DNA of 64,000 nucleotides from positions 1 through 64,000 of IMG/VR virus record IMGVR_UViG_3300024263_000001; one strand, written 5' to 3'. Position numbers and translations under genes: made by a program. Each line of letters begins with the position of its first letter. Positions within the stretch are counted from its first letter, which is position 1. This stretch comes from a virus. Below, in pieces: positions 1-64,000 of the stretch. The notes beneath the pieces are model-generated. The model searched no databases. It saw nothing but the letters and a program-made list of their open reading frames with translations, and had not been told where the DNA came from.

Positions 1-432
1 GGAGCGCACTCTTCCCCCAAATCTCTTTGGCTTATGTATGCTGCATCTGATGTTTTGCTTAACACCTCTAAGGCTGAAGGTCTGGGCCTCCCGCTACTAG
101 AAGCAATGTCAGTTGGGGGAGCGATCCCTGTAGGTACTAAGACTAGTGCTATTGTCGAACTTGTGGAGGAAGGTGGTGGCTTGTTAATTGATTGTGAATA
201 TGATTTTTGGGACGTATATGGTGACACTCGGCGGTGTTTTCCATCAATCAGCGATGGAATTAGTAAACTGCAAATGCTTTACGAGGCTTCAGATGACTTC
301 CTAGACCATCTCCGTGAGTTCGGGAGAAGTTATGCGAGGAGTCGTTCTTGGGACTATACTCTGGAGACATTTTATGATATAATTGGGGCGGAAAGAAAAG
401 GCTGTGTAGGAGATCGCAAGCCCCTTTCTTGA
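1..432 (+). CDS. GT4-family glycosyltransferase, C-terminal part (5' end outside window)
   Basis: The frame is open from base 1, so the gene starts before the window. The visible 143 residues carry the GT4 (GT-B fold) C-terminal signature, with EGLGLPLLEAM matching the E-x7-E nucleotide-sugar binding motif, followed by a donor-domain loop (PVGTKTSAIVELV). Family members transfer a sugar from a nucleotide donor. Here it sits directly before neck genes and, if the map is circular, next to the sugar genes at the right end of the window. Its role is probably glycosylation of virion proteins or modification of host surface glycan; the acceptor is unknown. Confidence 0.85.
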   Translation, partial: GAHSSPKSLWLMYAASDVLLNTSKAEGLGLPLLEAMSVGGAIPVGTKTSAIVELVEEGGGLLIDCEYDFWDVYGDTRRCFPSISDGISKLQMLYEASDDFLDHLREFGRSYARSRSWDYTLETFYDIIGAERKGCVGDRKPLS

Positions 433-439
433 GGAGGCC

Positions 440-1132
440 ATGAGTTTATTTATAGAAGCAGAGTGGGCATTATATGGTTTTCTAACTGGAACCGCAACAC
501 TCGTTCAGTCTCAAATTGCTGTGGAGATTACTGAAGATATGCTTGAGATTGGGTTCAATACTAGCCTCACATCTGCGGTGACTGAAGAGAGACATACCTG
601 GCCTGGTGGCAGTTTATATCGAGGCATTCGCCCCCTCCAATTGGATAAAGATAGGGTTATAGGAATTGATTCGGTTATCCCTCACCACGACATCGGTTGT
701 GAATTTGCAGATATTCAAACGACGGTGGGGGAGTGGATTCTTAAACATGCTGAGAGTGGTATCATTGAAATAAGGGATGATTGTTCTTGGTGTTGCCCTT
801 GTGCGACTTGTACTTATGGTATAGAAGCCTTTGTGGTGGATATCACTTACACCTATGGATTTGGTTCTTTGCTTGATGCTGATGCCAGTTGGGGGAAGAT
901 AGTCCGTTTTTGGATCGCACAGTGGGCGCAACAGATTCTTAACGCGATGCTCGGCCTCCCTAGTATGATACTTCTGGGGGACATTAAATCTTGGTCAAGT
1001 ATGAGTTATTCAGAGACCAGGGGTACTCTCTTTAAGACTGCTTTCGGGGATTCTCCTTTGGCTAATGCGATGTGGCAACAGCTTCGTGGATTATCAATTA
1101 AAAGAGCTATCAAATTTGGGGGAAGGCGATAG
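440..1132 (+). CDS. Putative head-tail connector/adaptor protein
   Basis: Encodes 230 residues behind a good SD (gaggaggcc-ATG). I do not recognise the family from sequence. Position directly before the head-closure-like and tail-completion-like genes suggests a connector that docks on the portal. A cysteine cluster (CSWCCPCATC) near residue 115 is unusual for this role and could bind metal. The stop overlaps the next GTG start by one base. Call is by synteny only. Confidence 0.4.
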   Translation: MSLFIEAEWALYGFLTGTATLVQSQIAVEITEDMLEIGFNTSLTSAVTEERHTWPGGSLYRGIRPLQLDKDRVIGIDSVIPHHDIGCEFADIQTTVGEWILKHAESGIIEIRDDCSWCCPCATCTYGIEAFVVDITYTYGFGSLLDADASWGKIVRFWIAQWAQQILNAMLGLPSMILLGDIKSWSSMSYSETRGTLFKTAFGDSPLANAMWQQLRGLSIKRAIKFGGRR

Positions 1133-1317
1133 TGTTACTCTCTCTTAGTGATTTGTTTGTGCGGGTTTTTGAAGTTGCGGAACGAATTGATGCTAACCCT
1201 GAAGAGATTAAACAAGATATTAAAGATGCTATAGAGGCAACGAGGGGATATATCCCAGGTGAGGGTATATCGGTTCTGGCGACCCATGAGAGAATGAGAG
1301 AGGAAGGGAAATTATAA
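1132..1317 (+). CDS. Hypothetical small protein, neck region
   Basis: 61 residues, GTG start sharing one base with the preceding TAG stop and followed at once by the next ATG. Predicted helical (SLSDLFVRVFEVAERIDANPEEIKQDI). No family recognised. The tight coupling on both sides makes it a real gene of the neck operon. Confidence 0.55.
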   Translation: MLLSLSDLFVRVFEVAERIDANPEEIKQDIKDAIEATRGYIPGEGISVLATHERMREEGKL

Positions 1318-1698
1318 ATGCTTCAAGGACTTAACGCTACGTGTACTATCCAGCGCCGCACTCAGGCTGCTGATGACGTTGTGGGTGGAGCCGTGATTTC
1401 CTTCGTGGATCTTTATACGAATGTTCTATGTAGGATTGCATCTATCAGACCTACATATATAGATGTGGCAGATCAAGGATTAGAAACACTTAAACCTTTT
1501 CAAATCATAGTCTGGCCCGCCAATTACAGCATCCGAGAGGGTGACAAATTTATTGTTACCAGTCCAGCAACGCATCCCCTTTTTAATATCGAGTTTCTCA
1601 TAGTCTCTGTTATGATTGATTCCATTTCTCCTTCCGATGCGAGGGGTCATATTGAGCTGTACGTGAACCGATATGTGGAATCAAGGTCTGTTGCCTGA
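1318..1698 (+). CDS. Head closure / head-tail joining protein
   Basis: 126 residues. The pattern of a beta-rich small protein with REGDKFIV, then ATHPLFNIEFLIVSV, then RGHIELYVNRYVE matches the layout of phage head-tail joining (SPP1 gp16-like, head-closure) proteins, which seal the connector after DNA packaging. It lies between the putative connector and the HK97 gp10-like gene, the usual order. Family assignment is by motif layout and synteny. Confidence 0.6.
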   Translation: MLQGLNATCTIQRRTQAADDVVGGAVISFVDLYTNVLCRIASIRPTYIDVADQGLETLKPFQIIVWPANYSIREGDKFIVTSPATHPLFNIEFLIVSVMIDSISPSDARGHIELYVNRYVESRSVA

Positions 1699-1758
1699 AA
1701 TTTTTTTAGTCTAGATATGGACCAAAACGACCTTATTCGACAGGTTTGGTGAAATTAC

Positions 1759-2262
1759 ATGCCCAATGAAGTTACGGTCACAATACGAGGTGATATGGGG
1801 GAATATTTCCGAAGTATGAGAGAGGAAATTCCACCCATTTTAACCTCTTTAGCCCAAGCTACGGTGCAAGCAACGATTCCAAAAGCCCCTGGGAGATTGG
1901 GGTATACGTTGAGTGCTGATCCCGCTCGCCCTATCGGGCATAATGCCTGGGAATCTGGGATTATCAGCACCGACGCCGAAAAGTTCCATTGGCACGAGTT
2001 TGGTACGGGAATTCATAAGGAAAAAGGCGCAAAGGCAAGGTATCCAATAACAGCGAAACAATCTCATGGCAAATTGGCTTTTGTAAAAGAAGGAAAACTT
2101 AGGGTTATAAAAGGGAAAGGGGGTGCTCCTGCCATTGTAATGCATCCAGGTGTCCCAGCAAGAGGAATGCTGCGCCAAGCGATTAGAGAAATGTTACCTC
2201 CTTATATGGAAATGTTTAGAAGGCTTGGGATGAGGGTTCTTCCCACATGGGGTAGAGGATGA
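1759..2262 (+). CDS. HK97 gp10-like tail completion / minor neck protein
   Basis: 167 residues. It contains the feature typical of HK97 gp10-like proteins: a conserved FHWHEFGTG segment, followed by basic residues and a PAR-rich C-terminal half (HPGVPARGMLRQAI). These proteins act at the head-tail interface during tail joining. The stop overlaps the next start by 4 bases. A 60-base gap precedes it. Confidence 0.65.
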   Translation: MPNEVTVTIRGDMGEYFRSMREEIPPILTSLAQATVQATIPKAPGRLGYTLSADPARPIGHNAWESGIISTDAEKFHWHEFGTGIHKEKGAKARYPITAKQSHGKLAFVKEGKLRVIKGKGGAPAIVMHPGVPARGMLRQAIREMLPPYMEMFRRLGMRVLPTWGRG

Positions 2263-2705
2263 TAATCAATTCTCAAATCCAGGAAGCATTGATCAGGAGA
2301 TTGAAAGATAATACACAATATGGGATTCCCGCTCTTCATTTGGCACTTGGTATTGATGAGGAGGAGAAAATAAGGGAAAATCAATTTCAGGGGACGCAAT
2401 TTGTTTATCCTGCTATACGAGTTAATCTCACTTATCTTAATCCTACAGAAAATACGCCGTGCAGGGATGATATCTTTAGATCTTATTTCTCTATTGTTTC
2501 TTTTAGTGAAGGTACAAGTAGCTTGGAAGCGGATACTATTGCTGGATTGGTTGCTGAGGCACTCGATGAGGAGATGCTTAATGAGACTACTTTCAGGACG
2601 GGGAATATAAGTCTAGGGAGTGTTAATGCCGCAATCAAAATCGGGCCGAGACTCTGGAGAGCAGAAACGTTCTTCAGAATATCAATCTACCAGAAAGTAT
2701 CTTAG
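2259..2705 (+). CDS. Tail terminator-like protein
   Basis: 148 residues, overlapping the gp10-like gene (ATGA-type junction). It has the size, position and alpha/beta pattern of phage tail terminators (lambda gpU, SPP1 gp17 class), which cap the tail tube and set tail length. It ends in a typical strand (WRAETFFRISIYQ). The assignment rests on gene order between neck and tail tube. Confidence 0.5.
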   Translation: MIINSQIQEALIRRLKDNTQYGIPALHLALGIDEEEKIRENQFQGTQFVYPAIRVNLTYLNPTENTPCRDDIFRSYFSIVSFSEGTSSLEADTIAGLVAEALDEEMLNETTFRTGNISLGSVNAAIKIGPRLWRAETFFRISIYQKVS

Positions 2706-2853
2706 TGCCGCCGAGCAAGGTAGATGTCAGTGTGGTAGACTTTTGATTATCTTCGGAAGAGGCGGAATAACAATTAAATGTAAGCGTTGTAAGAATTTTC
2801 ATTTCTTTTCTTGGTTAGAATTAGATCGCAGGCGAAGAAACCTACGAGGGTAG
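2626..2853 (+). CDS. Com-like zinc-ribbon protein
   Basis: 75 residues from ATG 2626 (SD-like GGGAG just upstream; a GTG in frame at 2620 is an alternative). The C-terminal half has CQCGRLL, an intervening stretch, then IKCKRCK. This C-x-C / C-x2-C spacing with LL and IKC resembles the Mu Com family, whose founder is a zinc-binding translational activator of mom. The start lies 80 bases inside the preceding gene in another frame. No mom-like gene was recognised, so the target, if any, is unknown. Confidence 0.6.
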   Translation: MPQSKSGRDSGEQKRSSEYQSTRKYLSAAEQGRCQCGRLLIIFGRGGITIKCKRCKNFHFFSWLELDRRRRNLRG

Positions 2854-2879
2854 TCAAAATTGAGATTCTATGATATAAT
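2851..2879 (+). promoter_or_regulatory. Possible extended -10 promoter before the tail genes
   Basis: An extended -10 (TGATATAAT, TATAAT at 2874-2879) precedes the gene at 2892. The -35 is poor (TAGTCA at 2851, spacer 17) and the AACCTTAAAATT upstream box found at other promoters here is absent. Confidence 0.4.
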
Positions 2880-2891
2880 TGAGGATTAGAG

Positions 2892-3365
2892 ATGCCAAAA
2901 AGAAGAAAGAAGAAAGATAAAAGAATAGAAGTCGTTCCCTCTGAGGGGGAAGAAAAATCCTCGCTTGAGGAAGAGATTCTGGGCGAGGTAGAAATTCCCC
3001 TCGAAGAGGAGATAGAAGAAGTTGTTTCTGAGGAAGAGGTTGAGGAGTTCTCTCCCGAAGAAGAGATAGAAAAACTTATTGAAGAATATAAAGATTCGAT
3101 TGAAATTGTGGAAGATGTAGGACCTTCAATTCCAGCTGGTATGATACCAATTAGGTATCTCGGAGTACCAGATGTGTTCATAATTAAGGGACCTGTGACG
3201 GGGCGACGGTATCGTTTCACCACTAAGGATAGGATTTCTAATGTGGCCACTGAGGATTACGGAGGGTTACTCCAGAGAGTTAGGTCCGCACGCAAATGTT
3301 GTGGTCGGAAGGCAGGAGATCCTGGTAGAACTGTACCAGAACAGCCGTATTTTGGTCCTGCGTAA
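2892..3365 (+). CDS. Acidic protein with small TGR domain; possible frameshift near the 3' end
   Basis: 157 residues. Residues 4-10 are Lys/Arg rich, 15-65 are very Glu rich, and a short folded domain follows (RYLGVPDVFIIKGPVTGRRY, then YGGLL near residue 130). After that the frame reads an odd Arg/Cys-rich tail. The +1 frame over the same DNA reads a more protein-like segment (ELGPHANVVV, then EILVELYQNS) and stops at about 3374, just before the next SD. The true C-terminus may therefore lie in the +1 frame. Function unknown; position suggests a virion or assembly protein. Confidence 0.55.
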   Translation: MPKRRKKKDKRIEVVPSEGEEKSSLEEEILGEVEIPLEEEIEEVVSEEEVEEFSPEEEIEKLIEEYKDSIEIVEDVGPSIPAGMIPIRYLGVPDVFIIKGPVTGRRYRFTTKDRISNVATEDYGGLLQRVRSARKCCGRKAGDPGRTVPEQPYFGPA

Positions 3366-3381
3366 GAAGTAGAGGAGAAAG

Positions 3382-4026
3382 ATGGCAGATATTGAAACAA
3401 CCGATGCAACCCCCGCTGGAAACACATTTGCCTCAGAAGATCTATATATTGAGGGCGCACCTTATTTCTATTTCTCTGATCCTGGGGTGTACGCCCATGA
3501 GGGTGAGGATGCTCCAGGTGATGAGCTCTATTGGGGGTTAACTGGTACAGCCGAGTCACCAGTTTATGCCGTTGGTTGCTATGAGGAGTTCAGATTCGGT
3601 GATGACGTAACCATCAATGCCGTGCGCTGTGACACCATTGGTGATGCAGCTTTAATCCAGCGCAGGAACTTCATGTACGTCTCCTTCACCTTGAAGAGTA
3701 TGTTCCCATTCAGTATCTTGAGTAGGATACTTAGGGGCGGTGCTGTTCATATGGAGGCGGATGAAGGGACCGAGGGATTCGGTTTCGGGGAGATAGATAA
3801 TACTGTATTTTACAGAACCTATTTCAGCCGAGTTTATGATCCAACCGCAGGAGATTTCGTTGCTGTGACTGGACATAGATGTCAATTTGTTGATGCTTGG
3901 GAGATTGCAACACCTTGGGCTGAAGCATGGCGTGTTGGGATTACAATGCGATTCTTCGCCGATGATGATATGCCTGTAGCACAGCGGTTTGCAACTATGG
4001 TCCGATTGGATCCGTCTGAAATTTAA
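3382..4026 (+). CDS. Major tail (tube) protein
   Basis: 214 residues, beta-rich, acidic, with SD gaggagaaag-ATG. It is the first well-sized protein after the tail terminator and is followed by two overlapping genes and then the tape measure, the canonical slot of the tail tube subunit that polymerises in hexameric rings around the tape measure. I recognise no signature motif, so the call is by size, composition and order. Confidence 0.65.
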   Translation: MADIETTDATPAGNTFASEDLYIEGAPYFYFSDPGVYAHEGEDAPGDELYWGLTGTAESPVYAVGCYEEFRFGDDVTINAVRCDTIGDAALIQRRNFMYVSFTLKSMFPFSILSRILRGGAVHMEADEGTEGFGFGEIDNTVFYRTYFSRVYDPTAGDFVAVTGHRCQFVDAWEIATPWAEAWRVGITMRFFADDDMPVAQRFATMVRLDPSEI

Positions 4027-4043
4027 TCTGTGAGGTAGATTAG

Positions 4044-4718
4044 GTGGATTTCTACGAGGCGATTAAACCTCGCTCCACCGAAATCACCCTCGCAGGCGAG
4101 CCCCGCATAGTAGAGAGGGCCAGACTTGGACGGTTCTTTCGGCTGGGCGAGCTGTACCGCAAATACCAAGAGGCACTAAGCAAGCGATCTACTCGTAGTA
4201 TTGAGTATTTGCTTGATTATCTTGCTTTGTCTTCTAACATTTCCAGAGAGGAATGGGAAGATTGTTCCTCTCTGGAATTTGCTGACGGGTTTTTGCGTCT
4301 CGTAGAATTGAATAATGTTCGGATGGACCTCCCAATCTTCTCTGAATCTCAAGAGAGAAAAGAGAAGGTATATGAATATAATGGAAGGTTTGTAGCCACT
4401 TGGGTTACTAGATTAGCACGAATCTATGGCTGGACGGCAAAATATATTCTGAATCTGTTTCCCGAAGAAGCGGCCTGCTACATTCAAGAAGCTGAATTGC
4501 AGGAGTTCGCTGAGCGGGAATTTTTATATCGACTTAGTGATGTGGCTTATGCCTATGATAAAGGCACCAAGAAAAGTCGGTATATTCCTCTCAAGAGGCC
4601 AGGGTGGATGCTGGAGAAGAAGGAGGAGAAGGAAAAAGATATAAAGATTCCCAAACGCTATATCCCTCAAGGAATTGTTATTGATCTTGGGGAAAAATAT
4701 AAACGGAAGAAAACATGA
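4044..4718 (+). CDS. Tail assembly chaperone-like protein 1
   Basis: 224 residues, GTG start. It lies between tail tube and tape measure, the position of tail assembly chaperones (lambda G/GT equivalents) that coat the tape measure before tube polymerisation. It is mostly helical with a charged, Lys-rich C-terminus (LEKKEEKEKDIKIPKRY). The next gene starts inside its stop (ATGA), so the pair looks translationally coupled. No clear slippery heptamer was found, although the overlap region is A-rich. Confidence 0.5.
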   Translation: MDFYEAIKPRSTEITLAGEPRIVERARLGRFFRLGELYRKYQEALSKRSTRSIEYLLDYLALSSNISREEWEDCSSLEFADGFLRLVELNNVRMDLPIFSESQERKEKVYEYNGRFVATWVTRLARIYGWTAKYILNLFPEEAACYIQEAELQEFAEREFLYRLSDVAYAYDKGTKKSRYIPLKRPGWMLEKKEEKEKDIKIPKRYIPQGIVIDLGEKYKRKKT

Positions 4719-5158
4719 AAAAGAAAATAAGATATTTGATAAAGTGGCTTAAAGGAAGAAGGAACTATGCTCAAATTGGGGATCGAGAGATTGAGATTAA
4801 GCCCCTAAAAGCAAAGGCTACCCTTCAAGTCCTTCTATTAGTAGTGCCATATTTGCGGGAGATCTTACCTTCATTGATGGCAACAAAAGATTTAATGGAA
4901 CCAGGAATATTCAGGGAAACAATAAAACAAACGATGCGTTCAATGGGTGAAAGTTTCCCGATGGATGTAGTAAAATTGTTTAGTATTTTTCTAGATGTAG
5001 ACGAAGAATGGTTAGAGGAAAATCTTTATCCAGAAGGAATAGTAGAAACATTTGAGGTAATTATGAGAGTAAATCGTTTGGATGATTTAATAAGAGTTGG
5101 GCTCTCAATAGGAATGATTAGTTATGGGGATTTATCATGGCTGAACGTCAGACTATAA
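4715..5158 (+). CDS. Tail assembly chaperone-like protein 2
   Basis: 147 residues starting in the ATGA overlap with the upstream gene and ending 22 bases into the tape measure gene. It has a basic start (MKKKIRYLIKWLKGRR) followed by a helical domain. Synteny suggests the second member of the tail chaperone pair. It has its own ATG rather than an evident programmed frameshift. Confidence 0.5.
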   Translation: MKKKIRYLIKWLKGRRNYAQIGDREIEIKPLKAKATLQVLLLVVPYLREILPSLMATKDLMEPGIFRETIKQTMRSMGESFPMDVVKLFSIFLDVDEEWLEENLYPEGIVETFEVIMRVNRLDDLIRVGLSIGMISYGDLSWLNVRL

Positions 5159-7707
5159 CAGAACGAATCGCTCGTATTGTTTTTGAACTTGTCGGCGCAG
5201 AGGAAGTTGAGGCGCGGATAACAAAGGTTGACGCTGCCTGGACTAAGATGGCCACGAGAATGCAATCTAATCTTAAGTTGATGAATGAGTTATCTGCATC
5301 GTTAAGGACTATTGGGAAAACTATTTCTGGAGAAATTCTTCAACAGCTTCCCCAGACAACGAAATTCCTTGAGCAATTTGCCATCGCCGGTGAAAAAGCT
5401 GATATTGCGGGGCAGGAACTCAGTTTGTCCATGTACGTTCAGAGTGAGGAAGGACGAAAACTTGCCACATCTCTTGGCCTGGTTATTCCTAAATTGGAGA
5501 AAACCAAGACCGCGGGAGAAGAAGTAAAAGATGCTTTTTGGAAGTTGAATTCCGTTGCGCGCGCACTCCTTCGTGTCTTTGTGGCTTTTAAGATTCTGAT
5601 CGGCGTTATAGGTATCTTCAGAGACATGGCTGTTGCTACAGTTGAATTACAAAGAGAAATGTGGAGCCTTAGAGTTATTATTTCAGGTGCGGGCCAGGAG
5701 ATCGAAGGAGGTTTGGGTTCTTGGGATAGCTGGCTTGAAAGAATTCAGAGAATGCGAAGAGAACTCCCACTTATCAAGATGACAGACTTAGTGCGGGGGA
5801 TGAAGACCCTGATAGTTACGTTAGATGATTTGGGCCTCGCTGCCGGAGAGATGGAATATATCATCCAGTTGGCAGGGGAAATGGCTATCATTATGGGATT
5901 GGATTTCCCAGCTTATGCTCAACGGGTTTCAACTGCCCTTCAGGGTCAAGTCCGTAATTGGGCGACGCTTGGTGTAAATGTAAGGGACTCAAGTGCGGCG
6001 TTAAGAGAATATAGCCAAGAATTAGGCTACAACTGGGATGAATTAAATAAACAGCAAAAAGTATTGCTTCGCACCTTGTTCCTTACCAAAGAATTCATCA
6101 GGATAACTGAGGAAACAGGAGATGTATTAGACGAAGAATGGGCAATCTCGGAAGCACTGCGGGCGAAGAGAGCGGACCTCATAGCCCAGCAACCTAAGTT
6201 AATCCAATTCCAGAATATGTGGAATCAACTTTTGATTCTTGGTACTGAGGTGGCGGCCATCGCCGCAGATGCTATTACTCGTTTCTTTGCTACTATAGTT
6301 AGTGGCATAGGCGCAGCCCTAGATACAGTCTTGCTATTAACGACGGCCCTCATGACAGGCGAACTGGGATGGGAAAGATTGCAATGGATACTTGATCAGT
6401 ATGGTAAGACACAGGCTAAAATCTATGAGGACATAATCTCAGGATCGACAGTTTTGGAATGGTTGGGGAAGAGGCTTGGTGAAACAGGTGAGGAAGCGGA
6501 GGAAGCTGGCACTTCGTTTTCTGAACTTGAAGAAAGAATGAAATCATTGATTGATGCGGCAGCCGATACAGAGGATGCTTTCGATGATTTGGGAGATGTG
6601 CTCAGTAGGGCTCTTAGCCAAGCTCAAAGCGCGCTTCGCAGTTGGCGGCAAGCATTAGAACAAGCCCAAATCCAACTTTCTCGCCGATTGGCGGATATAG
6701 CACGGAACCTTGAACGGCGGTTGGCAGATTTAAGAGCAAGATACGAGGCTCGAAGGAGTCAATTACTTGAGAGATTTGAAGAGCGCAGGCGAAAAGTTAG
6801 AGAAGACGGGGCCGAAAGGGAAGAAGAATTACGAGAGGATCATAACAAAAACCTCCAGAGAATGGAAGAAGACCATCAGAGAGAGATGCGTCAACTTCGG
6901 GATGAATATCTATTGGATCTGGAGGAAGCGGCCAGGAAGCGTGATGCTATCTCAATGCGGCGGATTCAACAGAGATATGCCCTTGAAAAGAAACAAAGAG
7001 AAGAAGGATATGATGTCAATCGTCGCAGGGCAATAGAGGATTTTAAGGAGCAACTACAAGAACTCAGGGAGGCAATCCAAGAGCAACTGGATGAGTTGAC
7101 GGATTCACTTGAACGACAGTTAGAAGAATTGAGGGAGAATTATGTGCGTCAACAGGAGGAAGCCCGCCGTAATGCTGAATGTCAACGGCAAGATGCTATC
7201 AGAAATTATCAAGAGCGCGAGGCTGACCTTTGGGAGAGTCTTCAGAATAGATTAGAGGCCATTTTAATTGGCTTAATGGAAGAGGAAGAGGAATGGGAAG
7301 GTACTTACGCTGAACTGCGAAGATTTCTCGATGAATGGTATGAAGGTGATCTTGGAGCCTTACGAGAATGGTTGAATAGAAGGTTAGCTTTATTACAACA
7401 ACACTCAGGTAGTCCTTATGGCCCACCCCCTCCTCTCCGAGTCCATCCTTTGCTCACGGGTTTTGGTCTTCCAGAATCTTGGGGGCTTGCGGCAGGGGGA
7501 ATAGGAATTGCCAGAAGACCTACTTCACTTGTGGTTGGAGAAGGTGGTCCAGAAATGTTTGCCGCCTGGCCACTCGGTCAGAGAATGCCGAGAACAGGTG
7601 TAGATATTAGACTTACTATAGACGGTGAACAGAGAGGGGCGTGGAGCGGGGACTTTGAAAATAGTGTTCTCAGGGTTATGCGGTCTGTGCTTGAGGAGGT
7701 TCTATAA
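5137..7707 (+). CDS. Tape measure protein
   Basis: 856 residues. A hydrophobic segment near residues 145-170 (LLRVFVAFKILIGVIGIF) is followed by helical regions and a long Arg/Glu/Gln coiled coil at about 490-710. The C-terminal part reads AAGGIGIARRPTSLVVGEGG then PEMF, an ending seen in many tape measure proteins. It spans the tube lumen, sets tail length and helps DNA entry. At about 0.15 nm per residue the tail would be roughly 130 nm (inference). The start overlaps the upstream gene by 22 bases. Confidence 0.9.
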   Translation: MAERQTITERIARIVFELVGAEEVEARITKVDAAWTKMATRMQSNLKLMNELSASLRTIGKTISGEILQQLPQTTKFLEQFAIAGEKADIAGQELSLSMYVQSEEGRKLATSLGLVIPKLEKTKTAGEEVKDAFWKLNSVARALLRVFVAFKILIGVIGIFRDMAVATVELQREMWSLRVIISGAGQEIEGGLGSWDSWLERIQRMRRELPLIKMTDLVRGMKTLIVTLDDLGLAAGEMEYIIQLAGEMAIIMGLDFPAYAQRVSTALQGQVRNWATLGVNVRDSSAALREYSQELGYNWDELNKQQKVLLRTLFLTKEFIRITEETGDVLDEEWAISEALRAKRADLIAQQPKLIQFQNMWNQLLILGTEVAAIAADAITRFFATIVSGIGAALDTVLLLTTALMTGELGWERLQWILDQYGKTQAKIYEDIISGSTVLEWLGKRLGETGEEAEEAGTSFSELEERMKSLIDAAADTEDAFDDLGDVLSRALSQAQSALRSWRQALEQAQIQLSRRLADIARNLERRLADLRARYEARRSQLLERFEERRRKVREDGAEREEELREDHNKNLQRMEEDHQREMRQLRDEYLLDLEEAARKRDAISMRRIQQRYALEKKQREEGYDVNRRRAIEDFKEQLQELREAIQEQLDELTDSLERQLEELRENYVRQQEEARRNAECQRQDAIRNYQEREADLWESLQNRLEAILIGLMEEEEEWEGTYAELRRFLDEWYEGDLGALREWLNRRLALLQQHSGSPYGPPPPLRVHPLLTGFGLPESWGLAAGGIGIARRPTSLVVGEGGPEMFAAWPLGQRMPRTGVDIRLTIDGEQRGAWSGDFENSVLRVMRSVLEEVL

Positions 7708-7721
7708 GGAGGAGATAAACA

Positions 7722-8390
7722 ATGAGCTTCAAAGGTAAGAAACATACATTGGAGACCCGTCGAAAAATATCTGAGAGTATGAGAGGAAAGCGTTGTGGTA
7801 AAGAGAATCCTATGTGGGGAAAGGATTTCTCACGAGAACATCGGCGAAAGATAAGCGAAGCGCTTACAGGTAGGAAGCGTTCACCAGAGCATTGCCGTAA
7901 TCTAAGTGAATCTCTTCAGGGCAGGAAGCACACACCAGAAACCAGGCGGAAGATGAGCGAGGCTCATCGAGGACAAACACTCTCAACGGAAACTCGTCAA
8001 AAAATAAGTAAGGCCATGAAAGGCAGGAAACTTTCGCTAGAACATCGCCAGAAGATAAGTGCAACTCTGCGGAATGGAAAAGCTCCAAACTTGGGGAAGC
8101 GGGGGAAGGATGCTCCTTCCTGGAAAGGTGGACGCATACGGACTGGCCAGGGATATATTCTTGTCTATAACTGTGATCACCCCCATGCTAGTAAGCGAAG
8201 GTATGTTCCTGAACATCGCCTTGTGATGGAAAAATCTCTTGGTAGGTATTTAGAACCTTATGAGATTGTCCACCATATCAATGGTATTAAGGATGATAAT
8301 CGTTCAGAAAATTTAGAATTGGTGGTACAAAGAAATCACAGGGGCGAATTACGATGCCCACATTGTAGGCGGATATTTAATGTTCAATAA
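7722..8390 (+). CDS. HNH homing endonuclease with NUMOD3 repeats (copy 1)
   Basis: 222 residues. Residues 1-105 hold about six NUMOD3 DNA-binding modules (pattern K-H-S/T-x-E-T-R-R-K-I/M-S-E-A-x-x-G). An HNH_3-type nuclease domain follows with [27 protein letters not shown] and NRSENLEL. The C-terminus adds CPHC. It is free-standing between the tape measure and a small tail gene; both neighbours look intact, so no intron is implied. It is one of five related copies in the window. Confidence 0.9.
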   Translation: MSFKGKKHTLETRRKISESMRGKRCGKENPMWGKDFSREHRRKISEALTGRKRSPEHCRNLSESLQGRKHTPETRRKMSEAHRGQTLSTETRQKISKAMKGRKLSLEHRQKISATLRNGKAPNLGKRGKDAPSWKGGRIRTGQGYILVYNCDHPHASKRRYVPEHRLVMEKSLGRYLEPYEIVHHINGIKDDNRSENLELVVQRNHRGELRCPHCRRIFNVQ

Positions 8391-8401
8391 GGAGATACTA
8401 T

Positions 8402-8770
8402 ATGCCCAGGTATCCTGACCCAATTGACGGTGTTTTTAACTATATTTGGATGGATGGTGCTCCCCTGTCCAAATATCCGATTAGGACAACGTGGAGACGG
8501 CAGCAGATTGGGCGAGTGGGGAGCAGAGAACTCCGCTTCTCGGCTTATATGTCTGTCGTTCTGGAAATCGGGATATGTGATGAAACTGAGCATAATCAAC
8601 TCCACGATTTATGGACAGATGGAGGGTTGCATACAGTAGTTATGGCTGCCCCAGATGATGGGACTCATACAACCTACACGGGAGTAGCAATTGATGAAGT
8701 TTCGGCGAATAGGGTCGACTGGTACTATGAGAACACTAAGATGATTTTGTCGGGGATATTGAGACCGTGA
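8402..8770 (+). CDS. Small distal tail protein candidate
   Basis: 122 residues, beta-rich, between the tape measure and the giant tail-tip gene and flanked on both sides by HNH genes. It contains [17 protein letters not shown] and [17 protein letters not shown]. The place matches a distal-tail or hub adaptor protein, but no family was recognised. The following HNH gene starts in its stop (GTGA). Confidence 0.4.
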
Positions 8771-9300
8771 AACTAGGTAGCAAACATTCCGAAGAAACTA
8801 AGCGGAGAATAAGTGAGAGTAAGAAGGGCAAGAAATTGCCGCCGTTTTCTCCAGAGCATTTACGGAAATTGAGTGAGGCCCAAAGAGGCAACCAATATAG
8901 ACGGGGTAAAAAACACTCATTGGAGACTCGGCGGAAAATGTCTGAGCGCATGCGAGGTGAGAATAATCCTATGTGGGGAAAACATCATTCCCCAGAACAT
9001 CGGCGAAAAATAGGTGAGTCTCAGAAAGGCGAGAAGCATCCCAACTGGAAGGGTGGGCGGACACGGAATGGTATAGATTATGTTTTAATTTTGAGACCAG
9101 GTCACCCCAGGGCTTCCCCTAATGGCTATATTTATGAACATCGTTTAGTAATGTCTGAGTATCTTGGTCGCTACCTTGAATCTTGGGAAATCGTCCATCA
9201 TAGGAACGGTATCAGGGATGATAATCGTAAGGAAAATCTAACGCTTTTTCCTTCTCAAGCGGAACATTTGGCCTTTCATCGGGAGAATGGGGATATATAA
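8767..9300 (+). CDS. HNH homing endonuclease with NUMOD3 repeats (copy 2)
   Basis: 177 residues, GTG start overlapping the preceding TGA. Residues 1-85 hold three to four NUMOD3 modules ([39 protein letters not shown]). The HNH part shows [36 protein letters not shown]. It is a mobile homing-type nuclease related to the copies at 7722, 18177, 50131 and 53184. Confidence 0.9.
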
Positions 9301-9302
9301 AT

Positions 9303-12300
9303 ATGCCAGAAATGAGTGTTGGTGATCTTGCCAAGTTAAGACAAATGCGACAATGGTCTCATATTTTTATGGTCGTGCATAAACCGAATACAATGTTCAC
9401 GGGGACGATAGACTCACCTGACATTGCCAAGGGGGAACGTTTTATTCCATTTGATAATGGTGGTCATTGCCTGGGGTATAATTCAACAATTTTTGTATTG
9501 GATACTTTCACTGATGGCAATGGTACTTCGCTTGATGCTCATACACCAGATATTGATGTAGTGGGGGGTGGGTGGGCGGAGTTACAGGGGAATTCAGATA
9601 TTCAAGGTAATGAGGCAAATATTCAAGGGGTTCCTGCTCTAAATGCGATAGATTCAGGCATTTCTGATGGAGTTGTAGCAATAGATGTGACAACTGCCCC
9701 ACCAGCCCCCGCCGCCCAGATGGGTCTTGCTTTTCGCTGTCGAGATGCGAATAATTTTTGGTTCTGGGTTGTTGATTTAAATACTGGTGGGGCTGAATTG
9801 GCATATTATCAGGGTGGTGTGTATCATTCTGTTTGGACTTCACTTATCGGGATAGAGGCTAATCATACTTATAACCTAGCGGTCAAACTCAGGGAGCATT
9901 CCATTGATTGCTATATTGATGGTGTGTGGTATACATCGACAGCCAATAGTTTCAACAAAACCGAGACTGAACATGGAATGTATTGTGGACAGATTGGTAT
10001 CCGCTTCGACAATTTCGAGGTGTTTGAGATTCACTTTGATGACCGTCATACTACCCTTTGGGTTGGGTCTTACGCTGGTGGAAGGGATATTGGAATTATT
10101 AGAGTTAGAAACATTATTGTTTCTTGGCCTTATTCTGGCTTCATTGAGGTTGCAGAGAACGCTGATATTCTCTGGGCGGATAATCTTTATTTAACTGTTA
10201 AAGATGAACATAGAATCTGGCCCAGGTTTCCGAGAGTTGAAGTTGAAGAGGGTGAAGTTACTTGGTGGAAAGATTATAATATTGCTCATACCAATCAGAC
10301 TTACCAAGAACCTCCAGTCCCTATTATGGGACCTCCTGCTTGCGCTTTTCTGGACGAGGCTACAGATCAGGTTACTCTTCGCTTTTGGGGCGAGGATAGC
10401 TACTCCCCCAGAGAAACTCCTCTTGCTACTGGTACGTGGACTTTCCCTCATGGTACTCCCGCAACCGCTAATACCTTGGGGACAGAGGTGGCCCCTCATC
10501 AAGTGACGTGGGATACTCCTGGGGTTTATATGGTTCGGCTTGCTATTACTGATGCTAATGAGGAGGTTTCTTATGGTTATCGCCCCGTATTCATTTTAGA
10601 CCATGCAGAATGTTCTAGTGGCCTTTATCCAGCAGATGACCTTTTCCCAGCAGAAGATCTCTATCCGATGGGTAATCTTTATTGTTCAACTATGGATGCC
10701 CAGGATTTTGAAATTCGTGGGATACGAGGTAATTTCTCTACTGGTGGGTGGACAGCAAGTATCAGGGTTTTTAGACAGGCAGATGTAGAAGATTTCCCTG
10801 AAGGGGCCATGTTAATTATCTTTGCGGAGGATTGGTATGAAGGAGAACAAGTAAGCATAGGAGGGTATGGCCATCGGGAGAATATTGTTTTCGTGGGTTG
10901 GATAATAGCCGATTCTGTTCGCAAGGAGCCCATGACTGGGGAAATCACATTCTTGGCCCATACTGTGGACGGAGAACTGCGAAATTGTCCAGCGTTTTCT
11001 GTGGGGGTGGAAAGGGTAACAGATACACCAGATAATTGGTTTGAAATCCAAGACATGACTCTAGACTTATCAGGATTTTATATTGGATATTGGCATTCCA
11101 CGCTTTATGAAGTGAGTGATGTTCTTGAAAGTGAGGATACCAGAGCAGTTAAATATATGGACATTCCCCAGTCCAACCTTTATAACCAATTAGATAAAGG
11201 CAATTTCGCCGAAACGATTTTTGCTCGCGCTCTCTCTGATCGCCAATCGAGATTCAAGTATGACGTTAATCCTCAATACCTGGTAGCATCCAAACGAGAT
11301 GCACTAGATACAATTATGACTATCCAGGATGAGGACTGGCTAGGAAGGGTAGAAATACAAGAAATTCAGGAGAAACGAATCTCTTGGGTGGATGTATCGG
11401 GGGTAAGAGTTGCTCCTTGGGAGAGGAGTTATGGTGTTTATTCTATAGCTCCAGGGGATGTACCCTCTCCTGATGGTGCTTTCAAACAACTTACCAGGCT
11501 AGTGGCGGATGACCAAGCCGATATGAATAGATTGGCGGGGTTTACCTATGCTAATCTGAATAAGATGCACCCCCAACGAACAAGCGGGCTTTTCCGTGTT
11601 AGAGTGCCTCTCATGGGGAATTATCGAGTCTTTGATTTACATCCCCAGGAATGGGTCTTATTTCCTTCTCTTGATACTATGCGAGAAGGGTTAGGACCTG
11701 GACACGAGACGGGAACTCCCTGGCCTACTGGAACGCGATTTATTCCTAGAAATATAGACATTGGATTCCAGAATGAACTTGGCGCTTTCATGGTTACTGC
11801 GGATTTGGAGCCTGAAACAACAGGCACTTTGGGGGAATCTGTAACTTGGCCTGGGCAACCAGGGACGGGGGGGCAAGCAGCCATTGTGTTACAAATGACA
11901 CAAAACCTGAATGGTACTGGGGACGATATTGATGTAGTTTTCATTAGTGAGGATCTCTTTGCTGATAGTCCTACGTGGGCACAGAGACATAATGGGTTGC
12001 CCTGGTTTCCAGTCGCGGGGGCTAATTTTGATGTTAATACTTTGAGGATTGACCCCTTTAATTCAGGTAAGGATGATGGAGACATTGTAGCACTTCTTGG
12101 TCTTCGCACTTCTGCTAATACTTATGCAGGCATCTATCGCAATGCTGATTTAGGAGATGGTAGTGTCTCTTGGGTGGCAGTATTGACGGGTGCTAATGTG
12201 CTAGCTCAATGTTATGCTGGTGCGGGAACTATCAATGACTGGCATGTTATTGATATAAGATTTGACCCCACAACTGAAGGATGGGCCTATGCCGTGTTAT

Positions 12301-13679
12301 GGGTTGACCATTCTGGTGATGCGGGACAAGGAAAAATCTGGGGTTTCGAGACGTTTGATCACGGGCTAACCTGGACTATGGTAGTTGATATAAGCGTTTC
12401 AAGCGGCGGGGCGAGTAACGATATTTATAATGAGCGAGAGAATCTTGAAATTATGGCCCCCATAGACCCTAATTATATGTACTTAAAGATCAAACGGGGG
12501 GCTAACCACTACTGGCTTAGGTCTGTCAATAAGGGTATGACCTGGGCTGTAAGGGCGGGAGGCCCTGGTACGAATGACATAAGCCTGCAACCAGGGCAAG
12601 GGAGTGATGATGCCTACTATGACCCCGCTGGGAGTGGTTGGTCTCTCACCTACCTCAGCCAAATGGGGATGGATCTTCCTGGTAATAAATATTCTTTTGG
12701 TATTCGATTCCCTAACGCTGGTCTTACACAAGGAGCCACAATTAACTCCGCTGTTTGTCATATCAAAGCATTTCCAACTGGACAAATTGCTAATGCACTA
12801 ACCGTCCGAATTAGAGGAGTTGAGGAAGAGTTTTTGCCAACATTTACCACACGAGGGGCGTGGGACGCTTGGGGACGAACCGCCGCTTTCGTAGACTGGT
12901 CTCCGCCCAACTGGGCTCCTGGGGTTGTTTATGACACCCCCGATTTAACTGCAATTATTCAAGAACTTGTCAACCAAGCAGGCTGGGACTCTACTTGTGC
13001 AATTGCCCTAGACTTTAAATTAACTGTAAGTCCAATGGTTGTAATGCGAGTGGCTTATCACTATGAGAGTGTTCCCGCTGATACTCCCATTTTAGACATT
13101 AACTATGATTATGCTACTGTAACTGAAGGCCCAAGTAGACCAGTCGCACTTGACCCTATCCACGACAGGGAAACTGTGGGGGTCTACTGGTATCAAGCTC
13201 CCCCCGAAGCCGAAAGGACGGTGGATGGTTTTGGAAGCACTTATAGTTGGTTTGGCCCTCTGGGTGCAGGGGATGGGCCAGTATCGGGATTGGTGGCTCT
13301 CGGTGCTCATAGCCCGCTCGTTTATATTACGACAGTAGAAGGTGTAGATAATAATCCTGGCCCACAGACATTCCAATCTTATCTCTATGTTAGCCAGGAT
13401 GGAGAAAACTGGGGGGCTCAGATTCTACTTCCCTGTGCAATTGCTCAATCCTTCGACGCTTGGCCTTGGATGATAAGCGGCGAGACACTAATGTATCTGG
13501 GTAATAGAACAGGTGACTCTGTTGGTACTGTGGATCATGTCCCGCTTCAGTTCTGGATATCAGAACTAACTGGAGAAGAAAGTTCCTGGATAGATAAGAC
13601 TGGGAATCTCATTGACCTTTTGGTTGCCTTGAACCGAGGGTATGATCGTCTCAAGAGAATCAGACCCCTCTACCTGTAA
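9303..13679 (+). CDS. Large multidomain tail-tip / receptor-binding protein
   Basis: 1458 residues, directly downstream of the distal tail region. Recognisable parts in order: a lectin/LamG-like beta sandwich at about 65-240 (LAFRCRDANNFWFWVVD, then YIDGVWYTST); a PKD-like domain at about 345-430 (APHQVTWDTPGVYMVRLAIT); an unassigned core; repeated strands with W and D motifs at about 870-1130 that look like a sialidase-type beta propeller (ETFDHGLTWTMV, SVNKGMTWAV); and a C-terminal jelly roll beginning ASDDAYYD-like at about 1100-1260. It probably forms the tail tip and binds surface glycans. No catalytic motif was identified. Confidence 0.7.
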   Translation: MPEMSVGDLAKLRQMRQWSHIFMVVHKPNTMFTGTIDSPDIAKGERFIPFDNGGHCLGYNSTIFVLDTFTDGNGTSLDAHTPDIDVVGGGWAELQGNSDIQGNEANIQGVPALNAIDSGISDGVVAIDVTTAPPAPAAQMGLAFRCRDANNFWFWVVDLNTGGAELAYYQGGVYHSVWTSLIGIEANHTYNLAVKLREHSIDCYIDGVWYTSTANSFNKTETEHGMYCGQIGIRFDNFEVFEIHFDDRHTTLWVGSYAGGRDIGIIRVRNIIVSWPYSGFIEVAENADILWADNLYLTVKDEHRIWPRFPRVEVEEGEVTWWKDYNIAHTNQTYQEPPVPIMGPPACAFLDEATDQVTLRFWGEDSYSPRETPLATGTWTFPHGTPATANTLGTEVAPHQVTWDTPGVYMVRLAITDANEEVSYGYRPVFILDHAECSSGLYPADDLFPAEDLYPMGNLYCSTMDAQDFEIRGIRGNFSTGGWTASIRVFRQADVEDFPEGAMLIIFAEDWYEGEQVSIGGYGHRENIVFVGWIIADSVRKEPMTGEITFLAHTVDGELRNCPAFSVGVERVTDTPDNWFEIQDMTLDLSGFYIGYWHSTLYEVSDVLESEDTRAVKYMDIPQSNLYNQLDKGNFAETIFARALSDRQSRFKYDVNPQYLVASKRDALDTIMTIQDEDWLGRVEIQEIQEKRISWVDVSGVRVAPWERSYGVYSIAPGDVPSPDGAFKQLTRLVADDQADMNRLAGFTYANLNKMHPQRTSGLFRVRVPLMGNYRVFDLHPQEWVLFPSLDTMREGLGPGHETGTPWPTGTRFIPRNIDIGFQNELGAFMVTADLEPETTGTLGESVTWPGQPGTGGQAAIVLQMTQNLNGTGDDIDVVFISEDLFADSPTWAQRHNGLPWFPVAGANFDVNTLRIDPFNSGKDDGDIVALLGLRTSANTYAGIYRNADLGDGSVSWVAVLTGANVLAQCYAGAGTINDWHVIDIRFDPTTEGWAYAVLWVDHSGDAGQGKIWGFETFDHGLTWTMVVDISVSSGGASNDIYNERENLEIMAPIDPNYMYLKIKRGANHYWLRSVNKGMTWAVRAGGPGTNDISLQPGQGSDDAYYDPAGSGWSLTYLSQMGMDLPGNKYSFGIRFPNAGLTQGATINSAVCHIKAFPTGQIANALTVRIRGVEEEFLPTFTTRGAWDAWGRTAAFVDWSPPNWAPGVVYDTPDLTAIIQELVNQAGWDSTCAIALDFKLTVSPMVVMRVAYHYESVPADTPILDINYDYATVTEGPSRPVALDPIHDRETVGVYWYQAPPEAERTVDGFGSTYSWFGPLGAGDGPVSGLVALGAHSPLVYITTVEGVDNNPGPQTFQSYLYVSQDGENWGAQILLPCAIAQSFDAWPWMISGETLMYLGNRTGDSVGTVDHVPLQFWISELTGEESSWIDKTGNLIDLLVALNRGYDRLKRIRPLYL

Positions 13680-13691
13680 GGAGAAATAAAA

Positions 13692-13958
13692 GTGGGCGAA
13701 AGAGAGAAGGTCGTACGGCTTCTACGGAGGGGGTTAGCCCCCGCATTTAAGGCCGTTCTGGGGCGCGGAGACGGTGTTGTGGCCGTTCCTGGTAGGCCAG
13801 GGTATGTATGGTGTCGCAAATTGGGGAGAACTGAACTTCTGATAATAGCTTATAACAGGAGTGGTTCTACTAGTGAGGGAACAACTGTTCTTGTTAAAGA
13901 AACTACTCTTGAAGGAGCCACAGGATATGAAGTTATTGATTTATTTGTGGCCGCATGA
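13692..13958 (+). CDS. Small hypothetical tail-region protein
   Basis: 88 residues, GTG start with SD aaggag. It is basic at the N-terminus, with a small beta domain (VVAVPGRPGYVWCRKLGRTE). It sits between the tail-tip gene and the tailspike and its 3' end contains a promoter. Possibly a small virion or adaptor protein; family not recognised. Confidence 0.5.
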   Translation: MGEREKVVRLLRRGLAPAFKAVLGRGDGVVAVPGRPGYVWCRKLGRTELLIIAYNRSGSTSEGTTVLVKETTLEGATGYEVIDLFVAA

Positions 13959-13964
13959 TATAAT
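13936..13964 (+). promoter_or_regulatory. Promoter for tailspike genes
   Basis: TTGATT at 13936-13941, 17-base spacer, extended -10 TGATATAAT (TATAAT 13959-13964). It overlaps the end of the preceding gene. Transcription would begin about 8 bases before the ATG at 13979, leaving almost no leader. It lacks the AACCTTAAAATT box. Confidence 0.55.
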
Positions 13965-13978
13965 GAGGAGAGAATATT

Positions 13979-14464
13979 ATGCCCTATCCACGAACCGATT
14001 GGACAAACTTAGTACCTCCACCTCTTAGTGCAACCAACCTGGATAAGATAGAGGCTGGAATCTATCATGCCCTTGCCCATTCTGGTGGAATTAGAAACAC
14101 GGCGGAATTTTTAGATGAGAACCCTGGTTCCACAACAGGAGGGCTTGCAGAAGCAATAGCCGATCTTGGAGGTTCCCCTGGTGTTGTTTTTGTAGCTCCC
14201 CACAACCATCCGATAGATGTTAATTATGCTGTTCCCGCAACTGTGCATCTCATGGTAGGTAGGGGGGGAACTTTTACTATCGCCAATGGAGTAACTCTCA
14301 CCATCAACGGCACGATTGAGGCGGGGCTGTATCAGATATTTAGTCTCGTTGGAACTGGAACTGTAGTGTTTGGAACTGGGGTGATTACAGAAGTGTATCC
14401 CGAATGGTGGGGGGCCACCGCATCCGCTGGGCTCCAAGAGGGATATGATGCCTTACCAATATAG
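13979..14464 (+). CDS. Tailspike N-terminal (virion attachment) part
   Basis: 161 residues. It starts with the short segment common at the front of tail fibre proteins (YPRTDWTNLVPPPLSATNLD KIE, here split for length). A beta-rich region follows and it ends in EVYPEWWGATAS, which in many tailspikes leads straight into a pectate-lyase-like beta helix. Here the frame stops shortly after (YDALPI) and the helix continues in the next gene in another frame. Either two interacting proteins or one gene split by a frameshift. Confidence 0.6.
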   Translation: MPYPRTDWTNLVPPPLSATNLDKIEAGIYHALAHSGGIRNTAEFLDENPGSTTGGLAEAIADLGGSPGVVFVAPHNHPIDVNYAVPATVHLMVGRGGTFTIANGVTLTINGTIEAGLYQIFSLVGTGTVVFGTGVITEVYPEWWGATASAGLQEGYDALPI

Positions 14465-14472
14465 GATGTGAC

Positions 14473-16164
14473 ATGCTCTTAAAATTCAGTAGACCCAAAA
14501 AGATATACCTTATACCAGCCGATATGCCTTTGTCGTGGTTCGCCAAGTTGCATGGGATGTTGCGGGGCAAATATTACATCAAATGTGATGGGGTTCGTGA
14601 CGATGTGTTCTTTAACGAGGCTTATGAGTTTCTTCCCAAGAATCCAGGTGGCGAACTTAACTTGCAGGAAGGGGAATTCCAATTCTCAATCGTTGGTAGC
14701 GCAACTGCTCCCTCGTATTCAACGACTAGAGGCAGTGGCCCCAACGCAACCGTGCGGAGGCCCAATAACAGCACTTATAATGGGCCGCTTATCAAAACCG
14801 CCGATGGTGCAACTGGCGTCATCTTCGAGAAATTCTTGCTAGACGGGAATTGCTTGAATCAAGACAGGGTGGCTTTTCCTAATCAGGGCAACCTTCGGTT
14901 TGTAAATGCCACCGATAGTAAGGCTGTAGGGGTTTTCTCTATCGCGGGGACGAACTATGGAATATATCTTAGCGGTTCTGTGGGTTGCGAGGTTTTACAT
15001 TGTGTTGGCCATGACCACGCTGGAGATTTTGGGGCGAGTGGTGCCCCAGGTATGTTCATAGGCGTCCATCGTGGGTCAGATAATGTCATCGCCAATAATA
15101 TCTGTCGAGACAACGAGGATGATGGCATTGCCATATCGGAATCGAAGCGATTTACCGTTGCCAACAATGTCTGTTTCGGCTCGACAGTTGCCAGTGGGAT
15201 CGAGGTTTATTGCGGCGACCTGAATTACGAGGCTGCCGACGGTGTAATTGAGGGGAACGATTGCTACGACAATGCAAGGGCTGGGATAGAACTTCTTCAC
15301 GGCGGGACAGCCCTATATGATAGTATTCATGGGCTTACAATATCGGGCAATACTCTTGTAAATAATGGCACGCACGGCCTCTGGGCCAGGGGGGTAAAAC
15401 TTACCATTGCCAAGAATGTAGTAGCGGCTAACGTAGACAATGGCATCTGCCTTTTCAACTGCGAAGACACGCCGGTTGAGGGGAATGTCGTGTACGACAA
15501 TAACACGGGCAACACGGCGGGGTATTCGGGCATTTTTCAATATACCGTTGGCATAACTATATACCGCGTAAGCATTCAAGGAAACACGATCACCAACGCG
15601 GCGCCTGGCCGTCAGAAATACGGCATAAATATCGCCGATGCTGGTTGTGCGGACACCGTGATCGGCCCCAATACTTTTAATGGGAACGAAACCGCGCCTA
15701 TCAATGATGCTGGCACGCGGACGAAATTTGTTCCGACGGGCCAATGTGCTCGAGTTTACCACGATGCTGACCAATTGATTGCCAATGGTGCCTGGACGGT
15801 TCTGAATTTTAATTCAGAACGGTTTGATAACGACGACATTCATGATACTGTCGTTAATAATAATAGGTTGACTTGCAAAACTGCTGGGATATATGAGATT
15901 ACTGCCCAAGTTCAGTTTGCAACCAATGGGGCCGGGGAGCGGTTCTATATGATTCGACTTAATGGCGCAATTGTAATAGCAGATACCAAGCATAAAGCGA
16001 TATCAACTGTTGCTACTCAGACTGGGATGACCCTTACGACACTGTATCAATTATCAGTCAATGATTGGGTAGAGGTATTAGTCTATCAAAACAGTGGTGG
16101 CGCACTTAATGTTGTAACGCTGGCTAACTATAGTCCAGAATTCATGATGGTAAGGGCAGCATGA
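14473..16164 (+). CDS. Tailspike with right-handed beta helix and C1q-like C-terminus
   Basis: 563 residues. After a 30-residue lead the text CDGVRDDVFFNEAYEFLP opens a pectate-lyase-like parallel beta helix; residues 120-410 show repeated N-rich turns (NVIANNICRDNEDDGIAIS, VIEGNDCYDNARAGIELL). The last 130 residues (NFNSERFDNDDIHD, then TAGIYEITAQVQF) look like a C1q/TNF-type trimerisation domain. Such spikes bind or cut host surface polysaccharide. The helix-coding DNA looks more GC rich than the tail genes around it, hinting at exchange of the receptor-binding part. Confidence 0.75.
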   Translation: MLLKFSRPKKIYLIPADMPLSWFAKLHGMLRGKYYIKCDGVRDDVFFNEAYEFLPKNPGGELNLQEGEFQFSIVGSATAPSYSTTRGSGPNATVRRPNNSTYNGPLIKTADGATGVIFEKFLLDGNCLNQDRVAFPNQGNLRFVNATDSKAVGVFSIAGTNYGIYLSGSVGCEVLHCVGHDHAGDFGASGAPGMFIGVHRGSDNVIANNICRDNEDDGIAISESKRFTVANNVCFGSTVASGIEVYCGDLNYEAADGVIEGNDCYDNARAGIELLHGGTALYDSIHGLTISGNTLVNNGTHGLWARGVKLTIAKNVVAANVDNGICLFNCEDTPVEGNVVYDNNTGNTAGYSGIFQYTVGITIYRVSIQGNTITNAAPGRQKYGINIADAGCADTVIGPNTFNGNETAPINDAGTRTKFVPTGQCARVYHDADQLIANGAWTVLNFNSERFDNDDIHDTVVNNNRLTCKTAGIYEITAQVQFATNGAGERFYMIRLNGAIVIADTKHKAISTVATQTGMTLTTLYQLSVNDWVEVLVYQNSGGALNVVTLANYSPEFMMVRAA

Positions 16165-16195
16165 CTTTCAAAGAAGACATCGAAGAGGGATGAAC
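16163..16195 (+). repeat. Left copy of imperfect direct repeat
   Basis: Begins GACTTTCAAAGAAGACATCG. A diverged copy starts at 16390 (GACTTTCAAGAAAGACACCA). The two flank the acyltransferase remnant and may mark a past insertion or deletion by recombination. Confidence 0.5.
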
Positions 16196-16246
16196 AATGA
16201 GCAAATATAGCAAAATGATAGTCAGGATAGACGATTAGATGGATGA

Positions 16247-16468
16247 AACGAAGATTCACCAAGACTGTATCATAGTGAGGATTTCAAAGCGGGACATAAC
16301 GTCATAATAGATGAGGGATGCGTCATAGGAAATAACGTGATGATTGATTCCAATTCCTGCTTGGCCAGAAGAACGATAGTGGGAGATGGGACTTTCAAGA
16401 AAGACACCAAAGGGAGAAACCTTAAAATTTGTAATTACTGCTTGCAATTCCTTTTCATTGTGGTATAA
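16247..16468 (+). pseudogene. Hexapeptide-repeat acyltransferase remnant
   Basis: This stretch after the tailspike has no conventional gene, but one frame is open from 16247 to 16468 and reads GHNVIIDEGCVIGNNVMIDS followed by VGDGT. That is the [LIV]-G-x4 hexapeptide pattern of left-handed beta-helix O- or N-acyltransferases. There is no start codon or SD for it and only about 35 residues of homology, so it looks like a decayed fragment of a sugar acetyltransferase. It overlaps the lysis promoter. Confidence 0.5.
16390..16420 (+). repeat. Right copy of imperfect direct repeat
   Basis: Diverged partner of the repeat at 16163-16195; begins GACTTTCAAGAAAGACACCA and runs into the promoter upstream box. 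Confidence 0.5.
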
Positions 16469-16469
16469 T
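16418..16469 (+). promoter_or_regulatory. Boxed promoter P1, lysis cassette
   Basis: Upstream box AACCTTAAAATT at 16418-16429, 12 bases, TTGCAA at 16442-16447, 16-base spacer, extended -10 TGGTATAAT (TATAAT 16464-16469). The predicted leader before the GTG at 16490 is about 14 bases and includes CTGGAG. It belongs to the promoter family also found at 43959, 44215, 60939 and, on the minus strand, 35545. Confidence 0.8.
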
Positions 16470-16489
16470 AGTACCTGGAGAACAACCTC

Positions 16490-16723
16490 GTGAGGAACGA
16501 AGAAGTCGTTAAACTAATCCAAGAGTATCACGAGACACGTATTGAGAACCTGGAAGGCCATGTTGATACCTTAAACAAAGAAGTGGGTAGAATTGACGGT
16601 AAGATTGATGGGTTATGTAAAGTAATTGATAACAATAACTTCTGGCTCAAGGTAATTGGCATTGGCACACCAGGAACTACATTTGTGTTGTGGATAATAA
16701 TCCAGTTGATGGAAAGATATTAG
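16490..16723 (+). CDS. XhlA-like coiled-coil membrane protein
   Basis: 77 residues, GTG start. Residues 1-50 form an amphipathic coiled coil (ENLEGHVDTLNKEVGRIDGK) and residues 52-72 a single membrane helix (VIGIGTPGTTFVLWIIIQLM). This is the layout of the hemolysin XhlA family, small membrane proteins beside phage holins that assist lysis. It is first in the cassette behind promoter P1. Confidence 0.65.
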   Translation: MRNEEVVKLIQEYHETRIENLEGHVDTLNKEVGRIDGKIDGLCKVIDNNNFWLKVIGIGTPGTTFVLWIIIQLMERY

Positions 16724-16733
16724 GAGGAAAAAT

Positions 16734-17636
16734 TTGGTTCGACACACTCCCGTAAGAGGTGTCGTTTTCTCAGATACCCATTGCGGAAGCATTCTTGGCT
16801 TATTGCCGCCCTCCTACAAAGTCCCCGATCCGCAGTCCCTCAATCTCAATGACGCCGAATATGAACATATCTGTCGACGAACCTTGTTAAATAAAGGTCA
16901 AGCCTATCTCTGGAAGTGCTGGGAAGATGAATGGGATTGGCTACCAGAGAAGAAATTAAACTTTGCTGTCCTCAATGGAGATGGTCTTCAGGGACCAGCA
17001 AAGAGAAATTCCAACGGTCTCTTTGGCCTTGTAAGCCCTAGACCTAGTGTGCAGGCTTCAATCCTAGAACAAGTAATTGTTCCTATCAGACATCGTTTTG
17101 AGGATTTCCATATTGTCGCTGGGACTGAATGGCACGAGGGCGAGTACGGTGAATGGTTAGCCCAACTAGCAGAGAAAACAACTATAGATGCAACGCCCTA
17201 CCCATCTGGAAGGCTCGTGGAGGATATGTTATTCCTAGATTGGGAGGGTGTCCTTTTAGATATTGGGCATGATATCTCTTACTTTATGATTTATCGAGGG
17301 ACTCCCCTCGAACGAGAGATGAACTTCGCTCGCATAGATGAAGCTCTCGTGGAGGGAGCCCCAGACGCTATTATCAGAAGTCACATCCACACTTGGAACC
17401 TCTACAGAAATAGACATGGATGGTCACTTACAACCCCAGGACACATGCTTTCCATTAGACATGCTAGGAAGAGAACTAAAGCAAGAGGCCGAATAAACGA
17501 CATTGGTCTGGTTTACCTTGAGATATACCCAGAGTTAAAGGGGAAGGAAGATGATTATATAGTTGTGAAAGTGCGTAGATATAACCATCCCAAATACAAA
17601 GCAATAAGGAGGGAAAGGGAGGTACCTCGTGGTTAA
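16734..17636 (+). CDS. Calcineurin-like metallophosphoesterase
   Basis: 300 residues, TTG start placed by the strong SD taggagg. Metal-site motifs of the fold are visible: SDTHCG (residues 13-18), LNGDGLQG near 80, a GTEWHEG near 128 in place of the usual GNH[ED], GHD near 178, and SHIHTW near 217. Such enzymes cleave phosphomono- or diesters. Substrate and role in the lysis/accessory cassette are unknown. It overlaps the next gene by 8 bases. Confidence 0.75.
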   Translation: MVRHTPVRGVVFSDTHCGSILGLLPPSYKVPDPQSLNLNDAEYEHICRRTLLNKGQAYLWKCWEDEWDWLPEKKLNFAVLNGDGLQGPAKRNSNGLFGLVSPRPSVQASILEQVIVPIRHRFEDFHIVAGTEWHEGEYGEWLAQLAEKTTIDATPYPSGRLVEDMLFLDWEGVLLDIGHDISYFMIYRGTPLEREMNFARIDEALVEGAPDAIIRSHIHTWNLYRNRHGWSLTTPGHMLSIRHARKRTKARGRINDIGLVYLEIYPELKGKEDDYIVVKVRRYNHPKYKAIRREREVPRG

Positions 17637-17901
17637 ACCACAACCTGACTTTGCTCTTGATGAACTCGTTAAAACGCTTGAGGAATTGACAGAGGAGGAA
17701 GAAGACAGTCAAGGATTCTTCACTACTACAGAGATTTGTGAGAAAATGGGATATGGACGGGAAAAGGTTAGATGGTTATGGAATAAAGCGAGAAAGGAGG
17801 GAAGATTGGTAATAGGATCAAAGAGAGTTCGATTTATAGACAATAGAGTATGTGATATAACCGCTTATAAAATAAAACCTAAAGAGGAGGAAAGGAAATG
17901 A
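17629..17901 (+). CDS. Small winged-helix-like protein
   Basis: 90 residues, GTG start behind SD gggagg. An acidic linker (LTEEEEDSQG) precedes a predicted winged helix: FFTTTEICEKMGYGREKVRW, then a two-strand wing (GRLVIGSKRVRF). It probably binds nucleic acid; the target is unknown. It is coupled to the phosphoesterase upstream and to the holin downstream (ATGA). Confidence 0.5.
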   Translation: MVKPQPDFALDELVKTLEELTEEEEDSQGFFTTTEICEKMGYGREKVRWLWNKARKEGRLVIGSKRVRFIDNRVCDITAYKIKPKEEERK

Positions 17902-18161
17902 GTAGCGATCTGGTTATCTTTGGTGTTGCAGTCCCAGTCCTAATCATGGCACTTGTGCAATTTGCCAAGATTCTGGGCCTAGAGGACGATAAGAAAAAGG
18001 CTGTGTTGTCTGTTGGGTTGGGAGCCGTAATTGGGTTAGGGGCATATCTCCTATCCATTTTCCCAGAAGCCAAGCCGTTGGTGGAATCCATATTCTGGGG
18101 TCTCATCGCTGGGTTGACCGCAGGCGGACTCTATACTGCCCAAAAAGTTTTACGAAGTTAA
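17898..18161 (+). CDS. Holin candidate
   Basis: 87 residues with three hydrophobic segments: about 5-27 (LVIFGVAVPVLIMALVQFA), 35-55 (AVLSVGLGAVIGLGAYLL) and 62-82 (VESIFWGLIAGLTAGGLYTA). A charged turn (EDDKKK) separates the first two and the C-terminus is basic. Size and topology fit a phage holin that permeabilises the inner membrane. The endolysin lies nearby but on the other strand. Confidence 0.7.
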   Translation: MSSDLVIFGVAVPVLIMALVQFAKILGLEDDKKKAVLSVGLGAVIGLGAYLLSIFPEAKPLVESIFWGLIAGLTAGGLYTAQKVLRS

Positions 18162-18176
18162 TCCACCGAGACCGAA

Positions 18177-18671
18177 ATGGAAAGTTTGCCCGAATATGAA
18201 GATGCAGAATGGTTGCGTCAGAAATACTGGGGTGAAGAATTAACTCTTGCACAAATGGCAACCATTGTCGGCGTTGATCCCAACACCGTTCTAAACTGGA
18301 TGATTAAACATAATATCTCTAGGCGTTCAAAAAGTGAGGGGCGGCGGGGCGACAAAAACTCAAACTGGAAAGGCGGACGACGGAAGAGCCAAGGTTATAT
18401 TCTCATCTACGCTCCAGATCATGTCAACTCAGATAAGAGAAATTACATTCTTGAACATCGCTTGGTTATGGCAAATCATCTGGGTCGCCCCCTGGAATCC
18501 TGGGAGATTGTGCATCACAAGAACGGGATCAAGGACGATAATAGAATTGAGAACCTAGTGCTATTGCCCCAGCAAGCGGAGCACCGAAGTCTACAAGCAC
18601 TTGCAGTAGAAAATCGCAGATTGCAATCGGCTCTCAATTGGTTCATAGCTTTATGGTTATTTAACCATTAA
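18177..18671 (+). CDS. HNH homing endonuclease with N-terminal HTH (copy 3)
   Basis: 164 residues. The first 50 form a helix-turn-helix ([20 protein letters not shown], then [12 protein letters not shown]), unlike the NUMOD3-only copies. The HNH part reads [36 protein letters not shown]. It is the last gene of the lysis cassette before a bidirectional terminator. It is closest in layout to the copy at 53184. Confidence 0.9.
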
Positions 18672-18714
18672 CTTGGTGGCCTTCGGGTCATCGTGGTTCA
18701 CCTCCTTTTTGTCG

Positions 18715-18756
18715 CAAAGAACCCTCTCATTATCTAATTATCAGGAGGGTTCTTTG
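18715..18756. terminator. Bidirectional intrinsic terminator
   Basis: A perfect 12-bp stem, CAAAGAACCCTC (18715-18726) with GAGGGTTCTTTG (18745-18756), and an 18-base loop. T-runs lie on both sides (TTTTTG before, TTTG TTTA after). It lies between the plus-strand lysis cassette and the convergent minus-strand endolysin, so it can end both transcripts. Confidence 0.85.
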
Positions 18757-18774
18757 TTTACTATAAGTATTGAA

Positions 18775-20370
18775 CTATTCTAAAAGCCTGTCAATGGCTT
18801 CTCTCAATCTTGAAAGATCTCTAAAGTCCTCATTAACAATTCTATCAAGATCTGATTGAATTTGTGTAGTTAATCCTGACACTTCATCTACTCTTATCCG
18901 CAACTGTTTATATTTGGCTTCCCAATCAGGGGCGGGAACTTCAGCTCCTTGTTCCAAATCAACGTCCCAGAAGAGATTATACTTTGGCACAAACCTCCTG
19001 AACCAAACATTGATAATCCAGTCTTCCATTGAGGGCCAGTAGGCACCGCCAGTATAGTAATAGTATGCACCTCTTAGATTTCCATTAGCGGAGTTCAATT
19101 TACTTTTCAGTTTCCTTAACCCCTCAATAATATTCGTATAAGGATCTTTTAATTGTTCTATGGTTTTATCTGTGTGTTCTGCTACAACACCACAGAGCCC
19201 GACGGCGTGGAGTTTACGCCCCGTAGGTATGCCATCCTTCTTCTCATCAAATTCATTCACAAAGTTGGGATCACAGGGATCCTTTTCATTGGCAATAATA
19301 ACCGCCATCACCTTTGCTGGCGAGACAGGAATCCCCTTGTAATCTGGAATTGGCACATTATAATCCCTAGTTGCCCTTCCCACTTCTTTCTTGAATCTAG
19401 CCACATCAGGTCTAACATTCTTCCAGACATCCATTGGTTTCTCCTCCCAATATACTTGCCCCTCTATCAGCTGACCTAATTGGGGTAGTATCGGCCCCAC
19501 ATGATAGCCACCCGTATTCCATTCACTTTCTCTGCCTGCATAGCAGAAGGTATGGTGGGAAAAAACCCCTGGCTTGTGGTAGGTGTCATCGTGGGCGGCT
19601 TGGTGTGCCTGAATATATCCTTTGTCACTTAAAATGTTTTGATACCCATAGGGCTCGCCTCGCATCGGGTCGCCCTCTGGGAGTGCGTTCGTCCATATCT
19701 TCCCATCCAAGATTCCCTCGCCGATGATGACGGGGGGAATCTGGTCAAGTGTTCCCATTATTTGACCTATTCGGTCAAGTTGATGCTCCCAGTGCCCTAT
19801 TCTCCATTTATAGCCCTGATCTCTGGAAGTGAAGACCCAGGGCCAATCATACTCATTGAACCCAAGCGCATCTACATAAGGTAACGCATCTGCATATATC
19901 TCCCACAGCCCCAGGTTGCCCTTGAGGATATGAGATTCGGAGAAGCAGAAGTTCATGGAGAGGAAATCATAGGCGTGCATAACATCTGCAAAGCCATATT
20001 CTAAATTTGTCAGCTTGCGAGCATCACCAGATGACCCTATCCAAGGAAATCCAGGCTCATTATAGGAATGTCCCATTAAAGGATTTGGCATATCCTCGAA
20101 GGGAAAAAGGCACTTGACAACACGCCACGGTAGCGGTTCCTTCCCCTCCCCTATCCCATCTGGCCAAGAGCGGAATATCCAGAGGGTCTTAGGCGAGGCA
20201 TCCATGGCCCTTCGCATGGCATCTATCTCATTGTCCTCCCAAGGACGCCCTGGCCTTGCCTGGCCCCGCTCGTTTACCACGATTATGCTAACTGGTTTAT
20301 ACTTTGCGACCCAGTTCAAAACTTCATCGTGAACTCCGATAGAAACTAGGCTAAGTTTTGGGAGTCCCAT
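18775..20370 (-). CDS. Endolysin candidate: TIM-barrel-like plus transglycosylase-like domains
   Basis: 531 residues. The first 320 resemble a glycoside hydrolase barrel (SIIVVNERGQARPGRPWE, ALGFNEYDWPW, IIGEGILDGKIW). At about 350-470 is a lysozyme/SLT-like pattern: AVIIANEKD with a candidate catalytic Glu, then AVGLCGVVAEHT, DPYTNIIEGLRKL and AYYYYTGGAY. The final 50 residues are a coiled coil. Together these suggest a peptidoglycan-degrading enzyme. It is the last gene of the long minus-strand block, convergent with the holin cassette. No signal peptide is visible. Confidence 0.6.
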   Translation of the reverse strand: MGLPKLSLVSIGVHDEVLNWVAKYKPVSIIVVNERGQARPGRPWEDNEIDAMRRAMDASPKTLWIFRSWPDGIGEGKEPLPWRVVKCLFPFEDMPNPLMGHSYNEPGFPWIGSSGDARKLTNLEYGFADVMHAYDFLSMNFCFSESHILKGNLGLWEIYADALPYVDALGFNEYDWPWVFTSRDQGYKWRIGHWEHQLDRIGQIMGTLDQIPPVIIGEGILDGKIWTNALPEGDPMRGEPYGYQNILSDKGYIQAHQAAHDDTYHKPGVFSHHTFCYAGRESEWNTGGYHVGPILPQLGQLIEGQVYWEEKPMDVWKNVRPDVARFKKEVGRATRDYNVPIPDYKGIPVSPAKVMAVIIANEKDPCDPNFVNEFDEKKDGIPTGRKLHAVGLCGVVAEHTDKTIEQLKDPYTNIIEGLRKLKSKLNSANGNLRGAYYYYTGGAYWPSMEDWIINVWFRRFVPKYNLFWDVDLEQGAEVPAPDWEAKYKQLRIRVDEVSGLTTQIQSDLDRIVNEDFRDLSRLREAIDRLLE

Positions 20371-20653
20371 TTTTCATTTCCTCCTTCATAGGACAAATTG
20401 CTTCATAAAACATTTCATCCCTGCGCTCCCCTTTATGAGTACGAGCAGGCCGATTGCATACAGAACAGTAATCCATAAATTTCTTTTGAAAGTAAATAAC
20501 TCTAATGAGCCTTCCTCGGTCATGCCCACAAGAGAGTCGCTGAATCGCTTGGTAAGGATCGAAACTATAGGCAACCAGCCCACAAGGACATTCACATTTC
20601 CAGGCCAGAAGGGGATAAGGCATTGGTTTTATCTCTCTGGTCTTTCTTTTCAT
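20351..20653 (-). CDS. Zinc-knuckle protein, hypothetical
   Basis: 100 residues, overlapping the endolysin start by 20 bases. It has several Cys/His pairs (CECPCG, CGHD, CSVC) that could make two zinc sites. Function unknown. The region upstream (20654-20749) holds no gene or convincing promoter. Confidence 0.55.
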   Translation of the reverse strand: MKRKTREIKPMPYPLLAWKCECPCGLVAYSFDPYQAIQRLSCGHDRGRLIRVIYFQKKFMDYCSVCNRPARTHKGERRDEMFYEAICPMKEEMKNGTPKT

Positions 20654-20749
20654 CCCCAGACCCTTATCATACTATTCAAAACACTTCTCATCGTCGCTAC
20701 GGGCTTCTAAGGGGCCTCTCCCCCGCCTAGATTTCGCATAGGTTGCCTT

Positions 20750-20929
20750 CTAGGAGGTAGACGATGGGGTTTCCTTCTCCAGTTTATCAAGTGGCATTAA
20801 CTTATCAGAACACTCATCACAGAAATAAAGCGCCCGAAACATTGTCGGCATGGGCCGCGAGAGTTTCCCCCCACACTTACAACAATCTTTAACAAACGGC
20901 TCTCCTTTCCCATACTCCTCACAGCTCAT
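20750..20929 (-). CDS. Small zinc-finger protein
   Basis: 59 residues. Two C-x2-C pairs (CCKCGG and CDEC) are about 25 residues apart, a classic zinc ribbon. The start overlaps the end of the RuvC-like gene by 11 bases and has an SD (aaaggagaaaga). Function unknown. Confidence 0.6.
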   Translation of the reverse strand: MSCEEYGKGEPFVKDCCKCGGKLSRPMPTMFRALYFCDECSDKLMPLDKLEKETPSSTS

Positions 20930-21452
20930 TTTCTTTCTCCTTTAGATAAACCAACCCTTGGCAGATCGCATCTGCCTCATGCTGAGATAAATGTTCATTC
21001 CCCGTCCATTGGCGGGCATAAGCAAGGGCTCCTTGTTTTCCTTTTATTTTTAACTTACTTCTTACACTAAGAACATTCATCTCTTTAACAGGGATATCAG
21101 ATTCATAAGCAGACATTTTGATAATCCCACATATTTCTCCATTTCTAGTAGAGCGGAAACGACCAAAGGCAGGCTCAATGAGCATTATACCAAAAGTGTG
21201 GCGGAGTTTCAAATTCCAGAGATGACTCCAGAGTGATTTGTATCTGCCCGCCTCACCAAGATCTTTCTGGAAATCCATTACTCCACTTTCAAGAAGTATA
21301 CTGTGAAAAACGCAGGGCAATTCAATAGGAGGATGAAGGACTGCCCACCCCAGTTTCCAGCCTGGGTCGATACTGAGAATGGTTCGGGGAATTACCTCTA
21401 TCCAAGATATCTCATCTTCAGGTTTTATCTTAATCGAAGATTTTATTTCCAT
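20919..21452 (-). CDS. RuvC-like Holliday junction resolvase
   Basis: 177 residues with an RNase H-like fold. Candidate acidic metal ligands sit in ILSIDPGWKLGWAV (Asp), MLIEPAFGR (Glu) and HEADAICQGLVY (Glu/Asp near the C-terminus). The family cleaves four-way junctions. In phage it resolves recombination or replication intermediates before packaging. A second, unrelated junction-type nuclease is encoded at 22201. Confidence 0.7.
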   Translation of the reverse strand: MEIKSSIKIKPEDEISWIEVIPRTILSIDPGWKLGWAVLHPPIELPCVFHSILLESGVMDFQKDLGEAGRYKSLWSHLWNLKLRHTFGIMLIEPAFGRFRSTRNGEICGIIKMSAYESDIPVKEMNVLSVRSKLKIKGKQGALAYARQWTGNEHLSQHEADAICQGLVYLKEKENEL

Positions 21453-21685
21453 TTCTTATCTCGAAGGCCCCAAAGAAAAATATAGCCCGCCGCCACCGCT
21501 AAATACCCTTTCCATTTCTTTTTCCTCCTGTAGTTATTTAACATCTCAACGATTTTATCATAGAACTCATCTGCTTCCAAATCCTTGAAGGTATCTGGTC
21601 CATACTTGGCTTCCCCGAATTTGAGACTGTCCCATATCTCATGGAAGAATATCTTAAATTGGTCTTTGTATTCCATTAGAGGCAT
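21443..21685 (-). CDS. Small helical protein, possible MazG-like fragment
   Basis: 80 residues from the ATG at 21685, chosen for its SD (taaggagaaggaa). A helical region with spaced acids (FGEAKYGPDTFKDLEADEFY) recalls MazG/dUTPase-type helical pyrophosphatases, but the full E-x-x-E / E-x-x-D set is not clear. Function uncertain. Confidence 0.45.
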   Translation of the reverse strand: MPLMEYKDQFKIFFHEIWDSLKFGEAKYGPDTFKDLEADEFYDKIVEMLNNYRRKKKWKGYLAVAAGYIFLWGLRDKKWK

Positions 21686-21695
21686 TTCCTTCTCC

Positions 21696-21977
21696 TTAAT
21701 ATAGGGAATCGGCAGGAGCACCAAATATAGTCTCAGCCCATTCAATAGATGATGAATTTTCATTGAGGGGACGATTAGGCGCAAAATCGGGAGCATATTT
21801 CAGTTCCCCTACCAGTACGGATTGTTCTTTGGTTAGTTCCAGGTATGCATCTGCTTTCTTTCCACATGCTGGGCAAACATAAAGGATTGATGTTCCCAGC
21901 AATTTTTTAGTTCTGTTAGAAACTTGTATGTAATCATCCTCTCCACAGACAATACATCCACATCTTAATAATTCCAT
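21696..21977 (-). CDS. Zinc-ribbon protein, hypothetical
   Basis: 93 residues from the ATG at 21977 (SD aaaggagg). CGCIVCGEDDYIQV and later CPACGKKAD form a zinc-ribbon pair. The C-terminal half is unassigned. The start shares a base with the preceding stop. Confidence 0.55.
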   Translation of the reverse strand: MELLRCGCIVCGEDDYIQVSNRTKKLLGTSILYVCPACGKKADAYLELTKEQSVLVGELKYAPDFAPNRPLNENSSSIEWAETIFGAPADSLY

Positions 21978-22204
21978 TATAGAGCCTCCTTTATTGTAAA
22001 GACCGCACCAAGAGCACCAAAAAGTGCAGGGCGACTCTCCACTCTTTTTTCTATATACCAATCCCAAAGTATGTCTGCCAATCTTAATTGTGATGCCGTT
22101 GTTACATTCTTAAATTTCTTGATGATCCCACTTTTTAGGGTACATATAACGAGGGATGGTTCATATTGTATATAGATCTTTCGTTGAAGTGTTCTTTCTA
22201 TCAT
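21977..22204 (-). CDS. Hypothetical protein
   Basis: 75 residues, coupled at both ends to its neighbours (4-base overlap upstream). Mixed alpha/beta (IYIQYEPSLVICTLKSG). No family recognised. Confidence 0.5.
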   Translation of the reverse strand: MIERTLQRKIYIQYEPSLVICTLKSGIIKKFKNVTTASQLRLADILWDWYIEKRVESRPALFGALGAVFTIKEAL

Positions 22205-22551
22205 AATATCTCCTCATAATATGCCTTCATTAAATCTGACATTAGTTCCCAAGGTGCTATAGCAAAACATAGTGGGGAGCGGGCATTATCATCCAGACAA
22301 ATCTGGAAGATTCCAATCCGATTACTGTCTATTGCTTTGTCGAAATGATCTTCCAACATTGAGCGGCGGAGGGTAACTTGTTTCTTGGCTGTCGTTTTCC
22401 CTTCAATCAGGAAACCATCGGCGATGAGTCCCTTAGTGGGCGGGCCTTTAACATCTCCTTTGGCTTGCCATCGGGCTCCACTTGCGGGTTGTCGTTTCCC
22501 ACCAGTTTCCTTGGCTATTCGTTCCTCTTGTTTCTTACTCTTTTTTGTCAT
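22201..22551 (-). CDS. PD-(D/E)XK Holliday junction resolvase-like nuclease
   Basis: 116 residues from the ATG at 22551 (MTKKSKKQEER). It shows the archaeal Hjc/phage resolvase layout: GGKRQPASGARW, then KGDV (Asp), then FLIEGKTTAKKQ (E-x-K), then helices. Members cut branched DNA. It overlaps the zinc protein upstream by 17 bases and the gene downstream by 4. Confidence 0.65.
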   Translation of the reverse strand: MTKKSKKQEERIAKETGGKRQPASGARWQAKGDVKGPPTKGLIADGFLIEGKTTAKKQVTLRRSMLEDHFDKAIDSNRIGIFQICLDDNARSPLCFAIAPWELMSDLMKAYYEEIL

Positions 22552-22702
22552 TTCCCTTTTTCGAGCAATCACATAAATGACCATCAATTTCATCTGACTT
22601 TTTGGGAAAGGGATTTATTTTTATTTCCCCAACTTTTCTACTTTCACCCGGTGACATTTGTATCCAACCACCACATTGTTTGCAAGTTTTACATATAATC
22701 AT
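22535..22702 (-). CDS. Small zinc-knuckle protein between RecA and resolvase
   Basis: 55 residues. CKTCKQCGG near the N-terminus and CDC near the C-terminus supply possible zinc ligands. The ATG lies in the RecA stop (ATGA) behind SD ggaggag. Its placement within the recombination genes suggests, but does not show, an accessory role. Confidence 0.6.
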   Translation of the reverse strand: MIICKTCKQCGGWIQMSPGESRKVGEIKINPFPKKSDEIDGHLCDCSKKGNDKKE

Positions 22703-23682
22703 TTCTCCTCCATTTTCTTTCTTACCTCTAAATATAGACTCTCATATATCTCTGGGTCTTGTAACAGCTCTCTGAATTTGGATGCTCTAATCTTATCCCC
22801 TTTATATTCAATCCACCCTCCCCCTGATGTTGGAAGAACCTTAAACTTACGGATAGCCCATATTAAATCTTCAATGAGATTAAACTCTCTCTTAACAAAT
22901 GAGAAATCTACTTGTCCTTGACGGAAGGGCGGGCCAACCTGACTTTTGGCAGTTCTAAATTTCATAGTGTAGCCAATTACATCCTTGTCCTTATCCTTTA
23001 TCCAACTCCCTTTCTTAACTTCTAATCTGATACTAGTAAGATGTTTAATCTGCTTGCCCCCAGGTTGAATCTGTTGCCCAGGGATGAAAGAACCAATGGC
23101 ATCTCTCATTTGATTGATAAGAAGAACAGTCGCTTGATCCTTTCGATTAAGACTATTCCAGATAGGAAGAGCCTTATTCCATACTTTAGCAGAGATAGCA
23201 ATAGTCTTCTTAGTAGCGGGGGCATCGGCAACCTCTTTCATTATAATGGAGGGGACAGAATCAATTACAATAAGCACTTTGCGTTCTTGGTTCTCAATAA
23301 GAGATGATATAAGTTCAATAAGAGTATCCCCTATATTGATATTTGAGACCATAACTTTAGCCCTATCCACACCCAAATAGGAGGCAAACTTGGAATCTAA
23401 TTTCCTCTCAGCATCGAAAAAGAAAACAGAGATACCTTGTCGCTGGGCGATGGAAACAAATCTAAGGGCTAGGGTAGTCTTCCCCGAATTTTCTCTCCCA
23501 AAGAATTCAGTAAAACGTCCCAAGGGAAGACCACCCCCCAACACCCAGTCAACCGCAAGGATGCCACTTTCGATGAACCCTGGTCTTTCAGGGATCCCCA
23601 GACGGATAACACCCTTCCCATGCTCCTTCTCTAGTTGTTTAACTAGAGATTTGAGAGCGGCGGGGGATTTATCCTTTGTCAT
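22699..23682 (-). CDS. recA: RecA-like recombinase
   Basis: 327 residues from the ATG at 23682, which overlaps the methyltransferase stop (ATGA). Walker A is GRENSGKTT (62-70), a FFFDAE segment holds the catalytic Glu (near 92), and Walker B is VLIVID (136-141). A MRDAIG segment matches RecA loop L1. It forms filaments on ssDNA and drives strand exchange. It is linked here with resolvases, polymerase and SSB. It is a little shorter than bacterial RecA (about 350). Confidence 0.9.
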   Translation of the reverse strand: MTKDKSPAALKSLVKQLEKEHGKGVIRLGIPERPGFIESGILAVDWVLGGGLPLGRFTEFFGRENSGKTTLALRFVSIAQRQGISVFFFDAERKLDSKFASYLGVDRAKVMVSNINIGDTLIELISSLIENQERKVLIVIDSVPSIIMKEVADAPATKKTIAISAKVWNKALPIWNSLNRKDQATVLLINQMRDAIGSFIPGQQIQPGGKQIKHLTSIRLEVKKGSWIKDKDKDVIGYTMKFRTAKSQVGPPFRQGQVDFSFVKREFNLIEDLIWAIRKFKVLPTSGGGWIEYKGDKIRASKFRELLQDPEIYESLYLEVRKKMEEK

Positions 23683-24155
23683 TTCCAACTCCAAGAACGG
23701 ATTGTTGGTGCCTTTGTCTGCGTTGCCCCCGTCCATATAACAATACAAGAAGGGAAGGGGGCAGAGGATTTGGCCCCCACAAATTTGACCCTCCCTCTAA
23801 TAAACCAAATTTGTTGTGCTCTCATTACAAAACTATGCCACCATTTAGTATCTGTTCTGGCAGGTAATAGAGCAACAACAGTTATACTATGTTCCCGTGC
23901 CTCCCAAAACGCCTTTGCAACCCAATCATCTATTTCTCGGCCATAAGGAGGGTTCATCCAACAAATCTTGTCCTCCCAAGATTGCTTTAGGCTATCATCC
24001 TCAAGGTTAAAAAATTGCTCGCACTTAGTATTATTCTTGGTAGCACATACATCCAAGTCAAAATGAAATATCTTATCCAATGTACCAAAAAGATCTTGTG
24101 GTGTTTCCCATTCACCACTTTTTGAAGAGAAGAGAGATGGGTTAAGAGTCACCAT
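23679..24155 (-). CDS. Phage DNA N6-adenine methyltransferase
   Basis: 158 residues from the ATG at 24155, which overlaps the upstream stop (ATGGTGA). It matches the phage Dam family: WETPQDLF, then FDLDVCA, then the catalytic WMNPPYG (NPPY at 68-71), and RVKF near the C-terminus. It methylates adenine in phage DNA, probably for protection against restriction or for timing. The site cannot be told from sequence. Confidence 0.85.
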   Translation of the reverse strand: MVTLNPSLFSSKSGEWETPQDLFGTLDKIFHFDLDVCATKNNTKCEQFFNLEDDSLKQSWEDKICWMNPPYGREIDDWVAKAFWEAREHSITVVALLPARTDTKWWHSFVMRAQQIWFIRGRVKFVGAKSSAPFPSCIVIWTGATQTKAPTIRSWSWK

Positions 24156-24319
24156 CGAATCCAAGGTACTGTTATTCCAAATACTATGGGGACCGCAACG
24201 AATAGGAACAATATAAAGAGGATGATGTGTCCTGCTATCCATAGGGTTCCAAATCTTGCTTCATAAGGCAACTCTGCCCAAGAATTACCTCCCCATAAGC
24301 GCCGTAATATGAATCTCAT
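24149..24319 (-). CDS. Single-pass membrane protein
   Basis: 56 residues from the ATG at 24319 (ATGA overlap with the glycosylase stop). A hydrophobic helix spans about 29-52 (LWIAGHIILFILFLFVAVPI). Function unknown. Confidence 0.55.
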   Translation of the reverse strand: MRFILRRLWGGNSWAELPYEARFGTLWIAGHIILFILFLFVAVPIVFGITVPWIRW

Positions 24320-24936
24320 TTCGTTTCTTTTACCCATTTGATACATTTCTTGAACATATCTCTATAATCATCAATCTTATCTCTGTTTCTATCCACAAAG
24401 TCGGGGGTCCAGGTCCCGTAAACTGTAAAGTCTATACCCCAATTGAAGGGATCAGGGAATGTAGTGAATCTATCGAACTCCCCCCCTAATACTTCCCAAG
24501 TTACTTTTCCGAGGGCGATAATGAGTCGAGGTTTCACAATTCCTAACTCTGCATAGAACCGCCCCTTACATCTTCTAAAGTAATAGGATTGAATATTAGT
24601 AACATCATTATTCTTAATAGCACACTTAACCAAACAAGTTAGGAAACTTTCTTTTAGCGGGAACTTGGCTTTCATTCCAAGCCATTGAATGAATCTTTCG
24701 CTCTTTTTATCCCCAAAGGCAGTAAGAGTTGTTTGTCCCTTGAAGACGGGCTGGGTTCCGACTACCATATAAGTTCGGGGTTCTAACCAGCCCGCTACAA
24801 TTTTACCTCCACTATGAGGACACCATCCCCCAGTCTTACCAGTTATCTTTCCTTCCTGGGGTGTATTTCTTGGCCCCAGCCCCCGCTCACAATTCTGACA
24901 ATTTTGAAGAGCATTGTCCCATTCGGTTCTAACCAT
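24316..24936 (-). CDS. Uracil-DNA glycosylase superfamily protein
   Basis: 206 residues from the ATG at 24936, inside the upstream stop. NCQNC (Cys13, Cys16), TCLVKC (near 105) and RRCKG (123) could form the 4Fe-4S cluster of family 4 UDGs. YMVVGTQP occupies the place of motif 1 (GEAPG) and KPRLIIALGKVTW matches the central strand of the fold. The motif 1 sequence is non-canonical, so activity on uracil is uncertain. Confidence 0.65.
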   Translation of the reverse strand: MVRTEWDNALQNCQNCERGLGPRNTPQEGKITGKTGGWCPHSGGKIVAGWLEPRTYMVVGTQPVFKGQTTLTAFGDKKSERFIQWLGMKAKFPLKESFLTCLVKCAIKNNDVTNIQSYYFRRCKGRFYAELGIVKPRLIIALGKVTWEVLGGEFDRFTTFPDPFNWGIDFTVYGTWTPDFVDRNRDKIDDYRDMFKKCIKWVKETK

Positions 24937-25126
24937 GTATCTCTCCTTGCCATTTCCTCCACTTCTCGGCAGTTTCTTTATCTCTTTCTTCAACAATGAA
25001 CTGATAAGTAGAAAGATCAGCGAATAACCTTCCAGTTATATCAATGAATATCAAATGTTCGCTCAGGACTTCATTTATTTCTTCTTCGGCATATTCCCAG
25101 ATATTTTTAATTTTTATCATGTCCAT
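24929..25126 (-). CDS. Hypothetical small acidic protein
   Basis: 65 residues; an in-frame ATG at 25120 overlapping the upstream stop may be the real start. Helical (IWEYAEEEINEVLSEHL). Embedded in the replication gene series by overlaps on both sides. No family recognised. Confidence 0.5.
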   Translation of the reverse strand: MDMIKIKNIWEYAEEEINEVLSEHLIFIDITGRLFADLSTYQFIVEERDKETAEKWRKWQGEIHG

Positions 25127-25362
25127 AACCTTTTCTCCAATTCTCGAATGAGTTCCTTGTTAGACGTTTCATTCAGAAATGCCCGACGAATGAGATTAAC
25201 CGTTGCTCTCGGAAAATAGTTCTGTAACATAGTGAATAAACTCAAAGCATCATCTTGTATCCATCCTTGATCTTCATTTAATGGCGGGCGGGGGTGAACT
25301 GTTATCTCTATTTTCCCTTCTTGGTTTATCGTTCCAATAGTATGAAAACTATAGAGGATCAT
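25117..25362 (-). CDS. Hypothetical protein
   Basis: 81 residues, overlapping both neighbours by a few bases. An N-terminal strand pair (MILYSFHTIGTINQEGKIEI) is followed by helices. No family recognised. Confidence 0.5.
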   Translation of the reverse strand: MILYSFHTIGTINQEGKIEITVHPRPPLNEDQGWIQDDALSLFTMLQNYFPRATVNLIRRAFLNETSNKELIRELEKRLWT

Positions 25363-25622
25363 TTCCCCTCCTCTTTGCGAAGGGCGATGAAGGTACTTGC
25401 ATCATCATGTAACATCCGAGCCATCCAGTCCCTATTCTCTATGTTGGCACTCTTGGGCCATTCCCATCGCCCCACCACTCTCAACTCTTCATCCAACCGC
25501 CCATCACGGACGGCGGAGAGAACAAGTCTAATAATTTGCGATGGGCTTTTATCGGGCAACCTGTTCTCTTTTCCTGCTTTATATACATCTCTTATTTCTT
25601 TTATCAATTCCTCTGGCATCAT
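25359..25622 (-). CDS. Hypothetical helical protein downstream of DNA polymerase
   Basis: 87 residues from the ATG at 25622, which lies in the polymerase stop (ATGA). Predominantly helical (EELIKEIRDVYKAGKENRL). No family recognised; tight coupling to the polymerase gene. Confidence 0.5.
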   Translation of the reverse strand: MMPEELIKEIRDVYKAGKENRLPDKSPSQIIRLVLSAVRDGRLDEELRVVGRWEWPKSANIENRDWMARMLHDDASTFIALRKEEGK

Positions 25623-27877
25623 TTCTTTTTCCTCCAATGTATCTTGAACTGACCCCATTCCACATCTGGAAAAACTACATTAAGAATTCTCATTGTGGGT
25701 TTCATTATTTTTCTATCCCAATAATAATCGAGGGCGGCCTCGCCTCTATATTCTTCAAGAAGAACCCCTTCCAGTTTCTTCTGCTTGGGTGGCCCTTCCG
25801 TAATTACATATTGTATGTTAATACCAGGATAAAATGGCTTTCCATCCTCTATCATTCGGGAGGCTATCCTTGCATATACCAAATCTGACTTATACTCAGC
25901 AGGGTATTTGCTTACCATCACGCTGATTGCCAAATCCTCCCCCCTTAGTGGTCCCTTTATAAATTTGGATTTATTCTCAACCAACCATTGTTTGAAAAGT
26001 TCGGGGTCCTCATCCCCGCTAGGGGCGATTAGCATATCGTAAAGTTCTTCGAGGAGTCTTACAGTATAAGGTATAGTATTTCTCTTAACACTCTCCAATC
26101 CCTTTACATCAATGAAATCGGCGGGGTGCTCACCACTCTGGATGACATGTCCAAAGTAATTCTTCTTCCCACAGATAACCAATTTATCATAGACGGTTTC
26201 TAATTTTATATCGAGGATCGGATGTTTAATACCAAAGTCTTCTTTAAGTGCTCTTTTCAGGGTTCGGGCATACATATCCATCATATTATCTAATCCCCAC
26301 TGTTCTCCATCATAGACAATACCAATTGAATCCGTATCCCCGAATATAATCTCAGCCCCCTCAACAGGTTCAAAAAATCCTTTTGCCAGGTTCAAGAAAT
26401 AATGACCTACCAAGGTTACGGACTCGGCAATCTTGGGATTAAAATACCTGCTTCCTTGCTGGGCCATCACACCATAGACGGCATTTGCCATTGCTTTGGC
26501 TACTGCCTGACCTACATCATGAACTTGATATTCTGGAGTATCAATGTCCATAATGGATTGGGCGGCCCGCAACCCCTCCCGATACTCATTGAATCCTTGA
26601 ATCACAGATGGAATAATCCCCATTGGCTTTTTCTTATAATAGAAATCATTAACTGAACGATAACAACCTCTTTCTTTCTCTTCTCTGAAGGTCTCTGGGC
26701 TGATATTCCATGTTATTATGGTACTTGGGTACAAGGATTTGAAGTCATATACATAGACCATCTTATGATAACCCACTCTAGGTTCCAAGACTAGACCACC
26801 TTTAATTGCTGTTAAATGGCCCTTCCTCCGCCAGAATATGGTGGGGAAACGATGATTACTAATACCTTTCCTACGTTGCCTCTCAGACTCTCGGAGGGCG
26901 GCCATATCTATAATCTTACCCGTACCACGATACTGTCTGCTTATGGCTCGCATGGTTGTCCCACTCAACATGGCCTGTTGGATGAGGGAATTAACCATAC
27001 CTGTCTTTTCATCTAATTCCTTGATCAACCTTACATCGTTGAGATTATATTCTTTCAATTTCTCTCTATCATGATTGAATAGTTCGGTCATTTGACCGAC
27101 ATAATTTTCCTTCGTTTTTCCAAGCATCTGCTCGGCCACGTTTTTGAGACTCCATCCTCTTATCCTCAACTTCGAGAAATAAAGTGAGACAACAAACCGA
27201 TGAAGAAGATCAATATCTGCAACCTTCCAGAGAACATCCCTTAATCCATACTGCTCGAATCTTTTACGAAGATATGGCCAATCGAATTTACTTGAGTTCC
27301 ATCCAACGGCAATGTCAAATGAAGATAATATGCGGCCAACCTTAACTAGTAACTTTTCTTCATCATCCTCGGCTACCCATAATTCTTTCCCCTCCCTGTT
27401 TATGAACCCACAACATAGAATTCGATATTTGCCAATTTCAATTCTCTTTTCCGTGTCATCAGTCTCAATGTCAAAGTAGACAATCTTATAATTATCTGCT
27501 ATGGGAATAAGGTTATCTATACAGTACCTATCGGCGAGCGAGAGGTCTCCTTCAAGTGGTTTAGCCCCCGATGCTATGATTTTTTCTAGGAGTTGCTGTT
27601 TGACTGCCCTTTCAGGGTAAGTGTGGCGATTGCTGTAGACACGCACATATTTACCTACGGGATCCATCTCCGTTTTCCTAATCAACCCTTGCAACCGCCA
27701 TTCCGTTAGTTGTTCCATGTCTAGTTTATTATAATCATCCTTCGTCAATAAGAAATACCAAGAGGTCGGGACCTGAGAAATCCTTCGCTTTCCATCATCG
27801 CCTCTTCTTACCAGGGATACGGTCTCGTTATCAGTTGTCCAAGCATCCAGAATCCCAGGTCCCGACTCTTCTACCAA
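25619..27877 (-). CDS. Family B DNA polymerase
   Basis: 752 residues, TTG start overlapping the SSB stop. The 3'-5' exonuclease motifs are intact: FDIET (135-139), GWNSSKFDW (192-200), YNLNDV (277-282). The polymerase motifs are DFKSLYPS (378-385), KAMANAVYG (461-469) and GDTDS (513-517). It is the replicative polymerase, more like the cellular/archaeal B-type core than protein-primed enzymes, since no TPR insertions are evident. Confidence 0.95.
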   Translation of the reverse strand: MVEESGPGILDAWTTDNETVSLVRRGDDGKRRISQVPTSWYFLLTKDDYNKLDMEQLTEWRLQGLIRKTEMDPVGKYVRVYSNRHTYPERAVKQQLLEKIIASGAKPLEGDLSLADRYCIDNLIPIADNYKIVYFDIETDDTEKRIEIGKYRILCCGFINREGKELWVAEDDEEKLLVKVGRILSSFDIAVGWNSSKFDWPYLRKRFEQYGLRDVLWKVADIDLLHRFVVSLYFSKLRIRGWSLKNVAEQMLGKTKENYVGQMTELFNHDREKLKEYNLNDVRLIKELDEKTGMVNSLIQQAMLSGTTMRAISRQYRGTGKIIDMAALRESERQRRKGISNHRFPTIFWRRKGHLTAIKGGLVLEPRVGYHKMVYVYDFKSLYPSTIITWNISPETFREEKERGCYRSVNDFYYKKKPMGIIPSVIQGFNEYREGLRAAQSIMDIDTPEYQVHDVGQAVAKAMANAVYGVMAQQGSRYFNPKIAESVTLVGHYFLNLAKGFFEPVEGAEIIFGDTDSIGIVYDGEQWGLDNMMDMYARTLKRALKEDFGIKHPILDIKLETVYDKLVICGKKNYFGHVIQSGEHPADFIDVKGLESVKRNTIPYTVRLLEELYDMLIAPSGDEDPELFKQWLVENKSKFIKGPLRGEDLAISVMVSKYPAEYKSDLVYARIASRMIEDGKPFYPGINIQYVITEGPPKQKKLEGVLLEEYRGEAALDYYWDRKIMKPTMRILNVVFPDVEWGQFKIHWRKKK

Positions 27878-28527
27878 GCCTCCTCTTCCTCCTCAGATTC
27901 TTCGAGGAATTCAAGTTCATCCTCTGGGGCTCCCTCAGTTACAGTAACGAAGCCTTTACCCACATAACCCTTGCTCAGAATGTCCGAAATCTCATCTGGG
28001 TCTCTCCTTTCATATTCCTTGTGGGCGGCCTCGTTTGCTTCTTCAATATCTGATTTACTTACCTCCTTTGGTTTAGGGTACTTGCTCTTCTTCACGGGCA
28101 CGACAGTCCATCTCGTCTTAAACCCAGTACCACTACGGCTAATCTTGAAAGGTATGCTAAGGATGGTATCTTCCTCTTCAAATACTGCGAAGAGTTGATT
28201 CATGAGTGTTATCCCGAAATCACGAAGGACAATTCTGCCATCCTGAGTAACCATGATAAACCGTCCTCTACGGGACTTCCTACGCATATTCTCATCGGGA
28301 TGGTTACAGAGCGGACAGCCCTCACCAGTACAACTAAACTCATACCATCTGCCTCGATACTGGATTCTCTTGCCGTGTCTCCAAGCCTTGGGGATTTCAA
28401 GGAGATCTTCGGTGAAGTACACAACGACAGACTCCCCATCCTCCACTCGGAGGAACCCCGTCCCGCTTGGTTTCCAGAATTCCTGAAGCTCTTCTATTTC
28501 TTTGTCCTTCTTACTTTTCCTTCCCAT
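27871..28527 (-). CDS. Single-stranded DNA-binding protein (T4 gp32-like layout)
   Basis: 218 residues. A central CTGEGCPLC gives a zinc site within an OB-like core (RFIMVTQDGRIVLRDFG, TRWTVVPVKK). The last 15 residues are very acidic (EFLEESEEEEEAW), as in SSBs that recruit partners through an acidic tail. It is directly upstream of and overlapping the DNA polymerase gene. Assignment is from layout and context. Confidence 0.7.
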   Translation of the reverse strand: MGRKSKKDKEIEELQEFWKPSGTGFLRVEDGESVVVYFTEDLLEIPKAWRHGKRIQYRGRWYEFSCTGEGCPLCNHPDENMRRKSRRGRFIMVTQDGRIVLRDFGITLMNQLFAVFEEEDTILSIPFKISRSGTGFKTRWTVVPVKKSKYPKPKEVSKSDIEEANEAAHKEYERRDPDEISDILSKGYVGKGFVTVTEGAPEDELEFLEESEEEEEAW

Positions 28528-28693
28528 TTTCTTTTTTCTCCTTAAGGATACTTTCTAGGATCCGCGATAATCTCGCCCCATAGAGGAACCAAGCATCCGC
28601 TTGACCATCTACATAGCCCAGTTCCCCAATTAGGGTTTCGCAGAGTCCTTCTACGATTATTATCTTTTTATCGTTTTCTTCCTTTAGTCTCAT
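28511..28693 (-). CDS. Hypothetical small protein
   Basis: 60 residues from the ATG at 28693, within the nuclease gene stop (ATGA). Lys/Glu-rich with a helical middle (WFLYGARLSRILESILKE). Overlaps the SSB start by 17 bases. No family recognised. Confidence 0.5.
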   Translation of the reverse strand: MRLKEENDKKIIIVEGLCETLIGELGYVDGQADAWFLYGARLSRILESILKEKKENGKEK

Positions 28694-29400
28694 TTCAGTT
28701 TCTCCATTTTGTAGCATACATGGTGGAAGGAGCAATACCGACATGTTTCACTATGCGGCGATTCTCCTTCCATTTCTGGTATCATTGTCTCGTCTACCGC
28801 TTTTAATATTTCATTTCCCCTCTCCTCTATTTGTTTAATGTCCTCTTCAGCTAGTTCGATATCTATAGCCTTAATTGGTTGCTTTGTCTGAGACCAATGT
28901 TTAGGATTAAATACCTTGGATTTGTCTACTAACAGGAGGAGCCCCTTTCCTCCAAGGGGACAAAGCATTGAAGTGAGCCGTCCCCTCCCCACATGTGGCT
29001 TTCCACCATTAAATGCATAAAGTGTGGCTTTTAGTTGTCTCTTGTATTCTACTGATATCTTTTTCGGTATCTGTTTTAATGCTTTGATTTCAACGACAAT
29101 TCCCTGCGGGCCGATATAATCGGCTTTTCCTATAATGGGGCCATGAGCCACGGTATAGTTTTCTCTCCCGCCATATCCCTTCATCAACAATCCCTGGATG
29201 AATGCATGAACCAGTGATGATTCCCCCATTCTTAATTGTGCTTGATAGGAGGGAGGAGTGGGTTCTCCCCGCATAGCAAGGTAAACTCTCCGCTTACACC
29301 AACCTATTCGACTTGCCCAGACTCGTTGCTTAACTGTCTGGGGCTGTGTCAGTTGGGCGAGAAGTCTGCGGCCTATGTCCTTGGATGTAAATTCAGTCAT
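28690..29400 (-). CDS. Cas4/RecB-like PD-(D/E)XK nuclease with Fe-S cysteines
   Basis: 236 residues. Cys35 and a C-terminal C-x2-C-x5-C (220, 223, 229) bracket a nuclease core with GKADYI (Asp94) and VVEIKAL (Glu104, Lys106), plus a QLKATLYAF motif (QxxxY-like). This is the layout of Cas4/AddB-type exonucleases with a 4Fe-4S cluster. In phages such enzymes process DNA ends for recombination next to RecA and SSB. No CRISPR genes are present. Confidence 0.8.
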   Translation of the reverse strand: MTEFTSKDIGRRLLAQLTQPQTVKQRVWASRIGWCKRRVYLAMRGEPTPPSYQAQLRMGESSLVHAFIQGLLMKGYGGRENYTVAHGPIIGKADYIGPQGIVVEIKALKQIPKKISVEYKRQLKATLYAFNGGKPHVGRGRLTSMLCPLGGKGLLLLVDKSKVFNPKHWSQTKQPIKAIDIELAEEDIKQIEERGNEILKAVDETMIPEMEGESPHSETCRYCSFHHVCYKMEKLK

Positions 29401-29401
29401 T

Positions 29402-29788
29402 CTATCCCTTTACAATATCCTCAAAGTGCCCAGGAATCCATTTCTTGCCAGTCCTCATATAACAATCAGTGTCTTCTTGAGACATATCCAAGTATCTCCA
29501 TTCAGTTGTATCCATAACCAGACCTTCATCGGGTGAGATTACCCACTTATGAACCTTTTCACCTTCACGTCCATGTATAATGCGATAGTTCACCAGTTTC
29601 CCTTTCCCCCATTGGTATTGATGAACAATAATCGTACCGAAAGGTAGTAGAAACCTCCAAGTATGACCATACCTTGTGGTCTTCTGGGGGAACATGAACT
29701 TACTAAACTTAAACATACCCGACACTCTATTTATCACCAATGCAATTGGTGAGATTGCTACCATTTTCAGAAACTCTTTACGATTCAT
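29402..29788 (-). CDS. Hypothetical protein with N-terminal signal-like segment
   Basis: 128 residues. It begins MNRKEFLKMVAISPIALV, which resembles a twin-arginine signal (R-K instead of R-R, then F-L-K, then a hydrophobic stretch). The mature part is aromatic rich (YGHTWRFLLPFGTIIVHQY). Possibly exported; function unknown. Confidence 0.45.
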   Translation of the reverse strand: MNRKEFLKMVAISPIALVINRVSGMFKFSKFMFPQKTTRYGHTWRFLLPFGTIIVHQYQWGKGKLVNYRIIHGREGEKVHKWVISPDEGLVMDTTEWRYLDMSQEDTDCYMRTGKKWIPGHFEDIVKG

Positions 29789-30111
29789 CTTTTCTCCCTA
29801 TGTCCTTTAATATAAATTCTCTCGCTCTTGACAATCCTCCCTTTCCTTTCCACGAACTGCGGAAGCGTTTGCTGACACCCGCACTTACACTCTCTAATAA
29901 GATTTAGTTTTTCTTCCTCCGTTAAACATCCTCTAATTTCCTGCGATCTTTTTAACCCCTCCGCCTTGAAATTAACATGAGGATAGTAACGCTTGAATAA
30001 TTGGGAGATGGCGGGGGGAGTTATCTTATACAGTTCAGAAAGTTCTTTATAGGTATACCCCGCCTCCCAAAGATTAAACATTCGTTGAACTCGTTCAGGA
30101 ATTTCTACCAT
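29785..30111 (-). CDS. HTH protein with CxCGC zinc module
   Basis: 108 residues from the ATG at 30111 (SD gaggag). Residues 5-45 form a helix-turn-helix (MFNLWEAGYTYKELSELY, ITPPAISQLFKRY). A C-terminal zinc module reads ECKCGCQQTLP and ends YIKGHREK. The same two-part layout is in the protein at 45777, so the two are paralogous regulators or DNA-binding proteins. Confidence 0.6.
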   Translation of the reverse strand: MVEIPERVQRMFNLWEAGYTYKELSELYKITPPAISQLFKRYYPHVNFKAEGLKRSQEIRGCLTEEEKLNLIRECKCGCQQTLPQFVERKGRIVKSERIYIKGHREKR

Positions 30112-30685
30112 TAAATATCTCCTCATAGAGCATACCAGGGCGGAGTGTGAGTCGCCATTCAGTTATACCTTCAAGTAAATCTGCACTTTCCAGATTTGAG
30201 ATGATGGCCATAAGTGATTGCAGGCCGAGAAATATATCACCTGAAAGTTCAAACAAAATGTCAATAGATGTCAGAGAAGCACTCAGTTCGATTTGATGGC
30301 TCTCTGCAATCAGAAGATGACCTCCATACAATCGTTGTTCAGGACGATACAAACCGACTCCCCGCACATGTCCACTTAACAAGAACCTTCCAATTGCGGA
30401 GTTGTCAGGATAAAGATTGAATATCAACTCATTCCAAGCCTGGAGTGTCTGTTTGGGTGGGAGGGTTGCTTGCTTGCTCTCAAACTCTTTGATAAGAGTG
30501 GGAAGTGTATCCAAAGGGTAGCCCATCACATAAATTATCCCATCGAAATCGGCCAGCACTGTCGATTCATCCCTGCAAGCACCCGCCCCAAATGATAACA
30601 CATTACTAATTCCATCAATGAAACCAATTATGTTATGGTCTCGAATGCTATTTCGCCACCCTGCCAGATATCCAAACGTTATCAT
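30095..30685 (-). CDS. Hypothetical protein
   Basis: 196 residues, overlapping the HTH gene start by 17 bases. Alpha/beta with hydrophobic core segments (VLADFDGIIYVMGYPL). No motif or family recognised. It lies between a small membrane protein gene and the HTH gene. Confidence 0.5.
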   Translation of the reverse strand: MITFGYLAGWRNSIRDHNIIGFIDGISNVLSFGAGACRDESTVLADFDGIIYVMGYPLDTLPTLIKEFESKQATLPPKQTLQAWNELIFNLYPDNSAIGRFLLSGHVRGVGLYRPEQRLYGGHLLIAESHQIELSASLTSIDILFELSGDIFLGLQSLMAIISNLESADLLEGITEWRLTLRPGMLYEEIFNGRNS

Positions 30686-30711
30686 TTTTCCGTCCCCCTC
30701 TTATCTCTTGC

Positions 30712-30927
30712 CTAGTCCTCTCTAAGGGCACAATACAGGGCATAAAGCGCACCAACTAGAAATGCAGCTGCCGCCACCATATCGTTTATCAAGAATGTGT
30801 ACCAACCTACCGACTGTTCAAAAGCGGTGCCTTCCGTGAATTCGCCAAATTGCCAAGCCCCATAGATCCAGACTGCTGCCAATGCAAATCCGACAAGGCT
30901 CAGCAGAAAAAGCTCATATCTCTTCAT
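30712..30927 (-). CDS. Two-helix membrane protein
   Basis: 71 residues with two membrane segments, about 5-25 (ELFLLSLVGFALAAVWIYGA) and 45-66 (FLINDMVAAAAFLVGALYAL). It lies just downstream of primase. Function unknown. Confidence 0.55.
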   Translation of the reverse strand: MKRYELFLLSLVGFALAAVWIYGAWQFGEFTEGTAFEQSVGWYTFLINDMVAAAAFLVGALYALYCALRED

Positions 30928-30937
30928 CTTCTCCTCC

Positions 30938-31846
30938 TTACAATGCTAACTTTAATGAAGATAATGCTTCAAAAGTTTCTCTTTCACTCCACAAATCTGG
31001 TTCCTTCTCATACTGTTTGCGGGGGACAAGGCACTTCACAGATAATTCCCCAGCAATTCGCTTAGTGGCTCTTCTCCCTGCCTCATCGGGGTCTAAAAGG
31101 AGAACTACTTGGTCGTAATTTACCAACCTTCTAAATTGACCATCACTTAATGTAGTACCCATCAAGGCAACAACATTGCTCATCCCCTGACTGACCAATC
31201 TATATACACCCCAGTATCCTTCAGTCACGGTAATCTCATGAAAATGTGTCCCTTTCCATTGTTCTAATCCATAGAGCAAATCCTTAAACCTGGCACCAGA
31301 TTCAGGGACAATTGGACAGTATTTGGGTTCTTGGTCAGCACGGGTGCGGCGGCCCACAATTACTCTTAGTCTCCCGAACTCATCGTGCACGGGGATTGCT
31401 ATCTTCTCAGTTACGGGATCATACTTCACACTATATCGGTTATAAATATAGAAGGGGATATCTCGATACGATTCATATACATCCTCTATATTTAGATAAG
31501 TATCAAGGATTATATTATCTAAATATAGATTCCTTTGATCTGTCTGCAACATTTGGATTTGCCGAGCGACCTCGCTAACATCTTCATAATCAGGAAGCAC
31601 CTCATTGAGATATTGTTTCGCCTGCCAAAGAGACATTTCCTTTAAGTGCATGACCAAGGTGATAAGGTTGGCATCTTCATTGCAAGCAAAACAGTGCGAA
31701 AGTCCAGAATCTAAGTTAATGCCCCAACTAGGGTGAACATCCTCGTGGTGCCCCCAAGGGCAACGACCACGAAGTTCGTCATCTACTACTAAGATTTTTT
31801 GGATCCCCAGATCTTTGCAAATTTGAATTACTTTGGCTCTCGACAT
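30938..31846 (-). CDS. DnaG-like primase (CHC2 zinc finger and Toprim)
   Basis: 302 residues. The zinc finger is CPWGHHEDVHPSWGI with Cys29, His33/34 and HCFAC (Cys52, Cys55). A linker leads to a Toprim domain with VTEGYWGVYRL (Glu) and VVLLLDPDEAGR (D-x-D). It synthesises RNA primers for the adjacent helicase/polymerase machinery. The C-terminal helicase-binding region of bacterial DnaG is absent, common in phage primases. Confidence 0.9.
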   Translation of the reverse strand: MSRAKVIQICKDLGIQKILVVDDELRGRCPWGHHEDVHPSWGINLDSGLSHCFACNEDANLITLVMHLKEMSLWQAKQYLNEVLPDYEDVSEVARQIQMLQTDQRNLYLDNIILDTYLNIEDVYESYRDIPFYIYNRYSVKYDPVTEKIAIPVHDEFGRLRVIVGRRTRADQEPKYCPIVPESGARFKDLLYGLEQWKGTHFHEITVTEGYWGVYRLVSQGMSNVVALMGTTLSDGQFRRLVNYDQVVLLLDPDEAGRRATKRIAGELSVKCLVPRKQYEKEPDLWSERETFEALSSLKLAL

Positions 31847-32025
31847 TCTCTTTCCTTGACCCCTTTAGTATCGCTTGATATAGATACCTCGCTGAGTGTC
31901 AATTTCCAAAGTCGATTGCAATGATGGCAATAGAAACGATGAGGAACGAGCCCTTTATCAGCAATAACTTTTATAAACTTGCCACAGTTGGGACAGGTAA
32001 GCGTAAAGCCAATTGGTATGCTCAC
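31828..32025 (-). CDS. Zinc-ribbon protein between primase and helicase
   Basis: 65 residues with CPNCGKFIKV and FYCHHCNRLW, a compact zinc ribbon. It overlaps primase by 19 bases and helicase by 4, so it is co-translated with them. A replisome accessory role is a guess. Confidence 0.55.
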   Translation of the reverse strand: MSIPIGFTLTCPNCGKFIKVIADKGLVPHRFYCHHCNRLWKLTLSEVSISSDTKGVKERECREPK

Positions 32026-33266
32026 TGTAGTTTTAATATCCCTCCCTCTGGGGTTAGTTCCCTCATATCACCGACATCCACGTTAAAAGCGAGCCTGATT
32101 ATTCCACCGAGCCCTGCTAATGTCCTTTTCTTCCTCAGTTTTAGTTTAAGAACTGTGTCTTCTTTCCCTCGATCTACTGTTAGAACAATATCAGCATGTT
32201 GTACCATTGCATAAGAAGTTGCTATATCCTCTAAATCTAAGGCTCTCTTATCAGCAGCGGGGCGGTGAGTCTGAGCGGCGATAATGATAGGAATCTGATA
32301 GACCTCAGCCAATGTCTTCAGGTCCCGACAAACATCATCCATCTCCTCATATTTCTTCTCGTATCGTCTCTGTCCCCTCATCAATGTAATATAATCAACG
32401 AGGACTAACTTTGGTTCGTGGCGTTTAATTTTGGCATCAACGCGTGCGGGAGTAAAAGACCCCCCGTACCGCTGACCAACAAGTATAAAAGGCGTTGTAT
32501 TGACATTTGACTTTAGGGTTTTCGTGTATTGCTCTAAATCTACTGTACCAATAAATAATGAAGTGTTGGATATTTTATGGACAAAGGCGTCAAAACGATA
32601 TGCTACTTCAATGGGAGACATCTCAAGGTTGATATAAAGAACTGGTTTCTTTTGCTCCCACGCCCGAAAAGCAAAAAGTAAAAGAAGAAAGGATTTACCG
32701 ATTCCCGTCTTCCCCAAAACAACTGAAAGCATTCCAGGACTCCAACCACCTATGAGATAATCTAGGGTTTTTATCCCAGTAGAAATTCCTACCATAGATC
32801 CTGATTTCCTCAGCAATTGTCTCCGCTCTTGGTCCTCTAGGCGGAACTCAAAGTCTCTAGCAAGATCTATATCAGTATCTCCACCATGAGCCATTTGAAT
32901 CTCTCGTACCCGATTAGAAATCATTTCAAGAGCGGGGTTCGCCCCATCGGTTTGGAAAGTCTCAACTAATTCATTCATCAAAGAGAGCACTTTTCTATCC
33001 AGCAGTTTCTCGTTCAGTTCTCGGCGGAGTTTAGTGAAGTCATAGTTCTTAGAATCCCAAGAGAAATGAGAATAGTCAGGAAATTTCTCCACAAAGGCGG
33101 CGACAGTTGGTGTAGTCCTATATTTATCATAATAAGTATGGATATAAGACCATTCTCTTGGACAGACAACAAAATGGTTGTTCGAGATGCCTGCTTCTAT
33201 GGCTTCCAAGAAACTGGCAGTTGAAACTATATAGATGATTGTTGATTGTTCAATGGAAGGAGTCAC
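32022..33266 (-). CDS. DnaB-like replicative helicase
   Basis: 414 residues. The RecA-like core has Walker A GKTGIGKS (185-192), VLYINLEMSP (H1a-like), a Walker B LVLVDYITLM and an IIIAAQTHRP sensor. The N-terminal 130 residues are helical, as in DnaB. It unwinds DNA ahead of the family B polymerase; the downstream primase is its expected partner. Confidence 0.9.
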   Translation of the reverse strand: MTPSIEQSTIIYIVSTASFLEAIEAGISNNHFVVCPREWSYIHTYYDKYRTTPTVAAFVEKFPDYSHFSWDSKNYDFTKLRRELNEKLLDRKVLSLMNELVETFQTDGANPALEMISNRVREIQMAHGGDTDIDLARDFEFRLEDQERRQLLRKSGSMVGISTGIKTLDYLIGGWSPGMLSVVLGKTGIGKSFLLLLFAFRAWEQKKPVLYINLEMSPIEVAYRFDAFVHKISNTSLFIGTVDLEQYTKTLKSNVNTTPFILVGQRYGGSFTPARVDAKIKRHEPKLVLVDYITLMRGQRRYEKKYEEMDDVCRDLKTLAEVYQIPIIIAAQTHRPAADKRALDLEDIATSYAMVQHADIVLTVDRGKEDTVLKLKLRKKRTLAGLGGIIRLAFNVDVGDMRELTPEGGILKLQ

Positions 33267-33668
33267 TTATCCATAAGCCTCTCTTGGGTATTCGCCGTGT
33301 TCCTCACGGTAATTCTCCCTCCACATATCATGTTTGGTGAGTAGCTTACCGTTTCTCTCAACCAAGGGTTCATCATAAATGACTTCTTCGCCATGTGTAG
33401 TAACTCCATCTTTTCCTTCTCGCCACATGAAAATGTGGATTTCTCGACAACAACTTACACAAACATATTTATTTCTTCCACTATCCCTAAAGATATACTT
33501 TCCTGGCTCCTCAAAAATGGATGAACTTCCACCCCAATAATTGGGTGGCCAATTATCCAAGTACATCTGCTCTTGGCAATGAGGACACGATACAATTTCA
33601 CGAACAATATCAAAACCAAGGATAAATCTCTTCCAATTACTAGGATGGCATAATTTATCAAAACTCAT
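33267..33668 (-). CDS. Zinc-ribbon hypothetical protein
   Basis: 133 residues from the ATG at 33668 (SD aaaggagaataaa). CPHCQEQMYLDNWPP and YVCVSCCREIHIFMW form a zinc ribbon. Directly upstream of helicase. Function unknown. Confidence 0.55.
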   Translation of the reverse strand: MSFDKLCHPSNWKRFILGFDIVREIVSCPHCQEQMYLDNWPPNYWGGSSSIFEEPGKYIFRDSGRNKYVCVSCCREIHIFMWREGKDGVTTHGEEVIYDEPLVERNGKLLTKHDMWRENYREEHGEYPREAYG

Positions 33669-33684
33669 TTTATTCTCCTTTGCT

Positions 33685-34134
33685 TTAATACTCAAGAGCC
33701 TCTGTTTTAATGATAACCTCAGTCCCAGTTTCTAATATATCCACTACCGCAGTATAATCTTCTTCCCTAAACCCTCCACTTTCGCCATAATTTGCTACCC
33801 ATACTGGGGTGGTTTTCCCCATAAGATATTCACCACCCTTATATCCAGTTAGTGTTCTACCAATTACACTCTTAAGTAACCTTAGTAATTCCGTAACTGT
33901 GAACGCCCTAGATTCATTGCCAACATATTTCAAAGCCAATTCATTATAACTACCATGCCAACTATCTATGTTTACTGGGCGATAGGGTTTAACGTCAAAT
34001 ACAACTGGAAGGTCTTTATTTTTCACCGATTCCAGTTTCAATATCATTTCGCCAAGCGTTAACTGGGGCGACGTTTTCATTCTCTCGGCTCTGTCTACTT
34101 TTACTGCATTATCTAGTATTGTCTGTAAATCCAT
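33685..34134 (-). CDS. Conserved phage protein of unknown function
   Basis: 149 residues. The segments LTLGEMILKLE, DSWHGSYNELAL, GYKGGEYLMGKTTPVWVANY and VVDILETGTEVIIKTE recall a widespread phage protein family whose function I do not know. The assignment to that family is from memory of the motif order. Confidence 0.6.
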   Translation of the reverse strand: MDLQTILDNAVKVDRAERMKTSPQLTLGEMILKLESVKNKDLPVVFDVKPYRPVNIDSWHGSYNELALKYVGNESRAFTVTELLRLLKSVIGRTLTGYKGGEYLMGKTTPVWVANYGESGGFREEDYTAVVDILETGTEVIIKTEALEY

Positions 34135-34152
34135 TTTATTTTCCCCTCTGGA

Positions 34153-34254
34153 TTAGAAACAGCCGATACTAAAAATAGCCAGAGATGTGCCAAATCCTAT
34201 AAGAAGTCCACTCAAGAAAACACAAAGTATCAATAGTTTTCCTTGATTAGTCAT
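34153..34254 (-). CDS. Tiny single-pass membrane protein
   Basis: 33 residues from the ATG at 34254. A membrane helix at about 6-29 (LLILCVFLSGLLIGFGTSLA). The SD is weak. Function unknown. Confidence 0.4.
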   Translation of the reverse strand: MTNQGKLLILCVFLSGLLIGFGTSLAIFSIGCF

Positions 34255-34279
34255 TTTTACATTCCCTTCCGCCCCATGC

Positions 34280-34381
34280 TTAGGCTTTATACACCTCATG
34301 GGTATGAGCCTTTTCTTCCAGCCTCTTGATTCTCTCTTCAAAACTTGGAGAGAAACAGAGTAATTGTTCTGCTACTTCCAC
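34280..34381 (-). CDS. Possible 33-residue protein
   Basis: GTG start overlapping the end of the next gene upstream; the body is a charged helix (FEERIKRLEEKAHTHEVYK). There is no clear SD, so it depends on translational coupling. Composition looks protein-like, but the call is weak. Confidence 0.3.
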   Translation of the reverse strand: MEVAEQLLCFSPSFEERIKRLEEKAHTHEVYKA

Positions 34382-34542
34382 GAAATAGTAACAATCTGAC
34401 CGACATAAGGTTTAAGAAGTTTATTCGTAGCGGGGGCGGCCTCAAGGTTAAGATAGAGGCCACGTTCGTGATCATCAACATAGAAAAGGTTTGTTTCGCA
34501 TTTAGATTGTGCTAATTTTGCTTCAACGATTACTTTTTTCAT
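34372..34542 (-). CDS. Hypothetical small protein
   Basis: 56 residues behind SD aaggagaatgaa. It begins MKKVIVEAKLAQSKCETN and ends in a small beta segment (KPYVGQIVTISWK). No family recognised. Confidence 0.5.
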   Translation of the reverse strand: MKKVIVEAKLAQSKCETNLFYVDDHERGLYLNLEAAPATNKLLKPYVGQIVTISWK

Positions 34543-34565
34543 TTCATTCTCCTTATTCTAAATTG

Positions 34566-34832
34566 CTACCTTATCCAGCCCTGCTTCCGCTTGAAACTTT
34601 CCCACCGTGACAGTTTCCAGTCTCTTGTCTCATAGGCTTTTGCCAGTTTGAGAAATAACCTTTCAACTGTACCTGAAGGAACCCCTCCCCACAAAACTTG
34701 AAACAGTTTTTCGGCATCTATATCATAACTCGTTATCTCTGCTTCTACTGGCCCATCCAACTCAACAGAGATGATTATATCCCCGCTGTTTCCTGGAGCA
34801 TTAATCTTAATTTCTCTTCTTTTTCCAACCAT
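34566..34832 (-). CDS. Hypothetical protein
   Basis: 88 residues behind SD aaaggagaataaa. An N-terminal beta part (EIKINAPGNSGDIIISVELD) is followed by helices. No family recognised. Confidence 0.5.
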   Translation of the reverse strand: MVGKRREIKINAPGNSGDIIISVELDGPVEAEITSYDIDAEKLFQVLWGGVPSGTVERLFLKLAKAYETRDWKLSRWESFKRKQGWIR

Positions 34833-34833
34833 T

Positions 34834-35301
34834 TTATTCTCCTTTGTTCCAACTTGCTGCTTTACGATCCATCAACCACTCGGACATTTCTGATAACCAC
34901 CTTTGGCTCCACCCGCTGGTAAGAAGAATGAAATTAGGATTCTTTACATTCCCCTGACCAAAGATAACATAGTCAATATAATCACACGCGCGGGACATAT
35001 CACGGGAAAAATGAGCGTAGAGGGCTTTAGCAACGGATTCATGTTTCTTCCACGTTGCCCATGTGAATATAGGCTGGGGTCGCCCTCCTCCTTTACTCTG
35101 CTGGCGGAAATAGTAGATGAGGTCAATTGCGAGGTATAACTCCTTTGATTTCTTGAGAAACCGTTTTCTGTTTCTGACATCAAATTGAATAAAATCTGCA
35201 TCTTTTCGTTTTTTTGTTTGAGTTCTTCGCTTTATGTATCGTTTAATCGTTTCAATTTCTTCTTCGAGGGTTTCAATTCTCTGCTCTATGGTTTTGGTCA
35301 T
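34834..35301 (-). CDS. Coiled-coil hypothetical protein
   Basis: 155 residues. The N-terminal 30 form a heptad coiled coil (IEQRIETLEEEIETIKRYI) joined by a basic hinge (RRTQTKKRK) to a helical domain rich in aromatic residues. It is the first gene after the structured leader at 35302-35539. Confidence 0.5.
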   Translation of the reverse strand: MTKTIEQRIETLEEEIETIKRYIKRRTQTKKRKDADFIQFDVRNRKRFLKKSKELYLAIDLIYYFRQQSKGGGRPQPIFTWATWKKHESVAKALYAHFSRDMSRACDYIDYVIFGQGNVKNPNFILLTSGWSQRWLSEMSEWLMDRKAASWNKGE

Positions 35302-35539
35302 TTTGGGATTTTCTGTGTGGCTTTTGCTCTCGGTGGTAAGGACTGTCTAGGTGTCAGGGCAATCCAAACCGCAGAACTCTACACCCTGGTCTAAATCCCC
35401 CCTAGTCTGCCTATCCTTACCACCCAAAACAAAAACCATCGGCTTAGAAAGCGGCGGGGGCGAGGCCCCGCGGTCTTGGCGCCTTCGTCCTATCGTGCCT
35501 CCTACAGCCTCGCTGCCCTCCTCTGCTTCCCCACCGCTT
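35302..35539 (-). ncRNA. Structured 5' leader RNA, about 240 nt without a gene
   Basis: Transcribed from the boxed promoter at 35545-35597. On the RNA the first bases form AAGCGGTGGGG (35539-35529), which pairs over 11 bp (one G-U) with CCCCGCCGCTT (35459-35449). A second perfect 11-bp pairing joins GGTGGTAAGGA (35424-35414) and TCCTTACCACC (35342-35332). A GC-rich inner hairpin (GCGGGG with CCCCGC) is also possible. No gene is seen here. It could be a cis regulator of the downstream genes or a processed small RNA. Confidence 0.5.
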
Positions 35540-35542
35540 GTT

Positions 35543-35806
35543 TTATTCTATCACAGACCAACAGTCAATGCAAGCAGAAATCAAAAACTTTAAGGTTCGA
35601 GCTCTAGGCCAGCTGGATTTGTCCTTGCTCAACCGTTCAGAACCACAGTTGGGGCAATATATCCTTTCCCGCTCAAATGGTGAAACCATCTGGCATTTTT
35701 CAAGGGCTATAGCACCGCGCCAAACTTCCACACTTTTATTGATAGCAAGAATGAACCGATGCCCACAATTGCGACATTTGATAGCCAAATCATAAGTCTT
35801 AGTCAT
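35543..35806 (-). CDS. Zinc-ribbon protein
   Basis: 87 residues with CRNCGHRFIL and YCPNCGSERLS, plus a late CIDC. A zinc ribbon with an extra Cys pair. Its last 20 codons also contain the minus-strand promoter P5, so the C-terminal sequence is doubly constrained. Confidence 0.6.
   Translation of the reverse strand: MTKTYDLAIKCRNCGHRFILAINKSVEVWRGAIALEKCQMVSPFERERIYCPNCGSERLSKDKSSWPRARTLKFLISACIDCWSVIE
35545..35597 (-). promoter_or_regulatory. Boxed promoter P5 (minus strand)
   Basis: Read on the minus strand: box AACCTTAAAGTT (35597-35586), 12 bases, TTGCAT (35573-35568), 17 bases, extended -10 CTGTGATAGAAT (TAGAAT 35550-35545). Spacing equals that of the plus-strand family members. It lies inside the preceding gene and would start the structured leader at about 35538. 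Confidence 0.75.
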
Positions 35807-35819
35807 CCTTTTTCTCCTT

Positions 35820-36110
35820 TCAATCTAAATCTTCTAACATTTCTAATTCCCTTTGAATCTCCTTAATACTATAAGTCTTCGAGAGTTTCTTTAGTTTCCG
35901 TGCTAGGCTTTCCCCCCTCATAATCTGTATCGTTTCTTTGTAGATGCCCTGTTCTTCTAAACCACGCATAAATGAAGCACTTTTACACTTGTTATCAATA
36001 TGCTCAACTAATCGTTCCTGGCATTGTTCCTTACTAGTACCTTGTATTTTTTCTCCACATAGTTGACATTTAGTTTGATAACCTATTACTATCTTTCTCT
36101 TTTTCTTCAT
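35820..36110 (-). CDS. Zinc-knuckle hypothetical protein
   Basis: 96 residues. CQLCGEKIQGTSKEQCQERL followed by HIDNKC resembles a C2H/C-type zinc finger. The rest is charged and helical. The start overlaps the upstream stop. Confidence 0.5.
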   Translation of the reverse strand: MKKKRKIVIGYQTKCQLCGEKIQGTSKEQCQERLVEHIDNKCKSASFMRGLEEQGIYKETIQIMRGESLARKLKKLSKTYSIKEIQRELEMLEDLD

Positions 36111-36391
36111 TCCAAATCTTTAATGTTAAACCCTTCTGGTAATTGGTCTGCTATGTTTTTACAAATTGCTCTACATACCCAGTCCCTTTCCTTTTCATAC
36201 CCTTCATTTCTAAATTCATAGGCGGGCAGGTAGGGGCCAATCTTACAAGTATAGTATTCCCCCAAACAACCATAACTTTTACGGTATTCTTGCCCGCAGA
36301 AATCGGCTAGTGCTCGCAGTTTCCCAAGGGAGATTTTGATTCGTAGCCGATTTAGGTTTGGCTTTTTGGAAACTTCTCCTCTGGTAGCCAT
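36107..36391 (-). CDS. Hypothetical protein
   Basis: 94 residues with four scattered cysteines (CGQEY, CLGEYYTC, CRAIC). Overlaps the upstream gene by 40 bases. No family recognised. Confidence 0.45.
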   Translation of the reverse strand: MATRGEVSKKPNLNRLRIKISLGKLRALADFCGQEYRKSYGCLGEYYTCKIGPYLPAYEFRNEGYEKERDWVCRAICKNIADQLPEGFNIKDLE

Positions 36392-36699
36392 ATCTCCTCA
36401 CCAACTGCAATTTGTTCTCCTTCCCATTCATCGGCGGGCAAGAACCATTCTAAGACACCAAGAGCATCTACACCATAGTAAATGTCTTGGTTTCTAATCC
36501 AATCATTCAACTTACCTTTGGGTTGACCAAAGGCATAATATAGTTGACGAGCTCCCTCCCCGCTTTCGATAGCAACTCGTTTGCCATCAGAAAATACTAA
36601 GTGCTTGATCCCCGACATAGGGTGGCCCTCAATCCCCAGCAAGATTCCCCTAGCCAAATGGTACAAAAGCCCGTCTTGCTCTCCTGGCAGGTATTTCAA
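36352..36699 (-). CDS. Hypothetical protein
   Basis: 115 residues, alpha/beta (HLVFSDGKRVAIESGEGARQ). Coupled to the zinc protein upstream by a 4-base overlap. No family recognised. Confidence 0.5.
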   Translation of the reverse strand: MKYLPGEQDGLLYHLARGILLGIEGHPMSGIKHLVFSDGKRVAIESGEGARQLYYAFGQPKGKLNDWIRNQDIYYGVDALGVLEWFLPADEWEGEQIAVGEEIWLPEEKFPKSQT

Positions 36700-36920
36700 A
36701 GTTGATCCTCCTTATGGCATTGGTCAAAAGGCGAACAACGACATTCATTCGGAATACAGAAGCAACCACAGACCTTACAAGTTATACAATTCCGACACCA
36801 CCATTGACCATCACCCATAAAACAGCCATCGGGATAAGATTCAGCCAACATTGGTGCATAATCTTCCCATTCATATTCCTCACCACAGCGATCACAGTTC
36901 ACCTTTTTGAGTTCAGCCAT
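36696..36920 (-). CDS. Cysteine-rich zinc protein
   Basis: 74 residues with about 13 cysteines in C-x2-C pairs (CDRCGEEY, WWCRNCITCKVCGCFC, ECRC). It could hold two or three zinc ions. SD gggaggtaagaa precedes the ATG. Function unknown. Confidence 0.55.
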   Translation of the reverse strand: MAELKKVNCDRCGEEYEWEDYAPMLAESYPDGCFMGDGQWWCRNCITCKVCGCFCIPNECRCSPFDQCHKEDQL

Positions 36921-36923
36921 TTC

Positions 36924-37022
36924 TTACCTCCCAAAGTACATACATATTGCTAATCCTATAAAAGCGATTAGCAGGAGAATGAAAGTCTCCTTATTCTCTA
37001 GGAAACTACCTAACCATTTCAT
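36924..37022 (-). CDS. 32-residue single-pass membrane peptide
   Basis: The ATG lies in the stop of the gene upstream (ATGA). Almost the whole peptide is one membrane helix (TFILLLIAFIGLAICMYFG). Function unknown. Confidence 0.45.
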   Translation of the reverse strand: MKWLGSFLENKETFILLLIAFIGLAICMYFGR

Positions 37023-37255
37023 TTTTTCTTGTCTCCATATCTTTCCACCTCTAGGTAAACACGATTAACCGCGCGAGGGCGGACAATGAGATCACCCTCT
37101 GGCGCACTAATATCAAATGCAACATTGTGTTCCCCTATATGTATTGATATTCGTTTGCCCCCTTTTGTTTCTAACTCTAGGTCAATTACTTTGCTTATAT
37201 CAATATCCTCCCACACAAGTGACCCTTCCCTAAGACAATGAACTCGGCATTTCAT
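37019..37255 (-). CDS. Hypothetical beta-rich protein
   Basis: 78 residues, beta-rich (ISIHIGEHNVAFDISAPEGD). Overlaps neighbours by 4 bases on each side. No family recognised. Confidence 0.5.
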   Translation of the reverse strand: MKCRVHCLREGSLVWEDIDISKVIDLELETKGGKRISIHIGEHNVAFDISAPEGDLIVRPRAVNRVYLEVERYGDKKK

Positions 37256-37500
37256 ATTTCTCTCCTTTCATATTGTGGAAACCGCCCCGATGTTACCTTT
37301 TCCATTGTAAATGATTTTGCAAATTCCTTTGCTTTATAGGTATAATACCATTCACGGGGCACTTGGGAATACCCTAAGTAAATATACCCACATTCAGGAC
37401 ACCGAGTAGAATTATTCTCAACATGGTACAGGTCTATTGTCCCCAGGAACCCGCACTCTTGGCACTCTAAGACCTCTACATGACCGCGCGCGATTCTCAC
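37252..37500 (-). CDS. Zinc-ribbon protein
   Basis: 82 residues with CQECGFLGTIDLYHV and TRCPECGYIYLG, a clear zinc ribbon. Overlaps both neighbours. Function unknown. Confidence 0.55.
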   Translation of the reverse strand: MRIARGHVEVLECQECGFLGTIDLYHVENNSTRCPECGYIYLGYSQVPREWYYTYKAKEFAKSFTMEKVTSGRFPQYERREI

Positions 37501-37712
37501 TTAGAAAGTCCCAATTCACCTTCAATCTGCTTCCTAAATTGCTCAGTTACATCAGCCCCGCAATCAGTACATTCTACCTCATTTACTGATAGAATGGGAG
37601 CATCCCAATCAAATATATCACCCCATTCCTCTTTTGCGGGATAATAGTATTGGGCTACTTTCTCGGTGGTTTCCACTATCACGCACTCATGTAGACACTT
37701 TAGCGTTTCCAT
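37497..37712 (-). CDS. Hypothetical protein with C-terminal Cys pair
   Basis: 71 residues; CLHEC near the start and ECTDCGADV in the second half could form a zinc site. SD aaaggagaataag. Function unknown. Confidence 0.5.
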   Translation of the reverse strand: METLKCLHECVIVETTEKVAQYYYPAKEEWGDIFDWDAPILSVNEVECTDCGADVTEQFRKQIEGELGLSK

Positions 37713-37725
37713 CTTATTCTCCTTT

Positions 37726-37986
37726 CTATAAAATCTCTACAAACTTTCTTTCTAAGACCTGTAGATGGTAAAGAGCATTAGAAAGTTCATAGTAATGCTC
37801 TCCCGCTTCTAGGAAGTCAAAGAAAGCATCAGAATGTAGGTTGTGATATTCTAGTAAAGAAACCAAAGCAAACTGCGCTTTCTTTACCAATTCTAATGCT
37901 CTCTTTGCATCAGTTCTTACCTCCGTTTTGGGCTTTCGTCTTCTTCGCTTCCTAAAACGTCTGTATACTCCTGTTATGTATGGCAT
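37726..37986 (-). CDS. Hypothetical helical protein with basic N-terminus
   Basis: 86 residues. The first 25 are strongly basic (YRRFRKRRRRKPK) and could bind nucleic acid; the remainder is helical (LVKKAQFALVSLLEYHNL). No family recognised. Confidence 0.45.
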   Translation of the reverse strand: MPYITGVYRRFRKRRRRKPKTEVRTDAKRALELVKKAQFALVSLLEYHNLHSDAFFDFLEAGEHYYELSNALYHLQVLERKFVEIL

Positions 37987-38037
37987 TTCTATTCGCCCCC
38001 TCCCGATAATAATACCCTACCAATAAGAGAAACTAAC

Positions 38038-38427
38038 TCAGTCCCACCACACTCTAACAACAGCGAGATCGGCGGGGAAGGGATGACTTCCAAAAGCAGA
38101 AGCCAGTTCTTTGCTTGTCATTCCTATTGGGCCTTCTGAACTTTCCGCACCCACCCATCCAACCTCATCGGCTGACCAAGTGCTGATTACATCCAGCAAC
38201 ACGGAGAGGTTGTCTTTATATGTGAGGATATATAGTGTATCAGCATTGAGGTAATCATCAGGTAAATCCCTCAGCTCGATGAGCCACCCATATTTGAACC
38301 GCCCAAAGATGAAGGACTGCCATAGGTGCTGATTCCTTGCTAAAGAGTCGGCCACATCGTTGCCGTCAAGAAAGTTGAAGCTCCTAAGACGTAATCTTGT
38401 TAACTGAATTTTCTGTTTTTCGTTCAT
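38038..38427 (-). CDS. Hypothetical protein
   Basis: 129 residues, mixed fold (WLIELRDLPDDYLNADTLYI). Overlaps the next upstream gene by 4 bases. No family recognised. Confidence 0.5.
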   Translation of the reverse strand: MNEKQKIQLTRLRLRSFNFLDGNDVADSLARNQHLWQSFIFGRFKYGWLIELRDLPDDYLNADTLYILTYKDNLSVLLDVISTWSADEVGWVGAESSEGPIGMTSKELASAFGSHPFPADLAVVRVWWD

Positions 38428-38648
38428 GTTACCTCCAAGAACTTATCATATTCATCTGGTGGGAGGATCCGATCACATATTGAGCAAAACAAGTTTGCAT
38501 CATCGCGATCTCCATGTTGTTGCTCCTTCGGCTCATACCGACAGGCGTTATGGTCCCATCCATAGTGCGTAATCAGAAGCAAACCCTCAATATGCTCATT
38601 GAAAATGAACTGATTTCCACAGTAGGGACATTCAATTCTTTCTCTCAT
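38424..38648 (-). CDS. Zinc-ribbon protein (paralogue of next)
   Basis: 74 residues with ECPYCGNQFIFNEHI and FCSICDRILPP. The order ECP-x-CGN, an acidic/aromatic middle, then C-x2-C, then a YDKFLE ending matches the protein at 38658 (ECPRCGN, CGECLKGLP, YNQFLE), so the pair are tandem duplicates. Confidence 0.6.
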   Translation of the reverse strand: MRERIECPYCGNQFIFNEHIEGLLLITHYGWDHNACRYEPKEQQHGDRDDANLFCSICDRILPPDEYDKFLEVT

Positions 38649-38657
38649 TTATTCCTC

Positions 38658-38885
38658 CTAGTATACGCTACATTCTAGGAATTGATTGTACAAGTCGGGC
38701 AACCCCTTTAGGCATTCACCGCAAGTGAGAGTACCGCCATCATGCCCCCAACTTTCAAAACGCTGATACTTGTAGGCTTGCTTTTCTTCATCCCATAGAT
38801 GATATAGAGTTTGCGCTTCACCCCAAATATCTTCCTGAAAGTTGGTCGTGTTTCCGCATCTAGGACATTCAATTTTCTTGCTCAT
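38658..38885 (-). CDS. Zinc-ribbon protein (paralogue of previous)
   Basis: 75 residues, IECPRCGNTTNFQEDIWGEA then LTCGECLKGLPDLYNQFLE. Tandem duplicate of the gene at 38424. Function unknown. Confidence 0.6.
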   Translation of the reverse strand: MSKKIECPRCGNTTNFQEDIWGEAQTLYHLWDEEKQAYKYQRFESWGHDGGTLTCGECLKGLPDLYNQFLECSVY

Positions 38886-38966
38886 TTTTTCTCCTTCTGG
38901 TTTGCGGGGAGCAGGCTCAACTAGTTAGTGGGCATTACCAACCCTATGGGCACTACTCCCCGCCAC

Positions 38967-39791
38967 TTACGATGCCAACCCTAATTGCCTTCTTAGGTAT
39001 CGGCGGAGGGATGATCTTAGTTGGTGTTCTGCTACCCGCGCAAAGTGAAGAATCCGTATGTCACCTGGATGCACATTAACTTCTCCCCACAAATCCCCTA
39101 GTGCCCATTTAGCAGCTGGGGACACAGGGAATACCTCTATTGCTCGTACTAGGAGGGAGGGGACATAGTATTTTTCTTCAAAGTGGGATTTGAGATGATC
39201 GGGGGCGTGCATAGAACCATCAGCATTACTTACTACTAATGCACAGTTCCAGCAATCCCCAAGTCCAGGTTTAGGAACTTCCCCCGCAAATAGAGCCTTT
39301 ATATAGTTGCGGGAATACTTGAGAATCTCTTTGTTTAGTTTCTTGAGTTCCTTAGCGGGAGGCCCAGCCCCTTCTACTATACCATCAGGATGATAGGAGA
39401 ACTCAATTTTCATACCATCAGCAAACACCCAATTCTTATATAGTCTCTTTTTCCACCCTTTTCTTTGTTGTTTCCTGCGCTCTAAATACCAGATACTATC
39501 CTGCCGATAGATATAGTATCCTTCTGGTAAATGAGCGTTTAGTCTATCCTTAGTAGTCTTGGTATGAAAGCCTTGAGTGTCTATTATCACTATTTGTTCT
39601 CTAAATACCTCCTTATCGTGTTCACACAGATGAGGATAGGATATACAGTAAGTGATAATATCCGTGTTATGGTGTTTTATGGCGATACTAGTAGGACTTC
39701 TCCGTTCTACCCTAGTTTTGTAACGAATGGGGCGGGAATCCTTCTTCCCCAAATACTCATTGGCTTGTTGGTAACTACGAATTTCTGTCAT
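38967..39791 (-). CDS. Conserved phage protein, paralogue A
   Basis: 274 residues from the ATG at 39791 (SD gaggag). It shares SYQQANEYLGKK, RPIRY, HHNTDIITY, FHTKTTKDRLN, GAGPPA, HFEEKYYVPSLLVRAIE and LRSSLRRYLRRQLGLAS with the plus-strand protein at 41991. GDCWNC is a possible metal site. The TDIITY...W/FHTKTTKDRLN text is, from memory, a widespread phage family of unknown function. Confidence 0.65.
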   Translation of the reverse strand: MTEIRSYQQANEYLGKKDSRPIRYKTRVERRSPTSIAIKHHNTDIITYCISYPHLCEHDKEVFREQIVIIDTQGFHTKTTKDRLNAHLPEGYYIYRQDSIWYLERRKQQRKGWKKRLYKNWVFADGMKIEFSYHPDGIVEGAGPPAKELKKLNKEILKYSRNYIKALFAGEVPKPGLGDCWNCALVVSNADGSMHAPDHLKSHFEEKYYVPSLLVRAIEVFPVSPAAKWALGDLWGEVNVHPGDIRILHFARVAEHQLRSSLRRYLRRQLGLAS

Positions 39792-39823
39792 TTTAGCTCC
39801 TCTGGATAAATTTGTTTGCCTTT

Positions 39824-39928
39824 TCAATATATCCGCAAATGGTCATGTTCATTACTTATACGGATTGAGAATATACCTAGTTTTCCAAGCCATAAGCACC
39901 ACCAACCAGAAAATCTATAAAGTGTCAT
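39824..39928 (-). CDS. Possible 34-residue peptide
   Basis: The ATG lies in the stop of the gene at 39925 (ATGA). The peptide is aromatic and hydrophobic (LYRFSGWWCLWLGKLGIF). Supported only by coupling. Confidence 0.3.
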   Translation of the reverse strand: MTLYRFSGWWCLWLGKLGIFSIRISNEHDHLRIY

Positions 39929-40107
39929 TTTTTCTCCCTAAATTCAATACGTTCGGCTTCGTTGTAAATTATCACATAACTCCCATCTGGTCGGTTCCAA
40001 GCATCAATTCCACGCCTCATCATAATACGATGGCCTTCATTGATTAACTCCCCCGCCCTCTTCAGGGCTTCTTTGAGAACATAACTTACATAAATCTTAT
40101 CGTTCAT
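39925..40107 (-). CDS. Hypothetical small protein
   Basis: 60 residues behind SD ggggaggaaaaaaa. Basic (LKRAGELINEGHRIMMRRG) with a beta C-terminal half. Second gene of the leftward operon. Function unknown. Confidence 0.5.
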   Translation of the reverse strand: MNDKIYVSYVLKEALKRAGELINEGHRIMMRRGIDAWNRPDGSYVIIYNEAERIEFREKK

Positions 40108-40171
40108 TTTTTTTCCTCCCCTTTTCCCATTATTTATTATATTTCGTTATATATAGGTGGCGGGGGCCAAC

Positions 40172-40390
40172 CTACGCTATGGCTACTCGCTCCGCCATAT
40201 CTAAGCCAGTTTGAAACGCCTCAAGCCAGTCGAGCATCCGCCCCGTGGGTAGGCGCGGAGAAATATACACCCCCTTACCCGCAAAGATTTTTCCCCCACC
40301 AGATGCCCAGTCAACTCCGATGTCAACCCCATAGATGCGTATGAGGGTATCAACTTTGGACTTAATCCGCTTCCGTGTTATCCTTCCCAT
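40172..40390 (-). CDS. First gene of the leftward operon, hypothetical
   Basis: 72 residues. The ATG at 40390 is preferred to 40396 because aaggag then lies 6 bases upstream. Basic start (GRITRKRIKSKVD), then IYGVDIGVDWASGGGK and a helix. It follows promoter P6 closely, so it is probably the first early protein made. Function unknown. Confidence 0.5.
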   Translation of the reverse strand: MGRITRKRIKSKVDTLIRIYGVDIGVDWASGGGKIFAGKGVYISPRLPTGRMLDWLEAFQTGLDMAERVAIA

Positions 40391-40417
40391 TTTCATCTCC
40401 TTTTCGCTTTTGCAATC

Positions 40418-40446
40418 ATTCTATCACAGATTTTTCGGCTTGTCAA
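40418..40446 (-). promoter_or_regulatory. Leftward promoter P6
   Basis: On the minus strand: TTGACA (40446-40441), 17 bases, extended -10 CTGTGATAGAAT (TAGAAT 40423-40418). The 14 bases CTGTGATAGAATGA are identical to those of the plus-strand promoter at 44215-44267. It should drive the leftward block. The upstream box is at best partial (TCTAAAATC). Confidence 0.85.
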
Positions 40447-40670
40447 GTCCGTTCTAGTGTGATTTTAGACCATCTTCACGCTCAAAGCAACACAAATACC
40501 TCTTTTCTGCCCCCCTAGCATTTCTAATCATTTTATCTTCAAAATTCGAGACTTTTCGTCCCAAATAATTTTTGTGTTCCAGGTTGCTGCTGGGTAGGGG
40601 GGTGGGCAATTTTTCGGCATGAAAGGTGACTAAGAAGGTAAAAAAGGTGAAAAAGACCAAAGTAGTAAGG

Positions 40671-40685
40671 AGACCAAATTGGTCT
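40671..40685. promoter_or_regulatory. Operator-like palindrome upstream of the rightward promoter
   Basis: AGACCAA-A-TTGGTCT, a perfect 7-bp inverted repeat, ends 8 bases before the -35 at 40694. A further half site GACCAAA lies at 40655-40661. The layout suggests a dimeric regulator binding site. The protein is unknown. Confidence 0.5.
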
Positions 40686-40693
40686 AGATTAAC

Positions 40694-40722
40694 TTGACAT
40701 ATATAACCTTAAATCGTATCAT
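40694..40722 (+). promoter_or_regulatory. Rightward early promoter
   Basis: TTGACA at 40694-40699, 17-base spacer, TATCAT at 40717-40722. It is divergent from P6 and leads to the gene at 40777. A weaker second candidate (TTGCAA 40741, TGATATACT ending 40767) lies just downstream. Confidence 0.75.
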
Positions 40723-40776
40723 ATAGACGAAATTCGATGGTTGCAAGAAATAAAACCGTGATATACTTAACACAGA

Positions 40777-40932
40777 ATGGGAAGCGTAAAGAGTAGATCA
40801 CTAGCATACTGGAAAGAGATAAAACAAGCGCGGGAATTAGCGCGCGCTAAAAAGCTCGCTACTGGTGAACTAGTAATAGGTTTGAATAGGAATGGTAAAC
40901 CTATTACATTACCGCGGAGGGGGAAAGAATGA
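40777..40932 (+). CDS. 51-residue basic protein, first rightward early gene
   Basis: Basic and helical (YWKEIKQARELARAKKLATG) with a short beta tail (NRNGKPITLPRRGK). It ends in an ATGA overlap with the next gene. It has no strong SD. Function unknown. Confidence 0.5.
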   Translation: MGSVKSRSLAYWKEIKQARELARAKKLATGELVIGLNRNGKPITLPRRGKE

Positions 40933-41165
40933 GAATCAACCAAGAACTAGACGCAATCAACGAACTGGACAAACTAGACAATCTCTATACGCGCGAACCT
41001 TATGATCGTTGTCCTAAGTGTAAGTGGCTTAACTCAGCGATCATTCTTAGTAGCTCACCGTGGGTGCGATGTTATCATTGTCTACAGTCTAGCCACTTGA
41101 AACACTGGACTAGAATTTGTCAAGGCGAAGAAAAACCGCGGCCAAAAAGTAAACATTTCTGGTAA
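40929..41165 (+). CDS. Zinc-ribbon early protein
   Basis: 78 residues; CPKCKWLNSAIIL and RCYHCLQSSHL make a zinc ribbon preceded by an acidic N-terminus. SD gcggaggggg. Function unknown. Confidence 0.55.
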   Translation: MRINQELDAINELDKLDNLYTREPYDRCPKCKWLNSAIILSSSPWVRCYHCLQSSHLKHWTRICQGEEKPRPKSKHFW

Positions 41166-41195
41166 ACCTATTACACTACCAGCACGGAAAAAATA

Positions 41196-41381
41196 ATGCA
41201 CTGCGGATATTGTACCAAACACAAAAGAGATCAGCATTATAGTAACTGGTGCAAGGACCATAAACATACTAGTAATTCCATGATAAACGGTACTTTCAAG
41301 TCGTGTAGGAATTGCCAATACTGGCAAACATATAAGGAAAGGAGACAAAAGCATGGTCAAATGCCCAGGTTACAATCATAG
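41196..41381 (+). CDS. Small Cys/His-rich early protein
   Basis: 61 residues, MHCGYCTKHKRDQH, then WCKDHKH and CRNCQYW: three Cys/His pairs suggest zinc binding. Overlaps the next small gene. Function unknown. Confidence 0.45.
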   Translation: MHCGYCTKHKRDQHYSNWCKDHKHTSNSMINGTFKSCRNCQYWQTYKERRQKHGQMPRLQS

Positions 41382-41466
41382 AGAATGCCAGAGCTATTTC
41401 AATTTGGCTCACAACTGGCGCGGCTTTTTCTGGCATATAATCAACTATCACTTGCGCCAGTTGTAG
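41353..41466 (+). CDS. 37-residue Cys/His peptide
   Basis: It starts MVKCPGYNHRECQSYFN behind the SD aaaggagacaaaagc, the same leader as used by the gene at 41488 (aaaaggagacaaaaaca). C-x7-C with His residues could hold zinc. Overlaps the preceding gene by 29 bases in another frame. Confidence 0.4.
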   Translation: MVKCPGYNHRECQSYFNLAHNWRGFFWHIINYHLRQL

Positions 41467-41487
41467 AATCAAAAGGAGACAAAAACA

Positions 41488-41703
41488 ATGGTCAAGGTAT
41501 CTGAAAACCTTATGGACGATCCAGCAATAGCAAGGGTTTTGCAAAAGCCAAAACCTAAGTTTCCCCTGTGCTATTGTAAAGTGTGTCAAGGGGACACCAA
41601 ACACGATGACCGTCCAAATAGGGATAACCCCAAACCGTGCCCGAAAAGTATCTGGTTTAGAGCATTAAGGGGAGAACCTATACCAGCAGTAGGGAGGGGA
41701 TAA
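41488..41703 (+). CDS. Small Cys-containing early protein
   Basis: 71 residues; CYCKVCQGDTKHD and a later CPKS form a possible zinc site. SD aaaaggag. Function unknown. Confidence 0.5.
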   Translation: MVKVSENLMDDPAIARVLQKPKPKFPLCYCKVCQGDTKHDDRPNRDNPKPCPKSIWFRALRGEPIPAVGRG

Positions 41704-41704
41704 G

Positions 41705-41989
41705 ATGGTAATGGTAAATCTACAATGGCTAGAAATCAGGCAACGTTGGCTTAAGAGATTAGCAAGGGGGGAAACAATGAGAATCTATGTAGTAATAGGC
41801 TCATTCTCTGGTGTACTGCAAGATTGCCACGCTTTTGACAATGAAAGAGAAGCGAAAGAGAAATGGGGAGAAATTGTCAAGTGCTATGGCATGGACCCCG
41901 ACAAGCCACTACCAGGGTATGATACACCGGGACACAACGATTATCATGATGTTTGGGTTGCAACACCACTATTAGTGAAAAGAGGATAA
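41705..41989 (+). CDS. Hypothetical early protein
   Basis: 94 residues. An in-frame ATG at 41777 behind aggggggaaac is an alternative start giving a 70-residue protein beginning MRIYVVIGSFSGVLQDC, which looks like a compact alpha/beta domain. Function unknown. Confidence 0.5.
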   Translation: MVMVNLQWLEIRQRWLKRLARGETMRIYVVIGSFSGVLQDCHAFDNEREAKEKWGEIVKCYGMDPDKPLPGYDTPGHNDYHDVWVATPLLVKRG

Positions 41990-41990
41990 G

Positions 41991-42761
41991 ATGACACAGA
42001 TAAGATCATATCAACAAGCCAATGAGTATCTAGGCAAAAAACCTAGCAGACCAATCCGGTATGCAACAAGAATCAATAGGCGCGGAGATAACATGGCAAT
42101 CACACATCACGACACTGATATAATCACTTATCAGCCAGACGGTAATGTGATTATAGATACTGATGGTTGGCATACTAAGACAACAAAGGATCGGCTCAAC
42201 AATCACTTACCGTGGGGATCGCGTGTTTACCAGAAAGATAGTATATGGTATCTATGGCAAGGCTGTGGGGCTTGCTGGAGTCCATATCAAGCAAACCACG
42301 AACAAGACAAACATTTGGTATTTGCTGATGGTATAAAGATTCTACCAGATCGTACAATTCAAGGTGCTGGACCACCAGCAGACAAACTAAAGAAGCTAAA
42401 CAAGGCGATCACCAAATACACGCGCGATTATATCAGCGCGCTATTTGCTGGGAAAGTACCAAAGCCTAGTAGTGGAGATTGTTGGTTTTGTCTTCTCAAA
42501 AGCCAAAATGGGGAGACAATGGGAGAAGCGTTTAGGGATCAAGACCATCTTCTTTCCCACTTCGAAGAGAAGTACTATGTACCGTCACTTCTGGTGCGCG
42601 CTATTGAGCTATACCCTACTAGTCGCTATGCTATGTGGGGATTGGGTTATTTGTGGGGAGAATTAGAGCATGGAAAGACATGTGTTGACGACTTGACCAA
42701 ACGCCAGTTAAGATCATCGCTCAGACGTTATCTCAGACGACAATTAGGATTAGCCAGTTAA
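41991..42761 (+). CDS. Conserved phage protein, paralogue B
   Basis: 256 residues, strongly similar to the minus-strand protein at 38967 at both ends (SYQQANEYLGKK start, LRSSLRRYLRRQLGLAS finish) and in the middle (GAGPPA, HFEEKYYVPSLLVRAIE). It has GDCWFC where A has GDCWNC. Central segments differ. Function unknown; probably an early protein. Confidence 0.65.
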   Translation: MTQIRSYQQANEYLGKKPSRPIRYATRINRRGDNMAITHHDTDIITYQPDGNVIIDTDGWHTKTTKDRLNNHLPWGSRVYQKDSIWYLWQGCGACWSPYQANHEQDKHLVFADGIKILPDRTIQGAGPPADKLKKLNKAITKYTRDYISALFAGKVPKPSSGDCWFCLLKSQNGETMGEAFRDQDHLLSHFEEKYYVPSLLVRAIELYPTSRYAMWGLGYLWGELEHGKTCVDDLTKRQLRSSLRRYLRRQLGLAS

Positions 42762-42772
42762 GGGGGGATCAG

Positions 42773-43108
42773 ATGAAAAAGACAATTGATTTTACTGGTA
42801 CAGTCTCCCACGGTACAATGAGGCCACAAGACGTATTACCAGTATTACTGGGAATACTTGAGGAATACTGGCCTGAAAAAGCAAACAAGATCATAGAGTT
42901 CTATTCCTACGACTGGGAATGGCCATCTGCCGATAAAAGCCTAGTATTCCCCGATCCTCTACCAGACTATTTGCAAGACGCGGCTATGTATTTGTGGGAA
43001 GAGTTAGCAGACGCGCTCAATGAGATAGCACCAGAAACACATTACTTTGGTGCTAATATAGGCGATGGTTGTGACTACGGCTTTTGGTCAATAGACGATA
43101 TACCATAA
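42773..43108 (+). CDS. Hypothetical early protein, end of rightward operon
   Basis: 111 residues, acidic, rich in Trp and Tyr (FYSYDWEWPSADKSLVF). Beta start (KKTIDFTGTVSHGTM), then helices. SD aaggggggatcag. The operon terminator follows 26 bases later. Function unknown. Confidence 0.5.
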   Translation: MKKTIDFTGTVSHGTMRPQDVLPVLLGILEEYWPEKANKIIEFYSYDWEWPSADKSLVFPDPLPDYLQDAAMYLWEELADALNEIAPETHYFGANIGDGCDYGFWSIDDIP

Positions 43109-43133
43109 AATAACTGATCCTCTTCGGTAGCAC

Positions 43134-43178
43134 AAAGAGCCAACAGTCAAGTAACACCTTACAAATGTTGGCTCTTTT
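43134..43178 (+). terminator. Intrinsic terminator of rightward early operon
   Basis: Perfect 12-bp stem AAAGAGCCAACA (43134-43145) with TGTTGGCTCTTT (43166-43177), continuing as TTTTG. The loop is 20 bases. It lies 26 bases after the last early gene. Confidence 0.8.
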
Positions 43179-43423
43179 GCTATTCTAAAATCGTCTAAGA
43201 AGCTCAGGTCGCGCTACTTATACTGAAAGTGTTTAGGTGTATTTTAGGGGATAGTAGGATATACAAGGGATAGTTTTAAGACCGCTAAGAGCGTCTAGGG
43301 GATTCTGATAAGTGATGATGCTGCTGGTGGAATAGAGATTGAGTGTATGATGATGGAGTAGGAATAGATCATCAACAGATTATAGGTAATGATAAGACAA
43401 TAAGACTATAAGTATACACTTAT

Positions 43424-43448
43424 AGTGTTAAGTATGTATGAGCGGAGG
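43424..43448 (+). repeat. Iteron-like repeat, copy 1
   Basis: AGTGTTAAGTATGTATGAGC followed by GGAGG. The second copy at 43473-43497 differs by a few bases and a one-base shift. Copy starts are 49 bases apart. Confidence 0.5.
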
Positions 43449-43472
43449 ATGTTAGTAACAGTAATGATTACT

Positions 43473-43497
43473 AGTGTTAAGATGTTATGAGTAGAGG
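43473..43497 (+). repeat. Iteron-like repeat, copy 2
   Basis: AGTGTTAAGATGTTATGAGT followed by AGAGG, partner of the copy at 43424-43448. Confidence 0.5.
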
Positions 43498-43958
43498 TAG
43501 TACATTCTCTCTTGTCTCTTCCCGATCCCCAAAAGATGGTGACCAACCAGTCAGTTCAGGATTGTACTAGTACAAGTAGTACAATCTGAGCGTGAACCAG
43601 GCGTAAAAGAGTTTACGTAATGGACCTTATGTAGAGTAGCAAGCGTAACAGCCTATATGAGGGCAAGCTGTCCGAGAAGTGATCGTTTTGGGCAGGGATG
43701 CCCCTCGTTCCAGTGTATCCAACATTTTCCAGATCTCGTCTTAGAATACAACCTCCGGAGATTATAAATTAAAATACAACTCCCACGAGTTATATTCTTC
43801 CCTCATTCTAATCTACTGTTGGTTTTCCAAACTTCACCTCATTATAAAATTCGATCTTAAAATCTTCCCCAAAACCCTATATTTCCCCCGCTGGGGAAAA
43901 TTGGTATACAAAACGTATACTATAGGCTACAATTTGTATCCTATCACTTTTTATCCTT

Positions 43959-44009
43959 AACCTTAAAATTCCTCGTTTGTCTTGATTTTTATTCATTCTG
44001 TGGTAGAAT
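43959..44009 (+). promoter_or_regulatory. Boxed promoter P2 (leaderless transcript)
   Basis: Box AACCTTAAAATT (43959-43970), 11 bases, TTGATT (43982-43987), 16 bases, extended -10 CTGTGGTAGAAT (TAGAAT 44004-44009). The ATG of the next gene begins 7 bases after the -10, so the transcript should start at or next to the start codon. Confidence 0.8.
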
Positions 44010-44015
44010 AAGAAC

Positions 44016-44216
44016 ATGGACCCTTTCACAGGACTACCAATCGAAGAAGATCCTCTCCTAGAATACCACACGGTTTATAATACTATTACTCGATTACATC
44101 TCCAAATCATTGCTCTCAGAAATCACTTGCTCCTCAATGTTATTCCTCGCCTTGCTATCCAAAAGGAGGGGGCGGAGATAGACGCAATCGCCAAGGAACT
44201 CTTGAACTGGGACTAA
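44016..44216 (+). CDS. Helical hypothetical protein, probably leaderless
   Basis: 66 residues, helical (HTVYNTITRLHLQIIALRNH). There is no room for an SD between the promoter -10 and the ATG. The stop TAA is part of the upstream box of the next promoter. Function unknown. Confidence 0.5.
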   Translation: MDPFTGLPIEEDPLLEYHTVYNTITRLHLQIIALRNHLLLNVIPRLAIQKEGAEIDAIAKELLNWD

Positions 44217-44267
44217 CCTTAAAATTTTCTGCTACCGTTTGACTTCTACACTTTTCTGTGATAGAAT
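44215..44267 (+). promoter_or_regulatory. Boxed promoter P3
   Basis: Box AACCTTAAAATT (44215-44226), 12 bases, TTGACT (44239-44244), 17 bases, extended -10 CTGTGATAGAAT (TAGAAT 44262-44267). Drives the small genes from 44290. Confidence 0.85.
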
Positions 44268-44289
44268 GAGATAAAGGGAGGGCGCACCA

Positions 44290-44367
44290 ATGACTAACCC
44301 ATCCCCTGGGATCCCTGTGGGATTTCCAAGTGAGGTATACCGCATTTGCGAAAGGAGAGGAAGGTGA
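44290..44367 (+). CDS. 25-residue leader peptide candidate
   Basis: ATG behind aaagggaggg; reads MTNPSPGIPVGFPSEVYRIC and ends in a GTGA overlap with the next gene, so translation of the two may be coupled. Its product has no recognisable domain. Confidence 0.4.
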   Translation: MTNPSPGIPVGFPSEVYRICERRGR

Positions 44368-44570
44368 AATTCAGAATTGGTAGTCGTGTCAATCATAAGC
44401 ATCGACAGCGCAGAGGTGTTATCAAGGAGTTTCTATCGCTGTCAGTAGAACCTTGGGGAGACGATGATTTGGCACCTGGCGCTGGGGTTAAATGGGATGA
44501 TGACAGTAAACACGGGTGGACAGTAGTGTTATTAGAGGACTTGGAGGTTATCAATGACCTTCCCATCTAA
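44364..44570 (+). CDS. Small SH3/KOW-like protein
   Basis: 68 residues from the GTG at 44364 (SD aaaggagagg). KFRIGSRVNHKHRQRRGVI, then GVKWDDDSKHGWTVVLLEDL, is the strand pattern of a Tudor/KOW-like SH3 barrel (KxGxxVxxxxxxxxGxV). It may bind nucleic acid or protein. Overlaps the next gene by 17 bases. Confidence 0.5.
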   Translation: MKFRIGSRVNHKHRQRRGVIKEFLSLSVEPWGDDDLAPGAGVKWDDDSKHGWTVVLLEDLEVINDLPI

Positions 44571-44964
44571 AGACTACATCGCCCTCTGCACCAACCCAGA
44601 ACCGGCAGAGAAGTTGAGGGAGGAGTGGGAGAAGCGGGGGGCACAAGAAGGTGATTGGGTTCGTGTTGAGGGACATGATTGAGCCTGGGTTTTTGTGGTT
44701 GCAAAGCATCAAGTATCATGGGCAAAATTAGCAACAGATAGTTCCATAGTGTTCTGGCTCCCCACCCAACGCCAACTCCAAGAGATGATTCAAGAGGCGG
44801 GATACTGGTGGATGATGGGGGTTGGAGCATCGGTTTATGATTACATCGTGGAAGTGAGGAATTGGAAGGGCGAAATGCCACTAATTGCCAAGGGCTCTGG
44901 CCCCGACCCCGAAACCTGCCTCCTGCGGGCCTTGCTGGAGGTGATGGAGAAGGAGGAGAGATGA
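44554..44964 (+). pseudogene. Single reading frame interrupted by an in-frame UGA
   Basis: From the ATG at 44554 the frame runs 42 codons (ending WVRVEGHD) to a TGA at 44680-44682, then continues in the same frame for 94 codons (AWVFVVAKHQVSWAKL, VFWLPTQRQLQEMIQEAGYW). Both halves read as one protein. TGA is an ordinary stop elsewhere here. Options are a nonsense mutation, UGA readthrough, or restart at the GTG 44695, which has no SD. The final TGA overlaps the next ATG. Confidence 0.55.
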
Positions 44965-45200
44965 TACCTGAAGAATACTACAAGAAATGGAATGGAAAAT
45001 GGGGAGGCGAGGGAGCATGGCCCGACGAAAGGTGCATAGATTGGGCCGAAACTTTCGAGCCTGGGCGCATACAATTTTGGCTGAAATACCACAAAGATTA
45101 TACAAGGGCTTGTAGGGCTGTGGCAGAGAATATACCGTCATTTAACAACCTCTGGGAAGAAACATTTGCAGAAGTAACGGCGGAGCAGCCCCCCAAATGA
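44961..45200 (+). CDS. Hypothetical protein
   Basis: 79 residues from the ATG at 44961, in the upstream stop (ATGA) and behind ggaggag. Acidic and Trp-rich (YYKKWNGKWGGEGAWPDE). No family recognised. Confidence 0.5.
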   Translation: MIPEEYYKKWNGKWGGEGAWPDERCIDWAETFEPGRIQFWLKYHKDYTRACRAVAENIPSFNNLWEETFAEVTAEQPPK

Positions 45201-45213
45201 GCATCGTACACCA
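45193..45213 (+). repeat. 21-base direct repeat, copy 1
   Basis: CCAAATGAGCATCGTACACC plus A, identical to 45406-45426. Both copies sit at a stop codon and contain an ATG (ATGAGCATC), so a start-site module seems to have been duplicated with its gene. From this copy only a 14-residue peptide could be made. Confidence 0.6.
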
Positions 45214-45227
45214 AGAGGAGGAGAGAG

Positions 45228-45413
45228 ATGACGCTTCCTAAGACGAAACCTATTACTTGCGCAAGGTGTAAGAAGGAGACGAAGACCAACGAGGAGGTTG
45301 ATGGTTGGCCGTGGATTCGATACGAGAGTGTTGAGCAACAATTAGAGGCCGATCTGTGCTTTGAATGTGGCCCAAAACTGCTCAAATGGTTGGGGCTCGA
45401 AGGGGCCAAATGA
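45228..45413 (+). CDS. Small zinc-ribbon protein
   Basis: 61 residues, TCARCKKETKTNEEVDGWP and LCFECGPKLLKWLG: a two-pair zinc ribbon of the type found in many phages. SD aagaggaggagagag. Flanked by the 21-base repeats. Confidence 0.6.
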   Translation: MTLPKTKPITCARCKKETKTNEEVDGWPWIRYESVEQQLEADLCFECGPKLLKWLGLEGAK

Positions 45414-45426
45414 GCATCGTACACCA
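45406..45426 (+). repeat. 21-base direct repeat, copy 2
   Basis: Second copy of the repeat at 45193-45213; here its ATG at 45411 may start the gene at 45411-45760. Confidence 0.6.
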
Positions 45427-45760
45427 GACAGGGAAAGAGGAGGAGAAGATGGAGAAGTTGATACGGCTAGTAAGGGGTTACTTAAACGAAGAGGAATGGT
45501 CAGATACCCACGAGGCGGCCATAAGCCTGATCACCCGCATCGGCAAGGCTTATGCAGAAGGGGAGTTGAAGATACGTGGGGAGGTGGGGCGGATAGAAGG
45601 TGTGTTGGCAGAAGAGATTATCCAGCACTTCTTTCCTGGCAAAGAGGGTGACATTCTCATCGCCCTTTCCCCTACGAGGAGAGGCGAAGAGGAGGAGAAG
45701 ACTGGCGAATTTCCACATTTTGAACCAGATGAGCCATCCTTCATTGCGGAGATTCACTAA
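45411..45760 (+). CDS. Hypothetical acidic protein
   Basis: 116 residues from the ATG at 45411 (ATGA overlap; MSIVHQTGKEEE), or about 103 from the ATG at 45450, which has a better SD (gaggagaag). Helical, with GYLNEEEWSDTHEAAISLIT. No family recognised. Confidence 0.5.
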
Positions 45761-45776
45761 TGAAGAAGGGAGGTGA

Positions 45777-46448
45777 ATGATGGAAACACAAATAAAAATC
45801 CCACATACTGAGTACCCAGAAATAGCCAAAGAAAGAAGGGCGGGTAAAACTCTTGAATCTATTGCTGAACCTTATGGTATTACCAGAGAACGAATCCGTC
45901 AAATTCTGAAGGAACACTTTCCCGAAATTACAGCAAAGGTAGCGGGGCGGACTAGAAAGAAGATTCTCAATCGAGAACGGGAAAAGGAAACTAGATTTTG
46001 TACCTGTGGATGTGGAACAAAAATTCCTGTATGGAGAAAAGTAAATTACAAAAACGGGAGATGGGCTCCTGCCCCCCGCTATGTTTCTGGACATCAAGGA
46101 CGAAATCGTGTACCCTATGAAAGGACCCCCATAGATCGAGCAAGAATTTCAGTAGCAGCAAAGAGAAACTGGGCGGCGGGAAAGTATGATAATAAGATCT
46201 TAAAGAAAACCATTATAATGCGTCGCAAACTCTGGAAGATCCTCAAAGAACATCCAGAAGGAATAACAACCACGGATATTATAAAGGCAACAGAAATCAG
46301 CCGTAGCACACTCAATAGATGGATAAGAACGCAACAATACATGAGATTTAACATTCGTCGACAAGGAAAGCGTGGGCAACCCTATATTATCTCATTAGCC
46401 AAAGAACCATCTGTGAATTTAGAGAATGAAATGTGTTCCCCCACCTAA
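45777..46448 (+). CDS. Sigma-region-4-like HTH protein with zinc module and C-terminal HTH
   Basis: 223 residues, SD gggagg. Residues 10-45 (TLESIAEPYGITRERIRQIL) closely resemble sigma70 region 4.2. A zinc module FCTCGCGTKIP with RYVSGHQGR lies at about 78-120. A second winged-type HTH is at 145-200 (EGITTTDIIKATEISRSTLN). It is probably a DNA-binding regulator; action at the boxed promoters is a hypothesis. A shorter relative is at 29785. Confidence 0.65.
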   Translation: MMETQIKIPHTEYPEIAKERRAGKTLESIAEPYGITRERIRQILKEHFPEITAKVAGRTRKKILNREREKETRFCTCGCGTKIPVWRKVNYKNGRWAPAPRYVSGHQGRNRVPYERTPIDRARISVAAKRNWAAGKYDNKILKKTIIMRRKLWKILKEHPEGITTTDIIKATEISRSTLNRWIRTQQYMRFNIRRQGKRGQPYIISLAKEPSVNLENEMCSPT

Positions 46449-46469
46449 ACTTAGATACTGGAAAGAGAA

Positions 46470-46778
46470 ATGAGTAAGATGAGGATTATATACGAAGATG
46501 GTTATGTATTCGACATTTTCGGAAGACCTTGGGTTCTAAAATTCGTAACCGCCGAGGATGAAAAGTTAATTGAATTCCTTCGAGCAAAAGGATTAGAATT
46601 TGCGGGGCTCTGTGTACCCAATAAAGAGGGGGGCACACTATTCATCAGGTTGGATTACGGAAATCCCAAAGAAAGTCTCAGACATGAATTATCTGAAGCA
46701 TTTTTGTCGGAGATAGTAAGGGAATTACATAAACCTCCCAAAGAAGAGAAGAAAAATGGCCAAGAAGGAACGGAATAA
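46470..46778 (+). CDS. Hypothetical protein with HELSE motif
   Basis: 102 residues. YGNPKESLRHELSEAFLSEI recalls the metal helix of small metallopeptidases (H-E-x-x-H), but the second His is Glu here, so activity is doubtful. It lies upstream of the probable small terminase. Confidence 0.45.
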   Translation: MSKMRIIYEDGYVFDIFGRPWVLKFVTAEDEKLIEFLRAKGLEFAGLCVPNKEGGTLFIRLDYGNPKESLRHELSEAFLSEIVRELHKPPKEEKKNGQEGTE

Positions 46779-46881
46779 GAAACCGAAGAAGAAAAAGAGA
46801 AAAATAAAAACGGCTATCATCGTAACTGGTCCATTTTGCACGATTTTAGAAGTTCCTGTAAGTAAAGGTAAAAATGGGTAA
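46756..46881 (+). CDS. 41-residue basic peptide
   Basis: Starts inside the previous gene and overlaps the next start. The first 20 residues are almost all Lys/Arg (MAKKERNKKPKKKKRKIK), then a hydrophobic stretch (TAIIVTGPFCTILEVPV). Possibly nucleic-acid binding. Confidence 0.45.
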   Translation: MAKKERNKKPKKKKRKIKTAIIVTGPFCTILEVPVSKGKNG

Positions 46882-47395
46882 AAAGAGATATACTCAGGAA
46901 CAAAAAGAAGCGGCCATTGCACAACTGACATTGGGGAAGAGCCCCACTAAGATTGCCAGGGACCTAAAGATCCCCTATGGGACTGTTGCCTACTGGAAAG
47001 CCAACCTGAGAAAAATCAAAGAACAGGATGGAACGTTGGGATACCACTTCGAGAAACAAAAGAACTTTGTCGATAAAGCATGGAAAAACATTGATCTGGC
47101 ACTCAAGAAAATTAAAGCGGGGCTGGAAATCGTTGAACTTAAAACTCCCAAAGATATAAGAGATTTAGTAGTAGTTCTAGGAATCTTCAAAGATAAAATA
47201 GACAAAGCAACTCCGCCCCAATTACCAGCAGGCGAAAAAGTCCCGCTTATTGATCTCAGCAAGGTTTCAAGTGCTAGACTCAAGATAATCATTGCTGAGA
47301 TAGAACAGATGGGGGAGATTGCGCCCCCACAATTAGAAGATGGGGATGTAATAGAAGGTGAATCTAGGGATATTACTGAACAGGAGGCAAAATGA
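46874..47395 (+). CDS. Probable terminase small subunit
   Basis: 173 residues. An N-terminal helix-turn-helix (YTQEQKEAAIAQLTLGKSPT, then KIARDLKIPYGTVAYW) is followed by long helices (about 60-120) and an acidic tail, the usual plan of small terminases, which recognise the packaging site and form oligomeric rings. It lies 1.2 kb upstream of the large subunit rather than next to it. No family signature beyond the layout. Confidence 0.55.
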   Translation: MGKKRYTQEQKEAAIAQLTLGKSPTKIARDLKIPYGTVAYWKANLRKIKEQDGTLGYHFEKQKNFVDKAWKNIDLALKKIKAGLEIVELKTPKDIRDLVVVLGIFKDKIDKATPPQLPAGEKVPLIDLSKVSSARLKIIIAEIEQMGEIAPPQLEDGDVIEGESRDITEQEAK

Positions 47396-47670
47396 GTAAG
47401 AGAGAATTATTAGGAAAAATATTTGGATGGTGTAAGGAATATTCCTACAAACCACATTGCTCAATTGATGCCCTCGCCGAGCAAGCGATAGTGATAGAGT
47501 GCGACATCAAGCAGTATGGTAAACCATATCCTGTAGAGACTGAACTTCTATTCCCCACCGCTACGAATGAAGATGGTGGAGTTCTTTACTTTGACGGTCA
47601 TCACGGCACCCCAGGCAAAGCCTTGGCCATTATAGTGCCATTGGAGGAGGAAGATGAAAGCAGTTCTTGA
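47392..47670 (+). CDS. Hypothetical protein
   Basis: 92 residues starting in the terminase-like stop (ATGA). CKEYSYKPHC and IECDI; beta C-terminal half (GGVLYFDGHHGTPGKALAII). Overlaps the next gene by 17 bases. No family recognised. Confidence 0.5.
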   Translation: MSKRELLGKIFGWCKEYSYKPHCSIDALAEQAIVIECDIKQYGKPYPVETELLFPTATNEDGGVLYFDGHHGTPGKALAIIVPLEEEDESSS

Positions 47671-47836
47671 GCCCAATGAGATCCTAATCCGAGTAATGCC
47701 CAGCAAGGAGATACCATCAGGACATTACTACACGCTCCAAACCAAAGGTCTCTTCAGAGTTTACGATGATCTACCAGAGATGTTCGATGAGATTGAGCGG
47801 CTTCTTAGAGTCTGCGCCAAAGAAGTAAACACTTAG
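47654..47836 (+). CDS. Hypothetical protein
   Basis: 60 residues behind SD ggaggaag. Beta/alpha (ILIRVMPSKEIPSGHYYTLQ). No family recognised. Confidence 0.5.
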   Translation: MKAVLEPNEILIRVMPSKEIPSGHYYTLQTKGLFRVYDDLPEMFDEIERLLRVCAKEVNT

Positions 47837-47871
47837 AAAGAGGAGAGAATTCTGCAATTGTACATTTTTGA

Positions 47872-47953
47872 TAATCCTGTAATATATATATTATATAATA
47901 GAGTAATATATTATTATGATTATAAATTATAATTATAGTTATAAAAGATACCT
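47872..47953. other. Extremely AT-rich segment
   Basis: Of about 82 bases almost all are A or T, with repeated TAATATAT / TATTATAT / ATTATAATTATAG units and no gene. Such segments melt easily and occur at origins or strong AT-rich binding sites. It stands out from the surrounding sequence. Confidence 0.5.
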
Positions 47954-47954
47954 A

Positions 47955-47980
47955 CTAAGAATATGTACTCATATTCTTAG
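47955..47980 (+). terminator. AT-rich hairpin with T-run, possible terminator
   Basis: Perfect 11-bp inverted repeat CTAAGAATATG-tact-CATATTCTTAG, followed by agagagTTTTT. It lies after the gene at 47654 and before the small genes ahead of terminase. The stem is weak for a terminator and it may be an operator instead. Confidence 0.45.
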
Positions 47981-48057
47981 AGAGTTTTTAACATAAATTA
48001 TGGTCAACTCTTGGCTAAGAGTATAAATAAAAATTTAGTTTCCTTGGGAGTAAGAAA

Positions 48058-48195
48058 ATGAATTATCGAGAACACAAATCGAGACTAATGAAAGATCCTA
48101 AATTTCATAGAGCTTGGAAATCCCTACGTTGGTGGTATCTCTGGCAGAAATTTTTGATTCGGTTGAGAATGATTATAGGGAGGAGAGGTGAGTGA
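48058..48195 (+). CDS. 45-residue hypothetical protein
   Basis: ATG 48058 behind gggagtaag. MKDPKFHRAWKSL recalls the start of small HTH antitoxins, but the HTH is missing; the rest is basic and Trp-rich. Overlaps the next GTG start by 8 bases. Confidence 0.4.
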   Translation: MNYREHKSRLMKDPKFHRAWKSLRWWYLWQKFLIRLRMIIGRRGE

Positions 48196-48517
48196 GGAGT
48201 TCTTTGAGAGATTGGATAAAGTAGCAGCAGAGAAAATTGCCGACTCTACTTGCTTATATGATGTCCTGAAATACCCAGGTGCTCGCTATAGTGATGAAAT
48301 ACTCTTTGATTTGGCAAAAAGAGTTAAGAATGCCACCATTGAGGCATTGAGAGAGATGATGGTGGGCGAGCCGATAATAGATAAGCTGGAAGTTCGTAGA
48401 GGATATACTGGCCTAGACTATGGGAGTACCGGATGGCTTTGTGAGTTGTGGCGATACGATGATGATCTTGCTACCGATGGCGAAGAGGTAGTGGTTTTAG
48501 TAGTACGTTTGTCTTGA
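48188..48517 (+). CDS. Hypothetical protein
   Basis: 109 residues, GTG start with SD ggagga. Helical N-terminal half (RLDKVAAEKIADSTCLYDVL), then a beta part that ends in the terminase promoter. No family recognised. Confidence 0.5.
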   Translation: MSEEFFERLDKVAAEKIADSTCLYDVLKYPGARYSDEILFDLAKRVKNATIEALREMMVGEPIIDKLEVRRGYTGLDYGSTGWLCELWRYDDDLATDGEEVVVLVVRLS

Positions 48518-48542
48518 TTTTTTAGAGGTTTCGTGTTACAAT
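48514..48542 (+). promoter_or_regulatory. Terminase promoter P7
   Basis: TTGATT (48514-48519), 17 bases, extended -10 TGTTACAAT (TACAAT 48537-48542), ATG 16 bases later. The 16 bases GTTTGTCTTGATTTTT over the -35 are identical to those at promoter P2, but the AACCTTAAAATT box is lacking. Confidence 0.75.
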
Positions 48543-48558
48543 CAAGTGTTAGGGAATA

Positions 48559-50103
48559 ATGTCTGATTTTTTTAATCTAAATATAGATAAAGACGGCCTT
48601 ATTCTTCAAGATTTGGCGAAGGAAGCCCAACTGGAATTGGCCAGGAGGGATCCTAACACCTTTGCCGAACTTTGCTTCCAAGATAAAGATGGTCTTCCTT
48701 GGGTACAAGCAGATTTTCATAGAGAATGGCATCATTTTCTCCCCCCACCAGATGGCAATCAACACCTACTTTTGGTAGAAGCCCCCAGAGAACACGCAAA
48801 GACAACTCAGATAGCCGTAGCCAGAACAATTTGGGAACTTGGGCAAAATCATAATCTCAGAATCAAAATTGTTACTGGTGAAGATGAACTTGGTAAAGAT
48901 ATTCTAAACGAGATCACACAGAACCTTGAACAGAACGGGAAAATTCACGAAGTTTTCCCCGATCTGAAACCAGATAAATCAGTAGGATGGACTAAGCACA
49001 AAATCTATGTTCAGAGACCAATAATTCAGAAAGATGCTTCGGTTCATGTTGCGTCGATTCTCTCCTCTGGTGTTGGTGGGCGGGCGGATTTATTGATTTT
49101 TGATGATGTGGTCAATCAGAGAAATGCTGTCTACCAACCAGCCCTCCGCCAAGTTGTAAAATCTACATTTAGAGAAGTTTGGATGAATCTGCTTACCGAT
49201 GATGGTCGGGCGATTTATATTTTTACCCCTTGGCATACAGATGATTTAAGTCATGAGTTGAAGAGAGACTCTGCATGGACATTGTGGAGTAAACCTGCTA
49301 TAATAGACGGGGAATCCCTTTGGCCTGTTAAGTGGACGCTTTTCAAACTCGAACAGAGAAGATTAGGTATTGGGGATCGGGCATTTCAGCGTCAGTTTAT
49401 GTTGATTGCTCTGAGTGCAGAGGAAACCACATTTAGCAAGAAGGTAGTGGATAAGTCGATTCATCAGGATAAGACGTTGGGAGAGATTTATCCAAGAAAG
49501 TGGCCCCGCTATGGAGGAATAGATTTAGCATCTAGTTTGGGGAAGAAAGCCAGCTACACTGTCATTTTTACGGTGGCGGTGGATCCTGATGATGGGAAAC
49601 GATATCCAGAGGAGATAATCAGGCGCAAGGTTAAATTTCCAGAGTTAGTGAAATTGATCGAAGATCGAGGGGATGTCCACCAGTGGGATTTGGTGTTTGT
49701 GGAGAATAATAGTTTTCAGGAGGCCCTCGTAACACATTTGGAAGACAAGAAACTTGGTTTGGCTATTGAGGGTTATCATACTGGAACTCAGAAGTGGGAT
49801 GAATTGTTGGGGCTCCCTGGTCTTGCTGCTGTAATGGATAATGGGGGATGGGTTATTCCTAAAGGCTGTTTAGGGTGTGGTCAAAGTCCATGCATGTGTC
49901 ATCGAGGAGGGTGTGATTGTGTAGTTTGTGCGTGGGAGCGGGAGTTGAGATATCACCCCGTTGCTGAAACCGCTGATATAGTCATGGCGCAATGGCTTTG
50001 CGATCAGGCAGTCAAGAAAAATATGCGAAGGGAACCACGAGAATTTTTGGACTTGGGTGGAATTTGGAGTGAGTACGACAAACAGCGAGCAGAAGCAAAA
50101 TAG
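48559..50103 (+). CDS. terL: Terminase large subunit
   Basis: 514 residues. ATPase: Walker A APREHAKTT (75-83), Walker B LLIFDD (178-183), then IYIFTPWHTDDL (coupling motif region). Nuclease: YGGIDLASS with the first Asp. It pumps and cuts DNA at the portal. Unusually, near residue 440 a cluster of seven cysteines in about 22 residues (GCLGCGQSPCMC, HRGGCDCVVC) sits just before the final helices, suggesting a zinc-binding insertion. Confidence 0.9.
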   Translation: MSDFFNLNIDKDGLILQDLAKEAQLELARRDPNTFAELCFQDKDGLPWVQADFHREWHHFLPPPDGNQHLLLVEAPREHAKTTQIAVARTIWELGQNHNLRIKIVTGEDELGKDILNEITQNLEQNGKIHEVFPDLKPDKSVGWTKHKIYVQRPIIQKDASVHVASILSSGVGGRADLLIFDDVVNQRNAVYQPALRQVVKSTFREVWMNLLTDDGRAIYIFTPWHTDDLSHELKRDSAWTLWSKPAIIDGESLWPVKWTLFKLEQRRLGIGDRAFQRQFMLIALSAEETTFSKKVVDKSIHQDKTLGEIYPRKWPRYGGIDLASSLGKKASYTVIFTVAVDPDDGKRYPEEIIRRKVKFPELVKLIEDRGDVHQWDLVFVENNSFQEALVTHLEDKKLGLAIEGYHTGTQKWDELLGLPGLAAVMDNGGWVIPKGCLGCGQSPCMCHRGGCDCVVCAWERELRYHPVAETADIVMAQWLCDQAVKKNMRREPREFLDLGGIWSEYDKQRAEAK

Positions 50104-50130
50104 TCAGAACATTGGAAAGGAGATTGGGGA

Positions 50131-50802
50131 GTGGGTTTTACGGGCAGGAAACATTCAGCAGAAGCCAAACGGAAGATAAGTGAAGCTCAACGGGGTGAAA
50201 AGAATCACATGTGGGGAAAGCGTCATTCACCAGAAACTAAGCGAAAAATGAGTGAAGCTCAGAAAGGGAAAACATTGTCCTTAGATCATCGACGGAAATT
50301 AAGTGAGGTTAATCAGGGTAAGAGACACTCGCTAGAGGCTCTCCAGAAGATGCGTGAGGTCAAGGGGGGCAAAAATCATCCAATGTGGGGGAAGAGGCGA
50401 CCACTAGAGGTGAGAAGGAAAATAGGTGAAGCTAATCGGGGCGAGAAATCTGGGCGGTGGACGGGAGGACGTAAACGGGATGGTGGTTATATCCGTATCA
50501 AAAAACGTGATCATCCCAATGCTGATTGTAATGGTTATGTTGCAGAACATCGCTTAGTTATGGAGGAACATCTAGGTCGTTACTTGGAATCTTGGGAGAT
50601 TATTCATCATATAAATGGCATTAAGGATGATAATCGAGTTGAGAATTTAGAATTATTACCTTCCCCAGCCGATCATCTTGTACGTTTGAGAATACAGGAT
50701 TTGGAGAGAAGGGTATTGGAGTGGGAGCGAGCTTTTTATCGAAGTGTTGGTTATTGGCTTGGTGAAAGGCGGGAGAGAATAGAGTTAGAGAGGAGAGCAT
50801 GA
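50131..50802 (+). CDS. HNH homing endonuclease with NUMOD3 repeats (copy 4)
   Basis: 223 residues, GTG start. About five NUMOD3 modules ([52 protein letters not shown]) are followed by [41 protein letters not shown] helical tail extends beyond. It lies between terminase and portal and overlaps the portal start by 4 bases. Confidence 0.9.
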
Positions 50803-53174
50803 TAGAAAACGAGCAGGGTGGTTCGCCTGAAGTGGTAGTCAGTACCAAGGAGAGGTTGATTACCAAGACTACCCCCCGCCCCCGACAAATGGAATTACCG
50901 TTTCTTATGAGAAGGATCCCGTTCTACGTGGGCCATTACGACTATTTTAAGGCCACCCCCTGGCGCAATTTGGCTCGCTCGCAACCCATCGTTCAGAACT
51001 GTATCGTCGCGCTGACCTCCCAGGCCATTGCACTCAACTGGTATATTACTTCCCGCGAGAAAGGAAAAGAAGACGATTATGCTCCAGATATTCAGTATCA
51101 TACAGACGTTCTAAATTCTTTCAATGATGAGGAGTATGATGTTGGGATTGCAAGAATGCTCTATGACGTTTTCACGATTCCTTTCGGCGGGGCTCTTGAG
51201 ATTGTTAGATATCCCGATGGTCGGCTTTACAAAGTTCTAAATATAGATGCTGGAACTCTTCGTCCCACGAAAGCCTACGGTCCTGATTATCCCTATATTC
51301 AGTCGTTACCCTGGAATCCTCTTAATACTGTTGTCTTTCGCCGAGACGAGATTGGTCGAATTTATCTCTATCCCCGCCCCGAAATTGACAAAGAGGGGTG
51401 GGGGATGGCCCCGACGGAGAAGGCATATCTAGCAATTGAGGCACTAAATCTCGGTGATAGATATTATGTTGGGCTCTTGACAGATACGCCAGAGGCAGGG
51501 CTTTTGGATCTCATGGATATGAAGAAGGATGAAGCCATTGCATGGGCACGGAGCTGGCGTGAGTTATTGACGGGGCAGGAATCAATAAAGGTTCCCATTC
51601 TTTATGATCATGAAGAGCCAGCAAGGTGGTTGCCATTTAGCCCTTCCCCCGCCGATATGATGTATGACCAGGTTCTCAAACGATATACCCAGATTATAAC
51701 GGCCTGCTTTGGGATTTATATTTCTGATATTGGGCTCTATGAGGAACGCCAGACCCTTGCTGGGACTATTCGTACCGAGAGGCGGGCACGAAGACAAGGG
51801 CTGGGCGCGGTGATGGCTAAGATTAAGAATCTTTGGGATAGGATTCTGCCCCCGCACCTTGAGTGGAAATGTGAGGAGGTTGATCCTGAAGATATTAGGT
51901 CTCGTGCCGCCGCTAAGGTTGCGACTGCGAATGCAATTAGTATTGGTATAAGGAGCGCGCTTTTTACTCAAGAAGAAGGCCGCCGTCAGATGATGCAGGA
52001 TGGGATTTTCACTATCAAGACAGAAGAAAAACTACCTACGGAGTTGGAAGGTGCATCTCCGATACCAGCATTTACTCGCCCTCAAACCCCCTGGGGGAGT
52101 GAGCGTCCAGGTGTTGCCCCATCGGTTGGGGGTCGTGGTGGACCAGGTTCCCTAAGACTTCAAAGTTTGGCCGCCCAAGGATTCCAGAAGATGCTGGAAC
52201 ATGCATTAAAATTTTCACCTCCCAAAGAGATTATCAGACGGATGGTAGAGGAAGCACTAAAAGTTCTTTATCCTGTTGTTTTGAGGGCAGATATTGACAA
52301 GATTGAAAAAGCAGAGTATTATGAACGATGGCTCAACGAATTAGTACTGCTCTATTTAGGTGAAGAAAGTATACTTGCAGAAATCATAGAGAAGCAAGAG
52401 ACAGACGAAAACAAAGAAAAAATCAAAACCATTATCGAGGAAGAACTAAACAAAAACAATTGGTGGGAAATCGACCTAAGCGATCTCCTAATTTTGGCGG
52501 CGCTCGCTGCCGCTTTCACTGAGACAGCAACGGAAACAGTAACCGAAATTCAGAGAGCATTATTTGAAGATGGAATTCTGGAAACACCAGAATTAGAACT
52601 TGGCTGGGAATTTGTGCTAACAGAAACTTTAACATTAGCCCAATTACGAGACTACGCTGGACAGATGATCCAAAACGTAAACGAAGGAACCAAATTCTTT
52701 ATCCGAAGGGCATTATATAGAGGTGTGAAGGAAGGGTTAAGTCAGGCCCGCATCAGGGACATGATTGCAGCGGGGGAAAACATAGATACTATCCTAGCAG
52801 ATGATCCAATCTTAGAATCCATAACCAAAACAACGATAGAAGAACTTAGCCAGATGACGGGGCCTAGAATAGACAGGATATTGGAGTTTGAGCTAAACCG
52901 AGCAAGGACGCTGGCCAAAATCGAAGTCATGAAACGTGCTGGGTTAACAACGAAGGGATGGGTGCATACTGGCCCTGAGAAAGAGGGCGATCCCTGTGAG
53001 ATTTGTGTGGAGAACATTGCCTTGGGGTATGTACCATTGGATTATAGATATAAGAGCGTTTTTGGGGAATGTCTCGGCCCACTTGCCCATCCCCAGGGTC
53101 ATTGCACGTTAAAAATCAATCGCCGAGAACTCTCGAAATTCACAGAACGGTTGCAATATTGGAAAGGGGACTAA
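50799..53174 (+). CDS. Portal protein fused to MuF-like head morphogenesis domain
   Basis: 791 residues. The first 430 are a portal ([53 protein letters not shown]) and the linker at 430-480 is Pro/Gly rich. Residues 600-790 show the MuF signature: [30 protein letters not shown], then [12 protein letters not shown] with Cys/His. Fusion of dodecameric portal to the MuF domain is less common than separate genes. It is the DNA gate of the capsid; the MuF part probably projects inward. Confidence 0.85.
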
Positions 53175-53183
53175 GAAGAAGAT

Positions 53184-53756
53184 ATGAAACAATACCGAGA
53201 TTCTAATTGGTTAAGGCAAAAGTATTGGGATGAAGGGTTGACACTTGCCGAAATAGGGAATTTGATGGGTGTTTGTCGTAATACTATATTCAAATGGATG
53301 AAAAGATTTAATATTCCGAGACGAGGTTCGGCTAGTCGTTTTCAAGGAGGGGAGCGATCTCTAGAGACACGGAGGAAAATGAGTGAGGCTTTTAAGGGGA
53401 AGAATCATCGCCTTTGGAAGGGAGGTCGTTTTAAAGACACAGATGGCTATATTCTTATTCATAATCCGAAACATCCTTGTGCGCGCGGTGATGGTTATAT
53501 ATTAGAACATCGTTTGGTTATGATGGAAGAATTGGGTCGTTATTTGGAGTCTTATGAAATTGTGCATCATAGAAATGGGATTAAAGATGATAATCGGGTT
53601 GAGAATTTGGAACTTTTCCCTCATGCAAATCAACATAATATATTAACTGTAATAACAAATGAGCATATTAAGCGATTGGAAAGTGAATTGAATGTTCAAA
53701 GCCAAAAAACAAAAAACTGGATGGAAGCATATTTTCGTGTGTTAGTTGGTGTATAA
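53184..53756 (+). CDS. HNH homing endonuclease with N-terminal HTH and one NUMOD3 (copy 5)
   Basis: 190 residues. HTH at 5-45 (NWLRQKYWDEGLTLAEIGNL, MGVCRNTIFKWM), one NUMOD3 ([15 protein letters not shown]), then [39 protein letters not shown]. The gene looks AT richer than the portal gene before it. It combines the modules of copy 3 and of the NUMOD3 copies. Confidence 0.9.
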   Translation: MKQYRDSNWLRQKYWDEGLTLAEIGNLMGVCRNTIFKWMKRFNIPRRGSASRFQGGERSLETRRKMSEAFKGKNHRLWKGGRFKDTDGYILIHNPKHPCARGDGYILEHRLVMMEELGRYLESYEIVHHRNGIKDDNRVENLELFPHANQHNILTVITNEHIKRLESELNVQSQKTKNWMEAYFRVLVGV

Positions 53757-53776
53757 AGGTAATTAGGAGGATTTGA

Positions 53777-54184
53777 ATGGTGAGTGAAGCAGAAAAGGCG
53801 GCAGTCGAGGTTGAACCTCTTTTGGAGGAAGCTAAACAACCACGAAAAGGCCGCCCTAGGAAAGAAATCACCGATGACGAAGCATTTCGTAAGGTTCATC
53901 TGAAGGGACAGCGGGCGATGGTCCGTGCCCTGAAAGGCATACGGGCAATGCTTGGTGAAAGCGGTGGTGGTCGGGCCAAGTATGTCGAAATCGGGCGGTA
54001 TTTTATGCCGATGGAAGGTATGCCTGGGTCCGATGCTATAGAGGCGGAAGTGAACCGACTCATAGCGAGGTATCCCGCAGAAGGGTGGTATCCCCTTTAT
54101 ATTACCTCTCAACCTGGAACTTTAGATGCACAGGGAGGGCAAGTAAAGGGCGATCACTTCACTATTCTGTGGGGTCATGATTGA
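53777..54184 (+). CDS. Hypothetical capsid-region protein
   Basis: 135 residues. Acidic start (EKAAVEVEPLLEEAK), basic patch (RKGRPRKE), then a globular part ending KGDHFTILWGHD. It lies between portal and protease. The stop overlaps the next gene. Function unknown. Confidence 0.5.
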   Translation: MVSEAEKAAVEVEPLLEEAKQPRKGRPRKEITDDEAFRKVHLKGQRAMVRALKGIRAMLGESGGGRAKYVEIGRYFMPMEGMPGSDAIEAEVNRLIARYPAEGWYPLYITSQPGTLDAQGGQVKGDHFTILWGHD

Positions 54185-54515
54185 GTATTTAGTCTATCTC
54201 GCTATTGGTAAACTTCTAATATTTATGATCCAGACGGCGGGGATTCTGGAGCCCGTCTGGTCTCTTCTTCGTACTCTCGAAATACGATGTCGGAGGCTAT
54301 TTGCGTTCTGGCCCGCCGAGCATGATTTGGTTGATGAATTTCGGGAGTGCGGTTTTTGTATTGGTTGTTGGGTCTTCCCAATTTTGGCATTTTGTGGTAA
54401 AATAGATATACTTGATTTTATAAGTGGACCAATCGGATTAGTTTTAACTGGATTTTTTTCCAGTTTTGTGGTACACTTAATGTCTGGGGGATGGAAGTAT
54501 TATTTTGGTGAGTAA
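54177..54515 (+). CDS. Membrane protein, DUF1360-like
   Basis: 112 residues with hydrophobic segments at about 3-20, 60-78 and 85-103. The CGFCIGCWVFPILAF stretch preceded by DLVDEFRE resembles the C-x2-C-x-G-x-W motif of DUF1360 phage membrane proteins. Embedded oddly among capsid genes. Function unknown. Confidence 0.5.
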   Translation: MIEYLVYLAIGKLLIFMIQTAGILEPVWSLLRTLEIRCRRLFAFWPAEHDLVDEFRECGFCIGCWVFPILAFCGKIDILDFISGPIGLVLTGFFSSFVVHLMSGGWKYYFGE

Positions 54516-54517
54516 AT

Positions 54518-56296
54518 ATGCCATATACGAAGGATAAGCCGCCCGCTAGAATTAAGAAGTTGCCTGCCCATGCTAGAGCGATTTGGATCTCTGCTTATAA
54601 TTCGGCAATCAAGCAATATAAAGGCGATGAAAAGAAAGCAAATGCAACTGCTTGGGCCGCCGTTTCCAGAGATTATAAAAAAGTGGGAGATAAGTGGGTT
54701 AAGAAAATGGATGAAATGAAATATTTCTCTATGGCGTTTTCCAAGATTTCAAAGCGCCAAGGGATTATGCATTTTGAATTGACCAGTAGTGATACTGATT
54801 GGGATACAGAGGAAGAGCGTCTTACACTTGAAATATTTGATGATTTTCGGCGACAAGAAGAGGAGAAGAAAGCAAAATTAGAGGAGGAGTATATTCCTCC
54901 GTATCTTTCTATGTCTCATTATCGGATGCCAATCGGCGATGTTAATGAGATATGGACGCAGGGCGAGAGATTTAAGAACAGAGGTATTTTCTACGATGAT
55001 AAATTTGGCAGAGCATTGTTCAAGGCTATATTGGAAGAACGGACTAGCGGAGAAGAGGTTGAGAAGCCTATCAAGGTTAGTATAGGTTTCTGGCCCCGTG
55101 AAGCCAGGGAAGAGAATGGTAGAATTGCTTATACTAAAGGTGAATTCGATCATGTGGCTGCAACCAGAGTTCCCATCAATGTAAGAGCCACGTTTGACGA
55201 GGTGATAGAAAAAAGTATGCTTACAAAGAAAGATGATGCAACATCCATAATTGGCGAGGAATTGGCCATTGAATTGGATGATGACGAGAGAAGTCGCATG
55301 GAAAAAGGCGATTTGAAGGATGGCATGGTTATCAAGGCCGAAGATGAGGACATCTTGAAATCACTCTTAGAGGATGAGGATAGTAAGGTTGATTGTGACC
55401 GTTTGTGGGCTGCCATTCAAGCTATTGGTAAGGGAGAGGCTGGGAAGCCCGTGAATGTACCTTCAGATGTACTCTCTAAGGCTAAGAGACTTTATGCAAA
55501 ACGCTGTAAGGGGAAAGGTAAGGGCCTGGTTTCTATTGGTGAGAGCCCTGTTGTGGTGGATAGACCTTACGGCGGGGCCACGAGCATCGCCGATGCGGTG
55601 GCCTACATGGAAAGTCGAGAAGTTGTATGGGATATAAGAGACGATTTACATATTTTCAGTGAGGTTGCAGAGAATATTCTCAAATCTCCTGAAGTTGAAG
55701 ATAAGAAATCAGCAATGGCGAAAGCCATTAAGGAGTTAGAAGGGAAGTTAGAGGAAGATCTTATGAGTAAAGACAAAGAAAAAGCCAGTGTGTTAGATCT
55801 CTTGGAAGAGGGCATTAAGGACCCCGACGCCACCGAGGAGAAAGGTGATCAAGTCGTCGAGCCCGCGCCCGAAAAGGAGAGTTCTCTCGATGCACTGTTT
55901 GGGGTCTTAAAGACTGTCGTTCGCAATGAGGACCTGGATCGTGCAGGTAAAGTTGCTGGCGCATTTCAGTGCTTGAAGGCCATTAGCGCGGCTTGTGATC
56001 GGATTATCGAGGAAAGTACACCTCGCACCCCAGCAGATGTTATTGCTGAAATTAGTGAGGCTGCGAGCAAGGCTGCTTTCGATAAAATGATCGAAGCCAT
56101 CAAGCCTTTGGCTGAAAAGATAACTATTCTAGAGGCCACTATGAGGGCTCCTTCTGGAGATCCTCAGAGGAAAGGTCTCACAGTTATTGAGAAAGCACAG
56201 GTGCAAGGGCGCGAACCTGTGAAGAAGGGGACCATCGCGTATTATGCGGCACTCGCAAGTGGCCTAGACCCCGAAACAGGAGAGGCCATATTTTAA
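54518..56296 (+). CDS. ChaB-like plus prohead protease/scaffold fusion
   Basis: 592 residues. Residues 8-60 match ChaB (LPAHARAIWISAYNSAIKQY, ANATAWAAVSRDY). Residues 75-230 look like an XkdF/S78-type prohead protease (FELTSSDTDWDTEEERL, PYLSMSHYRMPIG, DHVAATRVPINVRA). A small helical domain (VNVPSDVLSKAKRLYAKRC) and a long acidic, helical scaffold-like region (about 370-560) follow. It should mature the prohead directly before the major capsid gene. Catalytic residues cannot be assigned with certainty. Confidence 0.65.
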   Translation: MPYTKDKPPARIKKLPAHARAIWISAYNSAIKQYKGDEKKANATAWAAVSRDYKKVGDKWVKKMDEMKYFSMAFSKISKRQGIMHFELTSSDTDWDTEEERLTLEIFDDFRRQEEEKKAKLEEEYIPPYLSMSHYRMPIGDVNEIWTQGERFKNRGIFYDDKFGRALFKAILEERTSGEEVEKPIKVSIGFWPREAREENGRIAYTKGEFDHVAATRVPINVRATFDEVIEKSMLTKKDDATSIIGEELAIELDDDERSRMEKGDLKDGMVIKAEDEDILKSLLEDEDSKVDCDRLWAAIQAIGKGEAGKPVNVPSDVLSKAKRLYAKRCKGKGKGLVSIGESPVVVDRPYGGATSIADAVAYMESREVVWDIRDDLHIFSEVAENILKSPEVEDKKSAMAKAIKELEGKLEEDLMSKDKEKASVLDLLEEGIKDPDATEEKGDQVVEPAPEKESSLDALFGVLKTVVRNEDLDRAGKVAGAFQCLKAISAACDRIIEESTPRTPADVIAEISEAASKAAFDKMIEAIKPLAEKITILEATMRAPSGDPQRKGLTVIEKAQVQGREPVKKGTIAYYAALASGLDPETGEAIF

Positions 56297-56314
56297 GTTG
56301 GAGTGAAGTGAACT

Positions 56315-57610
56315 ATGAGTCAACAGATTCCTGCTGAATTGGAGTCTCTTGCGTCTCTATATGATGAAGTGCTGCTTAACGTTCAGCAACTTGCTGGCAC
56401 GAAAGAAGGCGGCAAGGTTTTGGTGGCGAAGCGTGACGCTCTCGAAACCAAGACTGTTGATCCCGTTATGACTGTAGCACAACCATTCACTCCGTCACAG
56501 TTCAACTTCCAGTACCCGCAGCCATTAGATCCATTGGAGATTATGGCGGTCTGTGAGGAGGTTGGAGTTCTTAACGCTATTCCAGAGAAACAGACGCAGT
56601 TGAAGGTCGAACTCTGGATGGAGTTAAGTAACCTCTTTATGGATGTCGTTGCGGGAGGCCAGTATATTGCCTTTGCAGATGGGGAATGCCCAGAGGAGTT
56701 TGAGGAGACGGGTACTTATCGTCACGTCACTCTCAAGAACTTGGGCGTGAAGAAGTCCCTAACTCTCTCCGATATCAAGCATTCGGCGGCTATCTCTGGG
56801 GCGGGTGGCATCGCAGCTTTGCTCGGTGCTTTCCCTGCCAGTGAGCGGGAGCCAGGAGGTTTTGACCTCGCCACGTTCCAGAGAGAACTGGTAGCCGATA
56901 TCCGTGAGAAGGAGATACGGAAGGGCGCGTCTCTCACCCTTGATGCTTGGGACTGGATTCTCGTCAATGGTGCTCTTGCCACCGATCCGCTGGAATTTGA
57001 CGGTATTACTACTATCGTCACAGCGGCTAATGGTGCCCACTGTAACACCGCTTGTCCCACTGGGACTTTCTCGGTGTCGGACTTTGATCGTTTCATTAGT
57101 GAAGGGTGTGCGAAACCCACTCATATCTTTGGTCATACGCAAGCTCTACAAGAACTCTCTGTTGCTTACTTCCAGTTAGGGTTTGCTGGTAGCCAGATTA
57201 TTCAGATTCCTGGCCCTGAGCCCAGAGTCACCCCTGGCTATGGCTTTACTGATAGAGTGAACACCCAGGTCGGTCCGTTGCAACTGGTGGGGGACTGGAA
57301 CTTTGACCGTACTGCTCAGGCTGGTGTTTGTGGTGGCGTATTTACCTCGACTCTTTATCCTTTAAGGATGTTGCATAATGGGGAACCTCTGGTCTACAGA
57401 ATTACCCAGATGCCGTTTGCTTATAAGGAATTGACTCCTGGTTGTACTGCCATCAGCTTCCAAATCTGGGTGAAGACTGCTCTGGTGATTAAGGCACTGT
57501 GCGCTCAGGCTTGTTACCAGGCGTCGTTCAGTGGGAATATTGTTTCCACTTGCACTCGGATAGGATCACCTGGGCCAGGTCGAACTGGCGGAGCTCCTGT
57601 CTTAGCATAG
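56315..57610 (+). CDS. Major capsid protein (HK97-type)
   Basis: 431 residues, directly after the protease/scaffold gene. A helical N-terminal segment is followed by an HK97-like core: an SREP-like ADIREKEIRKGASLTLDAWD spine-helix region, a TACPTGTFSVSDFDRFISEG P-domain stretch and a beta-rich C-terminus. The C-terminus is Gly/Pro rich and contains several Cys. No homology search was possible, so the call rests on size, position and pattern. Confidence 0.8.
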   Translation: MSQQIPAELESLASLYDEVLLNVQQLAGTKEGGKVLVAKRDALETKTVDPVMTVAQPFTPSQFNFQYPQPLDPLEIMAVCEEVGVLNAIPEKQTQLKVELWMELSNLFMDVVAGGQYIAFADGECPEEFEETGTYRHVTLKNLGVKKSLTLSDIKHSAAISGAGGIAALLGAFPASEREPGGFDLATFQRELVADIREKEIRKGASLTLDAWDWILVNGALATDPLEFDGITTIVTAANGAHCNTACPTGTFSVSDFDRFISEGCAKPTHIFGHTQALQELSVAYFQLGFAGSQIIQIPGPEPRVTPGYGFTDRVNTQVGPLQLVGDWNFDRTAQAGVCGGVFTSTLYPLRMLHNGEPLVYRITQMPFAYKELTPGCTAISFQIWVKTALVIKALCAQACYQASFSGNIVSTCTRIGSPGPGRTGGAPVLA

Positions 57611-57678
57611 AGATAGCTGGAGAAACCGATAGAGAAGGCTTTGAGGGGCGGGCCATAACCACCCCTCCAAAAGAATAT

Positions 57679-57752
57679 TGTTCGGTAAATCAGGGGTGTT
57701 CGCCCTAGGGTAAACATTTGGGGCACCCCAAACAGCATACATTTACCGAACA
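57679..57752 (+). ncRNA. Structured RNA element with closing 12-bp stem before SD
   Basis: TGTTCGGTAAAT (57679-57690) pairs perfectly with ATTTACCGAACA (57741-57752). Inside are AGGG-gtgttcg-CCCT (57692-57706) and TTTGGGG-ca-CCCCAAA (57717-57732), giving a possible three-way junction. The SD (gaggag) of the next gene begins directly after the closing stem. It may act as a processing site, an mRNA stabiliser or a translational switch between capsid and decoration genes. Confidence 0.55.
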
Positions 57753-57763
57753 GAGGAGAAATT

Positions 57764-58078
57764 ATGGCTACTAATACACCAGCGAAAATACCTAACGTCA
57801 TTCGATTGGCTGTAGCAGTTGCAAGCGAAACACCTGTTACTTTTCACGGTGCTGTTAGCATCATTGCGTTACGGGTTCAATGTGTAGATGCTATTGCTCT
57901 TCGGGTTTCGTTTGATGAAGGCGGCACTTTCAGCACTGATAATTTCTGGACCATAAAATCGGGAGCCGTGTGGAGACAGGATGATATTAACTGGACAGTT
58001 GATAATCCCGCAATGTGGGTTCGGATTCCCGTTTCGCCCAACGGCGATTCGATTGTAGAGATCATATACTGGGGATAA
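57764..58078 (+). CDS. Small beta-rich virion protein candidate
   Basis: 104 residues, beta-rich (IIALRVQCVDAIALRVSFDE), behind the structured element and SD gaggagaaatt. Position after the capsid gene suggests a decoration or minor head protein. No family recognised. Confidence 0.45.
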   Translation: MATNTPAKIPNVIRLAVAVASETPVTFHGAVSIIALRVQCVDAIALRVSFDEGGTFSTDNFWTIKSGAVWRQDDINWTVDNPAMWVRIPVSPNGDSIVEIIYWG

Positions 58079-58098
58079 AAGTTAAGAGGGTAAATTAA

Positions 58099-58503
58099 AT
58101 GGCTAAATGGTGTGATGAAGGCGAAACCTCGGTGGGGGATGTTTACCTAAAAGCCTCAGCAGGGGTAGCCAAGTGGTTGGGCCTGTTTGAGAATGCAGTC
58201 GAACCCGCGGAGGACGCCGTGATGACTGACATAACGGAGCAAGCAGTAGGGCTTGGTTATGGCAGAATCCAGTTACTCGATGCAGAGTGGACAGAGCAGG
58301 CCACGAAGGGCGAATTTAAGAACTTGGAAAAGACCTTTACCGCCAACGGGGGCGCTTGGGGCGACCAGTATGGTTATTTTATTACAACCGCTGAGACTGG
58401 CACGGCTGGGAAGTTGCTCGCCGTGGAACTATTCAGCGATGGCCCTTATGCGGTCAATGATGGCTGGAGCGTGAAGATAACGCCTACTATCACTGTTGCG
58501 TAA
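58099..58503 (+). CDS. Small virion protein candidate (decoration-like)
   Basis: 134 residues, beta-rich C-terminal half (LLAVELFSDGPYAVNDGWSV, ITPTITVA). Located between capsid and repeat protein. It could be a capsid decoration protein; no family signature seen. Confidence 0.45.
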   Translation: MAKWCDEGETSVGDVYLKASAGVAKWLGLFENAVEPAEDAVMTDITEQAVGLGYGRIQLLDAEWTEQATKGEFKNLEKTFTANGGAWGDQYGYFITTAETGTAGKLLAVELFSDGPYAVNDGWSVKITPTITVA

Positions 58504-58512
58504 TGAGGTGAT

Positions 58513-59910
58513 ATGAGCACGGCCCTCTATAATCCCAACAGCGATATTCAGACTGAGTGGGATACTACTGGCGTTGACCATTATACTGAAATAGATGAGG
58601 GCACTACACCTGTTCTTGCTGACCATGTGCAGACCAAGGGCGGGGGGGATATTGATGAGTGGGGATTCGCCACCCCTGGCGAGTCTGGTATCAATTTTAT
58701 TAGAGCTCACATATACGCTGAGACTGGTAGTAATGCTACCTTCCTTATCAGTCTCCAGCAAGGCGGGGTCGAGCGGGCGAGTTTCCAGGTTCCTGTTGGT
58801 CAAAGTCAACAGTGGTTCTCCTGTCAATGGGATAATCCATCAGGAGATCTGAGTGCCCTGACCATTGAGGTTACGCACACCAAATCTGGTGGCGGCGGCC
58901 CGACTTATAGTACGGTTTATACTGCTTATTTGGAAGTAGATTATACTGAAATTCAAGAGTTTCCTTATTCTGGTAATATTCCCCTGACTAGTACCCCAAG
59001 TTATTTGTCCTCTGTGATTATGACTTACGCTGGAATCGCTCCTCTGATGACTACACCGAGTTATGATTCTCTTCTTGATAGGACCTATGATGGAGCCCTT
59101 CCCGTGGGGTGTGTGCCAAGTTACCTTTCAGCCTTGGAGAAGGGGTATAGTGGGATTGTTTCATTGGCGGTATTGCCAAGCTACCTCTCCGCTCTCGAAA
59201 AAGGATATAACGGTGTAATTTCCCCAAATTTGTTACCGAGTTACTTGTCTATTCTTGATGGGGCATATGATGGGACGATTCCTGTGGCAATCTCTCCAGG
59301 TTATGATTCAAAGGTAGAGGTGATTTATGCTGGGGCAGTTGCAGTGGGAATATTGCCCAGTTATAGTTCCATTGTAGAGATGTTATATGGGGGTCAGGTT
59401 CCTGTTCTTGTGGTTCCGAGCGCGAGTTATTCGCTGGAATCTGTGCAGGAATTTGTTTATTCGGGACAGGTTGATATAGGATTATTGTCTAGTTACCTAT
59501 CGACATTGGAGAAAGGCTATCAGGGGCAGATTTCTCTGATTCTTTTATCGGGTTATGATTCTATTGTAGATAGGATTTATTTGGGGGAGATTCCTCTAGT
59601 TGTTGTACCGAGTCGTTTGTCCGCGCTGGAAATGGAGTATGATGGTTCTGCGGCGCTGGTAATTGTACCTGAGAGTATCTATTCTTTGGAGGAGAGTGGG
59701 ACTGAGTTTGTTTATTCTGGTAGTGTTTTTGTTTTTGTGTTGCCCAGATACGTTTTGGTCGCCGAGGGGGAAGTGAGAATGGATTCCCGTTATCCGCATT
59801 GTCTTCGTTGTGGTGGTCCTTTGGGGGTTCATGCTGGGATTAGGGGACCAAATGTGCAGTATCACAATTATGAGTGTCGTTTGGGTTTAGAACATCCCGA
59901 CTATGATTAG
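58513..59910 (+). CDS. Virion protein with thirteen 20-residue repeats and C-terminal zinc module
   Basis: 465 residues. Residues 1-150 look like a jelly-roll sandwich (FIRAHIYAETGSNATFLISL). Residues 152-420 are 13 tandem units of the form Y-x-G-x-[IV]-x-[LV]-x3-P-S-Y-x-S-x-[LV]-[ED]-x2, with two short inserts (units 8 and 12). The C-terminus is a zinc module (RYPHCLRCGGPLGVHAGI, then HNYEC), which recurs twice in the protein at 60471. An internal ATG at 59779 could also give the zinc module alone. It is probably a long fibre or surface protein of the head. Confidence 0.55.
   Translation: MSTALYNPNSDIQTEWDTTGVDHYTEIDEGTTPVLADHVQTKGGGDIDEWGFATPGESGINFIRAHIYAETGSNATFLISLQQGGVERASFQVPVGQSQQWFSCQWDNPSGDLSALTIEVTHTKSGGGGPTYSTVYTAYLEVDYTEIQEFPYSGNIPLTSTPSYLSSVIMTYAGIAPLMTTPSYDSLLDRTYDGALPVGCVPSYLSALEKGYSGIVSLAVLPSYLSALEKGYNGVISPNLLPSYLSILDGAYDGTIPVAISPGYDSKVEVIYAGAVAVGILPSYSSIVEMLYGGQVPVLVVPSASYSLESVQEFVYSGQVDIGLLSSYLSTLEKGYQGQISLILLSGYDSIVDRIYLGEIPLVVVPSRLSALEMEYDGSAALVIVPESIYSLEESGTEFVYSGSVFVFVLPRYVLVAEGEVRMDSRYPHCLRCGGPLGVHAGIRGPNVQYHNYECRLGLEHPDYD
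58966..59775 (+). repeat. Thirteen coding repeats of about 60 bp
   Basis: DNA encoding the 20-residue units of the 58513 protein. Units are conserved in protein but diverged in DNA, apart from pairs such as units 3 and 4 (both PSYLSALEKGY), so the array is old with possible recent local duplication. Confidence 0.75.
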
Positions 59911-59921
59911 GCGATGTGAGA

Positions 59922-60158
59922 ATGGCTGATGTACCAGTTAGAGACTATCATTTCAGGCCCCGACAAAGACCAGTAAAGAGTCCCAGAACTGGTCGTAGAT
60001 ATAAATGGGAACATAAGGGATCACCATTTGCTATATGTATGGTAGCAGAGGGGGATTTGCAGTTTATTGAAGCTGTTAAGAAGGGCTGTTGTGGAAGTCG
60101 CGGGCGTTACTACAAACGAGCGACACAGGAGGAATACAACGCATGGTTGGGGAAATGA
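59922..60158 (+). CDS. Small basic protein upstream of GroES
   Basis: 78 residues from the ATG at 59922 (GTG at 59916 also possible). Basic start (FRPRQRPVKSPRTGRRYKW), then a globular part with GCCGSRGRYY. Its stop overlaps the GroES start. Function unknown. Confidence 0.5.
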   Translation: MADVPVRDYHFRPRQRPVKSPRTGRRYKWEHKGSPFAICMVAEGDLQFIEAVKKGCCGSRGRYYKRATQEEYNAWLGK

Positions 60159-60478
60159 ATGTTGAGGATTTTATACCTATTGATGATAGGGTGCTTGTGA
60201 GACCACATGAGATTGAGGAAAAGACTGAGAGTGGGGTTTATCTTCCCCCCGCCGCTCTTGCTGAGAAAAGAGAGATAGTACAGTCGGGCGAGATAGTTGC
60301 TATTGGTCCTGGCCGTCTAAACGCGGAGGGGAAGCGTGAAGCTATGATGGATTTACGACCTGGGGACACGACGTTTTTCGCTCGCTTCCAGGGTTGGTTA
60401 TTTGTGGTTGATGATGTAGAATACCGAGTGTTTGGGCAGCACGATCTGTTTGGTTATAGGAAGAGAGAAGGTGAGTAG
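60155..60478 (+). CDS. groES: GroES-like co-chaperonin
   Basis: 107 residues from the ATG at 60155 (ATGA overlap). It follows the Cpn10 plan: IPIDDRVLVRPHEIEEKTES, then a mobile loop GVYLPPAAL, then GEIVAIGPGRLNAEG, LRPGDTTFFARFQGW and VEYRVFGQHDLFGY. Phage co-chaperonins (T4 gp31 type) replace host GroES so GroEL can fold the capsid protein. Its place near the capsid genes fits that role. Confidence 0.85.
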   Translation: MNVEDFIPIDDRVLVRPHEIEEKTESGVYLPPAALAEKREIVQSGEIVAIGPGRLNAEGKREAMMDLRPGDTTFFARFQGWLFVVDDVEYRVFGQHDLFGYRKREGE

Positions 60479-60938
60479 ATGTGCCCGCTGTGGGACTCCT
60501 CTAGGGGTTCGTGTGGGCATTATGGTGGGAGGCGAGTTATTTTGCAATTATGAGTGTGCCCAAGATTTAGAGGGGGAAAGGGAACGGGCTCCCCTCCCAG
60601 TAATGGAGAGGAAAATGAATCCAGATGATCGGTATCCTCGGTGTGTTCAGTGTGATAAACCTTTAGGAGTTCACGCAGGCATTAAAAGGGAAGGTGTAAG
60701 GGTATGTAATCGAGATTGTGAATATCTTTACTTCGGCCCCCCCGATCCTTATACGGAAACAATGATAATGGATTTTAGTTTTCGTACTGCGCTGGAGGAT
60801 TTGAAGAAACAAAACCCTGAAGTTGATGAGGCGGGTATTTTGGCCTTGTATTATCTAGGTTGGGTGAAAGTTCCTAGTCGGGGGGCGGGGGATTACGATA
60901 TTTACGAGAAAGTGAGAGGATGGTGTGAGGTAGAATAG
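60471..60938 (+). CDS. Protein with two zinc modules shared with the repeat protein
   Basis: 155 residues, GTG start overlapping the GroES stop. Module 1: CARCGTPLGVRVGI then FCNYEC. Module 2: RYPRCVQCDKPLGVHAGI then VCNRDC. The C-terminal 70 residues are helical and acidic (EVDEAGILALYYLGWVKVPS). The modules match the zinc tail of the 58513 protein, so the two may interact or share an ancestor. Function unknown. Confidence 0.55.
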   Translation: MSRCARCGTPLGVRVGIMVGGELFCNYECAQDLEGERERAPLPVMERKMNPDDRYPRCVQCDKPLGVHAGIKREGVRVCNRDCEYLYFGPPDPYTETMIMDFSFRTALEDLKKQNPEVDEAGILALYYLGWVKVPSRGAGDYDIYEKVRGWCEVE

Positions 60939-60990
60939 AACCTTAAAATTTCCAGTTTTGTCTTGTAATTGACTAAAACCATGATATAAT
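60939..60990 (+). promoter_or_regulatory. Boxed promoter P4, glycan island
   Basis: Box AACCTTAAAATT (60939-60950), 12 bases, TTGTAA (60963-60968), 16 bases, extended -10 TGATATAAT (TATAAT 60985-60990). It follows the stop of the zinc-module gene directly and leads into a structured leader. Confidence 0.8.
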
Positions 60991-60996
60991 GAAGGT

Positions 60997-61186
60997 ACTC
61001 CCCAGCATTCCTCTAGCGTGGTAGGGACGCCGACCCGTATGGGAGCGTTAGGGCGATGCTGGCGCGGGGCTGCTGACGAGCAGCCCTGGCTAATCCTCCC
61101 CGCCCCCCGCTGATGAGTAGACTGGCGGGTGGCTTGATAATCAATAGGGATTATGTGGAAATCTAAATAAAGGTATCCTTTTCTTT
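60997..61186 (+). ncRNA. Structured leader RNA before the glycan genes
   Basis: About 190 untranslated bases. Stem A: CCAGCAT (61002-61008) with ATGCTGG (61056-61062), continued inward by CTAGCG (61013-61018) with CGTTAG (61046-61051, one G-U). Stem B: GGCTGCT-gacg-AGCAGCC (61068-61085). Stem C: CCCGCC (61099-61104) with GGCGGG (61124-61129). CTGACGAGCAG (61073) and CTGATGAGTAG (61110) are near copies. GC-rich against its surroundings. It may be a regulatory leader or a separate RNA. Confidence 0.5.
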
Positions 61187-62170
61187 ATGGGAACTCGGTT
61201 CAGTGTGATTGTGCCCACTACTGGTGGGCGTATGAAAAATTTAGATCTGGTTCTTTGTTCTCTGGCCAACCAATATTTTCCTAAAGATGATTATGAAATA
61301 ATTGTGGTAAACGATGGTGGCGAGCCGGAGGTAAAGGATCTGGTTGCCTCCTATAAGGGGGAGTTTGGGAAAATTGTTTATATTGTATCTCCCAAATTTG
61401 AGTCCATTCCCCTTTCTCAGGTTGCTCCAACAGATGTAGAGGCTACTATAACTATTTGGGGGGAAGGGGGAGATCTTATCAAACTTGTTCCCAACGAACA
61501 ACCCCGCAACAAGGGGGCAAGGCAGGCGGAACATGGTTTTTATATTTTCGCTGATTCTGATGTGGTTCTTTCTCCTATGACTCTCGCGCTCTATAACCAG
61601 GATATTTCTAACAATCCTGATCGGATCATCTTAGGGATTTATCATTGGTTACATCCTATGGAGATAACTAAAAGAGATATAATTGAACGATTTGATGATA
61701 TAGTCCATCATCGTCTTATGAAGGTTCCTCTCAACCGCCCGCAAACTCATAATATTTGCCGTGATATGCGGTTGAAAAATTTTGAAGCAACGACCCCAGA
61801 TGAGGTTCACCGTGCCCCTAATCACATGAATGATGGTCTTGCTTGTTTTAGTGGGAATATATGTTGGCCCAAGAATCTGTTTTGGGATATAGGTGGTTAT
61901 AATCCTTATCTTCATGCAGGAGCCCACGAGGATGGGATGAGTGGGTTGACGGCTTACTTCGCAGGGTTTGGAATCTCCTACGACAAGCGGATCATTGGTG
62001 GGCATATATACCATGACAGAGACATTTCGTATGTTGAATCTTTCAAGTGGGCCGAGATAGAGATTATAAATGATAAGTTTAAGGATGAACCAGAATTCAA
62101 AGGTGTACTTGAGCAGACGGAGGAAGAGAAGAAACAATTAGGCGTGGGGGATTGGAAGAAAGAATGGTGA
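61187..62170 (+). CDS. GT2-family glycosyltransferase
   Basis: 327 residues, GT-A fold. FSVIVPTTGGRMKNLDLVL is the N-terminal nucleotide-binding strand, IIVVNDGG a donor contact, PRNKGARQA the ribose loop and IFADSDVV the D-x-D-like metal site; AHEDGMSG supplies the catalytic E-D region. It transfers a sugar from a nucleotide donor to an unknown acceptor. First gene after promoter P4; part of the sugar island that probably continues to the GT4 gene at base 1. Confidence 0.85.
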   Translation: MGTRFSVIVPTTGGRMKNLDLVLCSLANQYFPKDDYEIIVVNDGGEPEVKDLVASYKGEFGKIVYIVSPKFESIPLSQVAPTDVEATITIWGEGGDLIKLVPNEQPRNKGARQAEHGFYIFADSDVVLSPMTLALYNQDISNNPDRIILGIYHWLHPMEITKRDIIERFDDIVHHRLMKVPLNRPQTHNICRDMRLKNFEATTPDEVHRAPNHMNDGLACFSGNICWPKNLFWDIGGYNPYLHAGAHEDGMSGLTAYFAGFGISYDKRIIGGHIYHDRDISYVESFKWAEIEIINDKFKDEPEFKGVLEQTEEEKKQLGVGDWKKEW

Positions 62171-62469
62171 TTAAGTTATTCATCATTCTGACTATGGTTG
62201 TCACAGGGTATTGTGATGCTACTGGAGCCTCGCCATTTGAGGGAATGACTGCTTCGGGGGTTTATACAAATAGATTCACAACGGCTTGCCCTCCCGAAAT
62301 GGAATTTGGTACAGTAATTATAATGGACGGAAAGATATTTATCTGCGAGGATAGGGGCGGTGCGATTAAAGGGAATAGGCTTGACATTTGGTTCCCGACT
62401 TGTGATGATGCAATTTTGTGGGGGCGACAAGAAAAAGAGGTTTTAATATTGGGGGCGAGGGGGAAATGA
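62164..62469 (+). CDS. Exported 3D-domain protein
   Basis: 101 residues from the ATG at 62164 (ATGGTGA overlap). A signal peptide (MVIKLFIILTMVVTGYCDA) is followed by a 3D-type beta barrel: FTTACPPEMEFGTVIIMDG, ICEDRGGAIKGNRLDIWF and DDAILWGRQEKEV, with the conserved Asp residues. The fold occurs in MltA and Rpf-type lytic transglycosylases, so it may act on peptidoglycan. It is odd within a sugar island. Confidence 0.7.
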   Translation: MVIKLFIILTMVVTGYCDATGASPFEGMTASGVYTNRFTTACPPEMEFGTVIIMDGKIFICEDRGGAIKGNRLDIWFPTCDDAILWGRQEKEVLILGARGK

Positions 62470-62654
62470 TAATGATGGAATTTCGGATATGTCCAGATTG
62501 TGGTGGGTATGAAATGGTACCAATATCAGAGGAAATTGATTTCTATGGCACTAGTGATGCCAGTCAACGTCCTTGTGCTTGCAAGCTGAAAGAGGAAGAG
62601 GAGGAATGGGTACAATTACCGTTATGGAACCAATCAGAATTAGACCAGACATAA
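62466..62654 (+). CDS. Small zinc-ribbon protein
   Basis: 62 residues, ATG in the upstream stop (ATGA). RICPDCGGYEMVPIS and RPCACKL give the metal ligands; an acidic tail follows. Overlaps the next gene by 49 bases. Function unknown. Confidence 0.5.
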   Translation: MIMMEFRICPDCGGYEMVPISEEIDFYGTSDASQRPCACKLKEEEEEWVQLPLWNQSELDQT

Positions 62655-63163
62655 AAGGGATTCAATGTGTCCAAGAGGGTGCAATGGAATTGGGGGCATG
62701 GTGGGAGGAGCCCAATGTTAATCGCCTTTGGTTTAGAATTCCTTGGGAAGATAAAAGTGTTATGGCTACTTCCACTCATCTCCTTATCTTGGAAAACATT
62801 CCTGATGAGATAGAAAGTGTGATGAGTGTGGGAGATGGTGGTCTATGGTGCTGGCTGGTCGCCGCCGCCCATAAAACAGCGATTGATGAGGGTGACATCC
62901 CAGAGTATGTAGCAGATACTCGAATTGTGTCCCCCGCTAATAAATTCAGAGAAAGAGTTAAAAGAGGATTTATTGAAATCCCTGATAGTGATGTAGTTAT
63001 AGTATCTAATCTTGGAAGTTGGCACTATGGATGGTTCGAGCGCCATGCAAAAAAGAGAATAATTGTATATTCTCTGGGGAGTTTGATGTTTCTGAAAGCG
63101 AGGGGTTATGAAGTGAAGGGATTGGAAACGAAATTTGGACCAGAGTTCGTGGCTTGGAGGTGA
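62606..63163 (+). CDS. Hypothetical protein of the glycan island
   Basis: 185 residues from the ATG at 62606 (SD gaggagga). Alpha/beta fold with SDVVIVSNLGSWHYGWFER and KRIIVYSLGSLMFLKARGYE, possibly Rossmann-like. No catalytic motif recognised. Neighbours suggest a link to glycan modification, but this is weak. Confidence 0.45.
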   Translation: MGTITVMEPIRIRPDIKGIQCVQEGAMELGAWWEEPNVNRLWFRIPWEDKSVMATSTHLLILENIPDEIESVMSVGDGGLWCWLVAAAHKTAIDEGDIPEYVADTRIVSPANKFRERVKRGFIEIPDSDVVIVSNLGSWHYGWFERHAKKRIIVYSLGSLMFLKARGYEVKGLETKFGPEFVAWR

Positions 63164-63169
63164 GGGATA

Positions 63170-63466
63170 ATGAGTAAGATTGAAGAGCTGGAGGAGCAAA
63201 TAGAAGATTTACAGCGGGCTATAAAAGCGATTACGAAGATGGAGCCTGGTGGATTTCCTGGAGATTATGCCGAGGTGCTCAACTTTCATTATAGGGGGCA
63301 TGTTCAGGTTGGGGAAAGGTTGGTACGCCACGACCAGAAGTTAGATTATATCTCACAGACGTTGAAAAGATTGGGGCGAGAAGTGAAACAGATACGGTTG
63401 GCTATAATGCGGCTTGGGTCCGATGAAGCTATTCATAACCTGATTGGAAGGGGAAATAATGGGTGA
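63170..63466 (+). CDS. Coiled-coil hypothetical protein
   Basis: 98 residues. N-terminal coiled coil (SKIEELEEQIEDLQRAIKAI), a short Gly/Pro loop, and a second basic helix (YISQTLKRLGREVKQIRLA). Overlaps the next gene by 8 bases. Function unknown. Confidence 0.5.
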   Translation: MSKIEELEEQIEDLQRAIKAITKMEPGGFPGDYAEVLNFHYRGHVQVGERLVRHDQKLDYISQTLKRLGREVKQIRLAIMRLGSDEAIHNLIGRGNNG

Positions 63467-63593
63467 ATATCTGGTTGATAAGGTTGATCTCTCTTGGGTT
63501 TGGAAAACTGTTGCAGCAATGGCTATAGTTATGTCATCTACGTTTATGGGTGGATTTTTACTGGGTTGGTTTCTTTGCGGGCGGTGGGGATGA
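63459..63593 (+). CDS. 44-residue membrane protein
   Basis: ATG 63459 behind aaggggaaata. One membrane helix at about 17-41 (TVAAMAIVMSSTFMGGFLLG, then WFLCG). Paired with the coiled-coil gene before it, which recalls XhlA/holin-type pairs. The stop overlaps the next start. Confidence 0.5.
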   Translation: MGEYLVDKVDLSWVWKTVAAMAIVMSSTFMGGFLLGWFLCGRWG

Positions 63594-64000
63594 GTAAGGT
63601 AGCTGTAGTGACAATGGCAAGAACGGGTTCTACAAGATTACCTAACAAGGTTATCTTTGATCTTGGTGGCAAACCAGCGTTTATACAGGCTATCGAGAGA
63701 GTCACTAGTGTCGTAAAAGCGGATTATGTGGTTGTGGCTTGCTCGATTTATGCGCGGGATGATCCGATTGAACTCTTCGCGAAACAGTACGGGATAGATT
63801 GTTTTCGTGGCCCAGAGGAGGATACAGGTGGCCGATTGAGGATGTGTGGAGAATGGTTAGGTCTAAAAGATGATGATTGGCTTGTAAGCTCTAGTTCTGA
63901 CCAACCTTTGAGCATAACAAAGTGGTTGCCTTGGGGAATAGAGCAACTTCAAAAACGTGATTGTGCTTACTTAAGGTTTGTTGCGCCCCCCAATAATACC
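63590..64000 (+). CDS. SpsF-like cytidylyltransferase, N-terminal part (3' end outside window)
   Basis: 137 residues visible. It begins KVAVVTMARTGSTRLPNKVI, the nucleotide-binding signature (R-x-G-S-x-R-L-P-x-K) of CMP-sugar synthases, followed by GGKPAFIQAIERV, YVVVACS and FRGPEEDTGGRL, closest in style to SpsF. It would activate an acidic or unusual sugar with CTP for transfer by the neighbouring glycosyltransferases. The frame is open at the window end. Confidence 0.8.
   Translation, partial: MSKVAVVTMARTGSTRLPNKVIFDLGGKPAFIQAIERVTSVVKADYVVVACSIYARDDPIELFAKQYGIDCFRGPEEDTGGRLRMCGEWLGLKDDDWLVSSSSDQPLSITKWLPWGIEQLQKRDCAYLRFVAPPNNT

Follow-up and report, generated by a model that had tools for sequence, protein, structure and literature searches.

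What does a virus do with a protein that consists largely of tandem 20-residue units and is encoded directly behind a set of head genes? The gene that raises this question lies at 58513..59910 (+) of the window, the whole 64,000-base stretch analysed here, which comprises bases 1–64000 of a 74,352-base virus record. An earlier note had read its product as a head fibre or capsid decoration built from thirteen strict repeats and capped by a zinc module, and had given the coordinates, frame and length of the open reading frame correctly (465 aa plus stop). The protein has period 20 and is divided into 13 units by a unit matrix. A non-repeated N-terminal domain (residues ~1–150; 58513..58962, +), probably a beta-sandwich or adhesin-like fold in a slot that is swapped between viruses, is followed by thirteen ~20-residue units of the form YxGxIPLxLxPSYxSxLExx (58966..59772, +; first unit at residue 152) and by a 43-aa C-terminal Cys/His tail, CLRCGG...HNYEC, which possibly binds zinc (59779..59907, +). 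The Y-x-G motif recurs at residues 152, 172, 192, 212, 232, 252, 272, 292, 316, 336, 356, 376 and 401, a spacing of 20 throughout except behind units 8 and 12, where it is 24 and 25. These exceptions are the two 4–5 residue insertions already noted, of 4 aa in unit 8 (59386–59457, +) and 5 aa in unit 12 (59638–59712, +), both of which end EFVYSG.

Identity at a lag of 20 is 0.34 over residues 141–425, compared with a maximum of 0.169 at any lag in 2000 shuffles. Scored with a matrix that was built from the units of other viruses only and omits the positions by which units had been selected, units 1–12 reach 8.9 to 19.1 bits against a 99% value of 7.5 for shuffled units; unit 13 (residue 401) scores −2.7 and is degenerate. 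The proposed strict pattern Y-x-G ... P-S-Y-x-S likewise proved looser: only Y and G are invariant across the 13 units, position 11 is proline in 11/13, and P-S-Y-x-S is a tendency. Each unit holds one alternating hydrophobic strand. The long beta-solenoid envisaged at first did not emerge from structure prediction, the AlphaFold2 model of the protein (pLDDT 42.7, pTM 0.30; an alignment of only 10 sequences) showing just two short, low-confidence strands per unit and an N-terminal fold with pLDDT <50.

The Cys/His tail is present as described. It was not found in the other proteins carrying this repeat, which end in unrelated tails, and we set the zinc cap aside as lineage-specific. An in-frame ATG at 59779 opens the tail and sits behind a weak GAGGGGG, so the tail is possibly translated separately; it might anchor the protein, form a tip or exist as a peptide of its own. 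The module occurs twice more (60471–60572 and 60624–60725), in a downstream ORF at 60432..60938 (+), with E-values of 3.8e-9 and 1.5e-6 to the tail. A further YxG repeat protein, at 10414–11904 of record L069, ends CPNCGC, and cysteine-rich tails may therefore have arisen more than once.

The earlier note had not recognised the repeat as a named family, and searches bore this out. The repeat region of the window protein and of seven to eight relatives gave no significant Pfam, PHROG or NCBIfam match, and no Ig-like or cell-wall-binding repeat profile matched in the window protein or in the relatives' repeats. Among PDB sequences there was no credible match to a profile of the YxG repeat, to a profile of the Gly/Ala/Ser/Thr-rich repeat described below or to gp56 of phage BcepIL02; matches to CfaB pilin, nitrate reductase and PilE (E 0.25–0.5) were discarded as chance. 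LPXTG_double matches in relatives (E ~0.002), far below the cut-off, were rejected, and the HFTV1 turret paper yielded no link.

The whole protein found no match in viral contigs and phage records, and a single-unit alignment was too degenerate for locating relatives. We therefore searched IMG/VR at the DNA level for three consecutive 20-codon units (Y-x-G, 7 residues, P, 9 residues) and translated the hits. The same repeat is plain in about half of the 41 pattern-matched stretches, in proteins of 160–830 aa, and L016, L017, L024, L028, L035, L044, L049 and L059 are clear members.

The partner that matters most is encoded immediately ahead of the repeat gene. Its gene lies at 58099..58503 (+) and encodes a 134-aa protein that scores E=0.0012 and 19.6 bits with PF23140 ('Podophage GP4 fiber I protein gp80'), below the curated cut-off of 27; the same family is matched by 12/13 of its close family members, at best with E 6.8e-12. 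Its AlphaFold2 model (pLDDT 79.4) has as top Foldseek match 8jou_a (prob 1.00, TM 0.57, E=3.8e-3), a chain of the PDB entry titled 'Fiber I and fiber-tail-adaptor of phage GP4', and the podophage L072 encodes an intermediate homologue whose sequence matches 8jou_a (E=4.6e-7). On sequence and predicted fold, then, the 58099 product is a homologue, if a remotely similar one, of the Gp80 protein that forms the beads in GP4 'fiber I'. In L016, L017, L035 and L048 the gene preceding the repeat gene encodes a product 58–68% identical to it. Two tandem Gp80-like genes occur in L067 (8145–8543 and 9995–10405), L043, L116, L118 and L208, where there are perhaps two kinds of bead on one rope. A Gp80-like protein is also encoded by the archaeal tailed virus Methanosarcina virus MetMV (L071, 8842–9411), and a profile that includes it matches PDB 26la_U, 'Structural protein', with E 4.8e-7.

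The pairing of the two genes is not peculiar to the window. The bead played no part in the choice of the repeat pattern, which recovered 15 distinct virus groups; in 14/15 of these repeat records a Gp80-like gene lies upstream on the same contig and strand, adjacent or within ~5 kb. The fifteenth, L024, starts inside the rope gene, and L068, from the same metagenome and ending at the same residues (FDLVAETAAN), has a Gp80-like gene in front. With the same bead profile, 0/31 control records (13 capsid relatives and 18 chance pattern matches) gave a Gp80-like gene. L025, at first taken for a chance match, is a true repeat protein with a bead and is therefore counted among the positives; two of the controls, L021 and L039, carry a different period-20 repeat, YAGTASGHTDPHGAAAG..., with a divergent Gp80 (PF23140, phrog_240) directly upstream.

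Every ORF was then scanned for periodicity at 20 loci of the window's bead type and 80 loci of the L072 bead type, the latter having at least 580 relatives among IMG/VR stretches. Strongly periodic ORFs (z at least 6) make up 44/405 of those downstream of Gp80-like genes and 8/854 of those elsewhere on the same contigs, five of the eight being ropes just upstream of a bead. The periods of the 44 are 20 (33), 40 (7), 21 (2), 22 (1) and 17 (1), and thus 20, 21 or 40 in 42/44; in Lacusarx the bead's neighbour has a best period of 9. By eye, the period-20 sequences are unrelated: they include YxGxIPLxLxP, GASTAASVGSAAGTSTVSGV, INETxRLxEA (L198), KSTFDVSDIxSVLxEFxIQD (phage Slicko01) and GAGAADLVLNVSGNGTRRTF (BcepIL02), and several of these flavours share a glycine followed by an alternating hydrophobic strand. 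The L198 candidate, a 1639-aa rope at 6714–11633 beside a Gp80-like bead, has the repeat INETxRLxEAxGxxRxLxRx, which is charged and possibly helical and combines the 20-residue pitch with quite different chemistry.

The flavour of the rope follows the bead. The 20 loci of the window's bead type hold 12 YxG ropes and 0 Gly/Ala/Ser/Thr ropes, while the 80 loci of the L072 type hold 0 and 57, respectively; shuffled ORFs gave 0/854 YxG rope calls. Bead subfamily thus predicts rope flavour, in counts that are not independent events since the loci are interrelated and include near-duplicates (L148/L149 and L202/L204). At 8/20 loci of the window's type and 23/80 of the other, a rope of either scored flavour was missing, and the bead can therefore have other partners.

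GP4 is a Ralstonia podophage, and its fiber I (PDB 8JOU; PF23140), located where the tail joins the head, is reportedly built from an elongated rope protein that carries five gp80 dimers. The bead dimers are said to sit on one rope chain, which is attached to a 15-fold fibre-tail adaptor. We consider it likely that the 58513 product, in the same way, supplies both rope and tip of a virion fibre threaded with Gp80-like beads. It is probably a rope because a bead gene adjoins it, because the pairing recurs in many unrelated viruses, and because the 20-residue length is kept despite complete changes in sequence. Here we infer that bead and rope bind, where on the virion the fibre sits, which way it points and what its N-terminal domain does. 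Gp80-like beads, dimers in GP4, would grip the 20-residue units and so stiffen and space the rope; the unit would be the footprint of a bead, the interface would fix the repeat length, and rope sequence could drift or be swapped jointly with its bead. The N-terminal beta-rich domain would form the exposed tip, an exchangeable adhesin, lectin-like or depolymerase-like payload that contacts host surface or glycans. The window differs from GP4 in an unrelated rope sequence (YxGxIPLxLxP versus GxGxAxLxLxVxGxG), in its virus backbone, in the N-terminal adhesin-like domain and in the Cys/His tail.

The surroundings of the gene bear on where such a fibre would sit. Going downstream, the genes encode the large terminase subunit (48559; PHROG E 2.6e-68), the portal (50799; PHROG E 2.4e-24), a ChaB-containing protein in the usual place of the protease (54518), the probable capsid protein, a 104-aa protein, the 134-aa bead and the repeat protein. 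The probable major capsid protein (56315..57610, +) is assigned from a weak match to phrog_212 (E=0.02), from its HK97-type position after the portal and protease genes and from its relatives L002–L014. The 104-aa protein between capsid and bead (57764..58078, +) has no family match and is possibly a decoration or fibre-anchor protein. Two HNH_3 genes with NUMOD3 motifs (50131–50802 and 53184–53756) flank the portal gene within the head module and are free-standing homing endonucleases. A GroES-type co-chaperonin (60089–60478; PF00166, E 1.6e-17) is encoded two genes past the rope, in the late region. Behind the head genes lie a family 2 glycosyltransferase and a CTP_transf_3 cytidylyltransferase (61187–62170 and 63494–64000); sugar-modifying genes directly follow the capsid gene in many capsid relatives too, perhaps for host-surface or virion glycosylation. 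A 563-aa protein at 14473–16164 with a right-handed beta-helix/NosD match (E 7e-20) is a candidate tail spike or depolymerase.

The position in the head module is what had suggested a head fibre or decoration, and part of that reading stands, a fibre still being the best interpretation. In its fullest form it would have the repeat fold alone, as a trimeric spiral or beta-solenoid standing on the capsid, with the Gp80-like protein as its base or as an independent small fibre. The gene is indeed part of the head module in the window, L016, L017 and L063, and one alternating hydrophobic strand per unit suits a fibrous beta fold. Against this, the module lies between portal and protease in L035, outside the head module in L019, and at a distance from the head genes in L059, L065, L067 and L069. 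The tight one-to-one pairing and the co-segregation of flavours imply a partner, and GP4 fiber I belongs to the tail vertex, as the 8jou title indicates. Among known head fibres and decoration proteins, gp8.5 of phi29 and Hoc of T4 are likewise optional projections with genes in or close to the head region; the window protein differs from them in having that GP4-type bead as partner and a repeat that matches nothing in Pfam, PHROG or the PDB. A rope model with a pLDDT of 43 also speaks against a repeat that folds alone; so poor a model fits a chain that is ordered only inside beads, but also a shallow alignment. We judge a self-standing head fibre unlikely. Gene position is a weak guide to place in the virion, and homology of the bead speaks for the portal vertex. 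If GP4 is taken as the model, the beaded fibre is most likely attached at the portal vertex or neck, and is probably not a general capsid decoration.

Less probable again is that receptor binding falls to the repeats themselves, as a module for cell walls or glycans, and that the N-terminal domain anchors the protein in the virion. Many adhesins are repetitive, and the conserved Tyr and Pro could form sugar sites. However, no binding-repeat family was matched, and the repeat sequence is wholly different between bead subfamilies while the pitch stays at 20. It is moreover the N-terminal domain that varies and that has lyase- or lectin-like matches. Outside the repeats, a PF14099-like domain of polysaccharide-lyase fold is found in the rope proteins of L038 and L059 (E 2.8e-7), that of L035 has three choice-of-anchor R (choice_anch_R) domains (E 3.7e-19), and that of L019 has, by eye, an apparent tail-hub domain; the N-terminus of the window protein resembles that of L016 by eye (PNSDI...W..., IDE.TP). 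These differing non-repeat domains point to the repeat as a stalk joined to different payloads.

Evidence on virions comes from related modules. Burkholderia phage BcepIL02 is one of the Bcep22-like group, in which GP4 is placed by the title of its genome paper, as cited in PMC7940629, and we let BcepIL02 stand in for that group. Its gp55 is a Gp80 homologue, the next protein, gp56, has period 20 (z 7.8; 0/500 shuffles), and gp57 is a 92-aa protein, all three annotated as virion-associated; in this member of GP4's group, as in the window, the gene after the bead encodes a period-20 protein. Mass spectrometry of purified virions of the relative JC1 found the Gp80 homologue gp53 and the 92-aa gp55, and gp54, the homologue of BcepIL02 gp56, was not among the proteins found (PMC9144972). 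In Alishewanella phage LSH1, an additional module consists of three proteins detected in virions by mass spectrometry, gp34–gp35–gp36. The match to the GP4 fibril protein is gp35, modelled as a dimer, and the protein with an Ig fold is gp36. In gp34 an adhesin/depolymerase domain precedes a region that defied modelling, where the authors propose a repetitive motif (PMC13243795). This module resembles the window's in placing a GP4-fibril homologue beside an N-terminal adhesin/depolymerase domain with a long unexplained C-terminal part.

Slicko01, a relative of LSH1, has gp34-like domains (PMC13243795). Two genes away from its Gp80-like gene it encodes a 1843-aa protein that is periodic (20/40) in its second half, and it differs from the window in its repeat (KSTFDVSDI...) and in a reversed gene order. 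The window also seems to lack the Ig-fold third protein of the LSH1-type module: no such gene is evident beside its rope. The ORF at 57764–58078 has no family match; neighbours of ~95 aa occur in L016, L059, L024, Slicko01 and BcepIL02. That the window protein is instead no part of the virion, but an accessory of the late operon that is secreted or stays inside the cell, is very improbable: the rope cassette is absent from 13/13 of the nearest capsid relatives (L002–L014) and therefore dispensable, and the Cys/His tail recalls small non-structural proteins, but homologous modules are in, or annotated as part of, the virions of BcepIL02, JC1 and LSH1.

A bead-chain fibre is also known from Anabaena phage A-1(L), whose neck fibre gp80–gp81–gp82 sits on the portal vertex and is tipped by a carbohydrate-binding module (PMC10966104). 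There the beads are trimers of gp81, and there is no long repeat rope (PMC10966104). The stretch holding A-1(L) genes 80–82 (L209) gave no match to the Gp80-like profile at 1e-3, and we rejected these genes as relatives on sequence.

The beaded fibre invites a wider reading, which we put forward tentatively and would rate slightly below an even chance. The 20-residue unit would be a molecular ruler, each bead or bead dimer gripping a fixed number of units, with rope sequence and bead subfamily co-evolving as lock and key in a large, mobile class of appendages. Were this so, the number of units would set the number of beads and the length of the fibre, and the YxGxIPLxLxP protein of the window would represent one flavour, among at least five, of a single machine.

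The one known structure of a bead-and-rope fibre is that of GP4, and in other viruses the components mostly lack annotation. This kind of fibre is known but barely described, and the general bead–rope pattern appears to be undescribed in the libraries and papers searched. The pairing, the 20-residue pitch and the co-segregation together offer a testable answer to the question, raised by the LSH1 authors, of why a stretch that defies modelling always comes after an adhesin domain, and predict how fibre length is measured. With at least 580 IMG/VR stretches carrying one bead subfamily, ropes, beads and host-contacting tips could be annotated in hundreds of viral genomes.
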